Assembly (NCBI GenBank): GCA_021803655.1
Contig: JAJZLK010000064.1
Location: 1-37,313 of the forward strand
Length of the DNA: 37,313 nt
DNA from: Thermoplasmata archaeon
GTDB taxonomy: Archaea > Thermoplasmatota > Thermoplasmata > Thermoplasmatales > Thermoplasmataceae
Direction: 5' to 3'
The translations under genes and the position numbers were made by a program. Shown piece by piece: positions 1 through 37,313 of the stretch; the first letter of the stretch is position 1, and each line of letters begins with the position of its first letter. Below the pieces are notes generated by a model. The model ran no database searches, was not told the origin of the DNA, and saw nothing but the letters and a program-made list of their open reading frames with translations.

Positions 1-120
1 TCTATCCTCAACGGGCACTTCAAGGTCTTTGACGTGAATACGAAGAAGGCGTTCAGGCACGATGGGATTGTTGTCTGGGACTACATGGCAAACGGATTCC
101 TTCTTGACAGGAAGATTTAG
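1..120 (+). CDS. C-terminal fragment of an unidentified protein (cut by window edge)
   Basis: Frame 1 is open from the first base and ends in TAG at 118-120, giving the last 39 residues of a protein (ending in MANGFLLDRKI). The fragment is soluble-looking, with alternating charged and aromatic residues and no membrane segment. I do not recognise the family from so short a tail. It converges on the glpA-like gene, leaving a gap of 47 bases with no clear hairpin or oligo-T terminator. Confidence 0.5.
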   Translation, partial: SILNGHFKVFDVNTKKAFRHDGIVVWDYMANGFLLDRKI

Positions 121-167
121 GGCAATGCGATGCATCATATGTTGAGATCGTGAATTATTTCCTGACC

Positions 168-1553
168 CTAAAGCAGTTCACAATTAATGTGGCTTATGCC
201 ATTGTGTTCGGAAAGTTTCAGTCCCTCTGTTTCGACAAAGTTCCTGAAGTCAAGCGCTGTTCTTCTTCCAGCGTCACGGGAAAAGAAAAATGCGCCAGTT
301 CTCCGTCTCACCACATCTTCCTCGGTGATCGCGCACTGCTCGAAAACTGCAGACCTGATCGGATGTTTGCGATCCAGATCCAGTCTCCCAATCACCGGGA
401 GATTCCTGGTGCTGGCCTTCAGCGAAAGCTTGGAAAGAGCAGATCTCGCGACAGCAGCCGAAACCCTGCGGTAATCAGTAACTTTCCCTCCGATCACGGA
501 AAGGTATCTCCCGCTGTCAATTATCCTGAAGTCTCTCGACATCTTTCCCGGGTTATCTCCTCTGCCGAAAAGGGATCTTATTCCAGCATATTCTGAAATT
601 ACCTTTTCCCTGGTGAATGCAGGAAACAGTGGACGAAGACTCTCGACGATGTACTGCCTCTCCTTCTCTGTCACGATGAAATCATCAGGGTCTTCGGTCA
701 GGTCGTCGGTCGTTCCGACTATTACAACCTCCCCTCTCGGTATCAGGAAAAGCTGTCTTCTGTCTATTGCGGACCTGAACACAACCGCACTGTCTCCCTT
801 GAAAAGTTCTCCCGGAAATATAAGGTGAATGCCCTTGCTCATCTTCATTCTGTCCCTGTAGTCTTCAAGTCCCGGAATAATGTCCCTTGCCCAGCTTCCC
901 GCGCAGTTAATCACGAGACCTGCCTTCACCCGATAGTTCTGTCCAGTTAATACGTCGGTGAGGGTGAAGGTTCCTGCATTCTCAGATTCAGGCCTGTTGA
1001 AAGCTACGTAATTCAGGCACACCGCCCCGCGTGATCTCGCATCAATAATATTGTGCAGCGTGAGAACGGCATCATCTGTCACGGCATCCTTATACCTGAA
1101 GTAACCCCTGATCCATTCCGGGAACTCACCCTTGTTCCTGGAATACCTCTGAGCAGAGCCTCCTCCCAGAATCCTGTAAAGCAGAAGGCCCATGGATATC
1201 TGGTATCTTGGCCACATCCCTTTTCCTATGAGTATGGTGAAGTCTAGTTCCTTCACGATGGCCGTGTTCCTGAGGAGATAATTCCTCTCCTTCAGCAGGC
1301 TCCTTGTGAGGCGAATTCTCCCCTGGGAGAGATACCTCAATCCCCCATGGATCATCTTCGACGAACCTGAGCTTGTTCCCGAGGCAAAATCTCCTTTGTC
1401 AACGAGAAGTACCTGGACGCCGCACTGGGAAAGGGTGTTTGCCACCCCGGCTCCAATTATTCCGCCGCCTATGACTAGTACAGGGAATTCCCTGCCATCC
1501 AGGGTCTCCAGATCCTTCCTGCGCGTCCTGTAGGAAAACTCATCCATCTTCAT
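168..1553 (-). CDS. glpA: FAD-dependent glycerol-3-phosphate dehydrogenase (GlpA/GlpD-like)
   Basis: A 461-residue flavoprotein of the DAO/GlpA-GlpD family, expected to oxidise sn-glycerol-3-phosphate to dihydroxyacetone phosphate and pass electrons to a quinone or other acceptor. The N-terminal dinucleotide motif GGGIIGAG is at residues 29-36. It is followed by the family hallmark GTSSGSSKMIHGGLRYL (FAD/substrate region). Near the C-terminus EEDVVRRRTGAFF plus RDAGRRTA matches the DAO C-terminal domain. At 461 residues it is shorter than bacterial GlpA/GlpD (about 500-550) and lacks an extra tail. The ATG overlaps the stop of the AGPS-like gene in an ATGA, and GGAGATGA just upstream is a good Shine-Dalgarno sequence, so the two are translationally coupled. 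In archaea that make G1P lipids, such an enzyme normally serves glycerol catabolism; the neighbours suggest a lipid link instead. The family call is firm; the exact acceptor and role are inferred. Confidence 0.88.
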   Translation of the reverse strand: MKMDEFSYRTRRKDLETLDGREFPVLVIGGGIIGAGVANTLSQCGVQVLLVDKGDFASGTSSGSSKMIHGGLRYLSQGRIRLTRSLLKERNYLLRNTAIVKELDFTILIGKGMWPRYQISMGLLLYRILGGGSAQRYSRNKGEFPEWIRGYFRYKDAVTDDAVLTLHNIIDARSRGAVCLNYVAFNRPESENAGTFTLTDVLTGQNYRVKAGLVINCAGSWARDIIPGLEDYRDRMKMSKGIHLIFPGELFKGDSAVVFRSAIDRRQLFLIPRGEVVIVGTTDDLTEDPDDFIVTEKERQYIVESLRPLFPAFTREKVISEYAGIRSLFGRGDNPGKMSRDFRIIDSGRYLSVIGGKVTDYRRVSAAVARSALSKLSLKASTRNLPVIGRLDLDRKHPIRSAVFEQCAITEEDVVRRRTGAFFFSRDAGRRTALDFRNFVETEGLKLSEHNGISHINCELL

Positions 1554-3136
1554 TCATCTCCCAGTACAGGGTCCTCAACCAGCTGGAGCAGAGATCTCTT
1601 TCCTCCGTCAAGCATTGGGAGGAAATCCGTGCCTATTCCATGATGATGGGAGACAGACCCTCCATGTTCAAGGAACCCTCTCACCATAGCATCACGAATT
1701 ATCCTGAGGTTGTGTGAACCCCTGTCTGCAGGGGATGTTATCATGAAGGTAAAATATATCGCAGCACCGGTTCTGTACAGATGGGAAATATGGGCCATTA
1801 TAACTCCCTCTATTCCCAGCTCCCTGCATTTTCCGTTGAACAGTGATATGGTGGATTCATGAATCTTGACTATCCGGTCCCAGGGCGATGAGGTCTCAAG
1901 CGTATCCGGTATCAACCCCATTCTCCACAGCCCGTTCCCGATGTCAGGCCTCCCGAATCTTTCCTTCTCCCACTTTCTTGCCACGGTCGAACCAGATCGA
2001 ACCGCCCCATGCACGGCTCTCCAGGAATGGCGGTCATTGCTGACCACTATCATCAATGATCCACTGTCTTCCCGGATCTTCCTGATCCTCATCCAGGAAA
2101 GGAGCAGTTTCTTCGAGGTGCTGTTTCCTGATGCACTCAACATGAACTTCGTCTCCGTGCGATCAGAAAGCCTCACTACCGCTGGGAACCCAGTTCTGGC
2201 CGAGAGAAACTTTACACCATCCCTGAAGCTCCTGAAGAAGAAGCTGGAATAATATCTCCTCCCGGGCAGTCTATCTACTTTCAACCAGGCATCTCCGATC
2301 AGTCCGGTCCTTCCTTCTCCGCCAATTGCCAGGCTTTTCGCCGTGATGCCGGAGGACTCCCTCGGGGATGCACTGTCAGTGACCTTGAAATCGGATCTGT
2401 AGAGAGTTACTCCCAGGACAATGTCTTCGATGTCTCCATACTGGTTTGACTCCTGTCCCGATGCCCTGGTTGAGATCCATCCGCCAACCGTGGACTGCAG
2501 CAGGGACTCTGGGAAGTGCCCAAGAGTAAGTCCCATTGCGTTCAGTGATCTCTCCAGTTCCCCTCCCCTTAGCCCGGGCCCGGCTCTTGCTATATATCCG
2601 TCAACTTCGAGGTTCCTGAGTCTTGACACGTCAATCAGGGCCCTTTTCTTTGCAGAAACTCTCCTGAAGCCGCCAGTGACACCGGTTCCCCCGCCCCTGA
2701 CCACTGCTCTGATTCCGATCTTCTTCAGAGAAGGGAGCAGGTTGTCAAGATCTGAATAATCCGGATAGAGAACAGCATCAACCGTCAACGAAAGATTATC
2801 TTCTCTTGCCTCCATGATTTCAAGACTTGATTTCCCAATCGATGCAGCCAGCCGCACCTTGGGCACGACGGAAATCTTTTCCCGATCAAGCACGGCTTCA
2901 AGTTTCTGTAACAGATTACTTCCGGGAAGATCCTGAACCGTGATCCTGCCGTTCCACGAGGGGAGTTGATCTATTCCGGGGATATACGAACGCAGGAGTT
3001 GCTTGACATTTTCCAGGGCAGATTTATCATGAGATTCTCCCACCAGTTCTATCTCATCGCTGCTCAAGATCACCACACCTCCATGTCCTCTCGAGGAATA
3101 TGATGGGTGAAGGAAAATGTTCCATGGTGCTGGCAC
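1550..3136 (-). CDS. FAD-linked oxidase, alkylglycerone-phosphate synthase (AGPS)-like
   Basis: A 528-residue protein of the FAD_binding_4 (VAO/PCMH) superfamily. RGGGTGVTGG (about 147-156) is the FAD pyrophosphate loop. LGHFPESLLQSTVGGW (about 205-220) and STRASG (222-227), then YGDIEDIV, closely follow the mammalian and bacterial AGPS pattern (GHxPDSLEFSTVGGW...TRASG...YGNIEDLV). The C-terminus has an AIYFTF segment with the Tyr expected near the AGPS catalytic site, and the triple histidine in SHHHGIG at about 497-499, another AGPS hallmark. AGPS exchanges the acyl chain of acyl-dihydroxyacetone phosphate for an alkyl chain from a fatty alcohol. Here the substrate is unknown. The C-terminal cap is shorter than in eukaryotic AGPS, with only about 29 residues after HHH. 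It starts with GTG and lies 81 bases after the lipid kinase gene. Alternatives are a D-lactate/glycolate oxidase-type enzyme, but the HHH and STRASG motifs favour the AGPS branch. Confidence 0.82.
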   Translation of the reverse strand: MPAPWNIFLHPSYSSRGHGGVVILSSDEIELVGESHDKSALENVKQLLRSYIPGIDQLPSWNGRITVQDLPGSNLLQKLEAVLDREKISVVPKVRLAASIGKSSLEIMEAREDNLSLTVDAVLYPDYSDLDNLLPSLKKIGIRAVVRGGGTGVTGGFRRVSAKKRALIDVSRLRNLEVDGYIARAGPGLRGGELERSLNAMGLTLGHFPESLLQSTVGGWISTRASGQESNQYGDIEDIVLGVTLYRSDFKVTDSASPRESSGITAKSLAIGGEGRTGLIGDAWLKVDRLPGRRYYSSFFFRSFRDGVKFLSARTGFPAVVRLSDRTETKFMLSASGNSTSKKLLLSWMRIRKIREDSGSLMIVVSNDRHSWRAVHGAVRSGSTVARKWEKERFGRPDIGNGLWRMGLIPDTLETSSPWDRIVKIHESTISLFNGKCRELGIEGVIMAHISHLYRTGAAIYFTFMITSPADRGSHNLRIIRDAMVRGFLEHGGSVSHHHGIGTDFLPMLDGGKRSLLQLVEDPVLGDE

Positions 3137-3217
3137 GCATTGTGATCGGTATCCGAATGGAATTTATGGCTTTGGCCCCGCAAAACTCCTGCATGGAATC
3201 GCAACCTGTCAAAGACA

Positions 3218-4198
3218 TCAGGCATCCGCATTCCGGGATGATTCCGGTTTCCCGACCGACTCAGCAGTCAGAACCCTGATGGATCTGGGCACGATCTCTA
3301 TGGAGATAGGGGTATATCCCAGGAATTCTCCATCTGCCTCAACGGGAGCCGGATCACCGGCCACTTTCAGGCGATCTGTGCGGAAATTGATCACCCTGTT
3401 CATGTCCACGTACCTGCCTGTTCCAAGTTTGCCAAAACTCATGATAAGCCTTGTCCTTGAGATCTTCTTTATAAGATGAATGTCAAGAAGACCGTCGTCA
3501 AGTACCGAGTCCGGTGAGGCAAGCATTCCTCCGCCGAAGAATCTTCCGTTGGCAATCACCATCTCAATGCTCCTTACAGCCCCGGTGAACTGCACGGACT
3601 CAATCTGCAGGTTGTATGACTTCAGCCCTGGAAGTTCCCTCATGACAGATGACGTGAACGGATTCCCTTTTCTCCTCGCAAGGGAGTTAACCCTCTTCAT
3701 GACTCCAGCACCAAAGCCTATTTCCATAATGTTTGCGAAATACCTTTCGCTACCGGAAAAAGTGGTCTTCACGCAGTCAAGAAGTGCAAACCTCCCGGAA
3801 TGAAACGCCGATATAATGGAATCAGCACTTAGTTTTCCTGTACTTTTAAGATAATCAGAACCTGTCCCACCGAGGAAGGGAACCAGGACTTTGTCGCTTC
3901 CCATGATGCCGTTCGCCACTTCGTTTATTGTTCCGTCACCGCCAAGAACAACTATCCAGGAACCATCCGGCAGGCTGCGGGATATCTCCGTGGCGTGACC
4001 GGACCGCTCCGTCGGGATCAATACCGGATCAAGAGGTTTCAATGCGGCCAATACTGCGTTTTCTGCAGCCATGGTATTTGAACCGGCTCTCCTGTTGGAG
4101 ATAACAGCAAACTCAGGAATATCGGTCACCTCCACGAAATGTCTGGAAGTTGTCCAGATCCAGTTTAACCACGTCTCCTCAGCAGGTATGGCAGCCAT
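3218..4198 (-). CDS. Diacylglycerol kinase-catalytic-domain lipid kinase (DgkB/YegS-like)
   Basis: Encodes up to 326 residues. VVLGGDGTINEVANG (about 83-97) is the nucleotide-binding signature of the DAGK catalytic domain. FLGGTGSDYLKSTG (about 108-121) is the second motif (GGTxNDxA in bacterial members), and the C-terminal half has the typical GGGM...DDGLLDIHLI and VEADGE elements. Members phosphorylate diacylglycerol, other neutral lipids or sphingoid bases with ATP. Acting after a phospholipase C-like gene, it could re-phosphorylate the diradylglycerol released. The start is uncertain. The ATG at 4198 overlaps the phosphoesterase gene by 34 bases and adds about 27 residues before the domain. 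A perfect Shine-Dalgarno GGAGGTGA (4126-4133) sits 5 bases before an in-frame ATT at 4120 that would start exactly at the domain; GTG codons at 4135 and 4129 are further options. Confidence 0.85.
   Translation of the reverse strand: MAAIPAEETWLNWIWTTSRHFVEVTDIPEFAVISNRRAGSNTMAAENAVLAALKPLDPVLIPTERSGHATEISRSLPDGSWIVVLGGDGTINEVANGIMGSDKVLVPFLGGTGSDYLKSTGKLSADSIISAFHSGRFALLDCVKTTFSGSERYFANIMEIGFGAGVMKRVNSLARRKGNPFTSSVMRELPGLKSYNLQIESVQFTGAVRSIEMVIANGRFFGGGMLASPDSVLDDGLLDIHLIKKISRTRLIMSFGKLGTGRYVDMNRVINFRTDRLKVAGDPAPVEADGEFLGYTPISIEIVPRSIRVLTAESVGKPESSRNADA
4126..4133 (-). promoter_or_regulatory. Canonical Shine-Dalgarno inside the lipid kinase 5' end
   Basis: On the minus strand this is GGAGGTGA, complementary to the archaeal 16S rRNA 3' end. 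The codon five bases downstream is ATT at 4118-4120, in frame with the kinase and directly before PEFAVISNRR, where the conserved domain begins. It may mark a non-AUG start, or only regulate coupling after the overlapping phosphoesterase stop at 4165. Confidence 0.4.
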
Positions 4199-5625
4199 AG
4201 GGACGATGCTACTGCAGTGACCAATATGAGGGCAATGGTCAGGTCGTTCTCATATAATGGAGTGAAGGAACTGTTTGACCTTACAAACAGGGAGGAGTTG
4301 ATCGATGAAAGGGAAAAGCTGGAATGTCCACTCTCGCTGTAAGGAAGACTAGTAACCGGGATCTGGAAATCCACAGGGAAAATTGGTGAAAAATTCATTC
4401 CGTGTGTGGAGCCGGCGGTGAAAACGATGTTATCAGGGATCGGAATCCCGTAACTCGTGAGGTTGATTGGCGTTCTTCCGATGAACCCCTGCGAATATGG
4501 ATGGTTGAAGTCAAACATGTCCAGCGCGATGTTGGAGCCTGAAACGAAACTGTTCAGTGCAGGGAGATTCCAGTTGTAGTCAATGAAGGCTGGAATAGAA
4601 CCCTGATCGAGAACCGTTGAAGATATGTAGTTCTCCTTAGCAAAGGGAGATATGAGCAGGAACGGCACTCTCTGTCCAAGTTGCATGCCGTTGAAAACTG
4701 GAGGAGCAACCTGGTCATAGTAACCTCCCCCCTCATCATAGGTGATGAAGATCGCAGTTGAATTCCACTCCGGACTGTGCATTACCAGGTTCACAATGTA
4801 CATCATCCACATCTCTCCGGTGAGAATGCTGTTTGGGGGCCCCTGGCTGTAATATCCATGGCTGTCGCTGCCCACTGGCATAACCCAGCTCACGGAAGGA
4901 AGAGTGTTGTTCCGGACACTTCCCGCGAAATTCTCCCAGCTTCCAATGTTGGATGAGTACTGGTTTATGCCCTGGAAGAAGTTGAGGGGGGCGTATCTGT
5001 CTGATTTACTGAGCAGATAGTAATTCCATGACACAGAATAATGGCTCAGTTCTCCAAACATGGACTGCGTTACCGGAATATATGGAGGTGGACCGTAATC
5101 ATTCATGACAGGAGAGAATCCGGCAAGGTTATACAGCCTGTTTGGCGTAGTTTCCGTCATCATGCTGTATGCTGACTGGTCCATCGCATACTGTTCGGCC
5201 AGTATCCATTCGGGGGCAGCCTGGGAAGAGGTAAAGTACGTCATGGACTGAGGTCCTGAACCATTGACGAAGCCATTCATCTGCCCGTTATTCCAGTCAA
5301 TGTGATATGCAGTATATCCCTCCCCGGGGTCAACCGTGGAGAAGGTGCCGGTGGGAACACGGTGCAATTCGCCATGATTTCCGGGCGTGAGCAGGTTTAC
5401 AGGTCTGGATATATTTGTCTCCAGATACTTCAGCGAAGTATTGTTGTCTCTAGGGTAAGCACCGAATAAGTTGTCGAAACTGTGGTTTTCCATCATTATT
5501 TCAATTACGTGCTTAATTGGTGTCCTTGTGTTGCTGTTGGGGTTAACTGATCCAGCACTGGCGAGCGGAAGGAAGGTGATCAGGAGAAGTATAGTTACCA
5601 CCAGAACAGTTGCAGTACGGATCAA
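4165..5625 (-). CDS. Surface phosphoesterase of the phospholipase C / acid phosphatase family
   Basis: A 486-residue protein of the phosphoesterase family (PF04185 type), which includes bacterial non-haemolytic phospholipases C and AcpA acid phosphatases. Residues 1-24 form a signal peptide (ending LPLASAG). HVIEIMMENHSFDNLFG (about 39-55) is the family's N-terminal metal/active-site motif, YDEGGGYYD (296-304) is the second conserved acidic motif, and GQRVPFLLISPFA follows at about 318. A hydrophobic helix and RRRG close the protein, so it is probably anchored with the enzyme outside. Several NxS/T sites fit surface glycosylation. It starts with TTG at 5625, two bases after the stop of the upstream membrane protein gene, with GGAGGAGGAGA as ribosome binding site. 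The expected role is hydrolysis of phospholipids or phosphomonoesters outside the cell; phospholipase C versus phosphatase activity cannot be decided here. Confidence 0.83.
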   Translation of the reverse strand: MIRTATVLVVTILLLITFLPLASAGSVNPNSNTRTPIKHVIEIMMENHSFDNLFGAYPRDNNTSLKYLETNISRPVNLLTPGNHGELHRVPTGTFSTVDPGEGYTAYHIDWNNGQMNGFVNGSGPQSMTYFTSSQAAPEWILAEQYAMDQSAYSMMTETTPNRLYNLAGFSPVMNDYGPPPYIPVTQSMFGELSHYSVSWNYYLLSKSDRYAPLNFFQGINQYSSNIGSWENFAGSVRNNTLPSVSWVMPVGSDSHGYYSQGPPNSILTGEMWMMYIVNLVMHSPEWNSTAIFITYDEGGGYYDQVAPPVFNGMQLGQRVPFLLISPFAKENYISSTVLDQGSIPAFIDYNWNLPALNSFVSGSNIALDMFDFNHPYSQGFIGRTPINLTSYGIPIPDNIVFTAGSTHGMNFSPIFPVDFQIPVTSLPYSESGHSSFSLSSINSSLFVRSNSSFTPLYENDLTIALILVTAVASSLWLPYLLRRRG

Positions 5626-5627
5626 CC

Positions 5628-6215
5628 TCAGTCTCCTCCTCCTACTCCATGAAAGTTTCCATGATCAAGCATTGTCCCTGCAACTGCACACACAGTGCAC
5701 ACGGAAAGAATCCCCATGAGAACCAGAGGCAGCTGGGACTGTCCCATCTTCTCGTATATTACGGCTATTATAATGGCAGATACAACAGGGAGAATCCCTA
5801 TGGCGGCTGACTTTACCAGAATATATCTCTGGAACATTTCAGGAACTCCATATCTGGAATACTCTGACGTAAGCAGCGTAAGTGCCCCTGCAGAGAGAAA
5901 AGCATATTCAAACCCATTCAAAGGGAGCAGGACTTTATCATTGTATACTGAGTAAAAGAGGAATGGGACCGTAAACAGGAAGATAGCTATGGAAACCGGT
6001 CGCGCATAAACCTTCCCTGTCAGGATTCCTCCTGCAATTGAGAACGCAATTCCGCCAATAGCAAAGCCGGGGATAAGATAGGTTTCCTGTGATGCTTCCC
6101 CTACCAGATCAAGGGAACCGGAGAGGAAAAAAATTACCAGTGGAACAAGTCCTATAGTGATCAGAGAGAAGATTGTATAAACGGCATGGCCAATCTTTCG
6201 GGAAATGTGTTCCAC
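5628..6215 (-). CDS. Multi-pass membrane protein, first gene of the lipid cluster
   Basis: Encodes 195 residues with about five or six hydrophobic segments (roughly 12-32, 43-65, 72-90, 98-117, 133-153, 160-181) and a short Gly/Asp/His-rich tail. I do not recognise the family. It begins with GTG at 6215. A TATA-like CTTTATTAT lies about 26 bases upstream, so the transcript should start at or next to the GTG and be leaderless. Its stop codon is two bases from the start of the phosphoesterase gene, making it the promoter-proximal member of a five-gene run ending with glpA. Position suggests a partner in transport or membrane handling of lipids, but nothing in the sequence proves it. Confidence 0.65.
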   Translation of the reverse strand: MEHISRKIGHAVYTIFSLITIGLVPLVIFFLSGSLDLVGEASQETYLIPGFAIGGIAFSIAGGILTGKVYARPVSIAIFLFTVPFLFYSVYNDKVLLPLNGFEYAFLSAGALTLLTSEYSRYGVPEMFQRYILVKSAAIGILPVVSAIIIAVIYEKMGQSQLPLVLMGILSVCTVCAVAGTMLDHGNFHGVGGGD

Positions 6216-6236
6216 AACTGTCTACGAATTATTCCC

Positions 6237-6245
6237 ATAATAAAG
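6237..6245 (-). promoter_or_regulatory. TATA-like promoter of the lipid cluster
   Basis: Minus-strand CTTTATTAT centred about 26 bases before the GTG at 6215. It probably drives a leaderless transcript through the five minus-strand genes. Confidence 0.55.
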
Positions 6246-6297
6246 TTTCGAACAACATTTCCCGCAATCTTCCCGTAAGAGGGTTGCATTCTGATTA

Positions 6298-6308
6298 CCT
6301 TTTTATGC
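6298..6308 (+). promoter_or_regulatory. TATA-like promoter of the PadR gene
   Basis: CCTTTTTATGC lies about 58 bases before the padR ATG. A start site 25-27 bases downstream would fall near 6329, inside the palindrome at 6319-6342. Unlike most genes here, this transcript would have a leader of about 30 bases, with GGAAGTGA at 6349-6356 as a weak ribosome binding site. Confidence 0.45.
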
Positions 6309-6318
6309 TCGCATTGCA

Positions 6319-6342
6319 TTCGATATTGATAACGATATCGAA
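6319..6342. promoter_or_regulatory. 24-bp palindrome, probable PadR operator
   Basis: TTCGATAT-TGATAACG-ATATCGAA has perfect 8-bp arms and an 8-base centre. It sits at the predicted transcription start of the PadR gene and about 80-100 bases from the divergent lipid-cluster promoter. That is the expected place for an autoregulatory operator. PadR proteins bind such dyads as dimers. Confidence 0.6.
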
Positions 6343-6360
6343 TAATCAGGAAGTGAAGAA

Positions 6361-6807
6361 ATGAGAGAACATGGATGGAATTTTGGATTTGGAGGAGACT
6401 TTGCCCCAGATCGGATATTCAGGAAAAGAGGCGGGCTGAAGTACTATGTGCTGTGGCTCCTGCATGAGAAACCAATGAAGGGTGCCGAGATAATGGCGGA
6501 GATCGAGAGGCAGACACACGGGTGGTGGAAACCTAGTCCGGGGACCATATATCCCTTACTGTCGGGAATGGAGGAGCAGGGATTGATCGTCAGGAAGGAT
6601 GAGTCCGGCTACGCAATAACTGACGCAGGTCTTGACGAGATAGGACTGAAGGGTGGATTCCGGCACAAGGAGACTGACTCCACAGACAAAGCCTTCGTCG
6701 AACTGGACGGGATCGTGTCATACCTGGAAGATACTGCTCCCCACTCTTCCGAAAGAAAGGAAGAGATATCCCGGGTGATAGAGCGGCTGAAGAAAATCAC
6801 TCAGTGA
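6361..6807 (+). CDS. PadR-family transcriptional regulator
   Basis: Encodes 148 residues. The N-terminal winged-helix domain (about 20-85) has the PadR pattern: LKYYVLWLLHEKPMKGAEI, then GWWKPSPGTIYPLLSGMEEQGLI and an ITDAG wing segment. The C-terminal part (about 100-148) is a charged helix typical of the PadR dimerisation region. PadR proteins are usually ligand-responsive repressors of divergently transcribed genes. Here the divergent genes are the lipid cluster, and the palindrome at 6319-6342 overlaps the gene's own expected start site. The regulator's ligand is not predictable. Confidence 0.88.
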   Translation: MREHGWNFGFGGDFAPDRIFRKRGGLKYYVLWLLHEKPMKGAEIMAEIERQTHGWWKPSPGTIYPLLSGMEEQGLIVRKDESGYAITDAGLDEIGLKGGFRHKETDSTDKAFVELDGIVSYLEDTAPHSSERKEEISRVIERLKKITQ

Positions 6808-6818
6808 AAATATTTGGG
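6808..6818 (+). promoter_or_regulatory. TATA-like promoter deciding the map start
   Basis: AAAATATTTGG directly follows the padR stop and is centred about 29 bases before the ATG at 6842. It implies a leaderless or nearly leaderless transcript, excluding the upstream GTG at 6818. Confidence 0.5.
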
Positions 6819-6841
6819 TGATCAGCCTTAACCATGCTGAG

Positions 6842-7711
6842 ATGGATATCAGCGAGATTAGGAAATTCGAGGAGGCAGCGAAGATCGGGAAGAAGGCACT
6901 TGAACTGGCACTGAGTCTCATCGAGCCCGGGGCGTATTTTTACGATGTTGCCGAGAAGACCGAGGCTCTGATACTGGAGAATGGCGGGAAGCCTGCCTTC
7001 CCACTGAACCTTTCGGTGGACAGTGATGCTGCACATTACACCCCGTACACCGGAGACAAGACTAAATTTGCGACGGGCCAGCTCGTCAAGGTGGACATTG
7101 GTGCACAGATCGACGGATACCCTTCAGACAACGCAGCTACCATAGAAGTCGGGAACACAGGAAAACATTCCGACCTTATTGACGCAAGCAGGAACGCTCT
7201 GAATAACGCAATCAGGAATCTCAGGCCGACAATGAAGGTTGGGCAGATTGGGGCTCACATATCGAAGACCATAACGTCATACGGGTTCAAGCCGATCAGG
7301 AATCTGGGCGGGCATGGGATAAGCAGGTATGACCTGCACTCAAGGATATTCATCCCGAATTATGATGACGGCAATGGAAGGACCCTGGAGAAGGATTCCG
7401 TAATTGCAATAGAACCATTTGCCAGCACCGGGACGGGAATGATTCACAACGGTCCCGGAGGGAATATCTACATACTCAGTGGAACTACAAAGCGGGATGA
7501 AGTCATCATGAAGAACTTCAGTACGCTCCCATTTGCCGAGAGATGGCTTTCAAAGGTCGAGAATAACGGACAGGAATACCTGAAGCAGATGATGAAGAAG
7601 AAAGAAGTCTCACAGTTCCCCATACTCAGGGAGCACAGGGGAGTATTCATCTCTCAGGCAGAGCACACAATCCTTGTTAGGGGAGATGAAATCAGGGTTC
7701 TCACTTCCTGA
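6842..7711 (+). CDS. map: Methionine aminopeptidase, type II (archaeal)
   Basis: Encodes 289 residues in the pita-bread fold of M24 peptidases, removing the initiator methionine from nascent proteins in the cytoplasm. The metal ligands can be seen in order: Asp in VKVDIGAQIDGYPSDNA (two Asp), His in GGHGISRYDLH, Glu in AIEPFAS and Glu in QAEHTILV. The N-terminal AHYTPYTGDKT supplies the conserved His of the active site. The length and the inserted helical subdomain fit the archaeal/eukaryotic MetAP2 type. I chose the ATG at 6842 because an in-frame GTG at 6818 overlaps the TATA-like element. The gene ends tail to tail with thymidylate kinase, overlapping by 11 bases. Confidence 0.93.
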   Translation: MDISEIRKFEEAAKIGKKALELALSLIEPGAYFYDVAEKTEALILENGGKPAFPLNLSVDSDAAHYTPYTGDKTKFATGQLVKVDIGAQIDGYPSDNAATIEVGNTGKHSDLIDASRNALNNAIRNLRPTMKVGQIGAHISKTITSYGFKPIRNLGGHGISRYDLHSRIFIPNYDDGNGRTLEKDSVIAIEPFASTGTGMIHNGPGGNIYILSGTTKRDEVIMKNFSTLPFAERWLSKVENNGQEYLKQMMKKKEVSQFPILREHRGVFISQAEHTILVRGDEIRVLTS

Positions 7712-8300
7712 TCCTGCCCTGGATTATTTTCAGGCACTCTTCTGAAACTGCCTGTATGCTCCCCGATCCGTCAACAATCTGCAGTCCGTTCGTGGGAATG
7801 CTGAGGTAAGCTCTCCTCACCATGCTGAGATATTCAGGATCTTCGAAGCCGGTTCTCCTGCCCCTTGAAGTCACTCTTTTCATAGCGAGTTCCGGATCAA
7901 TGTCAAGAAGAAGGGTCAAATCGGGAGACAGATCGATGAATGATGACACGGATTTCATCCAGTCTATCGCACTGTCAAGGGAACCGGTTTTCTCAGCTAT
8001 TATCACTCCCTGGTAAGCGAAACTGGACATGATGAACCTGTCCGAGATCACGAAGTCATGGGACTCAAGTTTTGAGGAAATTTCCCGGACATGCTTCATC
8101 CGATCTGCAGTAAAGAGAAGGAACTGTTCGACGGCACCCGTGAAAGAGTGGTCAAGACTCAGTGACTCCGGTATCTTCAGGGAGGATGTGGGTTCCATGG
8201 TGTTCCAGACGCTGTATCCTCTCTCCTCCAGCATACCGGATAAGTGCTTTGATACTGAACTCTTGCCGGACCCGTCAATACCTTCAAGGGCTATGAACAT
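7701..8300 (-). CDS. tmk: Thymidylate kinase
   Basis: Encodes 199 residues and phosphorylates dTMP to dTDP for DNA synthesis. It has the P-loop GIDGSGKSS near the start, the base-binding DRFIMSSFAYQG (DR[YFH] motif) and a LID-like RVTSRGRRTGFEDPEYL. The start is the ATG at 8300 (MFIALEGIDG). An in-frame reading continues upstream for another 50 codons, but the extension has no family counterpart, and a TATA-like GTTTATTTG sits 28 bases before 8300. The length matches the TMK family. Confidence 0.93.
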   Translation of the reverse strand: MFIALEGIDGSGKSSVSKHLSGMLEERGYSVWNTMEPTSSLKIPESLSLDHSFTGAVEQFLLFTADRMKHVREISSKLESHDFVISDRFIMSSFAYQGVIIAEKTGSLDSAIDWMKSVSSFIDLSPDLTLLLDIDPELAMKRVTSRGRRTGFEDPEYLSMVRRAYLSIPTNGLQIVDGSGSIQAVSEECLKIIQGRIRK

Positions 8301-8323
8301 ACTGTCCTTAAAACCCTCCGAAG

Positions 8324-8332
8324 CAAATAAAC
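8324..8332 (-). promoter_or_regulatory. TATA-like promoter deciding the tmk start
   Basis: Minus-strand GTTTATTTG, centred about 28 bases before the ATG at 8300, supports the short start of tmk. Confidence 0.5.
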
Positions 8333-8440
8333 AGTACGTGCGGGACGACATCTTCCATGGAACCGCATCGTGAAAATGACGTATGCGAGCGGGAACTTCC
8401 GTGCCGGCAGAGAAAGAACACAGTCGGCGATCGGGAATCA

Positions 8441-8448
8441 TTATTTTC
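8441..8448 (+). promoter_or_regulatory. TATA-like promoter of the trans-sulfuration gene
   Basis: TTATTTTC centred about 26 bases before the ATG at 8469 supports that start as leaderless and rejects the longer in-frame reading from 8370. Confidence 0.5.
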
Positions 8449-8468
8449 ACTGTATGTATATTGTACTC

Positions 8469-9650
8469 ATGAAAAAGGCAGGGTTCAGGGGATTCAATAC
8501 AAGGGCTGTTCAGGCGGGAGAGATCAAGGATCCCCGATTCGGAAATGTAACGACACCGATATTCCAGACATCCACCTTTGAGGCTCCGAATACCACTGAA
8601 AATGCATATATTGACAATACCACGGGAAAGCCCTTCATGTATGGAAGGTGGGGGAACCCGACAATCCAGGCTTTCGAGGAAAAATATGCAAGCTTAGAGG
8701 GATCAGGCCATGCCCTGGCATTCTCTTCAGGAATGGGGGCAATCTCGGCCACAGTGCTCTCCATGGTAGGAAAGGGTGAGAAACTCCTGGCACTGAACGA
8801 ACTCTATGGCCAGACCTACACACTCTTTGCAAGGACGATGAGGGGACTTGGAATCGAAACGGATTTTCTCACCCTCAGCGAGATAAACCGGGCAGAGTTC
8901 GATGCGAGAAAGTACAAGGCAGTATTCATAGAATCGATTGTGAATCCCACCATGGGCGTTGCAGACGTGAAGCGTATTGCCAGGGTTTGCAGCGAAGCGG
9001 ACGTCCCGTTGATAGTTGACGCAACCTTTGCAAGCCCGTATAACCAGAGACCGATTGAACTGGGAGCAAGGGTCGTGGTTCATAGCGTTACAAAGTACAT
9101 TGGCGGACACAGTGACCTGATAATGGGCATTGCTGGCTGTTCCGGAAAGGAATTCAGCGGCACAGCAAACCTGAGGAAGGCATTGGGCACGAATCCGGAC
9201 CCGATTCAGTCATACCTTGCAATGAGGGGACTCAAGACCCTGGGACTCAGGATGGAGAAGCACAACAGCAACGGAATGACTCTCTCCAGATTCCTTTCCG
9301 ATCACCAGAAGATCAGGAAGGTGATGTACCCGGGACTGGAAACATCAGAATTCCATTCTATTGCAAAGGAGAACCTGTCTGGATACGGTGGAATGCTGGC
9401 GTTTGAGGTTAAGGGAGGGATTCAGGCTGCAAGAACTCTGATGAAGAATCTGAGAATAGCATCTCCCGCACCAAGCCTTGGAGGCGTTGAGTCCCTCATT
9501 ACCCTCCCTGTGGATACAAGCCATGGTGGCCTGACCCCGGAAGAAAGGATGAAAGCGGGCATTCCTGACGGGCTGGTACGATTCTCCGCCGGAATAGAGG
9601 ACGCTGAAGACCTGATTGAGGACTTCAACCTCGCCCTTGAGAAAATCTGA
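8469..9650 (+). CDS. Trans-sulfuration-type PLP enzyme (cystathionine gamma-synthase/lyase or methionine gamma-lyase family)
   Basis: Encodes 393 residues of the Cys/Met-metabolism PLP family (fold type I). Seen are YGRWGNPT (phosphate-binding and active-site Tyr region), AFSSGMGAIS, the PLP-cofactor Asp in VDATFASPYNQRP, and the PLP lysine in HSVTKYIGGHSDLIMG. The C-terminus has SLGGVESLITLP. Members use cysteine, homoserine esters, cystathionine or methionine; motifs alone do not separate synthase, lyase and methionine gamma-lyase. The start at 8469 (MKKAGFRGFNTRAVQAG) matches the family N-terminus. The TGA abuts the pth2 stop on the other strand, forming the palindrome TGATCA. Confidence 0.9.
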   Translation: MKKAGFRGFNTRAVQAGEIKDPRFGNVTTPIFQTSTFEAPNTTENAYIDNTTGKPFMYGRWGNPTIQAFEEKYASLEGSGHALAFSSGMGAISATVLSMVGKGEKLLALNELYGQTYTLFARTMRGLGIETDFLTLSEINRAEFDARKYKAVFIESIVNPTMGVADVKRIARVCSEADVPLIVDATFASPYNQRPIELGARVVVHSVTKYIGGHSDLIMGIAGCSGKEFSGTANLRKALGTNPDPIQSYLAMRGLKTLGLRMEKHNSNGMTLSRFLSDHQKIRKVMYPGLETSEFHSIAKENLSGYGGMLAFEVKGGIQAARTLMKNLRIASPAPSLGGVESLITLPVDTSHGGLTPEERMKAGIPDGLVRFSAGIEDAEDLIEDFNLALEKI

Positions 9651-10010
9651 TCAGAGCAGAGGATATTCCCCGGTTATCTGATCCAGTTTCTCCTCTTCAT
9701 CCGGGCCAATTCCAAGGCAGGTGACCGTCCCCGGAGGAATCTGGGTGAGTCCCGCATCGGTTATCAGGCAGGTCTGAATGCCGGCGGATTCGGCTTTCTC
9801 CTTGAGGCGGTATAATTCCTCGATTCCGGATACCCTGATGACAACCTTTCTCTGCCCCTCATCAATCCAGTCGTGGAAGATTTTCCTGTGGTGCTTCTGC
9901 GAGGAAATGGCACATGAAACTGCGGCATGAGCCACCTGGGCTGCAATTTTTCCCTTCCCCAGGTCAATATCTTTCCGGAATGCAATCACCATCTTATGCG
10001 TCTTTACCAA
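9651..10010 (-). CDS. pth2: Peptidyl-tRNA hydrolase 2
   Basis: Encodes 119 residues, the full length of archaeal Pth2, which releases tRNA from prematurely terminated peptidyl-tRNA. The family motifs are MVIAFRKDIDLGKGKIAAQVAHAA (Lys and Asp active-site region), KVVIRVSGIEELYRLKEKA, LITDAGLTQIPPGTVTCLGIGP and the C-terminal LDQITGEYPLL. It overlaps the end of carS by 7 bases and is the last gene of the HTH-CBS / carS / pth2 operon. Confidence 0.95.
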   Translation of the reverse strand: MVKTHKMVIAFRKDIDLGKGKIAAQVAHAAVSCAISSQKHHRKIFHDWIDEGQRKVVIRVSGIEELYRLKEKAESAGIQTCLITDAGLTQIPPGTVTCLGIGPDEEEKLDQITGEYPLL

Positions 10011-10558
10011 GGGACATCTTTCCTGTTCAACTTATAGCCTAGAACGTTAACCGCCTTATGAAGAGGAGGAGTTATGACGATGAGGATTATCAGCGCGGGC
10101 AGGTTGAGGAGAACGCTCGCAAAGAACTGATAGTAGAAAAGAGTCGCGAATATCAGCGCGAATATTACGAATGGAAGCTGATCGAGAAGATATCCCTTTC
10201 CGCCCCTCTGGATCCCGATTCTCCTCTTAATGAATGATCCGAACGCGTCCCCGGTCAGCGAACCTGCAGCCAGAAGAGCTGAGCCGTAGAGCGCAAGAAT
10301 GGGGCCGGGGTAATTTACAAATATTGGAAACACAAGCATCAGTGCGTAAAGTATCAGTCCGAGAATGGAGGCGAGCACAGTCCCTCCAATGAAACCACTC
10401 CACGTCTTCCCGTCTCCAAGAATCCTCTTTCCGTCAACGAAGTTGCGGCCGAAATCCATCTTTCCATGTCCACCGGTGAGTACGGCAGCCGAATTTGCGG
10501 CAAATGCGGGTATGAATACATACAGGGCCTCCAGGGCCTGGAACAGGGGATTAACCAT
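10004..10558 (-). CDS. carS: CDP-archaeol synthase
   Basis: Encodes 184 residues, an integral membrane cytidylyltransferase of the CarS/CdsA superfamily that activates unsaturated archaetidic acid with CTP in archaeal phospholipid synthesis. Seen are an N-terminal hydrophobic helix with AANSAAVLTGGHGKMDFGRNFVDGKRILGDGKTWSGFIGG, the family signature, followed by LTGDAFGSFIKRR and DQLPF, plus four or five membrane segments. The ATG at 10558 (MVNPLFQALEAL) is preferred over a TTG three codons upstream; it overlaps the stop of the HTH-CBS gene by 8 bases. Together with the prenyl synthase at 22712 it shows that ordinary archaeal lipids are made. Confidence 0.92.
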   Translation of the reverse strand: MVNPLFQALEALYVFIPAFAANSAAVLTGGHGKMDFGRNFVDGKRILGDGKTWSGFIGGTVLASILGLILYALMLVFPIFVNYPGPILALYGSALLAAGSLTGDAFGSFIKRRIGIQRGGKGYLLDQLPFVIFALIFATLFYYQFFASVLLNLPALIILIVITPPLHKAVNVLGYKLNRKDVPW

Positions 10559-11132
10559 AAATCTCAACCGCCTTGAGAACGTCAGCCTTTGTCAGGACTC
10601 CCTTTATTTCACCACCATCTGATATGAGCACTGCACTGTAATATCTCAATATAGGATAAATTATCGAAATCGGGGAAGACCGGTGCACGATTGGAAGGGG
10701 TGGAACCATTACCTTTGAAACAAGGAGTTTTCTCAGGGAATCCAGGGTTGCGCCCTTGATGAGCAGATCGTTCAGACCGGATTCCGTGAGCGTACCTACA
10801 ACCTTTCCCTCCCTGTTCATGACAGGAAGCTGTGAAAATCCTCTTTCCCTCATCTTGTTAAGGGACGCCAGCACGGAATCGTCCGGCAGGCAAGATATTA
10901 CAAAAGGAGACATGATTTTCTCGGCAGTGATCTCTAGGTTTTCAGCCCTCATTCCTGATCGGCTGAGGTAGTCGTAGATCTTCCTTACTCTCTCATACGT
11001 TGGGTTTATGTCTCCCTTCTCCAGCCTTGCGATGTATGACTGGCTCACTCCACTTACCCTTGCCAGCTCTTTCTGGCTGATACCAAGATTCTTGCGCATC
11101 TTCTTGATTTCTTCAATTGTGGGAAAGATCAA
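10551..11132 (-). CDS. XRE-type HTH regulator with two CBS domains
   Basis: Encodes 193 residues from a TTG start. An N-terminal XRE-like helix-turn-helix (about 5-55) contains ISQKELARVSGVSQSYIARLEKGDINPTYERVRKI. Two CBS motifs follow (about 68-125 and 135-190), with ITAEKIMSPFVISCLPDDSV...GTLTESGLNDLL and VSKVMVPPLPIV...GVLTKADVLKAVE. CBS pairs bind adenine nucleotides, so it may tune transcription to energy state. The frame stays open for 28 more codons upstream, but TTG at 11132 (IFPTIEEIKKMR follows) fits family N-termini and a TATA-like element 27-31 bases before it. It heads an operon with carS and pth2. Confidence 0.85.
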   Translation of the reverse strand: MIFPTIEEIKKMRKNLGISQKELARVSGVSQSYIARLEKGDINPTYERVRKIYDYLSRSGMRAENLEITAEKIMSPFVISCLPDDSVLASLNKMRERGFSQLPVMNREGKVVGTLTESGLNDLLIKGATLDSLRKLLVSKVMVPPLPIVHRSSPISIIYPILRYYSAVLISDGGEIKGVLTKADVLKAVEIYG

Positions 11133-11158
11133 TTCGGGTAATAATGAGATTACTGTTA

Positions 11159-11167
11159 ATAATAAAA
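11159..11167 (-). promoter_or_regulatory. TATA-like promoter of the HTH-CBS / carS / pth2 operon
   Basis: Minus-strand TTTTATTAT about 27-31 bases before the TTG at 11132. It decides the short start of the HTH-CBS gene. Confidence 0.5.
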
Positions 11168-11213
11168 GCGGAGGTTCACAATCAGTTGAACAAACGAAAC
11201 AGGATCGGCAACT

Positions 11214-11223
11214 CATATATATG
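11214..11223 (+). promoter_or_regulatory. TATA-like promoter of the membrane protein gene
   Basis: CATATATATG, itself a perfect palindrome, is centred about 25 bases before the ATG at 11243, indicating a leaderless transcript. Confidence 0.5.
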
Positions 11224-11242
11224 AAGGGATAATATGCGCTAA

Positions 11243-11992
11243 ATGGATTTCATCCAGTTCCTGAAGAAATACAACTCCTATACCGTACCAGTCATATCTG
11301 TTATTGTTGCATGGGGGTTTTTCTATCTTTCCATGGCCCTTCTCAACATTACGGAGGAGGCACTTACATTCATACTCCTGATACCCGTTGCAGTATTCTT
11401 CATAATGCACTATCTTGGTCTCTACGGAATCAAGAAGAGGCTGATTCAAGGGCTGATAATATTTCTTATTGTAGCCCTCGTTGGCAGTGCAGTTAACGCA
11501 AGTTTTCTCCCGCTTCAGGACAACCAGGTCACTACCCAGATGCCACATTACGGGATCAATGTAACCGCTACTGAAACTCCATATGCGACAGTGGCCAGCA
11601 GCTACAATATTTCGCTTGTTCTGACAAACGTCAGCAACTTTTCATCCGCAAACTACTGGCTTGTTATCAGCGGATATGCTACCGGATACACAGACAACAT
11701 TTCCAAGAGCCACCTTAAAGCCCTGAATGAAGGCGGCAAGAAAGCCCTGATCTACTACAATACGGGAAGTCTTAAACCTGACCTGTATTTCTATACGTTT
11801 TATTTCCAGGAAGCAAACAACAGTGTGACGGGCGTCGGGCCGATACTGTCCTATTCAGCGTCACTTGTACTCATGCTCCAGATCCACTATTTGCCTTACC
11901 TGGTACTGTTCGAACTTATGTTTGTGACAGGGGTCTTCATCGCGAGAACCATAGAAAATAGCAAGAAGGCACGCATGGTCAAGCCATCGTGA
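11243..11992 (+). CDS. Membrane protein with extracytoplasmic domain, unknown function
   Basis: Encodes 249 residues. Hydrophobic segments lie at about 13-33, 38-58 and 65-87, followed by a roughly 110-residue hydrophilic region rich in Asn-X-Ser/Thr sequons (NVT, NIS, NVS, NFS, NNS). A last helix is at about 203-228 and the tail is basic (KKARMVKPS). The middle region has alternating beta-like patterns suggesting an Ig-like domain exposed outside. I do not recognise a family. It is divergent from the HTH-CBS operon across 110 bases. Confidence 0.65.
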   Translation: MDFIQFLKKYNSYTVPVISVIVAWGFFYLSMALLNITEEALTFILLIPVAVFFIMHYLGLYGIKKRLIQGLIIFLIVALVGSAVNASFLPLQDNQVTTQMPHYGINVTATETPYATVASSYNISLVLTNVSNFSSANYWLVISGYATGYTDNISKSHLKALNEGGKKALIYYNTGSLKPDLYFYTFYFQEANNSVTGVGPILSYSASLVLMLQIHYLPYLVLFELMFVTGVFIARTIENSKKARMVKPS

Positions 11993-12014
11993 GTGGTAAA
12001 CCGCTAATTTTAAA

Positions 12015-12037
12015 GCAGATGAATATTCTCTATCTGC
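12015..12037. promoter_or_regulatory. Inverted repeat next to the PhoU-like gene promoter
   Basis: GCAGAT and ATCTGC arms (12015-12020 and 12032-12037) are separated by 11 AT-rich bases and lie immediately upstream of the TATA-like AAATATATTTAG. This is a possible operator, for example for the AbrB-domain product itself. Confidence 0.3.
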
Positions 12038-12048
12038 AAATATATTTA
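12038..12048 (+). promoter_or_regulatory. TATA-like promoter deciding the AbrB-PhoU start
   Basis: AAATATATTTA centred about 28 bases before the ATG at 12071. An in-frame start at 12050 would lie too close to it. Confidence 0.5.
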
Positions 12049-12070
12049 GTTGTGTAATGTATATAGTAGT

Positions 12071-13033
12071 ATGTATACCAGGAGAGTTCAGAAGACAGGG
12101 GGCTCCACATACATAGTGTCGTTGCCGTCAGTCTGGGCGGAGAAGAATGGAATCACGAAGGGGAGCGAGCTTACGATTGAGGAGAACGACGACAGGCTAA
12201 TTCTCTCACTTGGAAGGAAGAAGAAGGAGGTGGTGAGAAAGGTCCTGATCTCAGGAGACGTGGAAGGCGAAATGTTTCTGAGAACTCTCATCTCCCTCTA
12301 TATCTCTAACTTCGACACACTGATTATTGAGAGCAGCAGATATCTGAGCAAGGAGATCAGGGAAACTGCCAGGCGGTTCTCCAAACTTGTAATGGGGGTG
12401 GAGATCTTCGAGGAATCATCCAGCAATATAATCCTGCAGAATGTTCTGGACTCAGACTCATTCCCGCTGGAGAAGGCCATAAGACGGATGGCTACGAACG
12501 TTTCACTCATGCTGCAGGACGCAATCAAAGGGATAATCGAGTCAGACAACGATCTTCTTGACAGTGTGATCCAGAGGGATGATGAGGTGGACCGTTACCA
12601 CCTGTACGTTTTCAGGGAAACCAACGGAAAGGGGGCAGCCGCGGGTACAGTGTTCCTGCTGATATTCTCAAGAATCCTGGAGAGGATCGCGGACCATGCG
12701 GTCAGTGCATCAAGGTCATGGAGAGATTATAGCCCAGGGCCTGCAACAAAGGGTCTGGCGGATTTCTTCATGATGTCGCAGAAAGCGTTTGAGGATTCGC
12801 TGAAGGCTCTTTACTCCCCGGATCACCTGAAACTGAACGAGATAATTGGCAGGAAAGAGGCGATAATCAGTGCCAAGCGCAAACTTATTGAGGAGGCAAA
12901 GAAAGGGGACCTCGTAATCGTAACCTCCCTGGTCGAGGAGATAACCAGGATAGGGCTTTACTCCACCGATATCGCCGAGCTCGCCATGGACAGGACTGCT
13001 GCAGGACAGGAAGAGATCTCAATAGGTGACTAG
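12071..13033 (+). CDS. AbrB-domain / PhoU-domain phosphate-uptake-type regulator
   Basis: Encodes 320 residues. The N-terminal about 45 residues form a swapped-hairpin AbrB DNA-binding domain (TRRVQKTGGSTYIVSLPSVWAEKNGITKGSEL...). The rest is all-helical with PhoU-like heptads such as ERIADHAVSASRSW and ITRIGLYSTDIAELAMD. This architecture is common in archaea near phosphate transport genes, where PhoU proteins restrain uptake, but no Pst transporter lies in this window. The start at 12071 is set by the AbrB N-terminus and the TATA-like element. The last 15 bases overlap the convergent MBL hydrolase gene. Confidence 0.87.
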   Translation: MYTRRVQKTGGSTYIVSLPSVWAEKNGITKGSELTIEENDDRLILSLGRKKKEVVRKVLISGDVEGEMFLRTLISLYISNFDTLIIESSRYLSKEIRETARRFSKLVMGVEIFEESSSNIILQNVLDSDSFPLEKAIRRMATNVSLMLQDAIKGIIESDNDLLDSVIQRDDEVDRYHLYVFRETNGKGAAAGTVFLLIFSRILERIADHAVSASRSWRDYSPGPATKGLADFFMMSQKAFEDSLKALYSPDHLKLNEIIGRKEAIISAKRKLIEEAKKGDLVIVTSLVEEITRIGLYSTDIAELAMDRTAAGQEEISIGD

Positions 13034-13822
13034 ATCAAATGGCGTGAATTCCGGCTTCTCAACAGTTCCTGAAACAGTTGCGGCAGGTACAGATGTATCA
13101 TGATTGAAGATGCAAACCATGGATTCACGAATAGCTTTTGCAACTAGCTTCTTCTTCCATGCAAGCGATTCAAGCGGATAAGTGTCCACTCCCGTGATTC
13201 TCGCGGGTTTCAGGTTGAAGGGTGTAGGAGCAAGGTCTCCAAGGTAGATGAATTTCCTTGTCCCGCTCCTGAAAACAATTGACTGATGGCCTGCTGTATG
13301 CCCACCGGTATGCAATACACTGAGCCAGGAGGTTATTCTCCTGCTTCCGTCAATTCCGGTTATGTCCCTGTTCAGTCGAGCAATGGAATCGTAGCTCACG
13401 GCAGTGAGCTCGTTGGGTCTCCTCAGTTCCCTTTTCTCAGACGATTGCGCCAGGAGGATGGCTCCACGGTTCAGCTTGAGCAGTTGCTCGGAATTTCCTG
13501 CATGATCGAAATGCAGGTGGCTGTGCACAATAATGTCCAGTTTCCCCTCTGAATGGTTCTGTATCGTCTGTATAAGATCCGCTCTCGGCTTTACCTGGAA
13601 GAGTGCGGCGAACTTCTCATTGTGGATGGGGCCAACTCCACTGTCAATGAGTATTCTCTTTCCCCCATTTCCCAAGAGAACGAGGTTGGTATCCATCTCT
13701 ATCCTGTACTGGTCATTCGTCTGTACGTATCTTGACCATACCGATCGTGGCGTGGTCCCGAAGGCCGCCCCCGGATCCAGGCTGAACCTTCCGCCTTTAA
13801 TTATCATTACATCTTCTGACAT
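13019..13822 (-). CDS. Metallo-beta-lactamase-fold hydrolase (lactonase-like)
   Basis: Encodes 267 residues. The zinc signature HSHLHFDHAGN (HxHxDH) is near residue 97, with a further His in HTGGHTAGHQSIV, Asp in YLGDLAPTP and His in FNHDTSV, all MBL metal ligands in the usual order. The arrangement resembles quorum-quenching lactonases and related esterases; the substrate is unknown. It begins 7 bases after the acyl-CoA synthetase stop, so the two form an operon, hinting at hydrolysis of a thioester or lactone made from the CoA-activated acid. An in-frame ATG five codons in (13807) is an alternative start. Confidence 0.85.
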   Translation of the reverse strand: MSEDVMIIKGGRFSLDPGAAFGTTPRSVWSRYVQTNDQYRIEMDTNLVLLGNGGKRILIDSGVGPIHNEKFAALFQVKPRADLIQTIQNHSEGKLDIIVHSHLHFDHAGNSEQLLKLNRGAILLAQSSEKRELRRPNELTAVSYDSIARLNRDITGIDGSRRITSWLSVLHTGGHTAGHQSIVFRSGTRKFIYLGDLAPTPFNLKPARITGVDTYPLESLAWKKKLVAKAIRESMVCIFNHDTSVPAATVSGTVEKPEFTPFDLVTY

Positions 13823-13829
13823 GTACGTT

Positions 13830-15725
13830 TCATCCCTCCGCCGATTTTCCTTGAAGCAGGGGAGAAATCTTGCTTATGATCACCGGAACACCCGGATCTT
13901 CCAGTCCTGAGATGTCTCCCAGCGGCTCTCCCGTAAAGGCATTTCTTACTACTCTTCTCATTATCTTTCCGTTTCGCGTCTTGGGAAGCAGGTCAAGCCT
14001 TACCACATATCCGGGCGAAAACGCTTTTCCTATGGCCTTTTCTACCCTGGCCTTAATCTCACGCGAGAGGTCAACAGAATTCACCGAGACGTAGAATATT
14101 CCCAGGGTCTCTCCCTTGATCTCATCAGGGATTCCAACAACCGCTGATTCAATGATGCCTTCCACCTCGGCGACCATGTCTTCTATCTCGTTTGGTCCCA
14201 CCCTCTTTCCGGCGACCTTAATCACATCATCTGCCCTGCCGTACAGATAGAAATATCCATCTGAATCCATGAGGGCCCAGTCCCCGTGGTTCCACACTCC
14301 CTCATACTTGCTCCAGTATGTTTCAATGTATTTTTCAGGCTGGTTCCACAACCCTCGGGTCATCGAAGGAGACGGTCCCTTTGCAACAAGGTAACCTATC
14401 TTTTCAACAATCTCGTTACCAGCCTCGTCAAAAACAGAAACCCTCATGCCCAGCCCCCTGTAGAGGCATCTGGGAGCTAGAGGCATCGCCGGGGTTGAGG
14501 CAAGGAAGCATCCGATTATGTCTGTTCCCCCTGAGATGTTCGCGATCGGCACTTTCGATGCTCCGAGTTTCTCAAAGAGCCACATCCAGGACTCGGTATC
14601 CCAGGGCTCACCTGTAGAACCGAATACCCTGATTCCACGCAGCGGGCGGTCCTGGCTTTTTGATCTCAGGGACCTCACAAGAGTAGGGGATAGACCGAGA
14701 ATTGTGACGCCATGTCTTGAAATTATCTTCCACAGCCTGTCCTCCTCAGGATAGTCCAGCGCTCCATCGTAGGTGAATATTGAGCCTCCAAGGGCGTTTG
14801 CCCCGATCATGGACCATGGTCCCATCATCCATCCCGGGTCGGACACCCAGAATAGGGTGTCATCCTGTTTCATGTCCATGTAATACTTGACTTCCTTCAC
14901 TATGTTTACAAGGGCACCGCCGTGGACGTGAACCGTTCCCTTCGGTTTCCCGGTTGTTCCGGAAGTGTAGAGCATTATGGCAGGGTCTTCGGACAAGGTC
15001 GGTTCAAAGCCGAAATATTCGGAAGTCTGGATAAGGCTGTAGAAATCCAGTTTATCTCCGGATCCGCTGGGAAGATCATAAACTATCTTTGTTGCATCTA
15101 TCCTGTCAAGGATATGGATCATGTCAACCTCTTTGCCCCGGCGGTGATAACTGTTGAATGTGAAGATGTGCCTGATCCCGGCATCATCTATTCTCGCCTT
15201 GACTGCATCTCTCCCGTAGCCGGAGAAAATCGGTACAGCAACCGCACCGATCCTGAGGATGGAATAGAGTGCAATCACAGATTCAGGTGAAAGTGGCATG
15301 AAAACGGCAACTCTGTCTCCTTTTTTTACCCCAAGTTTGCGGAGAGCTCCACCAAGTCTGCCGCTCTTCTCATCCAGTTCAGCAAACGATATCGTTCCGT
15401 GATCTCCGTTTTCTCTTTCAAACTTTATCGCAACTCTCTTTGAATCCCTGTATTTACCAACCGTGTTGTAGGCTATGTTGATCTGGCCATCACGAAACCA
15501 CTTCGTCCACGGAACACCCCGCGAAGAGTCTGCAATTGAGGAATAAGGGGAATTGAAGATCACCTCACAATCCTGGACTACGTTTTCCCAGAAGCCGTCA
15601 ACATCCTTATCCGCATAATCATAAAGTTCTTTCAGTGTGCCAATCCCCAATCTTCCGGCCAGTTTCATGATGTTGGTAGAATCTATTTCCTCTTGAGAGG
15701 GAACGTAGGCAAATTCCTTCCGCAT
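13830..15725 (-). CDS. AMP-forming acyl-CoA synthetase (acetyl/propionyl-CoA synthetase-like)
   Basis: Encodes 631 residues of the ANL superfamily. It activates a carboxylic acid through an acyl-adenylate to a CoA thioester. Motifs in order: an N-terminal ACAS_N region (VPWTKWFRDGQINIAYN), the A3 P-loop AIMLYTSGTTGKPKGTVHVHGG, WVSDPGWMMGPW, FGSTGEPW, NISGGTDIIGCF, WNHGDWALMDSDGYFYLYGRADDVIKVAGKRVGPNEIE (A7-A8 hinge) and TRNGKIMRR with the catalytic Lys (A10). Length and N-terminal cap fit acetyl-CoA synthetase relatives, but the substrate chain length is not certain. It has a TATA-like element 27 bases before the ATG and a flanking inverted repeat. It is followed by the MBL hydrolase in the same transcript. 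Confidence 0.92.
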   Translation of the reverse strand: MRKEFAYVPSQEEIDSTNIMKLAGRLGIGTLKELYDYADKDVDGFWENVVQDCEVIFNSPYSSIADSSRGVPWTKWFRDGQINIAYNTVGKYRDSKRVAIKFERENGDHGTISFAELDEKSGRLGGALRKLGVKKGDRVAVFMPLSPESVIALYSILRIGAVAVPIFSGYGRDAVKARIDDAGIRHIFTFNSYHRRGKEVDMIHILDRIDATKIVYDLPSGSGDKLDFYSLIQTSEYFGFEPTLSEDPAIMLYTSGTTGKPKGTVHVHGGALVNIVKEVKYYMDMKQDDTLFWVSDPGWMMGPWSMIGANALGGSIFTYDGALDYPEEDRLWKIISRHGVTILGLSPTLVRSLRSKSQDRPLRGIRVFGSTGEPWDTESWMWLFEKLGASKVPIANISGGTDIIGCFLASTPAMPLAPRCLYRGLGMRVSVFDEAGNEIVEKIGYLVAKGPSPSMTRGLWNQPEKYIETYWSKYEGVWNHGDWALMDSDGYFYLYGRADDVIKVAGKRVGPNEIEDMVAEVEGIIESAVVGIPDEIKGETLGIFYVSVNSVDLSREIKARVEKAIGKAFSPGYVVRLDLLPKTRNGKIMRRVVRNAFTGEPLGDISGLEDPGVPVIISKISPLLQGKSAEG

Positions 15726-15740
15726 CAGGTTATGATTTAA

Positions 15741-15767
15741 CAGTTCCTATAATAATTTCCGGAACTG
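15741..15767. promoter_or_regulatory. Promoter and straddling inverted repeat of the acyl-CoA synthetase operon
   Basis: Minus-strand TATA-like AAATTATTATA (15748-15758) is centred about 27 bases before the ATG at 15725. Perfect 7-bp arms CAGTTCC (15741-15747) and GGAACTG (15761-15767) lie on either side of it. This arrangement would let a bound dimer block TBP, so it is a candidate operator. Confidence 0.45.
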
Positions 15768-15783
15768 CAGGGGCAGGTATATT

Positions 15784-15838
15784 CGGTTGAAAGGCCAACC
15801 GGTAAGATGCCGGTCCCGTAGTTTCAACGTTGTTGAAA
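15784..15838. repeat. Cluster of three short hairpins upstream of the thermopsin-like gene
   Basis: CGGTTG/CAACCG (15784-15789 with 15796-15801), ACCGG/CCGGT (15798-15802 with 15810-15814) and TTTCAAC/GTTGAAA (15822-15828 with 15832-15838) follow one another. GTTGAAA or its complement occurs three times. This could be a small structured RNA or a regulator-binding region between two divergent genes; nothing identifies which. Confidence 0.3.
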
Positions 15839-15874
15839 ACAAAGTGGCTTGTATCTCAGGATTCCCCCTGAAAA

Positions 15875-15884
15875 TTTTATATGG
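15875..15884 (+). promoter_or_regulatory. TATA-like promoter of the thermopsin-like gene
   Basis: TTTTATATGG predicts transcription from about 15905, so the ATG at 15894 would not be transcribed and the ATG at 15912 (7-base leader) is the likely start. Confidence 0.5.
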
Positions 15885-15911
15885 ACTCGGTGAATGCATT
15901 CAGAATTCAAT

Positions 15912-18900
15912 ATGGATCGAAAGACAATTTTGGCTATAGCAGTAGCTCTCGTCATGATTGCTTCCGGGTTTGCGCTTTTGGCAATGACGCCAGCAGCCCA
16001 GCAATCTGCATCGAGTAATAACGGAGCACTGAGCACTCCACAGGCAGTGAATCATCCAGCGCTCACTGCACCTACGAGCTCACAGTATTCCGTTGCTAGC
16101 AAGGACTTGAACAGAGTGATGAGTCAGGCAAGCGCATCGGGGTTGCCAATGAAATACCTCTACCTGCCAAACTTCCACTCGGCAGTTCCTGTGAAGGGAG
16201 GACACATCTCACCTGGTTATTCTGCATCTCCGGCTCCGATGGGAATTGGAGACTACGGACTTAACAACAGCTCAGGTTCAATGAAAACATACAACTATAC
16301 GACAGACAGCTTCAACGCGACGATCAATCTCGCGCAGTTGTCTGACTTCAACATGCTGTCTGATTCACCCCAGGGAGTAACATTCCAGCTGAATGCAGTA
16401 CTGAACAACGTTGCGCTGTTCGGAAACGCAAGCTACTCAATGTGGACGCAGAATGTGATATTCTATTCTGCCCGTACACATCAGATCACGTTCATCGACA
16501 ACATATGGAACTTTTCAAGCCCCGCAGTGGCATGGAGTTCCAACGCGGTTAACTATTCCTCTGGAACTGTATACCCGTATTCAGGGGCACACATAGCGAT
16601 CGGACCGACATTTACACTGACATATCCGTGGGTTGTCCATCTTTACCTGAACACATCGGTAACAGACAGGGAGAGCACAGTATGGTTCAATTACTCAATG
16701 CCGCATGCCACTAATGCGACTGGCCACACTGGTGCATTTTCAAATACATATGACATGGTCGAGTTCAACTCCACATACGGGAACAACACCTACGTGGCAC
16801 CACATCCCCACTTCTTCGTGAGCGGCACTAACCTTACGCCAACCGGATTCATTCCATACGATGCTGAAATAATGGTTGGCGGACCCGGAGGAGGAAGCAC
16901 AGCAACCATATACAACATAAATGGTAGCATGAGCCTGCAGTTCTACAACAATACATCGCACTCCTACAATAACGTCAGGGCAGCCTACGACATAGGTTCG
17001 GAAACTGGCGAGACATCGACAGGAGTGGACGTTTCCTATGCCGGTCACACCGCTTTCCTGAACCCTGGACCATCGATGGTATACGGATTGTGGAATAACC
17101 AGCCTTCTCAGACTACATACACTGTTACGACGACAAATACTGTATCGCCTTTTGTGTTCATAACCAACAACGTGACGCAGTTCAACATGGGTGTGACCAA
17201 CTGGGCGCCAATGCCCTCGTCGACGATGCACTACAGACTTCCAAGTAGCACCTATGTTTTCCAGGCACTGTCTAACTATCACGATCCGACGATGGGACAA
17301 CTGTCAACGACAACAACGATTTCGCTGGTAAAGGACAAGGCAATGGGAATATACACGCCCATCATAATCATGAACAATGCAGAGCTTGCCGCCCAGGCTG
17401 TCAGTGGTGCTGGAACAGCTACAAGTCCGTACCTGATAAACGCCCAGGGATCCATCAACACACTCTTTGGGCAGCTAAACGACTACCTGTTCCCTGCGTT
17501 CCCCGGAGTACTGATAATGAATACCACTAAGAATGTGGTACTCAACGACACATACATGCCCGTGCAATATACCGGGTTCTCTGCGTTAATCATCAACTTC
17601 TATAACAGCGTATACGGGGCATATGGAATAAGCATGCCTCTCAGCAATGAACTTTCAACGCAGATCTACAACACATCGAACCTGACAGTCGTTAATGGGA
17701 CGTTCGAAACTTGGTTTTCGTTCCAGCAGGCAGGATTTGTTCTTGCAGCACTCGGAATATGGAACAGCACGAACATACAGGTACTGAACAACACGTTTGT
17801 CTCCATGGGTGACTCTCTGCTTGTCTACAATGCGCCGACACAACCAGGAAACGTGACTATTGTCGGAAACGAATTCTATGGATACAGCTTCCTGTCAGGA
17901 CTCGGCCCAATGTTCGAATCATCACTGGCGAGTTTCGAGAACGGATTCTACCAGAACGGTATAGACATGTACAGCGGAGGAAACATGGTTTACAGCAACG
18001 TCTTCCTCACACAGTCGCCTGCCAACGACTTCGGGTATAACTTCTACATGGGAACCCTTACAGCAAATTACACCGATGGCTGGAACAACACAACAACTGG
18101 GAACCTCTGGTGGAATTACGACGGTGTGGGCGCATACAACAACTCCGGAATGATCGGCTTCGGGTACGATTACCATCCGCTCCTGATACCAGGCGCTACT
18201 CAGATGACCATATACCCGCTGAACGGCATCACGCTTGCAGGATTCAGCTATGACGGATTTGACATTGCACCCTCATCCAGCGGTTCAGTGACAGTCTATC
18301 AGGCTTTCCCGCAACCATTCGAATATGCGTATGCAGTTCTTGGTCCAGGGAACACGATAACGGACATAGTCATAGGTGCGGCGTCTCCAAGCCCCAACAT
18401 GGGCGTGGCTGGAGGAGCGATGGCTCCTGTGTACCTGCTGACATTCTCTGAAACAGGATTAGCCAGTGGAAACGCTTGGTCAGTATCTGTCAACGGAATG
18501 ACACTTAGCGGAACCACTTCTACCCTGTCTACATGGGCTTTCGCTGGAAAATATAACTATGCGGCTGCGGCAGGAACAGGATTCAGCGGTACAGTGGACT
18601 ATGGAATGGTGTCAGTAACCAATGCACCAGTTACCGTATCCGTTTCGCTAAGTTCTATAACACTGACCTTCGAGGAAACCGGTCTTGCGAGCGGCACAAC
18701 GTGGACAGTTAACGTGAATGGACACAACTATTCGTCCAACACCTCAACTATCTCTGTCAGTGTTGTGGCAGGTTCCAATACCTTCACCGTGGCGAAAGTG
18801 TCCGGATACCAGTCCTCTGTCTCAAACGGCACCCTTAACGTGAACGGCAACGCCACTGTCTCTGTGGTTTTCAGTTCACCACCAAGTTCCCCGTCCAGTA

Positions 18901-19001
18901 CAGGTACCATAATTGCCGCCGCAGCGGCTTCGCTGCTCGGAGGACTTGTGATCGGGATAGTAGTATCCAGGATATTCCTCAGTGGAAAGGGCGGAGCATA
19001 A
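15912..19001 (+). CDS. Large thermopsin-family (A5) surface acid protease
   Basis: Encodes 1029 residues. A signal peptide or N-terminal helix (about 6-26, ending in AMTPAAQQ) is followed by a low-complexity Ser/Ala stretch. The thermopsin domain follows, with PMGIGDYGLNNSSG, SFNATINL, VTFQLNAVLNNV and SYSMWTQNVIFY (about 105-200), and further conserved blocks to about 480. Thermopsins are acid proteases secreted by thermoacidophiles and lack the pepsin DTG motif. A central stretch (about 510-760) has parallel-beta-helix-like NTTKNVVLNDTY and NSTNIQVLNNTF repeats. Next come two related Ig-like repeats, beginning LTFSETGLASGNAWSVSVNG and LTFEETGLASGTTWTVNVNG, then a Ser/Pro linker, a membrane helix and a short basic tail. 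Sequons are very numerous, as expected for a glycosylated surface protein. Sorting and function are well supported at family level; the catalytic residues cannot be named. Confidence 0.85.
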   Translation: MDRKTILAIAVALVMIASGFALLAMTPAAQQSASSNNGALSTPQAVNHPALTAPTSSQYSVASKDLNRVMSQASASGLPMKYLYLPNFHSAVPVKGGHISPGYSASPAPMGIGDYGLNNSSGSMKTYNYTTDSFNATINLAQLSDFNMLSDSPQGVTFQLNAVLNNVALFGNASYSMWTQNVIFYSARTHQITFIDNIWNFSSPAVAWSSNAVNYSSGTVYPYSGAHIAIGPTFTLTYPWVVHLYLNTSVTDRESTVWFNYSMPHATNATGHTGAFSNTYDMVEFNSTYGNNTYVAPHPHFFVSGTNLTPTGFIPYDAEIMVGGPGGGSTATIYNINGSMSLQFYNNTSHSYNNVRAAYDIGSETGETSTGVDVSYAGHTAFLNPGPSMVYGLWNNQPSQTTYTVTTTNTVSPFVFITNNVTQFNMGVTNWAPMPSSTMHYRLPSSTYVFQALSNYHDPTMGQLSTTTTISLVKDKAMGIYTPIIIMNNAELAAQAVSGAGTATSPYLINAQGSINTLFGQLNDYLFPAFPGVLIMNTTKNVVLNDTYMPVQYTGFSALIINFYNSVYGAYGISMPLSNELSTQIYNTSNLTVVNGTFETWFSFQQAGFVLAALGIWNSTNIQVLNNTFVSMGDSLLVYNAPTQPGNVTIVGNEFYGYSFLSGLGPMFESSLASFENGFYQNGIDMYSGGNMVYSNVFLTQSPANDFGYNFYMGTLTANYTDGWNNTTTGNLWWNYDGVGAYNNSGMIGFGYDYHPLLIPGATQMTIYPLNGITLAGFSYDGFDIAPSSSGSVTVYQAFPQPFEYAYAVLGPGNTITDIVIGAASPSPNMGVAGGAMAPVYLLTFSETGLASGNAWSVSVNGMTLSGTTSTLSTWAFAGKYNYAAAAGTGFSGTVDYGMVSVTNAPVTVSVSLSSITLTFEETGLASGTTWTVNVNGHNYSSNTSTISVSVVAGSNTFTVAKVSGYQSSVSNGTLNVNGNATVSVVFSSPPSSPSSTGTIIAAAAASLLGGLVIGIVVSRIFLSGKGGA
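18435..18880 (+). repeat. Two tandem Ig-like repeats within the thermopsin-like protein
   Basis: Each of about 75 codons starts with LTF-E-TGLASG--W-V-VNG and ends in a V-V-V-S strand. They form a stalk between the protease part and the membrane anchor. The nucleotide sequences have diverged, so the duplication is old. Confidence 0.65.
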
Positions 19002-19015
19002 TCTCCCCCACCCTA

Positions 19016-19036
19016 TTTTTTTAAATCTTTATTTTC
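19016..19036 (+). promoter_or_regulatory. Oligo-T terminator followed by promoter of the Hjc-like gene
   Basis: A run of seven T (19016-19022) ends the thermopsin transcript in the archaeal manner. CTTTATTTTC (19027-19036) is centred 26 bases before the TTG at 19057 and decides that start. Confidence 0.45.
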
Positions 19037-19056
19037 TTTATTCCATTCTCTTTTTA

Positions 19057-19566
19057 TTGAACGGCTCTTCTTATGAACGGGAACTCGCGAATATTCTGTC
19101 TGGTGACCCTGCAATAGTGGGCAGATATGCAAAGAGGGCAATGATCCACCCAGATGGCGTAGAAATCATGATTAACCACCCATTCTTTATTGTCCGTGCC
19201 GCCGGATCACTCGGAGCAGATCTCATTGCCTTGAGGGACGACGTGAGCCTGATCATCGAGGTCAAGTCGTCCAGCAGGGATTCACTCACTTTTTCAGAGA
19301 GTTCAGGACAGAGGCAGGAACAAGCCGAGAGACTCGTCAGGATGAGCGAGCGTGCTGGACTCTTTCTCACATACGCTTACCGGATAAAGAATACAAAAGA
19401 AGATCCATGGAGACTATTTTGCCTGGGAAAGGAGCCCGAGGGATCAATGAGATTCATATACAGGCTGCTTCCAAGACCCGCAGTAACCAGCGGCGGAAAT
19501 TATAAATTAACCTGGAAAGACGGGTTCAAGCTGTCCAGTTTTCTGAGTTATGTCAATCAGGAATGA
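19057..19566 (+). CDS. hjc: Hjc-like archaeal Holliday junction resolvase
   Basis: Encodes 169 residues from TTG. The core nuclease fold is visible at the N-terminus: SSYERELANIL (catalytic Glu followed by Arg), AAGSLGADLIAL (Ser and catalytic Asp) and IIEVKSS (Glu-x-Lys), all in the order of Hjc. Hjc cuts four-way DNA junctions during recombination and replication restart. The protein is longer than typical Hjc (about 120-140) because of a C-terminal extension that may be an added interaction region. An in-frame GTG at 18982 would overlap the protease gene and add a Phe/Leu-rich leader with no family counterpart, so TTG at 19057 with its TATA-like element is preferred. Confidence 0.82.
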   Translation: MNGSSYERELANILSGDPAIVGRYAKRAMIHPDGVEIMINHPFFIVRAAGSLGADLIALRDDVSLIIEVKSSSRDSLTFSESSGQRQEQAERLVRMSERAGLFLTYAYRIKNTKEDPWRLFCLGKEPEGSMRFIYRLLPRPAVTSGGNYKLTWKDGFKLSSFLSYVNQE

Positions 19567-19573
19567 GCTGGAA

Positions 19574-20944
19574 TCAGAGACTTGCCCTGATTCCCTTCTC
19601 CAGTGCTTCCACTCCCATGTCAATTTCTCCGGAGGTTATGTTAAGGGGAGGGATAATCCTGATTGCACTGGCGCCCGTGGACAACAGTATGAGGCCATTC
19701 TGGAAGCTCTTATATTCGACGCTGTCTCTCAGCTTTCTTGCAGGTTCCCTAGTCTTGTGATCCTTTACGAAGTCAATCGCCTGCATGAGGCCGAGTCCTC
19801 TGACATCCCCTATCGAGTCATACTTGTCCTTGAGTTCAAGAAGTCTCTTTCTCAGGTGTTCACCCTGCTTCGCCGCGTTTTCCACAGCCTTCTCCTCTTT
19901 CATGGCCTGTATGGTAGCTGTGCATGCAACCGATGCTAGAACGTTTCCACCATACGTGTTTGAGTGCAGTCCCTGCTCAGGGAAGTCCAGGTCGTCTCTC
20001 ACAACTATGGCTCCCATCGGGATTCCAGATGCAATCGCCTTTGCCAGTGAAATTATGTCAGGAACGACACCAAAGTGCTCCGACGCAAAGAACTTGCCAG
20101 TTCTTCCGAAACCGGACTGCACCTCATCCATTATGAGAAGCTGTCCATGGCTCTCGACTATCTTCTTCAACTCCTTGAAGAAGTTCAGGGGCGGCACAAC
20201 GTATCCTCCTTCACCCTGAATTGGCTCAACAAGGAATCCCGCCACGTTCTCTGGCGGGACATAAGTACCAAAAGTCCATTTCTCTATGTAATCTATGACC
20301 CTGTTAACAAGCTCATCCGGATGTTCGTACCCGTCTATTCCAAACGGGTTCCTGAATGGATTGGGAAATGGCACATGCTCGACACCGACCATATGGGGAA
20401 AGAACCCCTTGTGATGAATTGGCTGTGATGCCGTGAATGCAAGGGATCCCTGGCTCCTTCCATGGAAACCACCGATGAACCCAATGAACTGCTGTCTCTT
20501 GGTATGAGTCTTTGCCACCTTTATGGCGGCTTCATTGCTCTCAGTTCCACTGTTGGTGAAGAAAACCTTCTTTCCAAATTTCCCAGGAGTTATTTCCCCA
20601 AGCATCCTTGCTGCAGTTGCCTGCTCTTCGTAATAGAAATCAGTTCCTGCAAAGTGCCACAGCCTCTTAAGCTGCTTCTCCACAGCCGCGGTTATCTTAG
20701 GGTGGACATGGCCCATATTAACAACACTGATTCCGGAGGCGAAGTCAACATAGGTGTTTCCATCAACGTCCTCAACAAAACATCCCTGAGCTCTTGAGGC
20801 AACTATCGGAAGAGACTTGGTGCTCTTCATAAGGTACTTTTCATCCATTTCGATAATCTTCTTGGCGTTTGGCCCAGGTGGTGTAACCCTGATCTGTATC
20901 TGCTTCTTTATTGGTGTCTCCTCTCTCGCAATAGCTGTCTCCAT
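19574..20944 (-). CDS. Class III PLP aminotransferase (GABA/ornithine aminotransferase or amino-acid racemase subgroup)
   Basis: Encodes 456 residues of fold type I, class III. Motifs seen: VEDVDGNTYVDFASGISVVNMGHVHP, FFTNSGTESNEAAIKVA (cofactor phosphate), FIGGFHGRSQGSLAFT, VEPIQGEGGYVVPP, LLIMDEVQSGFGRTGKFFA (Asp to pyridine N) and SLAKAIASGIPMGAIV with the PLP lysine. Known members use GABA, ornithine, acetylornithine or lysine. In Thermococcales the same subgroup also contains broad-specificity amino-acid racemases and ornithine aminotransferase with a similar N-terminal extension (PPGPNAKKIIEMDEKYL). The substrate cannot be settled from sequence. A TATA-like element lies 26 bases before the ATG, so it is leaderless. 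Confidence 0.9.
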   Translation of the reverse strand: METAIAREETPIKKQIQIRVTPPGPNAKKIIEMDEKYLMKSTKSLPIVASRAQGCFVEDVDGNTYVDFASGISVVNMGHVHPKITAAVEKQLKRLWHFAGTDFYYEEQATAARMLGEITPGKFGKKVFFTNSGTESNEAAIKVAKTHTKRQQFIGFIGGFHGRSQGSLAFTASQPIHHKGFFPHMVGVEHVPFPNPFRNPFGIDGYEHPDELVNRVIDYIEKWTFGTYVPPENVAGFLVEPIQGEGGYVVPPLNFFKELKKIVESHGQLLIMDEVQSGFGRTGKFFASEHFGVVPDIISLAKAIASGIPMGAIVVRDDLDFPEQGLHSNTYGGNVLASVACTATIQAMKEEKAVENAAKQGEHLRKRLLELKDKYDSIGDVRGLGLMQAIDFVKDHKTREPARKLRDSVEYKSFQNGLILLSTGASAIRIIPPLNITSGEIDMGVEALEKGIRASL

Positions 20945-20965
20945 GAGATCACATTTTCTGTACGG

Positions 20966-20974
20966 ATAAATAAC
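20966..20974 (-). promoter_or_regulatory. TATA-like promoter of the aminotransferase gene
   Basis: Minus-strand GTTATTTAT centred 26 bases before the ATG at 20944. Confidence 0.5.
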
Positions 20975-21028
20975 TATGATCTTGAAAAAACACTAAAGGG
21001 TGCGATTATCGCACCTAACGTGAAAACA

Positions 21029-21549
21029 CTATTCTCTGATTACCCCTGCATCGCTTCTTGTGAATTCCCTGTATTTCCGGTATATTGCCAGAGTTTCTCC
21101 GTAAAAGAGGCCGGTTGAAAAGGAAAGCAGGGATATGGCTATGTAAAGCAGGCTGATGCTATCCGGGAAGATCAGTTCAATGAATATCCGGGCTGCAAAA
21201 AGCACGATCCATGCCAGGAATATGATCATGGATCTCTTGAAAAATATCTCACCAGACTGCCGGTATACTTCACCTCTGCTGCCGAAAAAGACTCCTCCGG
21301 CAATTCCGGCGAGGAGAGCGATCATTATGGAAGTTATCTGTACAATGCCGGGAATGTACAGGAAAAGGATGTCCAGGCTCGACATGAGAAGAAGCAGGGT
21401 ATAGACAAGGGAGGGCGGAGGAGCCTGGCCATGCTGAACTTTGAACCGTTGACAAGCTGCCGGCTCCTTCTCACTATTATCAGGACCATGAATGCCAGGA
21501 AGAAGAGATAGAATTGAAGCTGTCCTGTGTTGCTGAAAGCCGAGGCCAT
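21029..21549 (-). pseudogene. Membrane protein gene interrupted by a one-base frameshift (CcdC/DUF1453-like)
   Basis: The 5' part (from ATG 21549) reads MASAFSNTGQLQFYLFFLAF, one membrane helix, IVRRSRQLVNGSKFSMARLLRPP, then leaves frame. The 3' part continues in the -1 frame with PSLVYTLLLLMSSLDILFLY, further helices, and ends at 21029. Joining the frames at the CCC at 21409-21411 (one extra base) gives a continuous 173-residue protein with about four or five membrane segments. The GSK-S--RLL-PP-VY pattern recalls CcdC/DUF1453 membrane proteins, a weak match. A TATA-like element 29 bases before 21549 shows the 5' fragment is the real gene start. It may be a true pseudogene, an assembly or sequencing error, or less likely a translated frameshift. 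If the 3' frame is translated alone it would start at ATG 21385 (118 residues). Confidence 0.6.
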
Positions 21550-21573
21550 GAGTTCTGCAAGATCAGTCAGCGA

Positions 21574-21583
21574 CTTAAATAAC
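21574..21583 (-). promoter_or_regulatory. TATA-like promoter of the frameshifted membrane protein gene
   Basis: Minus-strand GTTATTTAAG about 29 bases before the ATG at 21549. It is evidence that the gene starts there and is longer than the intact 3' frame. Confidence 0.45.
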
Positions 21584-21598
21584 TTGGGTAATGAATGA

Positions 21599-21612
21599 GA
21601 TATATTTTTTAC
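21599..21612 (+). promoter_or_regulatory. TATA-like promoter of the ferritin-like/VIT1 gene
   Basis: GATATATTTTTTAC centred about 30 bases before the ATG at 21636. The upstream in-frame ATG at 21591 precedes this element and is therefore unlikely. Confidence 0.45.
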
Positions 21613-21635
21613 CCATCAGACTTTTATGGATTGAA

Positions 21636-22616
21636 ATGGTAAGATCTGCCTCAGAACTTGAATTTTACCGGGACGAACTTACCGACAGGGAATTCTACCT
21701 GAAATTGGCCAGGAAAAGCCACGAGAAGGAATTTTCTGACGATCTTGAACGCCTGGCTTCGGTTGAGGAAACACACTCAAGGTTCTGGGCAGACCTGGCG
21801 AGAAAGAAAGGATTGAATCCGGATAAGGTTCGAGCCCGCAGGCTTAAGGTACGGGGAATGAGTTTTCTTTCATCAGTACTTGGAAAAGGACTCACTATAA
21901 AACTGATGGAATATGGTGAAGTTTCCTCTGTAGAGAAATACAGAGATTACCTGGCTTCAACAGAGAAGGACAGTCTCCTTGCAACTCAGGTGCAGGAGAT
22001 CCTGACGGATGAAATAGAGCACGAATCCGTGTTCCAGAAGAGGATAACCGAAAGCGAGGTCAACATACAACGGAACCAAGACGTCATTTACGGAGTCAGC
22101 GACAGCCTCATCGAGGTTCTCGCAGCAATGGCAGGCCTTTCAGCAATAATATACAATGGTCTCCTGATAGCGCTGGGGGGGATATTAGTGGCACTTGGAG
22201 GAACAATAAGCATGTCGGTGGGCGCTTATCTGGCAAAAATATCTGAGTCTGAATATAAGCTTGTCACGCTGAAAAAGAAAGCCCTCTTTGACGGGACTAC
22301 GGAACAGGAAACGGAAGCAGAAAAGATAAGGATGGAGGGACGGGAGTCAGCATACAACGTTGGTCTCTTTTACTTCCTTGGTGCCTGGGTACCTATACTG
22401 CCGTTTATATTCCTGCCCTCATATTTCGCGCTCCTGCTTGCCGTAGTACTTGTCGCCCTCACAGAGGGTATAGTGAATTCGATGGTGGCAATATCCCTGG
22501 GAGTTTCCGCACGAAAGCTTGCGGTCAGGGCGGCCCTGCTCTCGGTGATCGCGGCAATGGCCACATATGCACTGGGACTTGCATTCCACAATTTCCTGCA
22601 CATCTCTGTTTTCTAG
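21636..22616 (+). CDS. Ferritin-like domain fused to VIT1/CCC1 metal transporter domain
   Basis: Encodes 326 residues. The N-terminal about 135 residues are helical with spaced Glu/His iron-type ligands: ELEFYRDELTDREFYLKLA, KSHEKEFSDDLERLASVEETHSRFW and LTDEIEHESVF, a rubrerythrin/ferritin-like four-helix pattern. The rest is a VIT1/CCC1 transporter: QDVIYGVSDSLIEVLAAMAGLSA, GGTISMSVGAYLAKISESE, then three more helices. Related fusions (membrane-bound ferritin, MbfA type) move iron out of the cytoplasm or into stores. An iron or manganese exporter role suits an acidophile facing high ferrous iron, but that is inference. Gene order does not tie it to the divergent frameshifted gene. Confidence 0.87.
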   Translation: MVRSASELEFYRDELTDREFYLKLARKSHEKEFSDDLERLASVEETHSRFWADLARKKGLNPDKVRARRLKVRGMSFLSSVLGKGLTIKLMEYGEVSSVEKYRDYLASTEKDSLLATQVQEILTDEIEHESVFQKRITESEVNIQRNQDVIYGVSDSLIEVLAAMAGLSAIIYNGLLIALGGILVALGGTISMSVGAYLAKISESEYKLVTLKKKALFDGTTEQETEAEKIRMEGRESAYNVGLFYFLGAWVPILPFIFLPSYFALLLAVVLVALTEGIVNSMVAISLGVSARKLAVRAALLSVIAAMATYALGLAFHNFLHISVF

Positions 22617-22711
22617 TCCCGTGGAACTGTGAATCAGGTCTGAGGGGCTAACCTTTCCGAGCAAGGAAAAGGAATATGGACACCAAACGGATCAGATGAC
22701 AAGGAAGCCAA
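22617..22711. other. Intergenic gap before the prenyl synthase gene
   Basis: These 95 bases contain an imperfect hairpin (CCTTTCC ... GGAAAAGG near 22652-22674) not followed by a T-run. No convincing TATA-like element is visible before the ATG at 22712, so the prenyl synthase may be co-transcribed with the transporter gene. Confidence 0.3.
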
Positions 22712-23761
22712 ATGGAACCTAAGGAATACGTTGCAGCCCTGAAAAGGGAAGTCGAGGTAAACCTTGACGCTTTTTTCAGCAGAAAGATCGAATCCATCCA
22801 CGACGATACTGTGAGATCCATTGTGGAACTGATCAGGGATTACACCATGAGGGGAGGGAAGAGACTCAGGCCTATACTACTGGTTTTGGGTCATGATCTC
22901 CTTGCTGATCACGACGACAGAATAGTGAAGGCTTCGATCTCTATCGAGATTTCACAATCCTATTTCCTGATCCAGGATGACATCATGGATCAGAGTGAAA
23001 TGAGGAGAGGAAAACCCAGTTTTCATGTGGAACTGTATGAAAAGTTCTTCAAGGACAAGAAGGATGGAAGAAGAGTGGCGGAGAGCGCAGGAATCATCGC
23101 ATCTGACCTTGCAGAAAGTTACAGTCACCAGGCCATATTCGATGCAGGGCTTCCGGACAGGCAGTCTTCAATCGGCGACTCGGAACTTTCATCGATATTC
23201 GAGGTGACTGGAAACGGACAGCTTATCGACGTATTCTCGCCTTACAGGGATGATTTTGGAACAAACGATCTCATGAAACTGCATCTATGGAAAACAGCAA
23301 GATATACCGTTGAAGGGCCACTCGTCATGGGGGCGAGAATGAGTATGAAGGACGCTGATCTATCTGGATTGATACGATTTGGCAACCTTTCCGGCATAGC
23401 ATTCCAGCTCTACGATGACATCCTCGGGCTATTCGGGGAACAGGCAGACATTGGAAAATCAATCAAGAGCGATGTCAACGAGGGGAAGAAGACCCTTCTC
23501 ATGCTGAAGGCAATAGAGCTGTCCAGAGATGGAGAATCAGGATTCATCAAACAGTGCCTTGAATCCGGGAATGTATCGGATGTAGACTTCTACAGGTTAA
23601 GGAAGATAGTAGAATCTTCAGGATCGCTTGATTATTCGACCAGACTGATTGAAAAACTCACTGGAAAGTCCAGGGAATATCTATCCGAAGTTAAGGGCGA
23701 TCAGAAGACAAAGGAGACACTGGCCTGGCTCTCGGATTTCATAATCAAGAGGAAGAACTAG
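22712..23761 (+). CDS. idsA: Isoprenyl diphosphate synthase (geranylgeranyl/farnesyl type)
   Basis: Encodes 349 residues. It condenses isopentenyl diphosphate onto allylic diphosphates to make the chains of archaeal ether lipids. MRGGKRLRPIL binds IPP. The first Asp-rich motif is DDIMD, preceded at position -5 by Tyr, as expected for type I geranylgeranyl synthases where a bulky residue limits chain length. The second motif is YDDILGLFG, and KSDVNEGKKTLLML carries the conserved Lys. Length fits. The TAG stop overlaps the xerA stop on the other strand in a CTAG palindrome. Confidence 0.9.
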   Translation: MEPKEYVAALKREVEVNLDAFFSRKIESIHDDTVRSIVELIRDYTMRGGKRLRPILLVLGHDLLADHDDRIVKASISIEISQSYFLIQDDIMDQSEMRRGKPSFHVELYEKFFKDKKDGRRVAESAGIIASDLAESYSHQAIFDAGLPDRQSSIGDSELSSIFEVTGNGQLIDVFSPYRDDFGTNDLMKLHLWKTARYTVEGPLVMGARMSMKDADLSGLIRFGNLSGIAFQLYDDILGLFGEQADIGKSIKSDVNEGKKTLLMLKAIELSRDGESGFIKQCLESGNVSDVDFYRLRKIVESSGSLDYSTRLIEKLTGKSREYLSEVKGDQKTKETLAWLSDFIIKRKN

Positions 23762-24606
23762 TAGAAAGGCCCGTGCTCTTCGTACATCTTCTTCAGCATG
23801 CGATCGTCTATGTGGGTATAAATCTGGGTTGTTGCCACCGAGGCATGGCCAAGTATCTGCTGGATGAACCTTATGTCGCCCCCATTCCTCAGTACTGAGG
23901 TCGCAAAGGTATGTCTGAGCACATGCGGGGTTACCCTCTTGTTTATTCCGGCTTTGATGGAAACGCGCCTCACCATTCTTTCGACCGTCGACGGGTCCAT
24001 GCGTCCCTTCCGGTTGCTGAGAAACACTGCCTCGGAAGCAGTCTTTACGGAAACTCTCTCCTTGAGGTAATCCTCAACCTTCTCCGCACATATACCGCTG
24101 AGGATAACAAGGCGATCCTTGTCCCCCTTTCCGCTCCTGATCCTGATAGTACGGTCGTCCAGTGCAAGGTCATTTATGTCCAGGCTGCAGAGTTCGCTTA
24201 CCCTCATGCCGGTATATATCAGGACCATAATCACCGCAAGGTCTCTAGGGTTTGGTGCGGCGGCAGATATGAGACTTGACGCCTCCTTGTCCGTAAGATA
24301 GACAGGCAGTTTTCCTGATCTCACCGGGGAATTCAGGTTATCTGGAAGTTCCACAGACCTGAACCGGTAATAGAGCCTTATTGCCTTGATCGCGAGATAC
24401 TGGGTGCTCTTTGCATACTTCCTGTTGACTGCCATGTAATGCTTGTAGCCAGCTATGTCTTCCGCTGAAACGAGGGAAATGTCCTTTCCAACATAGAGCA
24501 GGAACTTGGAAACAAGGAAAGAATACTCTTTTACGGTATGTTTGCTCTTCCTCTCCCCAGTCATCCATTTCCTGAAATTCTCGATCTCCTCCTGGACAGC
24601 GGACAC
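23758..24606 (-). CDS. xerA: XerA-type tyrosine recombinase
   Basis: Encodes 282 residues, close to known archaeal XerA (about 280-290), which resolves chromosome dimers at dif. The N-terminal SAM-like core-binding domain (about 5-85) is followed by the catalytic domain with Arg in YTGMRVSELCSL, Lys in SGKGDKDRLV, HVLRHTFATSVL (HxxR), LGHASVATTQIYTHI (His and nucleophile Tyr). The start is GTG at 24606. An in-frame TTG at 24645 lies upstream of the TATA-like GTTTATTTA, which is 27 bases before the GTG. No neighbouring phage or integron genes suggest an integrase role. Confidence 0.88.
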   Translation of the reverse strand: MSAVQEEIENFRKWMTGERKSKHTVKEYSFLVSKFLLYVGKDISLVSAEDIAGYKHYMAVNRKYAKSTQYLAIKAIRLYYRFRSVELPDNLNSPVRSGKLPVYLTDKEASSLISAAAPNPRDLAVIMVLIYTGMRVSELCSLDINDLALDDRTIRIRSGKGDKDRLVILSGICAEKVEDYLKERVSVKTASEAVFLSNRKGRMDPSTVERMVRRVSIKAGINKRVTPHVLRHTFATSVLRNGGDIRFIQQILGHASVATTQIYTHIDDRMLKKMYEEHGPFY

Positions 24607-24628
24607 AAGTAAATGTAGTATAAACTCG

Positions 24629-24637
24629 TAAATAAAC
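24629..24637 (-). promoter_or_regulatory. TATA-like promoter deciding the xerA start
   Basis: Minus-strand GTTTATTTA centred about 27 bases before the GTG at 24606. Confidence 0.5.
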
Positions 24638-24675
24638 GTGTCCAACTCTCCATGGAAGGTCCCTCCTCAGCGTCA

Positions 24676-24683
24676 CTTATTAG
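24676..24683 (+). promoter_or_regulatory. TATA-like promoter deciding the enoyl-CoA hydratase start
   Basis: CTTATTAG centred about 25 bases before the ATG at 24704. It rejects the in-frame start at 24638. Confidence 0.45.
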
Positions 24684-24703
24684 GACAGATTCGATCTCGC
24701 ATC

Positions 24704-25471
24704 ATGGAAAACTCTCCCTCGATTGAAGTGACAGAAGCAGGACCGGTTGTGATTCTTAAGTTGAGAAATACAGGAAAACTCAATGCCATCACAGAGGGGA
24801 TGGCAGGAGAACTCATCGCTGCCATTGAAAAGTACGAAAAAGACGATAGATACAGGGTGATGCTGCTGGGAGGTGCCGATAGGAATTTCTGTTCCGGCGC
24901 CGATATAACCGGCTTTGCAAACAGGAATACAGAGGATGCCCTGCGTTTCCACCTGGTCCTGAACCGTGTAGTCAGGACAATACGGTCATGTCCTAAGCCC
25001 GTTCTTGCCGTACTTGAGGGATATTCCCTCGGAGGAGGCCTGGAGATTGCTGAATCAACGGACATAAGGATAGCGTCAGCTTCCGCGAAGATCGGGCAGC
25101 CTGAGATCAACATCGGCATAAATGCGGGTGCCGGCGGCAACGTGATACTTCCCCGGCTTGTGGGGAGGGGAAATGCGATGTACCTGATTCTCACGGGAAG
25201 GCGGATAAGTGCTCCTGAAGCCCTGCGTATGGGTCTCGTCGATCTGGTATTCCCCGATGATCAGCTCTGGGACGAGGCCATGAAGATAGCAATGGAAATT
25301 TCATCGAAACCTGTGGTAACCGTGCAGATGGCAAAGATGGCAGTGAACAACTCTGAAGACATGTCCGTGAGCGCTGCCCTGGACATGGAGGCATCGGCCT
25401 TCGCCATGCTGTTCTCCACTGCGGAAACCAAGGACAGGATCAGGAAGTTCATGGAGAGAGAGAGAAATTAG
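24704..25471 (+). CDS. Enoyl-CoA hydratase/isomerase (crotonase family)
   Basis: Encodes 255 residues with the crotonase fold. The oxyanion-hole segments are SGADITGFA and EGYSLGGG. Both catalytic glutamates of true hydratases are present, in GGGLEIAESTDIRIAS and IGQPEINIGINAGAGG. PRLVGRGNAMYLILTGRRISAPEALRMGLVD completes the signature. It hydrates enoyl-CoA in beta-oxidation or amino-acid breakdown; the Old Yellow Enzyme-like reductase at 27106 may act on related substrates but is not in the same transcript. Leaderless start at 24704. Confidence 0.9.
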   Translation: MENSPSIEVTEAGPVVILKLRNTGKLNAITEGMAGELIAAIEKYEKDDRYRVMLLGGADRNFCSGADITGFANRNTEDALRFHLVLNRVVRTIRSCPKPVLAVLEGYSLGGGLEIAESTDIRIASASAKIGQPEINIGINAGAGGNVILPRLVGRGNAMYLILTGRRISAPEALRMGLVDLVFPDDQLWDEAMKIAMEISSKPVVTVQMAKMAVNNSEDMSVSAALDMEASAFAMLFSTAETKDRIRKFMERERN

Positions 25472-25476
25472 CATCA

Positions 25477-25490
25477 TTTTATTATTTAAG
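25477..25490 (+). promoter_or_regulatory. TATA-like promoter of the prs-kptA operon
   Basis: TTTTATTATTTAAG centred 26 bases before the ATG at 25510. Confidence 0.55.
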
Positions 25491-25509
25491 TGTAGATCAG
25501 GCACTAATC

Positions 25510-26361
25510 ATGAAGATTGTTCCAGGGATTTATGCCTCAGCAATTTCTGCAGACATTTCCAGGACCGCATCGTCAGAAATCGTAAATGTTTCAAGGAGTA
25601 GGTTCCCTGACGGGGAGATGTATCTAAGAATAGATTCGGATCTGAAAGGGGAAGATCTGCTGGTTGTTTCCAACACGAGGAAGGACGATGAGATTATCGA
25701 CCTGATGCTTCTGCTTGATGCGTGCAGGGGCAGGAATCCAGGAAGCATCACTCTCCTGATCCCTTTCTTTGGATATGCCAGACAGCACATGAGATACAGG
25801 GAAGGCGAGCCCATATCTTCTTCTGCCATAGGACGGGCGATTTTTCCCCAGGTGGACCGGGCTTTCATAGTTGAGGTTCACGATAACAGGGCAATCGAGC
25901 CATTCGCATCCAAAGTAAAGAACCTGATGGTTGAGGATTCTATTGTAAAGCATCTCTCAGGGAGCAAGCCGGATTACGTCGTATCTCCGGATGACGGAGG
26001 GGAGGAGAGGGCAAAGGCTATTTCAGGGCTTCTCGGAACAAAATACCTTATAATGGAGAAAAAGAGGATAGACTCAAGAACAGTGGAAATAGAGGTGCCG
26101 GATGCGGACCTAAGAAACAAGTCCGTTGTCCTGATCGATGACATGATTTCCACTGGCGGAACTATTGTAAAGGCATGTTCCATACTGAGGAAGAAAGGGG
26201 TGAGCGAGATACACGTGGTGACAATACACGGGCTTTTTCTGAATGAGTCCTTCAGGCACATCTCCGAATACGCAGACAGTATATCGGCTACAAACACTAT
26301 CTGGTCACCCTACAGCAAGATTGACATTTCCGCAGAAATATACCATCAGATGGGGAAGTGA
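25510..26361 (+). CDS. prs: Ribose-phosphate pyrophosphokinase (PRPP synthetase)
   Basis: Encodes 283 residues. It makes PRPP from ribose 5-phosphate and ATP for nucleotide, histidine and tryptophan synthesis. Seen are SRFPDGEMYLRI, the flexible loop region PFFGYARQHMRYREGEPISSSAIGR, VEVHDNRAIEPF (catalytic His segment), SPDDGGEERA and the PRPP loop VVLIDDMISTGGTI. The length matches the compact archaeal class. It precedes kptA by 7 bases. Confidence 0.95.
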   Translation: MKIVPGIYASAISADISRTASSEIVNVSRSRFPDGEMYLRIDSDLKGEDLLVVSNTRKDDEIIDLMLLLDACRGRNPGSITLLIPFFGYARQHMRYREGEPISSSAIGRAIFPQVDRAFIVEVHDNRAIEPFASKVKNLMVEDSIVKHLSGSKPDYVVSPDDGGEERAKAISGLLGTKYLIMEKKRIDSRTVEIEVPDADLRNKSVVLIDDMISTGGTIVKACSILRKKGVSEIHVVTIHGLFLNESFRHISEYADSISATNTIWSPYSKIDISAEIYHQMGK

Positions 26362-26368
26362 GATAAGT

Positions 26369-27109
26369 ATGGAGCTAAAGGAGTGTTATACGCACGGGGT
26401 CTTCAGGGGTCCAAGATGTCCAGAATGCGGCAACGTTTCGAAGTTGCTCATGGAGGATCGCGAGATCGACTCCCTGGGTAAAGTGCTTGCCGGAATGCTG
26501 AGACATTTTCCTGAGCGTTATGGAGTGAGACTGGACGAACATGGATGGATAGGAATACAGGAAATCGTCAATCCGATCCGGATCCAGAGGCGGCATTTTG
26601 AGTGGCTGACTCCCCACCACATCGAGGCCATGGCAAAGACAGACCAGAAGCAGAGATACCAGGTCAATGAACACAGGGAGATCAGGGCGAGATACGGGCA
26701 CACCATACCTGTGAACATGGACGACCTTCCGACAGAAGGAATACCTGACAAGCTCTATTACCAGACGACTCCGGAAGAGAAGGAATTCATCATGGAAGCC
26801 GGAATAAGCCCCTCAGACAAGACATGGATCCACCTTTCCAAGACCTACAGGCAGGCGTACATATCGGGACTTTTCCACGTTGATGAACCGGAAGTGATCG
26901 AGATAAACGTCCCTGCACTTGTGGAGTCAGGCATGCCTGTTTACATGGCAACAGACGAGATTTTCCTTGTATCGCTTGTTCCGGAAGAGTTTATCAGGCT
27001 GGCTGAAAGGGAAGATGTAACAGTCACCCCTGAGGAGCAGGAAGAGATCGAGAGGGTGAAGGAAAACAGGGAGAGGAGAAAGAACTTCTCATCCTATGAT
27101 AACTCCTAG
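26369..27109 (+). CDS. kptA: RNA 2'-phosphotransferase (Tpt1/KptA) with N-terminal zinc-ribbon-like segment
   Basis: Encodes 246 residues. KptA/Tpt1 transfers a 2'-phosphate from RNA to NAD. An N-terminal CYTHG...RCPECG looks like a small metal-binding knuckle. The catalytic part has SLGKVLAGMLRHFPERYGVRLDEHGWIGI, then QRYQVNEHREIRARYGHT (Arg/His of the active site), TWIHLSKTYRQAYISGLFH and the C-terminal IFLVSLVPEEFI. The ATG at 26369 follows the prs stop by 7 bases, so an operon is likely. Longer in-frame starts lie inside prs and are rejected. The role of KptA in archaea is unclear because their tRNA ligase leaves no 2'-phosphate. The stop overlaps the convergent gene's stop as CTAG. Confidence 0.9.
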   Translation: MELKECYTHGVFRGPRCPECGNVSKLLMEDREIDSLGKVLAGMLRHFPERYGVRLDEHGWIGIQEIVNPIRIQRRHFEWLTPHHIEAMAKTDQKQRYQVNEHREIRARYGHTIPVNMDDLPTEGIPDKLYYQTTPEEKEFIMEAGISPSDKTWIHLSKTYRQAYISGLFHVDEPEVIEINVPALVESGMPVYMATDEIFLVSLVPEEFIRLAEREDVTVTPEEQEEIERVKENRERRKNFSSYDNS

Positions 27110-28779
27110 AGATACTCCATCTCCATCTCAGCCAGGTATTCGCGGACTTCCCTCCTCCCGGATACCATTGCTGACCTTATGTCGTACTGTTCCTTCTCAA
27201 ATAGCACCACATCATACTTTTCCAGATTCCTGATCGCTATTCCGGCTTTTTCAGCAATCTTCCGGTACTCCATTCCTCTTGCCCGGTCAAGGGACGCAAC
27301 GGATCTTTCGCTGAGGATCACCTCATGCTTCTCCGCCAGTGAGAGCGCGTGATCCAGGTACTGGTATATATTTGTATCCATGGAGATTGTTTCCTTCTCC
27401 GTAATCGCAGGATAGACTTTGTCCGGAAGACAGTATATTCCTTTTCCGGAAAATTTCTCCCCGGTAATCACCTGAACGCCGAATCTCTTCAGGGAATCCG
27501 CATAATAGGCAATAAGCCCGGAAAATTCATTCCTGTGGTGATCCTCGAATATACTCCTGATCTGTCCTCCAATATTATCTTCCAGTTCGTGGACAGTTAC
27601 TGTCAGCCAGGACTTCGCAGCATATAGGGCAGCTTCAAGTCCCTTGATTCCCGCACCTGCGATATCCAGTTCCCCATGATATCTCCGGATTTCTCTTTCA
27701 AAGCCTTCAAGACCCGTGTCCGGATTCACAGTACACCTTACCTCTCCCAGACTCAGCTTTCGGCAAGCCTGGTTGCATCTTATGCACGGTCTCGGTATTC
27801 CTGAATTTAACTGGATCTTCCTGGGAAGGTACGGATCAGCAAGCAGCGACCTACCCATTGAAACGAAGTCTACTTTCGAGAGTGATCTTTCAATGTCGTC
27901 AGCGTTCATTACGGATCCCACTGCCATTATGGGCACACTGAGTCTTCCCGGTATCATGTCTATTATGGGGGTGTGCGGCAGGTAGAACGATCCAGAAGAA
28001 CCGGGAGGAGCATTTCTTCCGGCAGAGAAATGGACATAGTCAACGTTCCTGAGGTGGCTTGCCACGCTGAATCCGTAGTCCGGCCCATAACCGTCACGAT
28101 CGAACTCCAGAAGGCTAAGTCTTATTCCCACTTGAAAGTGTGTCGCTTTTCGCACAGAGTCCACGATCTCCTGCGCGAACCTGACACGATTCTCCAGGGA
28201 CCCACCATATGAATCTGTCCTCCTGTTCAGGGCTGGAGAGATGAATTCCTGGACCAGGTATCCGTGGGCTCCGTGGATTTCCACACCGTCAAATCCTGTG
28301 TCCTCAGCCAGTTTAGCCGCCCTGGCAAAACTGTCCTTCACGGATTCAATGTCATCCAGGGACATTTCCTGCGGAGTCTTACCGAGGTAGTCAACCTGCG
28401 AAGGGGCGAAATTACCTCGGCTGTTGATCTGGTCCAAGGCCTTTCCGCCAGCGTGAACCAGTTGCATGAATATGCCAGCTCCATGTTCCTTTACCTTCTC
28501 CGTCAATCTTCTCAGCTTTGGGGAAAGTTCCATTCCATAGGCTCCGAGTTCGTTTGGAGACCCTCTGCTGTTTATCCGGTCCACATAAGTATACTCCGTG
28601 ATAATGAGCCCGGCGCCGCCCCTCGCCCTCTCTACCAGATACCTGATGTGCTGATCAGTAACTTCTCCAGCCGGAGTTCCCAGATTCGAGATCATGGGGG
28701 CCATCGCTATTCTGTTCTTCAGCGTCAGATTGCCGATCTTTCCCTCTGAAAATGCCTTCATGCAGGTAGAATTCCTCAT
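27106..28779 (-). CDS. Old Yellow Enzyme-type 4Fe-4S flavin reductase with degenerate C-terminal domain
   Basis: Encodes 557 residues. Residues about 8-340 are an FMN TIM barrel with NRIAMAPMISN, HGAHGYLVQEFISPALNRRTDSYGGSLENRVRF and FVSMGRSLLADPYLP. A 4Fe-4S site follows: CIRCNQACRKL...VRCTVNP (C-x2-C-x3-C and a fourth Cys). The FAD-binding region begins with DIAGAGIKGLEAAL and GGQIRS. Full 2,4-dienoyl-CoA reductase-like proteins are about 640-670 residues with a second NAD(H) Rossmann motif; here the C-terminal part is short and I see no second GxGxxG. It may reduce enoates with an unusual electron donor, or be losing function. The start could be ATG 28779 or ATG 28761. Confidence 0.85.
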   Translation of the reverse strand: MRNSTCMKAFSEGKIGNLTLKNRIAMAPMISNLGTPAGEVTDQHIRYLVERARGGAGLIITEYTYVDRINSRGSPNELGAYGMELSPKLRRLTEKVKEHGAGIFMQLVHAGGKALDQINSRGNFAPSQVDYLGKTPQEMSLDDIESVKDSFARAAKLAEDTGFDGVEIHGAHGYLVQEFISPALNRRTDSYGGSLENRVRFAQEIVDSVRKATHFQVGIRLSLLEFDRDGYGPDYGFSVASHLRNVDYVHFSAGRNAPPGSSGSFYLPHTPIIDMIPGRLSVPIMAVGSVMNADDIERSLSKVDFVSMGRSLLADPYLPRKIQLNSGIPRPCIRCNQACRKLSLGEVRCTVNPDTGLEGFEREIRRYHGELDIAGAGIKGLEAALYAAKSWLTVTVHELEDNIGGQIRSIFEDHHRNEFSGLIAYYADSLKRFGVQVITGEKFSGKGIYCLPDKVYPAITEKETISMDTNIYQYLDHALSLAEKHEVILSERSVASLDRARGMEYRKIAEKAGIAIRNLEKYDVVLFEKEQYDIRSAMVSGRREVREYLAEMEMEYL

Positions 28780-28842
28780 GGGCTATATCTCTTGGCTGTT
28801 CAGAACACATTACATTAAACCATCGGCGGAACCTGTCTCCGC

Positions 28843-28880
28843 AAATAAAAAAAAGTGGAGTAACGGTTCTACGCCGTTAC
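28843..28880 (-). terminator. Hairpin plus poly-T terminator of the small secreted protein gene
   Basis: On the minus strand GTAACGG/CCGTTAC (28874-28880 and 28860-28866) form a 7-bp stem with a 7-base loop, including the stop codon. TCCAC and eight T (28847-28854) follow. It is shaped like a bacterial intrinsic terminator. Confidence 0.6.
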
Positions 28881-29488
28881 TGTACAGACAGCACTACGTT
28901 GTCTTTGGACGATGCCTGTTCTCCGTCATGATGACCATTCTGGCCTGTTACCTGGAAGGTCAGGGCAGCGATGGTTATCTTTGAGGAGTGGTCCTGCTGG
29001 CTGTTGTTCTCCTGCAGATCACTCATGTTCTGATCCCCTGCAGGGTGCAGGAACAGGAATCCCTTTGCGGTCATGCTTGTGTTTGTTGCATGATCAGACA
29101 CAACATAGTGTATGATCACCGTTATGGTGTGCGTACCCTGTGAAAGGTTAACCTTCAGGTCACTGTGTCCAATCGAATAGTGATTCCCGTCTATTACCAT
29201 CGATACGTTCAATTCAGAGAACGTGTGTGCTATTCCGTCTTCCATCTCCATCTCAACCTTGTATGAGGTGAAGTTTCCTGTACTGACCTTTTCCAATATG
29301 GTGGCATTGCCCGTCATTCCGGGGTGAAGCGTTCCTAGATCGAACACTGAACTGCCTGATCCTGAAGAGGATAATGCAGTGGCGGATACCGCCCCGGTAG
29401 CAAGTGCAACCACAGCCAGAACGGCCAGTATGCTATGAGCTACCATGATTCCAAGGATGAATCTGACGATATCCCTTTTCTGGTACAT
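28877..29488 (-). CDS. Small secreted or membrane-anchored protein, unknown function
   Basis: Encodes 203 residues. A basic N-terminus (MYQKRDIVRF) leads into a hydrophobic helix (about 12-37) that is a signal peptide or anchor. The mature part is beta-rich with NxS/T sequons (NATI, NFTS, NVSM, NLSQ, NTSM, NMSD, NNSQ). It includes a KVEMEMEDG...SMVIDGNHYSIG...GTHTITVIIHYV repeat-like strand pattern that suggests an Ig-like or TasA/camelysin-like sandwich, a weak guess. The tail is rich in Gln, His and Ser. A hairpin terminator follows directly. It is divergent from glyA. Confidence 0.65.
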   Translation of the reverse strand: MYQKRDIVRFILGIMVAHSILAVLAVVALATGAVSATALSSSGSGSSVFDLGTLHPGMTGNATILEKVSTGNFTSYKVEMEMEDGIAHTFSELNVSMVIDGNHYSIGHSDLKVNLSQGTHTITVIIHYVVSDHATNTSMTAKGFLFLHPAGDQNMSDLQENNSQQDHSSKITIAALTFQVTGQNGHHDGEQASSKDNVVLSVQ

Positions 29489-29602
29489 CTTTGTACCAGT
29501 TGAGAGTCACTTCACTTTATCCCAGAAAGACCAGAAACAGTTCCCGGGTTCGGGGTGAGACTCATTCTCCTGATACAGACATCTCAACGTTGTCCACGAA
29601 AC

Positions 29603-29615
29603 GATTTAAAATATG
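29603..29615 (+). promoter_or_regulatory. TATA-like promoter of glyA
   Basis: GATTTAAAATATG centred 26 bases before the ATG at 29634; leaderless. Confidence 0.55.
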
Positions 29616-29633
29616 TCCTTGGAATAGCTGTAC

Positions 29634-30929
29634 ATGAAAGGTAACCTGGAAAGTGCACTCAAGATAAGGGATATGGCCAGGAGACACAACAGGCTTTTTA
29701 AGGAGAGCATCCCGCTCATTGCATCTGAAAACATCATGAGCCCTCTTGCAATGGAGATGCTTCTCACAGACTTCGGGTTCAGGTATGCTGAAGGACTCCC
29801 ACACCAGAGATACTATCAGGGAAATGAGATCGTTGATGAGATGGAAGATTACACAATCGATCTTCTCAGGAAACTCTTCCGGTCAAAGTATGCGGATCCA
29901 AGACCAGTATCAGGTACAGTCGCCAACATGGGTATAATCTATGGTCTCACCAAGGTCGGGGACAAGATAACCGTCCCGGATCTTTCAGGTGGCGGGCATA
30001 TAAGCGCAGCAAAGTTCGGAGCTGTGGGCATGCGCGGGCTCGACTCCTCATCATATCCCTACGATGAGGACACCATGTCCGTGGACGTTGACGGTGCTAG
30101 GAAACTCCTGCTGGAAAAGAGGCCGAAGGTTGCGCTGTTTGGTCAGTCAGTATTCATGTTCCCCGCTCCACTGAAGGAACTGCGGGATACTTTCCAGGAA
30201 GTGGGCTGCAGGGTCTGGTACGACGGAGCACATGTTATTGGGCTCATTGCAGGAGGCAGGTTCCAGGATCCATTGAGGGAAGGTGCCGAAATATTGAGTG
30301 GAAGCACACACAAGACGTTCCCCGGCCCGCAGCATGGAATGGTCATGGGCGAATGCGAAGAACCGGTCTGGAAATCCATACAGAAGGGGCTTTTCCCAGG
30401 CGTGTTGAGCAATCATCATCTTAACACCATGGCTTCCCTCGCGGTAACCGCAGCAGAGATGCTTGAATTCGGGGAAAAATATGCATCTGACACGATCTCC
30501 AACGCAAAAGCACTGGCTGAAGAACTCCACTCCCTTGGCTTCAGGGTCCTAGGGGAAAAGCGGGGATTCACCGAGTCTCATGTGCTGGCTGTCGACGTGA
30601 GCGGGCAGGGTGGAGGAAAACACGTTGCAGAGAGGCTGGAGAAGAGTGGGATAATACTGAATAAGAACCTCCTGCCCAGCGACAAGGGAAAGAAATCACA
30701 GGATCCCAGCGGGATTAGGATAGGGGTCCAGGAAGTCACAAGAATCGGGATGGGGAAGAGCGAGATGAAGGAGATCGCATCCCTCATTCACAGATCCGTG
30801 GTCAGGAACGAGAGTGAGGAGAAGATCACTGCAGGTGCAAGGGAACTGAAGTCCAGATTTGATGAGGTCAGGTACTGCTTTGGAAAGTTGAAGGCATACG
30901 AGTACATTGAGATCATGAAGTCCCAGTAG
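29634..30929 (+). CDS. glyA: Serine hydroxymethyltransferase
   Basis: Encodes 431 residues. It interconverts serine and glycine with transfer of a one-carbon unit to a pterin carrier. Seen are IPLIASENIMSP, RYAEGLPHQRYYQGNEIVDEME (substrate region), VSGTVANMG, WYDGAHVIGLIAGG (Asp and His of the PLP pocket) and LSGSTHKTFPGPQHG with the PLP lysine. GIRIGVQEVTRIGM near the C-terminus carries the carboxylate-binding Arg. Length is as usual. The ABC cluster begins 27 bases downstream without a clear promoter, so read-through is possible. Confidence 0.95.
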   Translation: MKGNLESALKIRDMARRHNRLFKESIPLIASENIMSPLAMEMLLTDFGFRYAEGLPHQRYYQGNEIVDEMEDYTIDLLRKLFRSKYADPRPVSGTVANMGIIYGLTKVGDKITVPDLSGGGHISAAKFGAVGMRGLDSSSYPYDEDTMSVDVDGARKLLLEKRPKVALFGQSVFMFPAPLKELRDTFQEVGCRVWYDGAHVIGLIAGGRFQDPLREGAEILSGSTHKTFPGPQHGMVMGECEEPVWKSIQKGLFPGVLSNHHLNTMASLAVTAAEMLEFGEKYASDTISNAKALAEELHSLGFRVLGEKRGFTESHVLAVDVSGQGGGKHVAERLEKSGIILNKNLLPSDKGKKSQDPSGIRIGVQEVTRIGMGKSEMKEIASLIHRSVVRNESEEKITAGARELKSRFDEVRYCFGKLKAYEYIEIMKSQ

Positions 30930-30956
30930 ACTGAGGTCGCTTTGCCTGGAGAATCT

Positions 30957-31748
30957 ATGCACTTGACTCTGAAGCAGGGAATCGGAATCGCCATGGCATC
31001 GGCTCTGGTGATTTCAATGGCACTCTACGCGTCCACCTTGAATATTTCCAGAACGTTGCCTGGTGACCCCCAGGACTACCTTCCTGCCGATTCTTCAGAA
31101 CTATTTTCATTTTCAGACGCAGGACTGGTGGTCTACGGATTCCACAACAGTAATGGCACGGGCATAGTGGTGAACGCAAGCATCAGCACTGTAGAATACC
31201 TTCTCAACATTTCCACAAGTGCGTCCAGTTCCCAGAGCTATTCCATATCCCCACAAGGTAGATATCTCGGACAGCCTCTGGAAACACTGGAGATATCAGG
31301 AATAAATCTTTCAGCGAGCAGTGGAACGCCATCAGCGATTCTCAAGTACATTTTCGGAATGAACTCAACAACAGTGAACCTGACGATTTCCGCAATATCC
31401 GGCACAAACATCATTCTGCTGGGAGATCCGGGTGGTGTGAAGGACTCCATCGCTACGGCTAGTACTGGAACATGGCATCCGCATGAATTCACGGCAACCC
31501 CGTACTACGTATCGATTGTGATCTATCATGGCCCAAACTCTCTCGTTTCAACAACATGGATTAATATGAGTGCCTCCAGCACTTATCTCACTTTCATATG
31601 CAATTCCCCGGCAGCGGCCTCAATCTTGCTTATCACCACATATCTGTTCACAGGAAAAATGGGTCACCTTCATGGAGAGCTGGCAGTGGAGTATATCATA
31701 GGCTCCGGATTTGCTGATCTTGTTTATTACCTGACCGGGGGTCTGTAA
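30957..31748 (+). CDS. Membrane-anchored protein of an ABC transporter cluster
   Basis: Encodes 263 residues from the ATG at 30957 (a TTG at 30942 is the longer option). An N-terminal membrane helix (about 7-25) is followed by an extracytoplasmic Ser/Asn-rich domain to about residue 185 with many sequons (NISR, NGTG, NASI, NLSA, NSTT, NLTI, NMSA). Hydrophobic helices near the end (about 205-225 and 240-258) flank KMGHLHGE. No family is recognised. The stop codon is directly adjacent to the permease start, so it is probably an accessory subunit of this transporter. Confidence 0.65.
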   Translation: MHLTLKQGIGIAMASALVISMALYASTLNISRTLPGDPQDYLPADSSELFSFSDAGLVVYGFHNSNGTGIVVNASISTVEYLLNISTSASSSQSYSISPQGRYLGQPLETLEISGINLSASSGTPSAILKYIFGMNSTTVNLTISAISGTNIILLGDPGGVKDSIATASTGTWHPHEFTATPYYVSIVIYHGPNSLVSTTWINMSASSTYLTFICNSPAAASILLITTYLFTGKMGHLHGELAVEYIIGSGFADLVYYLTGGL

Positions 31749-32579
31749 TTGTTTCAGCTGGAGAGATACCAGATTATTTTCAGGTATTTCTTCCTCAACT
31801 ATTTCAGGTCAAGAGGTTTTTATTTCATGTTATTCTTTGTGCTGTTCATCTCAGGAATCATGGCGTATGCCTCATTCGCCTACGTGAACGACCTTGGGAA
31901 TTTCATCTCTGTCTCCTCCGGAATCCCCTTGGATCTGAAGGAGAGATTTCTGGAATATTTCTGGGGGATGTTCGTGCCTTACATCGCCCTGTTTGCCTCT
32001 GCGTTCTTCGGGGCAGGGGCCATAGCGGGGGAGATTGAGGACGGCACGGCCAATTTCACATTCTCACTCCCAATGAACAGGCACTCGCTGTTGGTGGGTA
32101 AATTTGCTGCTGCCTATGTGAGTTCAATATTTATCTCCGGAATATACTACATAGCACAGTCCGCAGTCTACACTGCAATTTTCCACACACTGCCTTCCTA
32201 TCCCATCCTGCTCTCTTTCCTAATTGCAATGCTGTTCACAGTATCCATACTCTCAATCGTCTTCCTGCTGTCTTCTCTTTTCAGGAGAACTCTATATGCC
32301 AGCCTCAGCGTGGTGATCCTGTATTTCATTGTGTTCCAGGCGATGACCCTCATATCGGAGATTTTCTATAACACTGTTCCACAATATCTGATAAACAATG
32401 CTTCAGGAGCTATCTTCAACGTCTATGTCGGGATAACTTTCTCTGCAACCGGAATCATTGGGACGCTTCAGCCGGCGGGAGCATCATTCATCATTTATTC
32501 TTCACTTGTGATGGCCTGTTATGCCATCGCCTGTATTGTTGCCTCCATCCTGATATTTGAAAGGAGGGAGTCCCTGTGA
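31749..32579 (+). CDS. ABC-2 type transporter permease
   Basis: Encodes 276 residues from TTG, immediately after the preceding stop. Six hydrophobic segments (about 24-45, 75-100, 122-145, 152-178, 186-207, 245-268) are arranged as in ABC-2 permeases. GEIEDGTANFTFSLPMNRHSLLVGKFAA is the typical cytoplasmic coupling segment. It is expected to form the channel of an exporter with the downstream ATPase; the substrate is unknown. Confidence 0.85.
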   Translation: MFQLERYQIIFRYFFLNYFRSRGFYFMLFFVLFISGIMAYASFAYVNDLGNFISVSSGIPLDLKERFLEYFWGMFVPYIALFASAFFGAGAIAGEIEDGTANFTFSLPMNRHSLLVGKFAAAYVSSIFISGIYYIAQSAVYTAIFHTLPSYPILLSFLIAMLFTVSILSIVFLLSSLFRRTLYASLSVVILYFIVFQAMTLISEIFYNTVPQYLINNASGAIFNVYVGITFSATGIIGTLQPAGASFIIYSSLVMACYAIACIVASILIFERRESL

Positions 32580-33520
32580 GGAAAGCAACACGGACTTCAA
32601 CCAGTACTGAAATGAGCGGACAAGAGGGTCGCAGGCAAGTCATCTCGATCCACGAAGTTACCAAGAGATACAGTGGAAGGACTGCCCTCGATGGTATGGA
32701 TCTGGAACTCCGGGGACCGGGGGTTATCTCCTTCCTGGGACCGAACGGTGCAGGGAAAACTACTCTTTTCAAGCTGATTAACAGGCTCTCATTTCCAGAC
32801 GCAGGAGAAATAATAGTGAACGGGTACAACATCGTGTCCGAAGCGGAAAAGGCTCTTTTCTGCATGGGTTCACAGATCGATGAAACAAGGTTCCATCCAT
32901 ACCTGACCGGCAGGGAGATTCTCTCATTTGTTTACCTCATGAGAGGCACCCCTAACGACATGGTGGCAGAAAGGTTGAGAATAGTCGGAGAAGGGATGGG
33001 GATAACTTCGTTCCTCGACGACAGGTTCGGTACCTATTCTTCAGGTATGAAGCAGAGATTTGCAATAGCCAATGCTATAATGTCGGATGCCGAGATTATC
33101 TTCTTTGACGAACCAACCACGAACCTGGATCCCTCCGGCATAGCAGAGTTCAGGAACCTGATTCGGGACCTTCGTGAGATGGGAAAATTGATACTTATCA
33201 GCTCACACCTCCTGAGTGAGGTGAGTGGGATCAGCGACCGTATTCTCATAATGAACCGGGGAAAAATCGTCTTTGATTCTGATATCGAGGAGATCGAAAG
33301 ATTCCTTTCCATCAGGCTTGAGGAGATCCCTGAAAACGTTCCTAAGAGTATTCCTGGCGTGTCTGAGATATCCCGCAGGGGCGACTCCATTGTAGTGAAG
33401 CCGGAAAAGGGGGTAAGCAACTCAGAGGTTATTGAGAGGTTCATTGAGAAGGGACTTAAAATCAGGGAGATAACCGAGGTTGAAGGGCTTGAAAGAATCT
33501 ACGCTTCCAGAACCGCGTGA
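32576..33520 (+). CDS. ABC transporter ATP-binding protein
   Basis: Encodes 314 residues. The GTG at 32576 overlaps the permease TGA (GTGA), showing coupling; an ATG at 32612 is the alternative start. All ATPase motifs are present: Walker A GPNGAGKTT (about 60), Q-loop GSQIDE, signature YSSGMKQRFAIANAIM, Walker B IIFFDEPTTNLDP and H-loop ISSHLLSE. The about 90-residue C-terminal extension is typical of ABC-2 exporter ATPases. It powers export by the adjacent permease. Confidence 0.93.
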   Translation: MRKATRTSTSTEMSGQEGRRQVISIHEVTKRYSGRTALDGMDLELRGPGVISFLGPNGAGKTTLFKLINRLSFPDAGEIIVNGYNIVSEAEKALFCMGSQIDETRFHPYLTGREILSFVYLMRGTPNDMVAERLRIVGEGMGITSFLDDRFGTYSSGMKQRFAIANAIMSDAEIIFFDEPTTNLDPSGIAEFRNLIRDLREMGKLILISSHLLSEVSGISDRILIMNRGKIVFDSDIEEIERFLSIRLEEIPENVPKSIPGVSEISRRGDSIVVKPEKGVSNSEVIERFIEKGLKIREITEVEGLERIYASRTA

Positions 33521-33553
33521 AGAAACAGACTCAATTTGAAAGAATAAAAAGTG

Positions 33554-33576
33554 TCCGGGTTCATTTCAAACCCGGA
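33554..33576 (-). terminator. Hairpin terminator, probably for the minus-strand secreted protein gene
   Basis: TCCGGGTT (33554-33561) and AACCCGGA (33569-33576) form a perfect 8-bp stem with a 7-base loop. On the minus strand it is preceded by T8 and T5 runs after the stop at 33601 and followed by CACTTTTTATTC. Plus-strand flanks have A-runs only, so the terminator works for the minus strand. Confidence 0.55.
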
Positions 33577-33600
33577 GAAAAAGAGTTGGAAAAAAAATTA

Positions 33601-34965
33601 TCAGGCTACGCCCATCTCTGCACTGGCGACGTTCTTCAGCTCTTGTATTGTAAAGCTGCTGGTACCGGAGAACACTTCGAAGATTATGAAGTTCTTATAC
33701 TGCACCGCAACAACCGACGTATGGATGGTAATGCCAGAAGAGTTTACCTGTTGCGAAGAGACGTTGAGGTACGAGTATCCACCCACAAAGCCACTACCAA
33801 CGATTGGGCTACTGCTAATCGCTAATTGCAAGGCAAAAAACGTTTTGTTAGCAGCCGAATTGCCAGTGAAAGTTATGTATCCCACTGATCCAACCTCTGT
33901 TATCTTTCCAGAGGAGGGTGACGTGTATAATGATACACCTATGTTCGTTATGTTTCCAATGGTTTCATTGATTGTTGCGTGCTCTGTGGCAGTGATTGGG
34001 ATTGATGAACTACTGGCAGACGCAGAGGCATTCAGCCACTCGTTAATGAGCGTGGTAGCATTGTGAATAGCGATTCCAGCAGTAATGTCCTGCGACCATG
34101 AACCTCCGAGGCTAGTTGCAAGAGTGGAAGACGAAACGAAGGTGGAGGCCTGGCTAATAGAGACGGAAGCAGCAACACTCATCTCCGAAGCAAATAGACT
34201 TTCGAAAACGGAGAGCGTCTGGTTCTGGTGGCTGACATAAGAAATGAATATTATGAACTGGTTGTCAAGCCCTATGAAAGCCGAAGTGTTAAAGGAATTC
34301 TTGTAACTGGCGGTAAAGTTTCCCGTTGTGCCGTTATACGTTGAAGTTGGCATGTAGGCTGATACGAATACATACTCATGCCCACTGGAAACGCCCTTAT
34401 GCATGTAAGAATATCCGCCAGTGTAAGACGAATTGGTTACGTTGGTCACATTGACATAGATGTCGTTAAAAATGCCTCCGTTAATCGATGCGTTTGAGTA
34501 CTCCAGGAAGCCGACACTTGAGAACGCCAGTTCTTTTCCGCTTGGTGCAAAGATACCCATCTCAAATGCAATGAGCCCATTTAACGGAGAAACGTTACCT
34601 GTGCTTGGCGTTGCAACTGCAGACGGATAACCATTTGCCGCAAGTTCACCGAGCAAGCCATTTGCTTGAAGAGGACCAGAATGAGGAGCTAAGGAAAGAG
34701 AACCTCCGCCACTGGTATTCATAAGATCCTGAAGTCCCTGTGGGCTTGATATCTGCCCTGAGGATCCGGAATTCTGCTGCCATGTGCCTCCATAGGCCTT
34801 GCTGACTGTTGAGGAACTCACGACATTAGGAGCACCAGGGGAACCAGACGTTGATGTTTTGGTGGGCGACGTTGGCAGGGATAAAATTCCTGCAGCAAAC
34901 AGGGAACCCACGACTACCACTACTACAACCAAGACTACGATAACTGCCGTAACTTTATTAGTCAT
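33601..34965 (-). CDS. Secreted/anchored protein made of two related halves, unknown function
   Basis: Encodes 454 residues. A strongly hydrophobic N-terminal helix (about 5-27) is followed by a Ser/Thr/Pro linker, then two related units. The first begins VSSSTVSKAYGGTWQQ...GLQDLMNTS (about 49-85) and continues to TGGYSYMHKG...HEYVFVSAYMP. The second begins VSSSTLATSLGGSWSQ...ATTLINEWLNAS (about 270-305) and continues to VGGYSYLNVS...TSVVAVQYKNFIIFEVF. Many NxS/T sequons fit a glycosylated surface protein. I know no family. A TATA-like element lies about 33 bases before the ATG and a hairpin terminator follows, so it is a single-gene transcript. Confidence 0.7.
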   Translation of the reverse strand: MTNKVTAVIVVLVVVVVVVGSLFAAGILSLPTSPTKTSTSGSPGAPNVVSSSTVSKAYGGTWQQNSGSSGQISSPQGLQDLMNTSGGGSLSLAPHSGPLQANGLLGELAANGYPSAVATPSTGNVSPLNGLIAFEMGIFAPSGKELAFSSVGFLEYSNASINGGIFNDIYVNVTNVTNSSYTGGYSYMHKGVSSGHEYVFVSAYMPTSTYNGTTGNFTASYKNSFNTSAFIGLDNQFIIFISYVSHQNQTLSVFESLFASEMSVAASVSISQASTFVSSSTLATSLGGSWSQDITAGIAIHNATTLINEWLNASASASSSSIPITATEHATINETIGNITNIGVSLYTSPSSGKITEVGSVGYITFTGNSAANKTFFALQLAISSSPIVGSGFVGGYSYLNVSSQQVNSSGITIHTSVVAVQYKNFIIFEVFSGTSSFTIQELKNVASAEMGVA

Positions 34966-34990
34966 ATAGGTGGTGTATCTAAAAAAGGGC

Positions 34991-35004
34991 TTTTAAATAT
35001 ATGC
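34991..35004 (-). promoter_or_regulatory. TATA-like promoter of the two-unit secreted protein gene
   Basis: Minus-strand GCATATATTTAAAA about 33 bases before the ATG at 34965, predicting a short leader of about 7 bases. Confidence 0.5.
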
Positions 35005-35217
35005 TTGAAGGTAATATTTACGAGTTCAAAAAAGCTGAAAGACGAATATCTGCCTAAAGTTCAACGATGAATGCAGATCAAATTTCTAAGATCTATTATG
35101 CCACCGACACAGAAAATACAAGTTTCACACTAAATAACTGGTGGAAAAGAAAAGAAAGCAATGGAGGAGATCGAGTTCATGCAGCCTACCTCAGATCAGA
35201 ATATTCAGGAATATAAG

Positions 35218-35242
35218 GCAATATATATTGCGTTATATATAA
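35218..35242. repeat. AT-rich double palindrome
   Basis: GCAATATATATTGC (35218-35231) is a perfect 14-bp palindrome and TTATATATAA (35233-35242) a perfect 10-bp one. Together ATATATA (35221-35227) and TATATAT (35234-35240) make inverted arms around the six bases TTGCGT. This could be overlapping TATA boxes, a regulator site or a recombination-type site. Confidence 0.45.
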
Positions 35243-35488
35243 TTACATGATCCGTCCGCAGGAAACCCAGCGATTTCCATGGACATCAGGAACTGAGAAA
35301 CCTACCGCCTGAACACAAGAGAATGTGGACAGTCTCAAAGGGGACAAAACAATATGGATGACGCAGGAAGTTTAATCGGAAGGAGCGATTGAGGAAGGGT
35401 AAGGTACCTGGATGATTGTGATAGCGTTAATTTCGCTTGAAGGAGGAATTAACTATTCCAGAGATCGACTTGGCCAGTTCGGCAGGAA

Positions 35489-35495
35489 AGAGGTG
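35489..35495 (+). promoter_or_regulatory. Shine-Dalgarno deciding a TTG start
   Basis: GAGGTGA four bases before TTG at 35500. It indicates a leadered transcript, unlike most genes in this window. Confidence 0.55.
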
Positions 35496-35499
35496 AAGA

Positions 35500-36453
35500 T
35501 TGACAGAGTCAACTTTTTATGAGATTCCGATAGAAATAAGGGCCCTGAAAACAGCCAGCGTCTACGTTGTAAGAACTGACAGCAAAACGTTTCTCATAGA
35601 CTCCGGAATGCGCCCATCCACTGAAAAAGAACTCAATGAACAGGGACTTGATACTGGTGAAATAGACGGGATAATACTGACTCATCTTCATGTGGATCAC
35701 ATAGGCGGAGCCATGTCTATCAAGAAACATCATGGTTCTTCAATAGTCATGGGCAGGAAGGACGCTGAACTGTGTCTAAGGATAGGAGAAGACCCCACGG
35801 GATATCTGGGTTTCCTGGAGTCATATTACCGTTCAAACGGAGTGAGCAAGGAGGTTCTCGATCAACTCGTGACTGATCATCCTATGCGTATGGAGTATGC
35901 AAGATACAATGAACTTGAAGTGGATCAGATGGTAGATGACGCCGCAAGACCGCTGAACGACCCACAAATGAACCTGCTTATGACGCCCGGACACTCGCCC
36001 GGATCCATCTCGCCATATCTCGGCAATGGCGAGATTTTTGTCGGTGATCTAGTGCTGAGAACGATCACTCCAAACATAAGTTTTTACGATGAATCTACAG
36101 ACATGCTTTCGATCTACCTGGAAAGTCTTGCAAAGTTGAAAATGCTCAACTTCAGCAGGGTGAATCCCGGGCACGGCGCCCCTTTCAGTGATCTGAACAC
36201 GCGCATCGGGGAAATTGAGGCACACCACAGGCACAGGCTTGACGAAGTTCTGGGTATAATAGGGCACCAGTCTGCGACGGCTTTTCAGGTAACCTTGCAA
36301 ATGAAGTGGAGCAGGGGAAGGACGTTCGAAAGCATGAACGAATTCGAGCGTAATTTCGCGTTTGGCGAAGCAGTTTCCCACATAAGGAAGTTAACCCACG
36401 ACGGGCTCGCAGAACCACATGAAAAGGATGGAATCACCTATTTCAGGGCTTAA
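35500..36453 (+). CDS. Metallo-beta-lactamase-fold hydrolase with C-terminal winged-helix domain
   Basis: Encodes 317 residues from TTG. Metal motifs are THLHVDHIGG (about 60-70), MTPGHSPGSIS, a GDLVLR Asp and NPGHGAPFSD. The C-terminal about 85 residues (HHRHRLDEVLGII...AVSHIRKLTHDGLAEPHEKDG) form a winged-helix-like domain as in LACTB2-type MBL proteins, which act on RNA or thioesters in other organisms. The substrate here is unknown. The other MBL enzyme at 13019 lacks this domain, so they are not recent duplicates. Confidence 0.85.
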   Translation: MTESTFYEIPIEIRALKTASVYVVRTDSKTFLIDSGMRPSTEKELNEQGLDTGEIDGIILTHLHVDHIGGAMSIKKHHGSSIVMGRKDAELCLRIGEDPTGYLGFLESYYRSNGVSKEVLDQLVTDHPMRMEYARYNELEVDQMVDDAARPLNDPQMNLLMTPGHSPGSISPYLGNGEIFVGDLVLRTITPNISFYDESTDMLSIYLESLAKLKMLNFSRVNPGHGAPFSDLNTRIGEIEAHHRHRLDEVLGIIGHQSATAFQVTLQMKWSRGRTFESMNEFERNFAFGEAVSHIRKLTHDGLAEPHEKDGITYFRA

Positions 36454-36625
36454 TGACTCCTTCTCTGATCCTCGCGCAGTTATACAAGGAAGACCGCGGG
36501 CGCTTCCGTTTCGTCCAGGAAACTTCGAGACACGGGACTGCAAGCATGGAGAACACAGGAAGTTTGAAACTCCGTTCCGGAATAAACCTCGGAAGATCGT
36601 TTGCAGTCATTACGGCCAGGATCAT
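36443..36625 (-). CDS. Possible small protein coupled to the oxidoreductase gene
   Basis: A 60-codon frame whose ATG (36625) overlaps the oxidoreductase stop in ATGA, the coupling geometry seen elsewhere here. Its Arg codons (AGG, CGG, AGA) match the local style better than the competing plus-strand 60-codon frame (36453-36635), which uses CGC and CGT. The product has two Cys (AVPCLEV, YNCARIR) and a basic middle; no family is recognised. It may be non-coding. Confidence 0.3.
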   Translation of the reverse strand: MILAVMTANDLPRFIPERSFKLPVFSMLAVPCLEVSWTKRKRPRSSLYNCARIREGVIKP

Positions 36626-37313
36626 GGACTCCTGAGAGGACTTATTCTGACCCTTGTGTCTTTGTAGGCAGGAGTTTTCATTATCGGGTCAAGGGTTGCC
36701 GGTGTCAGGATGTTGACAGGCATGGAAGCGAAATGGAATGTCGTGAATGTTACACCGGGCGGAAGATCGCCGCCAGATTTCACCCTGCACGTTATCTTTC
36801 CGGACGTAGACTCCAGTTCGACCGTGTCTCCTTCCTTCAGGTTCTCCCTCTGCATGTCATGGACGTTCATTTCCAGGTAGGGACCTTCCGTTATCCTTGA
36901 AATCACGGGCGATCTTGACGTCATAGTGCCAGTATGATACTGTTCCCTCTTTCTTCCCGTGATCAGAACGTACGGGAATCCAGTCTCGTCGGACACGTGC
37001 CATTCCACTGGCCTGAACCTGGCCTTTCCCCTCATCGCACCTCCAACGTGCAGTATGGTAGTCCCCTCCGAGTCCTCCGATGGAACAGGCCACTGCAATC
37101 CTCCGGACTGGAGTCTTGAATGTTTGACTCCTTTCCACTTCGGCACAAGTCTTGCAATCTCATCCATAATTTCAGAAGCGTCATTGAAACTTGACTTTCG
37201 CAACTGATTCTTGATTTCGTGTTGTATTGCAGCGGATAAATCGTTGATCTGGAATAGTGCATATGGGTGCACTATTCTTTTATACCAGTTCGTGATTACA
37301 GATGGTGTTTCTG
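36622..37313 (-). CDS. Molybdopterin oxidoreductase, formate dehydrogenase alpha-like, C-terminal part (cut by window edge)
   Basis: The frame is open through the right edge; about 230 C-terminal residues are visible, the true start lies outside, and the GTG at 37272 is internal. The early part (NWYKRIVHPYALFQINDL, GGLQWPVPSEDSEGT) is the end of the molybdopterin catalytic domain. FPYVLITGRKREQYHTGTMTSRSP, YLEMNVHDM, GDTVELESTSGKI and PPGVTFTTFHFASMPVNILT make up the C-terminal molydop-binding beta-barrel of formate dehydrogenase/nitrate reductase-type enzymes, with DPIMKTPAYKD near the end as in FdhA. Selenocysteine/cysteine and Fe-S sites are out of view. The substrate is probably formate or a related compound, but this is not decided by this part. 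Confidence 0.85.
   Translation of the reverse strand, partial: ETPSVITNWYKRIVHPYALFQINDLSAAIQHEIKNQLRKSSFNDASEIMDEIARLVPKWKGVKHSRLQSGGLQWPVPSEDSEGTTILHVGGAMRGKARFRPVEWHVSDETGFPYVLITGRKREQYHTGTMTSRSPVISRITEGPYLEMNVHDMQRENLKEGDTVELESTSGKITCRVKSGGDLPPGVTFTTFHFASMPVNILTPATLDPIMKTPAYKDTRVRISPLRSP

Follow-up and report, generated by a model that had tools for sequence, protein, structure and literature searches.

The closest described counterpart of the locus studied here is LmrR of Lactococcus lactis, a winged-helix PadR repressor which, according to the available portions of the reports on it, represses both the ABC exporter genes lmrCD and its own gene (PMC4534193, PMC5428041). For PadR operators in general, the excerpts consulted give a canonical half-site spacing of 8 bp (PMC5428041) and an ATGT/ACAT motif (PMC3506622). 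LftR has likewise been reported (PMC6457526, consulted in excerpt), and for the archaeal PadR-type protein RosR (VNG0258H) of Halobacterium salinarum, the accessible text describes an imperfect palindrome of 20 bp close to gene starts (PMC4287449). No PadR operator was described for Thermoplasmata in the titles and abstract openings surveyed.

The window, that is, the entire stretch of 37,313 nucleotides from a Thermoplasmata archaeon analyzed herein, carries a padR gene that is divergent from a cluster of lipid genes (Table 1). The PF03551 match of the encoded protein spanned residues 30-93 at 52.4 bits, above the cut-off of 27, and an AlphaFold model built on a 3-sequence alignment (mean pLDDT 69.1, with parts of the winged-helix core reaching about 90) predicted the helices, the wing, and the C-terminal helices. 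When this model, with its pLDDT of 69, was searched by Foldseek, RosR ranked at the top, with PadR, LmrR, and the archaeal PadR-like protein TA0346 of Thermoplasma acidophilum (PDB 3elk, named a putative regulator) also high, at a best E-value of 1.1e-3; a phmmer search of PadR against PDB returned nothing at 1e-3.

Table 1. Features of the padR locus and the divergent lipid cluster in the window
Feature	Position	Strand	Basis
GlpD-like dehydrogenase of the divergent cluster	168-1553	-	
FAD-linked oxidase of the divergent cluster	1550-3136	-	
YegS/DAGK-like lipid kinase of the divergent cluster	3218-4198	-	
Phosphoesterase of the divergent cluster	4165-5625	-	
195-aa protein, first gene of the divergent cluster, likely a membrane protein	5628..6215	-	Sequence; no Pfam match
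Predicted TATA of the leaderless lipid-side promoter, CTTTATTA	6238..6245	-	Read from sequence
Predicted TATA box of the padR promoter, TTTTTATG	6300..6307	+	TATA scoring
Putative operator, 26-bp dyad ATTCGATAT-N8-ATATCGAAT	6318..6343	n/a	Sequence and cross-genome conservation
Conserved 20-bp core of the operator, CGATATTG-ATAA-CGATATCG	6321-6340		
Putative weak Shine-Dalgarno-like sequence ahead of the padR ATG, GGAAGTGA	6349..6356	+	Read from sequence
PadR-family regulator, 148 aa, predicted winged helix and C-terminal helices	6361..6807	+	PF03551, E 5.5e-14
Type II methionine aminopeptidase, 34 bp past padR	6842..7711	+	TIGR00501, above cut-off

An earlier note on this DNA had described a dyad with 8-bp arms over the predicted padR start site, and such a dyad was indeed present: the inner version TTCGATAT-N8-ATATCGAA (6319-6342) is 24 bp long with two 8-bp arms free of mismatches, and the arms lengthen to 9 bp in the full string ATTCGATAT-TGATAACG-ATATCGAAT, with 11 of 13 pairs being complementary. 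Its center lies 27 bp past the TATA-like box, and hence the dyad would cover the start site of padR, which like all start sites herein is a prediction. A sigma-70 promoter scan gave no match, a result that is uninformative for an archaeon. By shuffle statistics alone, the dyad was only moderately unlikely. Namely, when the 145-bp intergenic region was dinucleotide-shuffled 3000 times, a perfect 9-bp-arm dyad with a spacer of 0-14 arose in 33 of the shuffles; in the window as a whole, six dyads with 9-bp arms were counted, where 30 shuffles gave 2.7 on average. Since such dyads do arise by chance, whether this one is real had to be decided by its conservation.

To this end, a set of 41 genomes was used, consisting of the window's own genome (G000, an archaeal draft of 1.65 Mb in 80 contigs) and 40 relatives, of which G001 and G002 belong to the same genus. 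The PadR protein search yielded 61 matches in 35 genomes, and the upstream regions of 57 of these were scored against the 16 positions of CGATATCG-N4-CGATATCG; the weakest four (G032:C1:390811, G020:C3:131121, G007:C42:70648, and G019:C2:56151) were left out here and from the tree. At least 13 of the 16 positions were matched in 13 of the 57 upstream regions, as compared with a mean of 0.06 in shuffles, and at least 14 in 11 regions versus none in shuffles, a contrast that is partly circular as the consensus was drawn partly from the scored sequences; the G000-free tests described below are not circular. In each of the three genus members, the padR site scored 15/16. The check for conservation in relatives proposed in the earlier note came out in favor of the dyad, and comparison at the sequence level confirmed the palindrome before padR as a genuine feature that related species retain.

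The conserved sites also pointed to a partner gene. Among the 13 PadRs with a site of at least 13/16, three belong to the window's genus; in the other ten cases, padR is the first gene of an operon that also encodes a DrrA/DrrB-type ABC exporter. The site, PadR, ABC ATPase, and ABC-2 permease followed one another in the same direction in G007, G008, G012, G015, and G017, and also in G018, G026, G030, G033, G036, and the TL2-2 contig. In a tree of the 57 PadRs, the window's PadR fell inside a nine-member clade (support 99/93) whose members all carried a site of at least 12/16, with an adjoining exporter in six of the nine; a second, more distant PadR type (G018, G026, G030, G033, and G036) possessed a like site and the same exporter. 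Over the 57 PadRs, the site and the exporter linkage occurred together in 12 cases, the site only in four, the linkage only in five, and neither in 36 (Fisher p 1e-5, kinship ignored); that is, 5 of the 17 exporter-linked PadRs fell below 12/16. Furthermore, the exporter-linked PadRs of G019 and G020, which are outside the 57-row set, had no adjacent model site at E<=1, and this counts against reading the site as an operator of the exporter.

Positions relative to the promoters were assessed with a hand-made TATA scorer, which looks upstream only and has no control set. The best TATA-like octamer was located 22-35 bp before the operator center in 12 of 16 sites, the distance for padR being 27 bp in all three genus members, and 44-61 bp from it in the remaining four (the G000 exporter, G007, G036, and G030). 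Operators of the second PadR type are, as judged by eye, directly followed by a TATA-like stretch, and thus the upstream TATA values are unreliable there. In either arrangement, a dimer bound at the operator would sit on the promoter.

In the window's genus, padR precedes the methionine aminopeptidase gene, and the exporter is encoded on another contig with a site of its own, so that the operator was found at both the padR and the exporter promoters in all three genomes; in G001 and G002, the exporter promoter bears it despite padR being located elsewhere. By consensus, the exporter site of G000, on contig C6, reached only 12/16, and the identity of this exporter to that of G001 was 54%, versus 74% for the exporter of G002. 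Its ATPase passed the drrA model TIGR01188 (346.4 bits, cut-off 312.45); its permease scored 107.2 bits against the drrB model TIGR01247, below the cut-off of 223.05, and passed PF01061 (ABC2_membrane). A position weight matrix (PWM) trained on 14 sites from outside G000, two of them from G001 and two from G002, gave 28.1 for the padR promoter and 25.0 for the promoter of the C6 ABC operon in about 104 kb of G000 sequence, with the next score being 12.4; this sample was non-random, consisting mostly of stretches pre-selected by pattern matches. For a whole-genome scan, a sequence-only model was built from the same 14 sites, and at E<=1 it hit two places only in G000, each on both strands: C6:5421-5440 (0.005) and C23:6318-6342 (0.010). 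As 150 of 644 first-look candidates were scored, under strict filters and with rough E-values, weak further sites may have been missed. The scan for further copies that the earlier note had proposed thus revealed one other strong site, placed before the DrrAB-type exporter. In G001 and G002, the scan recovered one exporter site and one PadR site each, all of them training sites.

Across the 41 genomes, the same scan found 38 distinct sites at E<=0.1, 21 of which (including 13 training sites) had a listed PadR or exporter gene no more than 400 bp away. As for the 25 non-training sites, eight adjoin PadR or the exporter (two in G000), four front another ABC ATPase (G026, G033, G036, and G006, the last preceding another ABC operon), and 13 have no known link to either, three of these 13 having been looked at closely. 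The site in G017:C43 (L098 3014-3033) stands ahead of a methyltransferase gene that is linked neither to PadR nor to the exporter; the G021:C49 and G007:C45 sites fall within ORFs. In L253 (G036), L254 (G026), and L255 (G033), an operator of this type separates the second ABC ATPase gene from a gene that diverges from it, which in G026 and G033 is a polyprenyl synthetase by Pfam.

As far as can be judged from the excerpts on LmrR-LmrCD, the window system appeared to share its essential layout, namely a PadR repressor of predicted winged-helix fold that would combine autoregulation with the control of an ABC exporter: a putative operator, the conserved site, lies at the regulator's own gene, and a predicted one lies at the ABC exporter in all three genus members, along with operon linkage in other genera. 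It differs from LmrR-LmrCD in having an archaeal TATA-type promoter with ATAT-N8-ATAT inside the CGATATCG repeats, and an exporter that is of the DrrAB type and unlinked to padR. With the classical ATGT-N8-ACAT inverted repeat, as given in the excerpts, the window operator shares the half-site spacing of 8 bp alone; the half-site is ATAT instead of ATGT, the conserved CGATATCG arms are longer, and the classical repeat itself is absent. The top fold match RosR is also archaeal, with a palindrome near gene starts in the text available to us, but is a broad oxidative-stress regulator, whereas the window's PadR site was found at two promoters in the genome.

Built on the observed site conservation, site positions, and gene linkage, the reading that we consider likely is that PadR is an LmrR-like autorepressor that also represses the DrrA/DrrB-type exporter through the dyad operator; for binding, repression, ligand, and export, the following course is proposed. 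The window dyad would be the operator of the adjacent PadR, a dimer of which would bind CGATATCG-N4-CGATATCG over the start site and repress padR itself, possibly along with the methionine aminopeptidase gene behind it. Through the second operator on contig C6, PadR would repress the ABC-2 exporter in trans. Binding of a toxic or amphiphilic compound by PadR would then lift repression at both promoters, allowing the exporter to expel the compound in the manner of LmrR-LmrCD. Of the picture drawn in the earlier note, the PadR protein and an operator over its own predicted start site, here seen to be conserved, are supported, and a small-molecule-responsive repressor is likely by analogy. The three genes form one operon in related genera, which was presumably split in the window's genus; as the bootstrap had not settled and the base fork of the nine-member clade was not resolved, this split, as opposed to a joining elsewhere, is what we infer.

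The earlier note had, however, assigned PadR a different target, suggesting that it senses a lipid or a toxic amphiphile and switches the divergent lipid cluster. That the window operator also, or mainly, serves this purpose appears unlikely. Such control would suit the divergent arrangement of padR and the cluster, and each of the three genus members has some lipid genes adjoining an operator-bearing promoter (the cluster beside PadR in G000, three cluster genes beside the exporter in G001, and the oxidase-GlpD genes beside PadR in G002); the second ABC operator similarly faces a divergent gene in G026, G033, and G036. On the lipid side, the predicted TATA (6245-6238, minus strand) precedes the GTG at 6215 by about 26 bp, a distance compatible with the separate leaderless promoter described in the note. 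Against control by PadR, no second dyad copy was present there, as the note had also stated, with a best PWM score of -10.3 at 6150-6300 versus 28.1 for the padR site, and about 89 bp lie between the lipid TATA and the operator center upstream of it. When 13 operator loci of other genera were viewed upstream, 11 (ten of them PadR loci) had an upstream ORF. By eye, none of these ORFs looked like a lipid gene, and Pfam typed three of them as amino-acid permeases (two) and a glycosyltransferase (one). The operator-bearing PadRs of other genera head exporter operons with different upstream neighbors, and in G015, the 195-aa gene and lipid genes share a contig that carries none of its PadRs. In the absence of both a site and a conserved linkage, control of the lipid cluster was set aside as the main role; it is not supported.

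As to the cluster itself, homologues were detected, own genome included, for the FAD-linked oxidase in 23 of 41 genomes (E<=1e-20), for the lipid kinase in 24, and for the 195-aa protein in five, and the oxidase and the kinase were often on one contig in related genomes. An imperfect inverted repeat with a perfect 10-bp core CGGGAAATGT (6196-6219 / 6244-6267) flanks the lipid-side promoter; considered as a signal it was unremarkable, the window holding four 10-bp cores versus a mean of 3.5 in 30 shuffles. Another PadR paralogue, in L116 (G004 C2), resides near phosphoesterase, oxidase, and lipid-kinase genes; it lacks the window-type operator, and its match contains two in-frame stops, but its surroundings speak for a link between PadR and lipid genes.

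A related proposal, that PadR senses an amphiphile and couples membrane-lipid remodeling to export, with operator-adjacent lipid genes being co-induced via the shared divergent promoter, would cover the lipid genes of the three genus members and the polyprenyl synthetase gene in another family, and strikes us as quite improbable. Very improbable, in turn, is that PadR acts as a pure autoregulator with the methionine aminopeptidase as its main target. All three genus members keep the aminopeptidase gene 33-34 bp behind padR, and the two genes are possibly co-transcribed; against this, the exporter promoter carries the site in the same three genomes, and the aminopeptidase was present solely in their loci among 255 compared. 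Finally, that the dyad arose by chance or acts as an RNA element, for which the other 9-bp-arm dyads of the window might speak, is scarcely credible in light of the sequence-specific conservation ahead of PadR and exporter genes across genera.

Taken together, the reading of PadR as an autorepressor and exporter repressor would furnish for Thermoplasmata the explicit operator sequence of a PadR efflux switch and its likely regulon of two promoters, in which the regulator and the exporter appear to have moved apart with one operator type still linking both.
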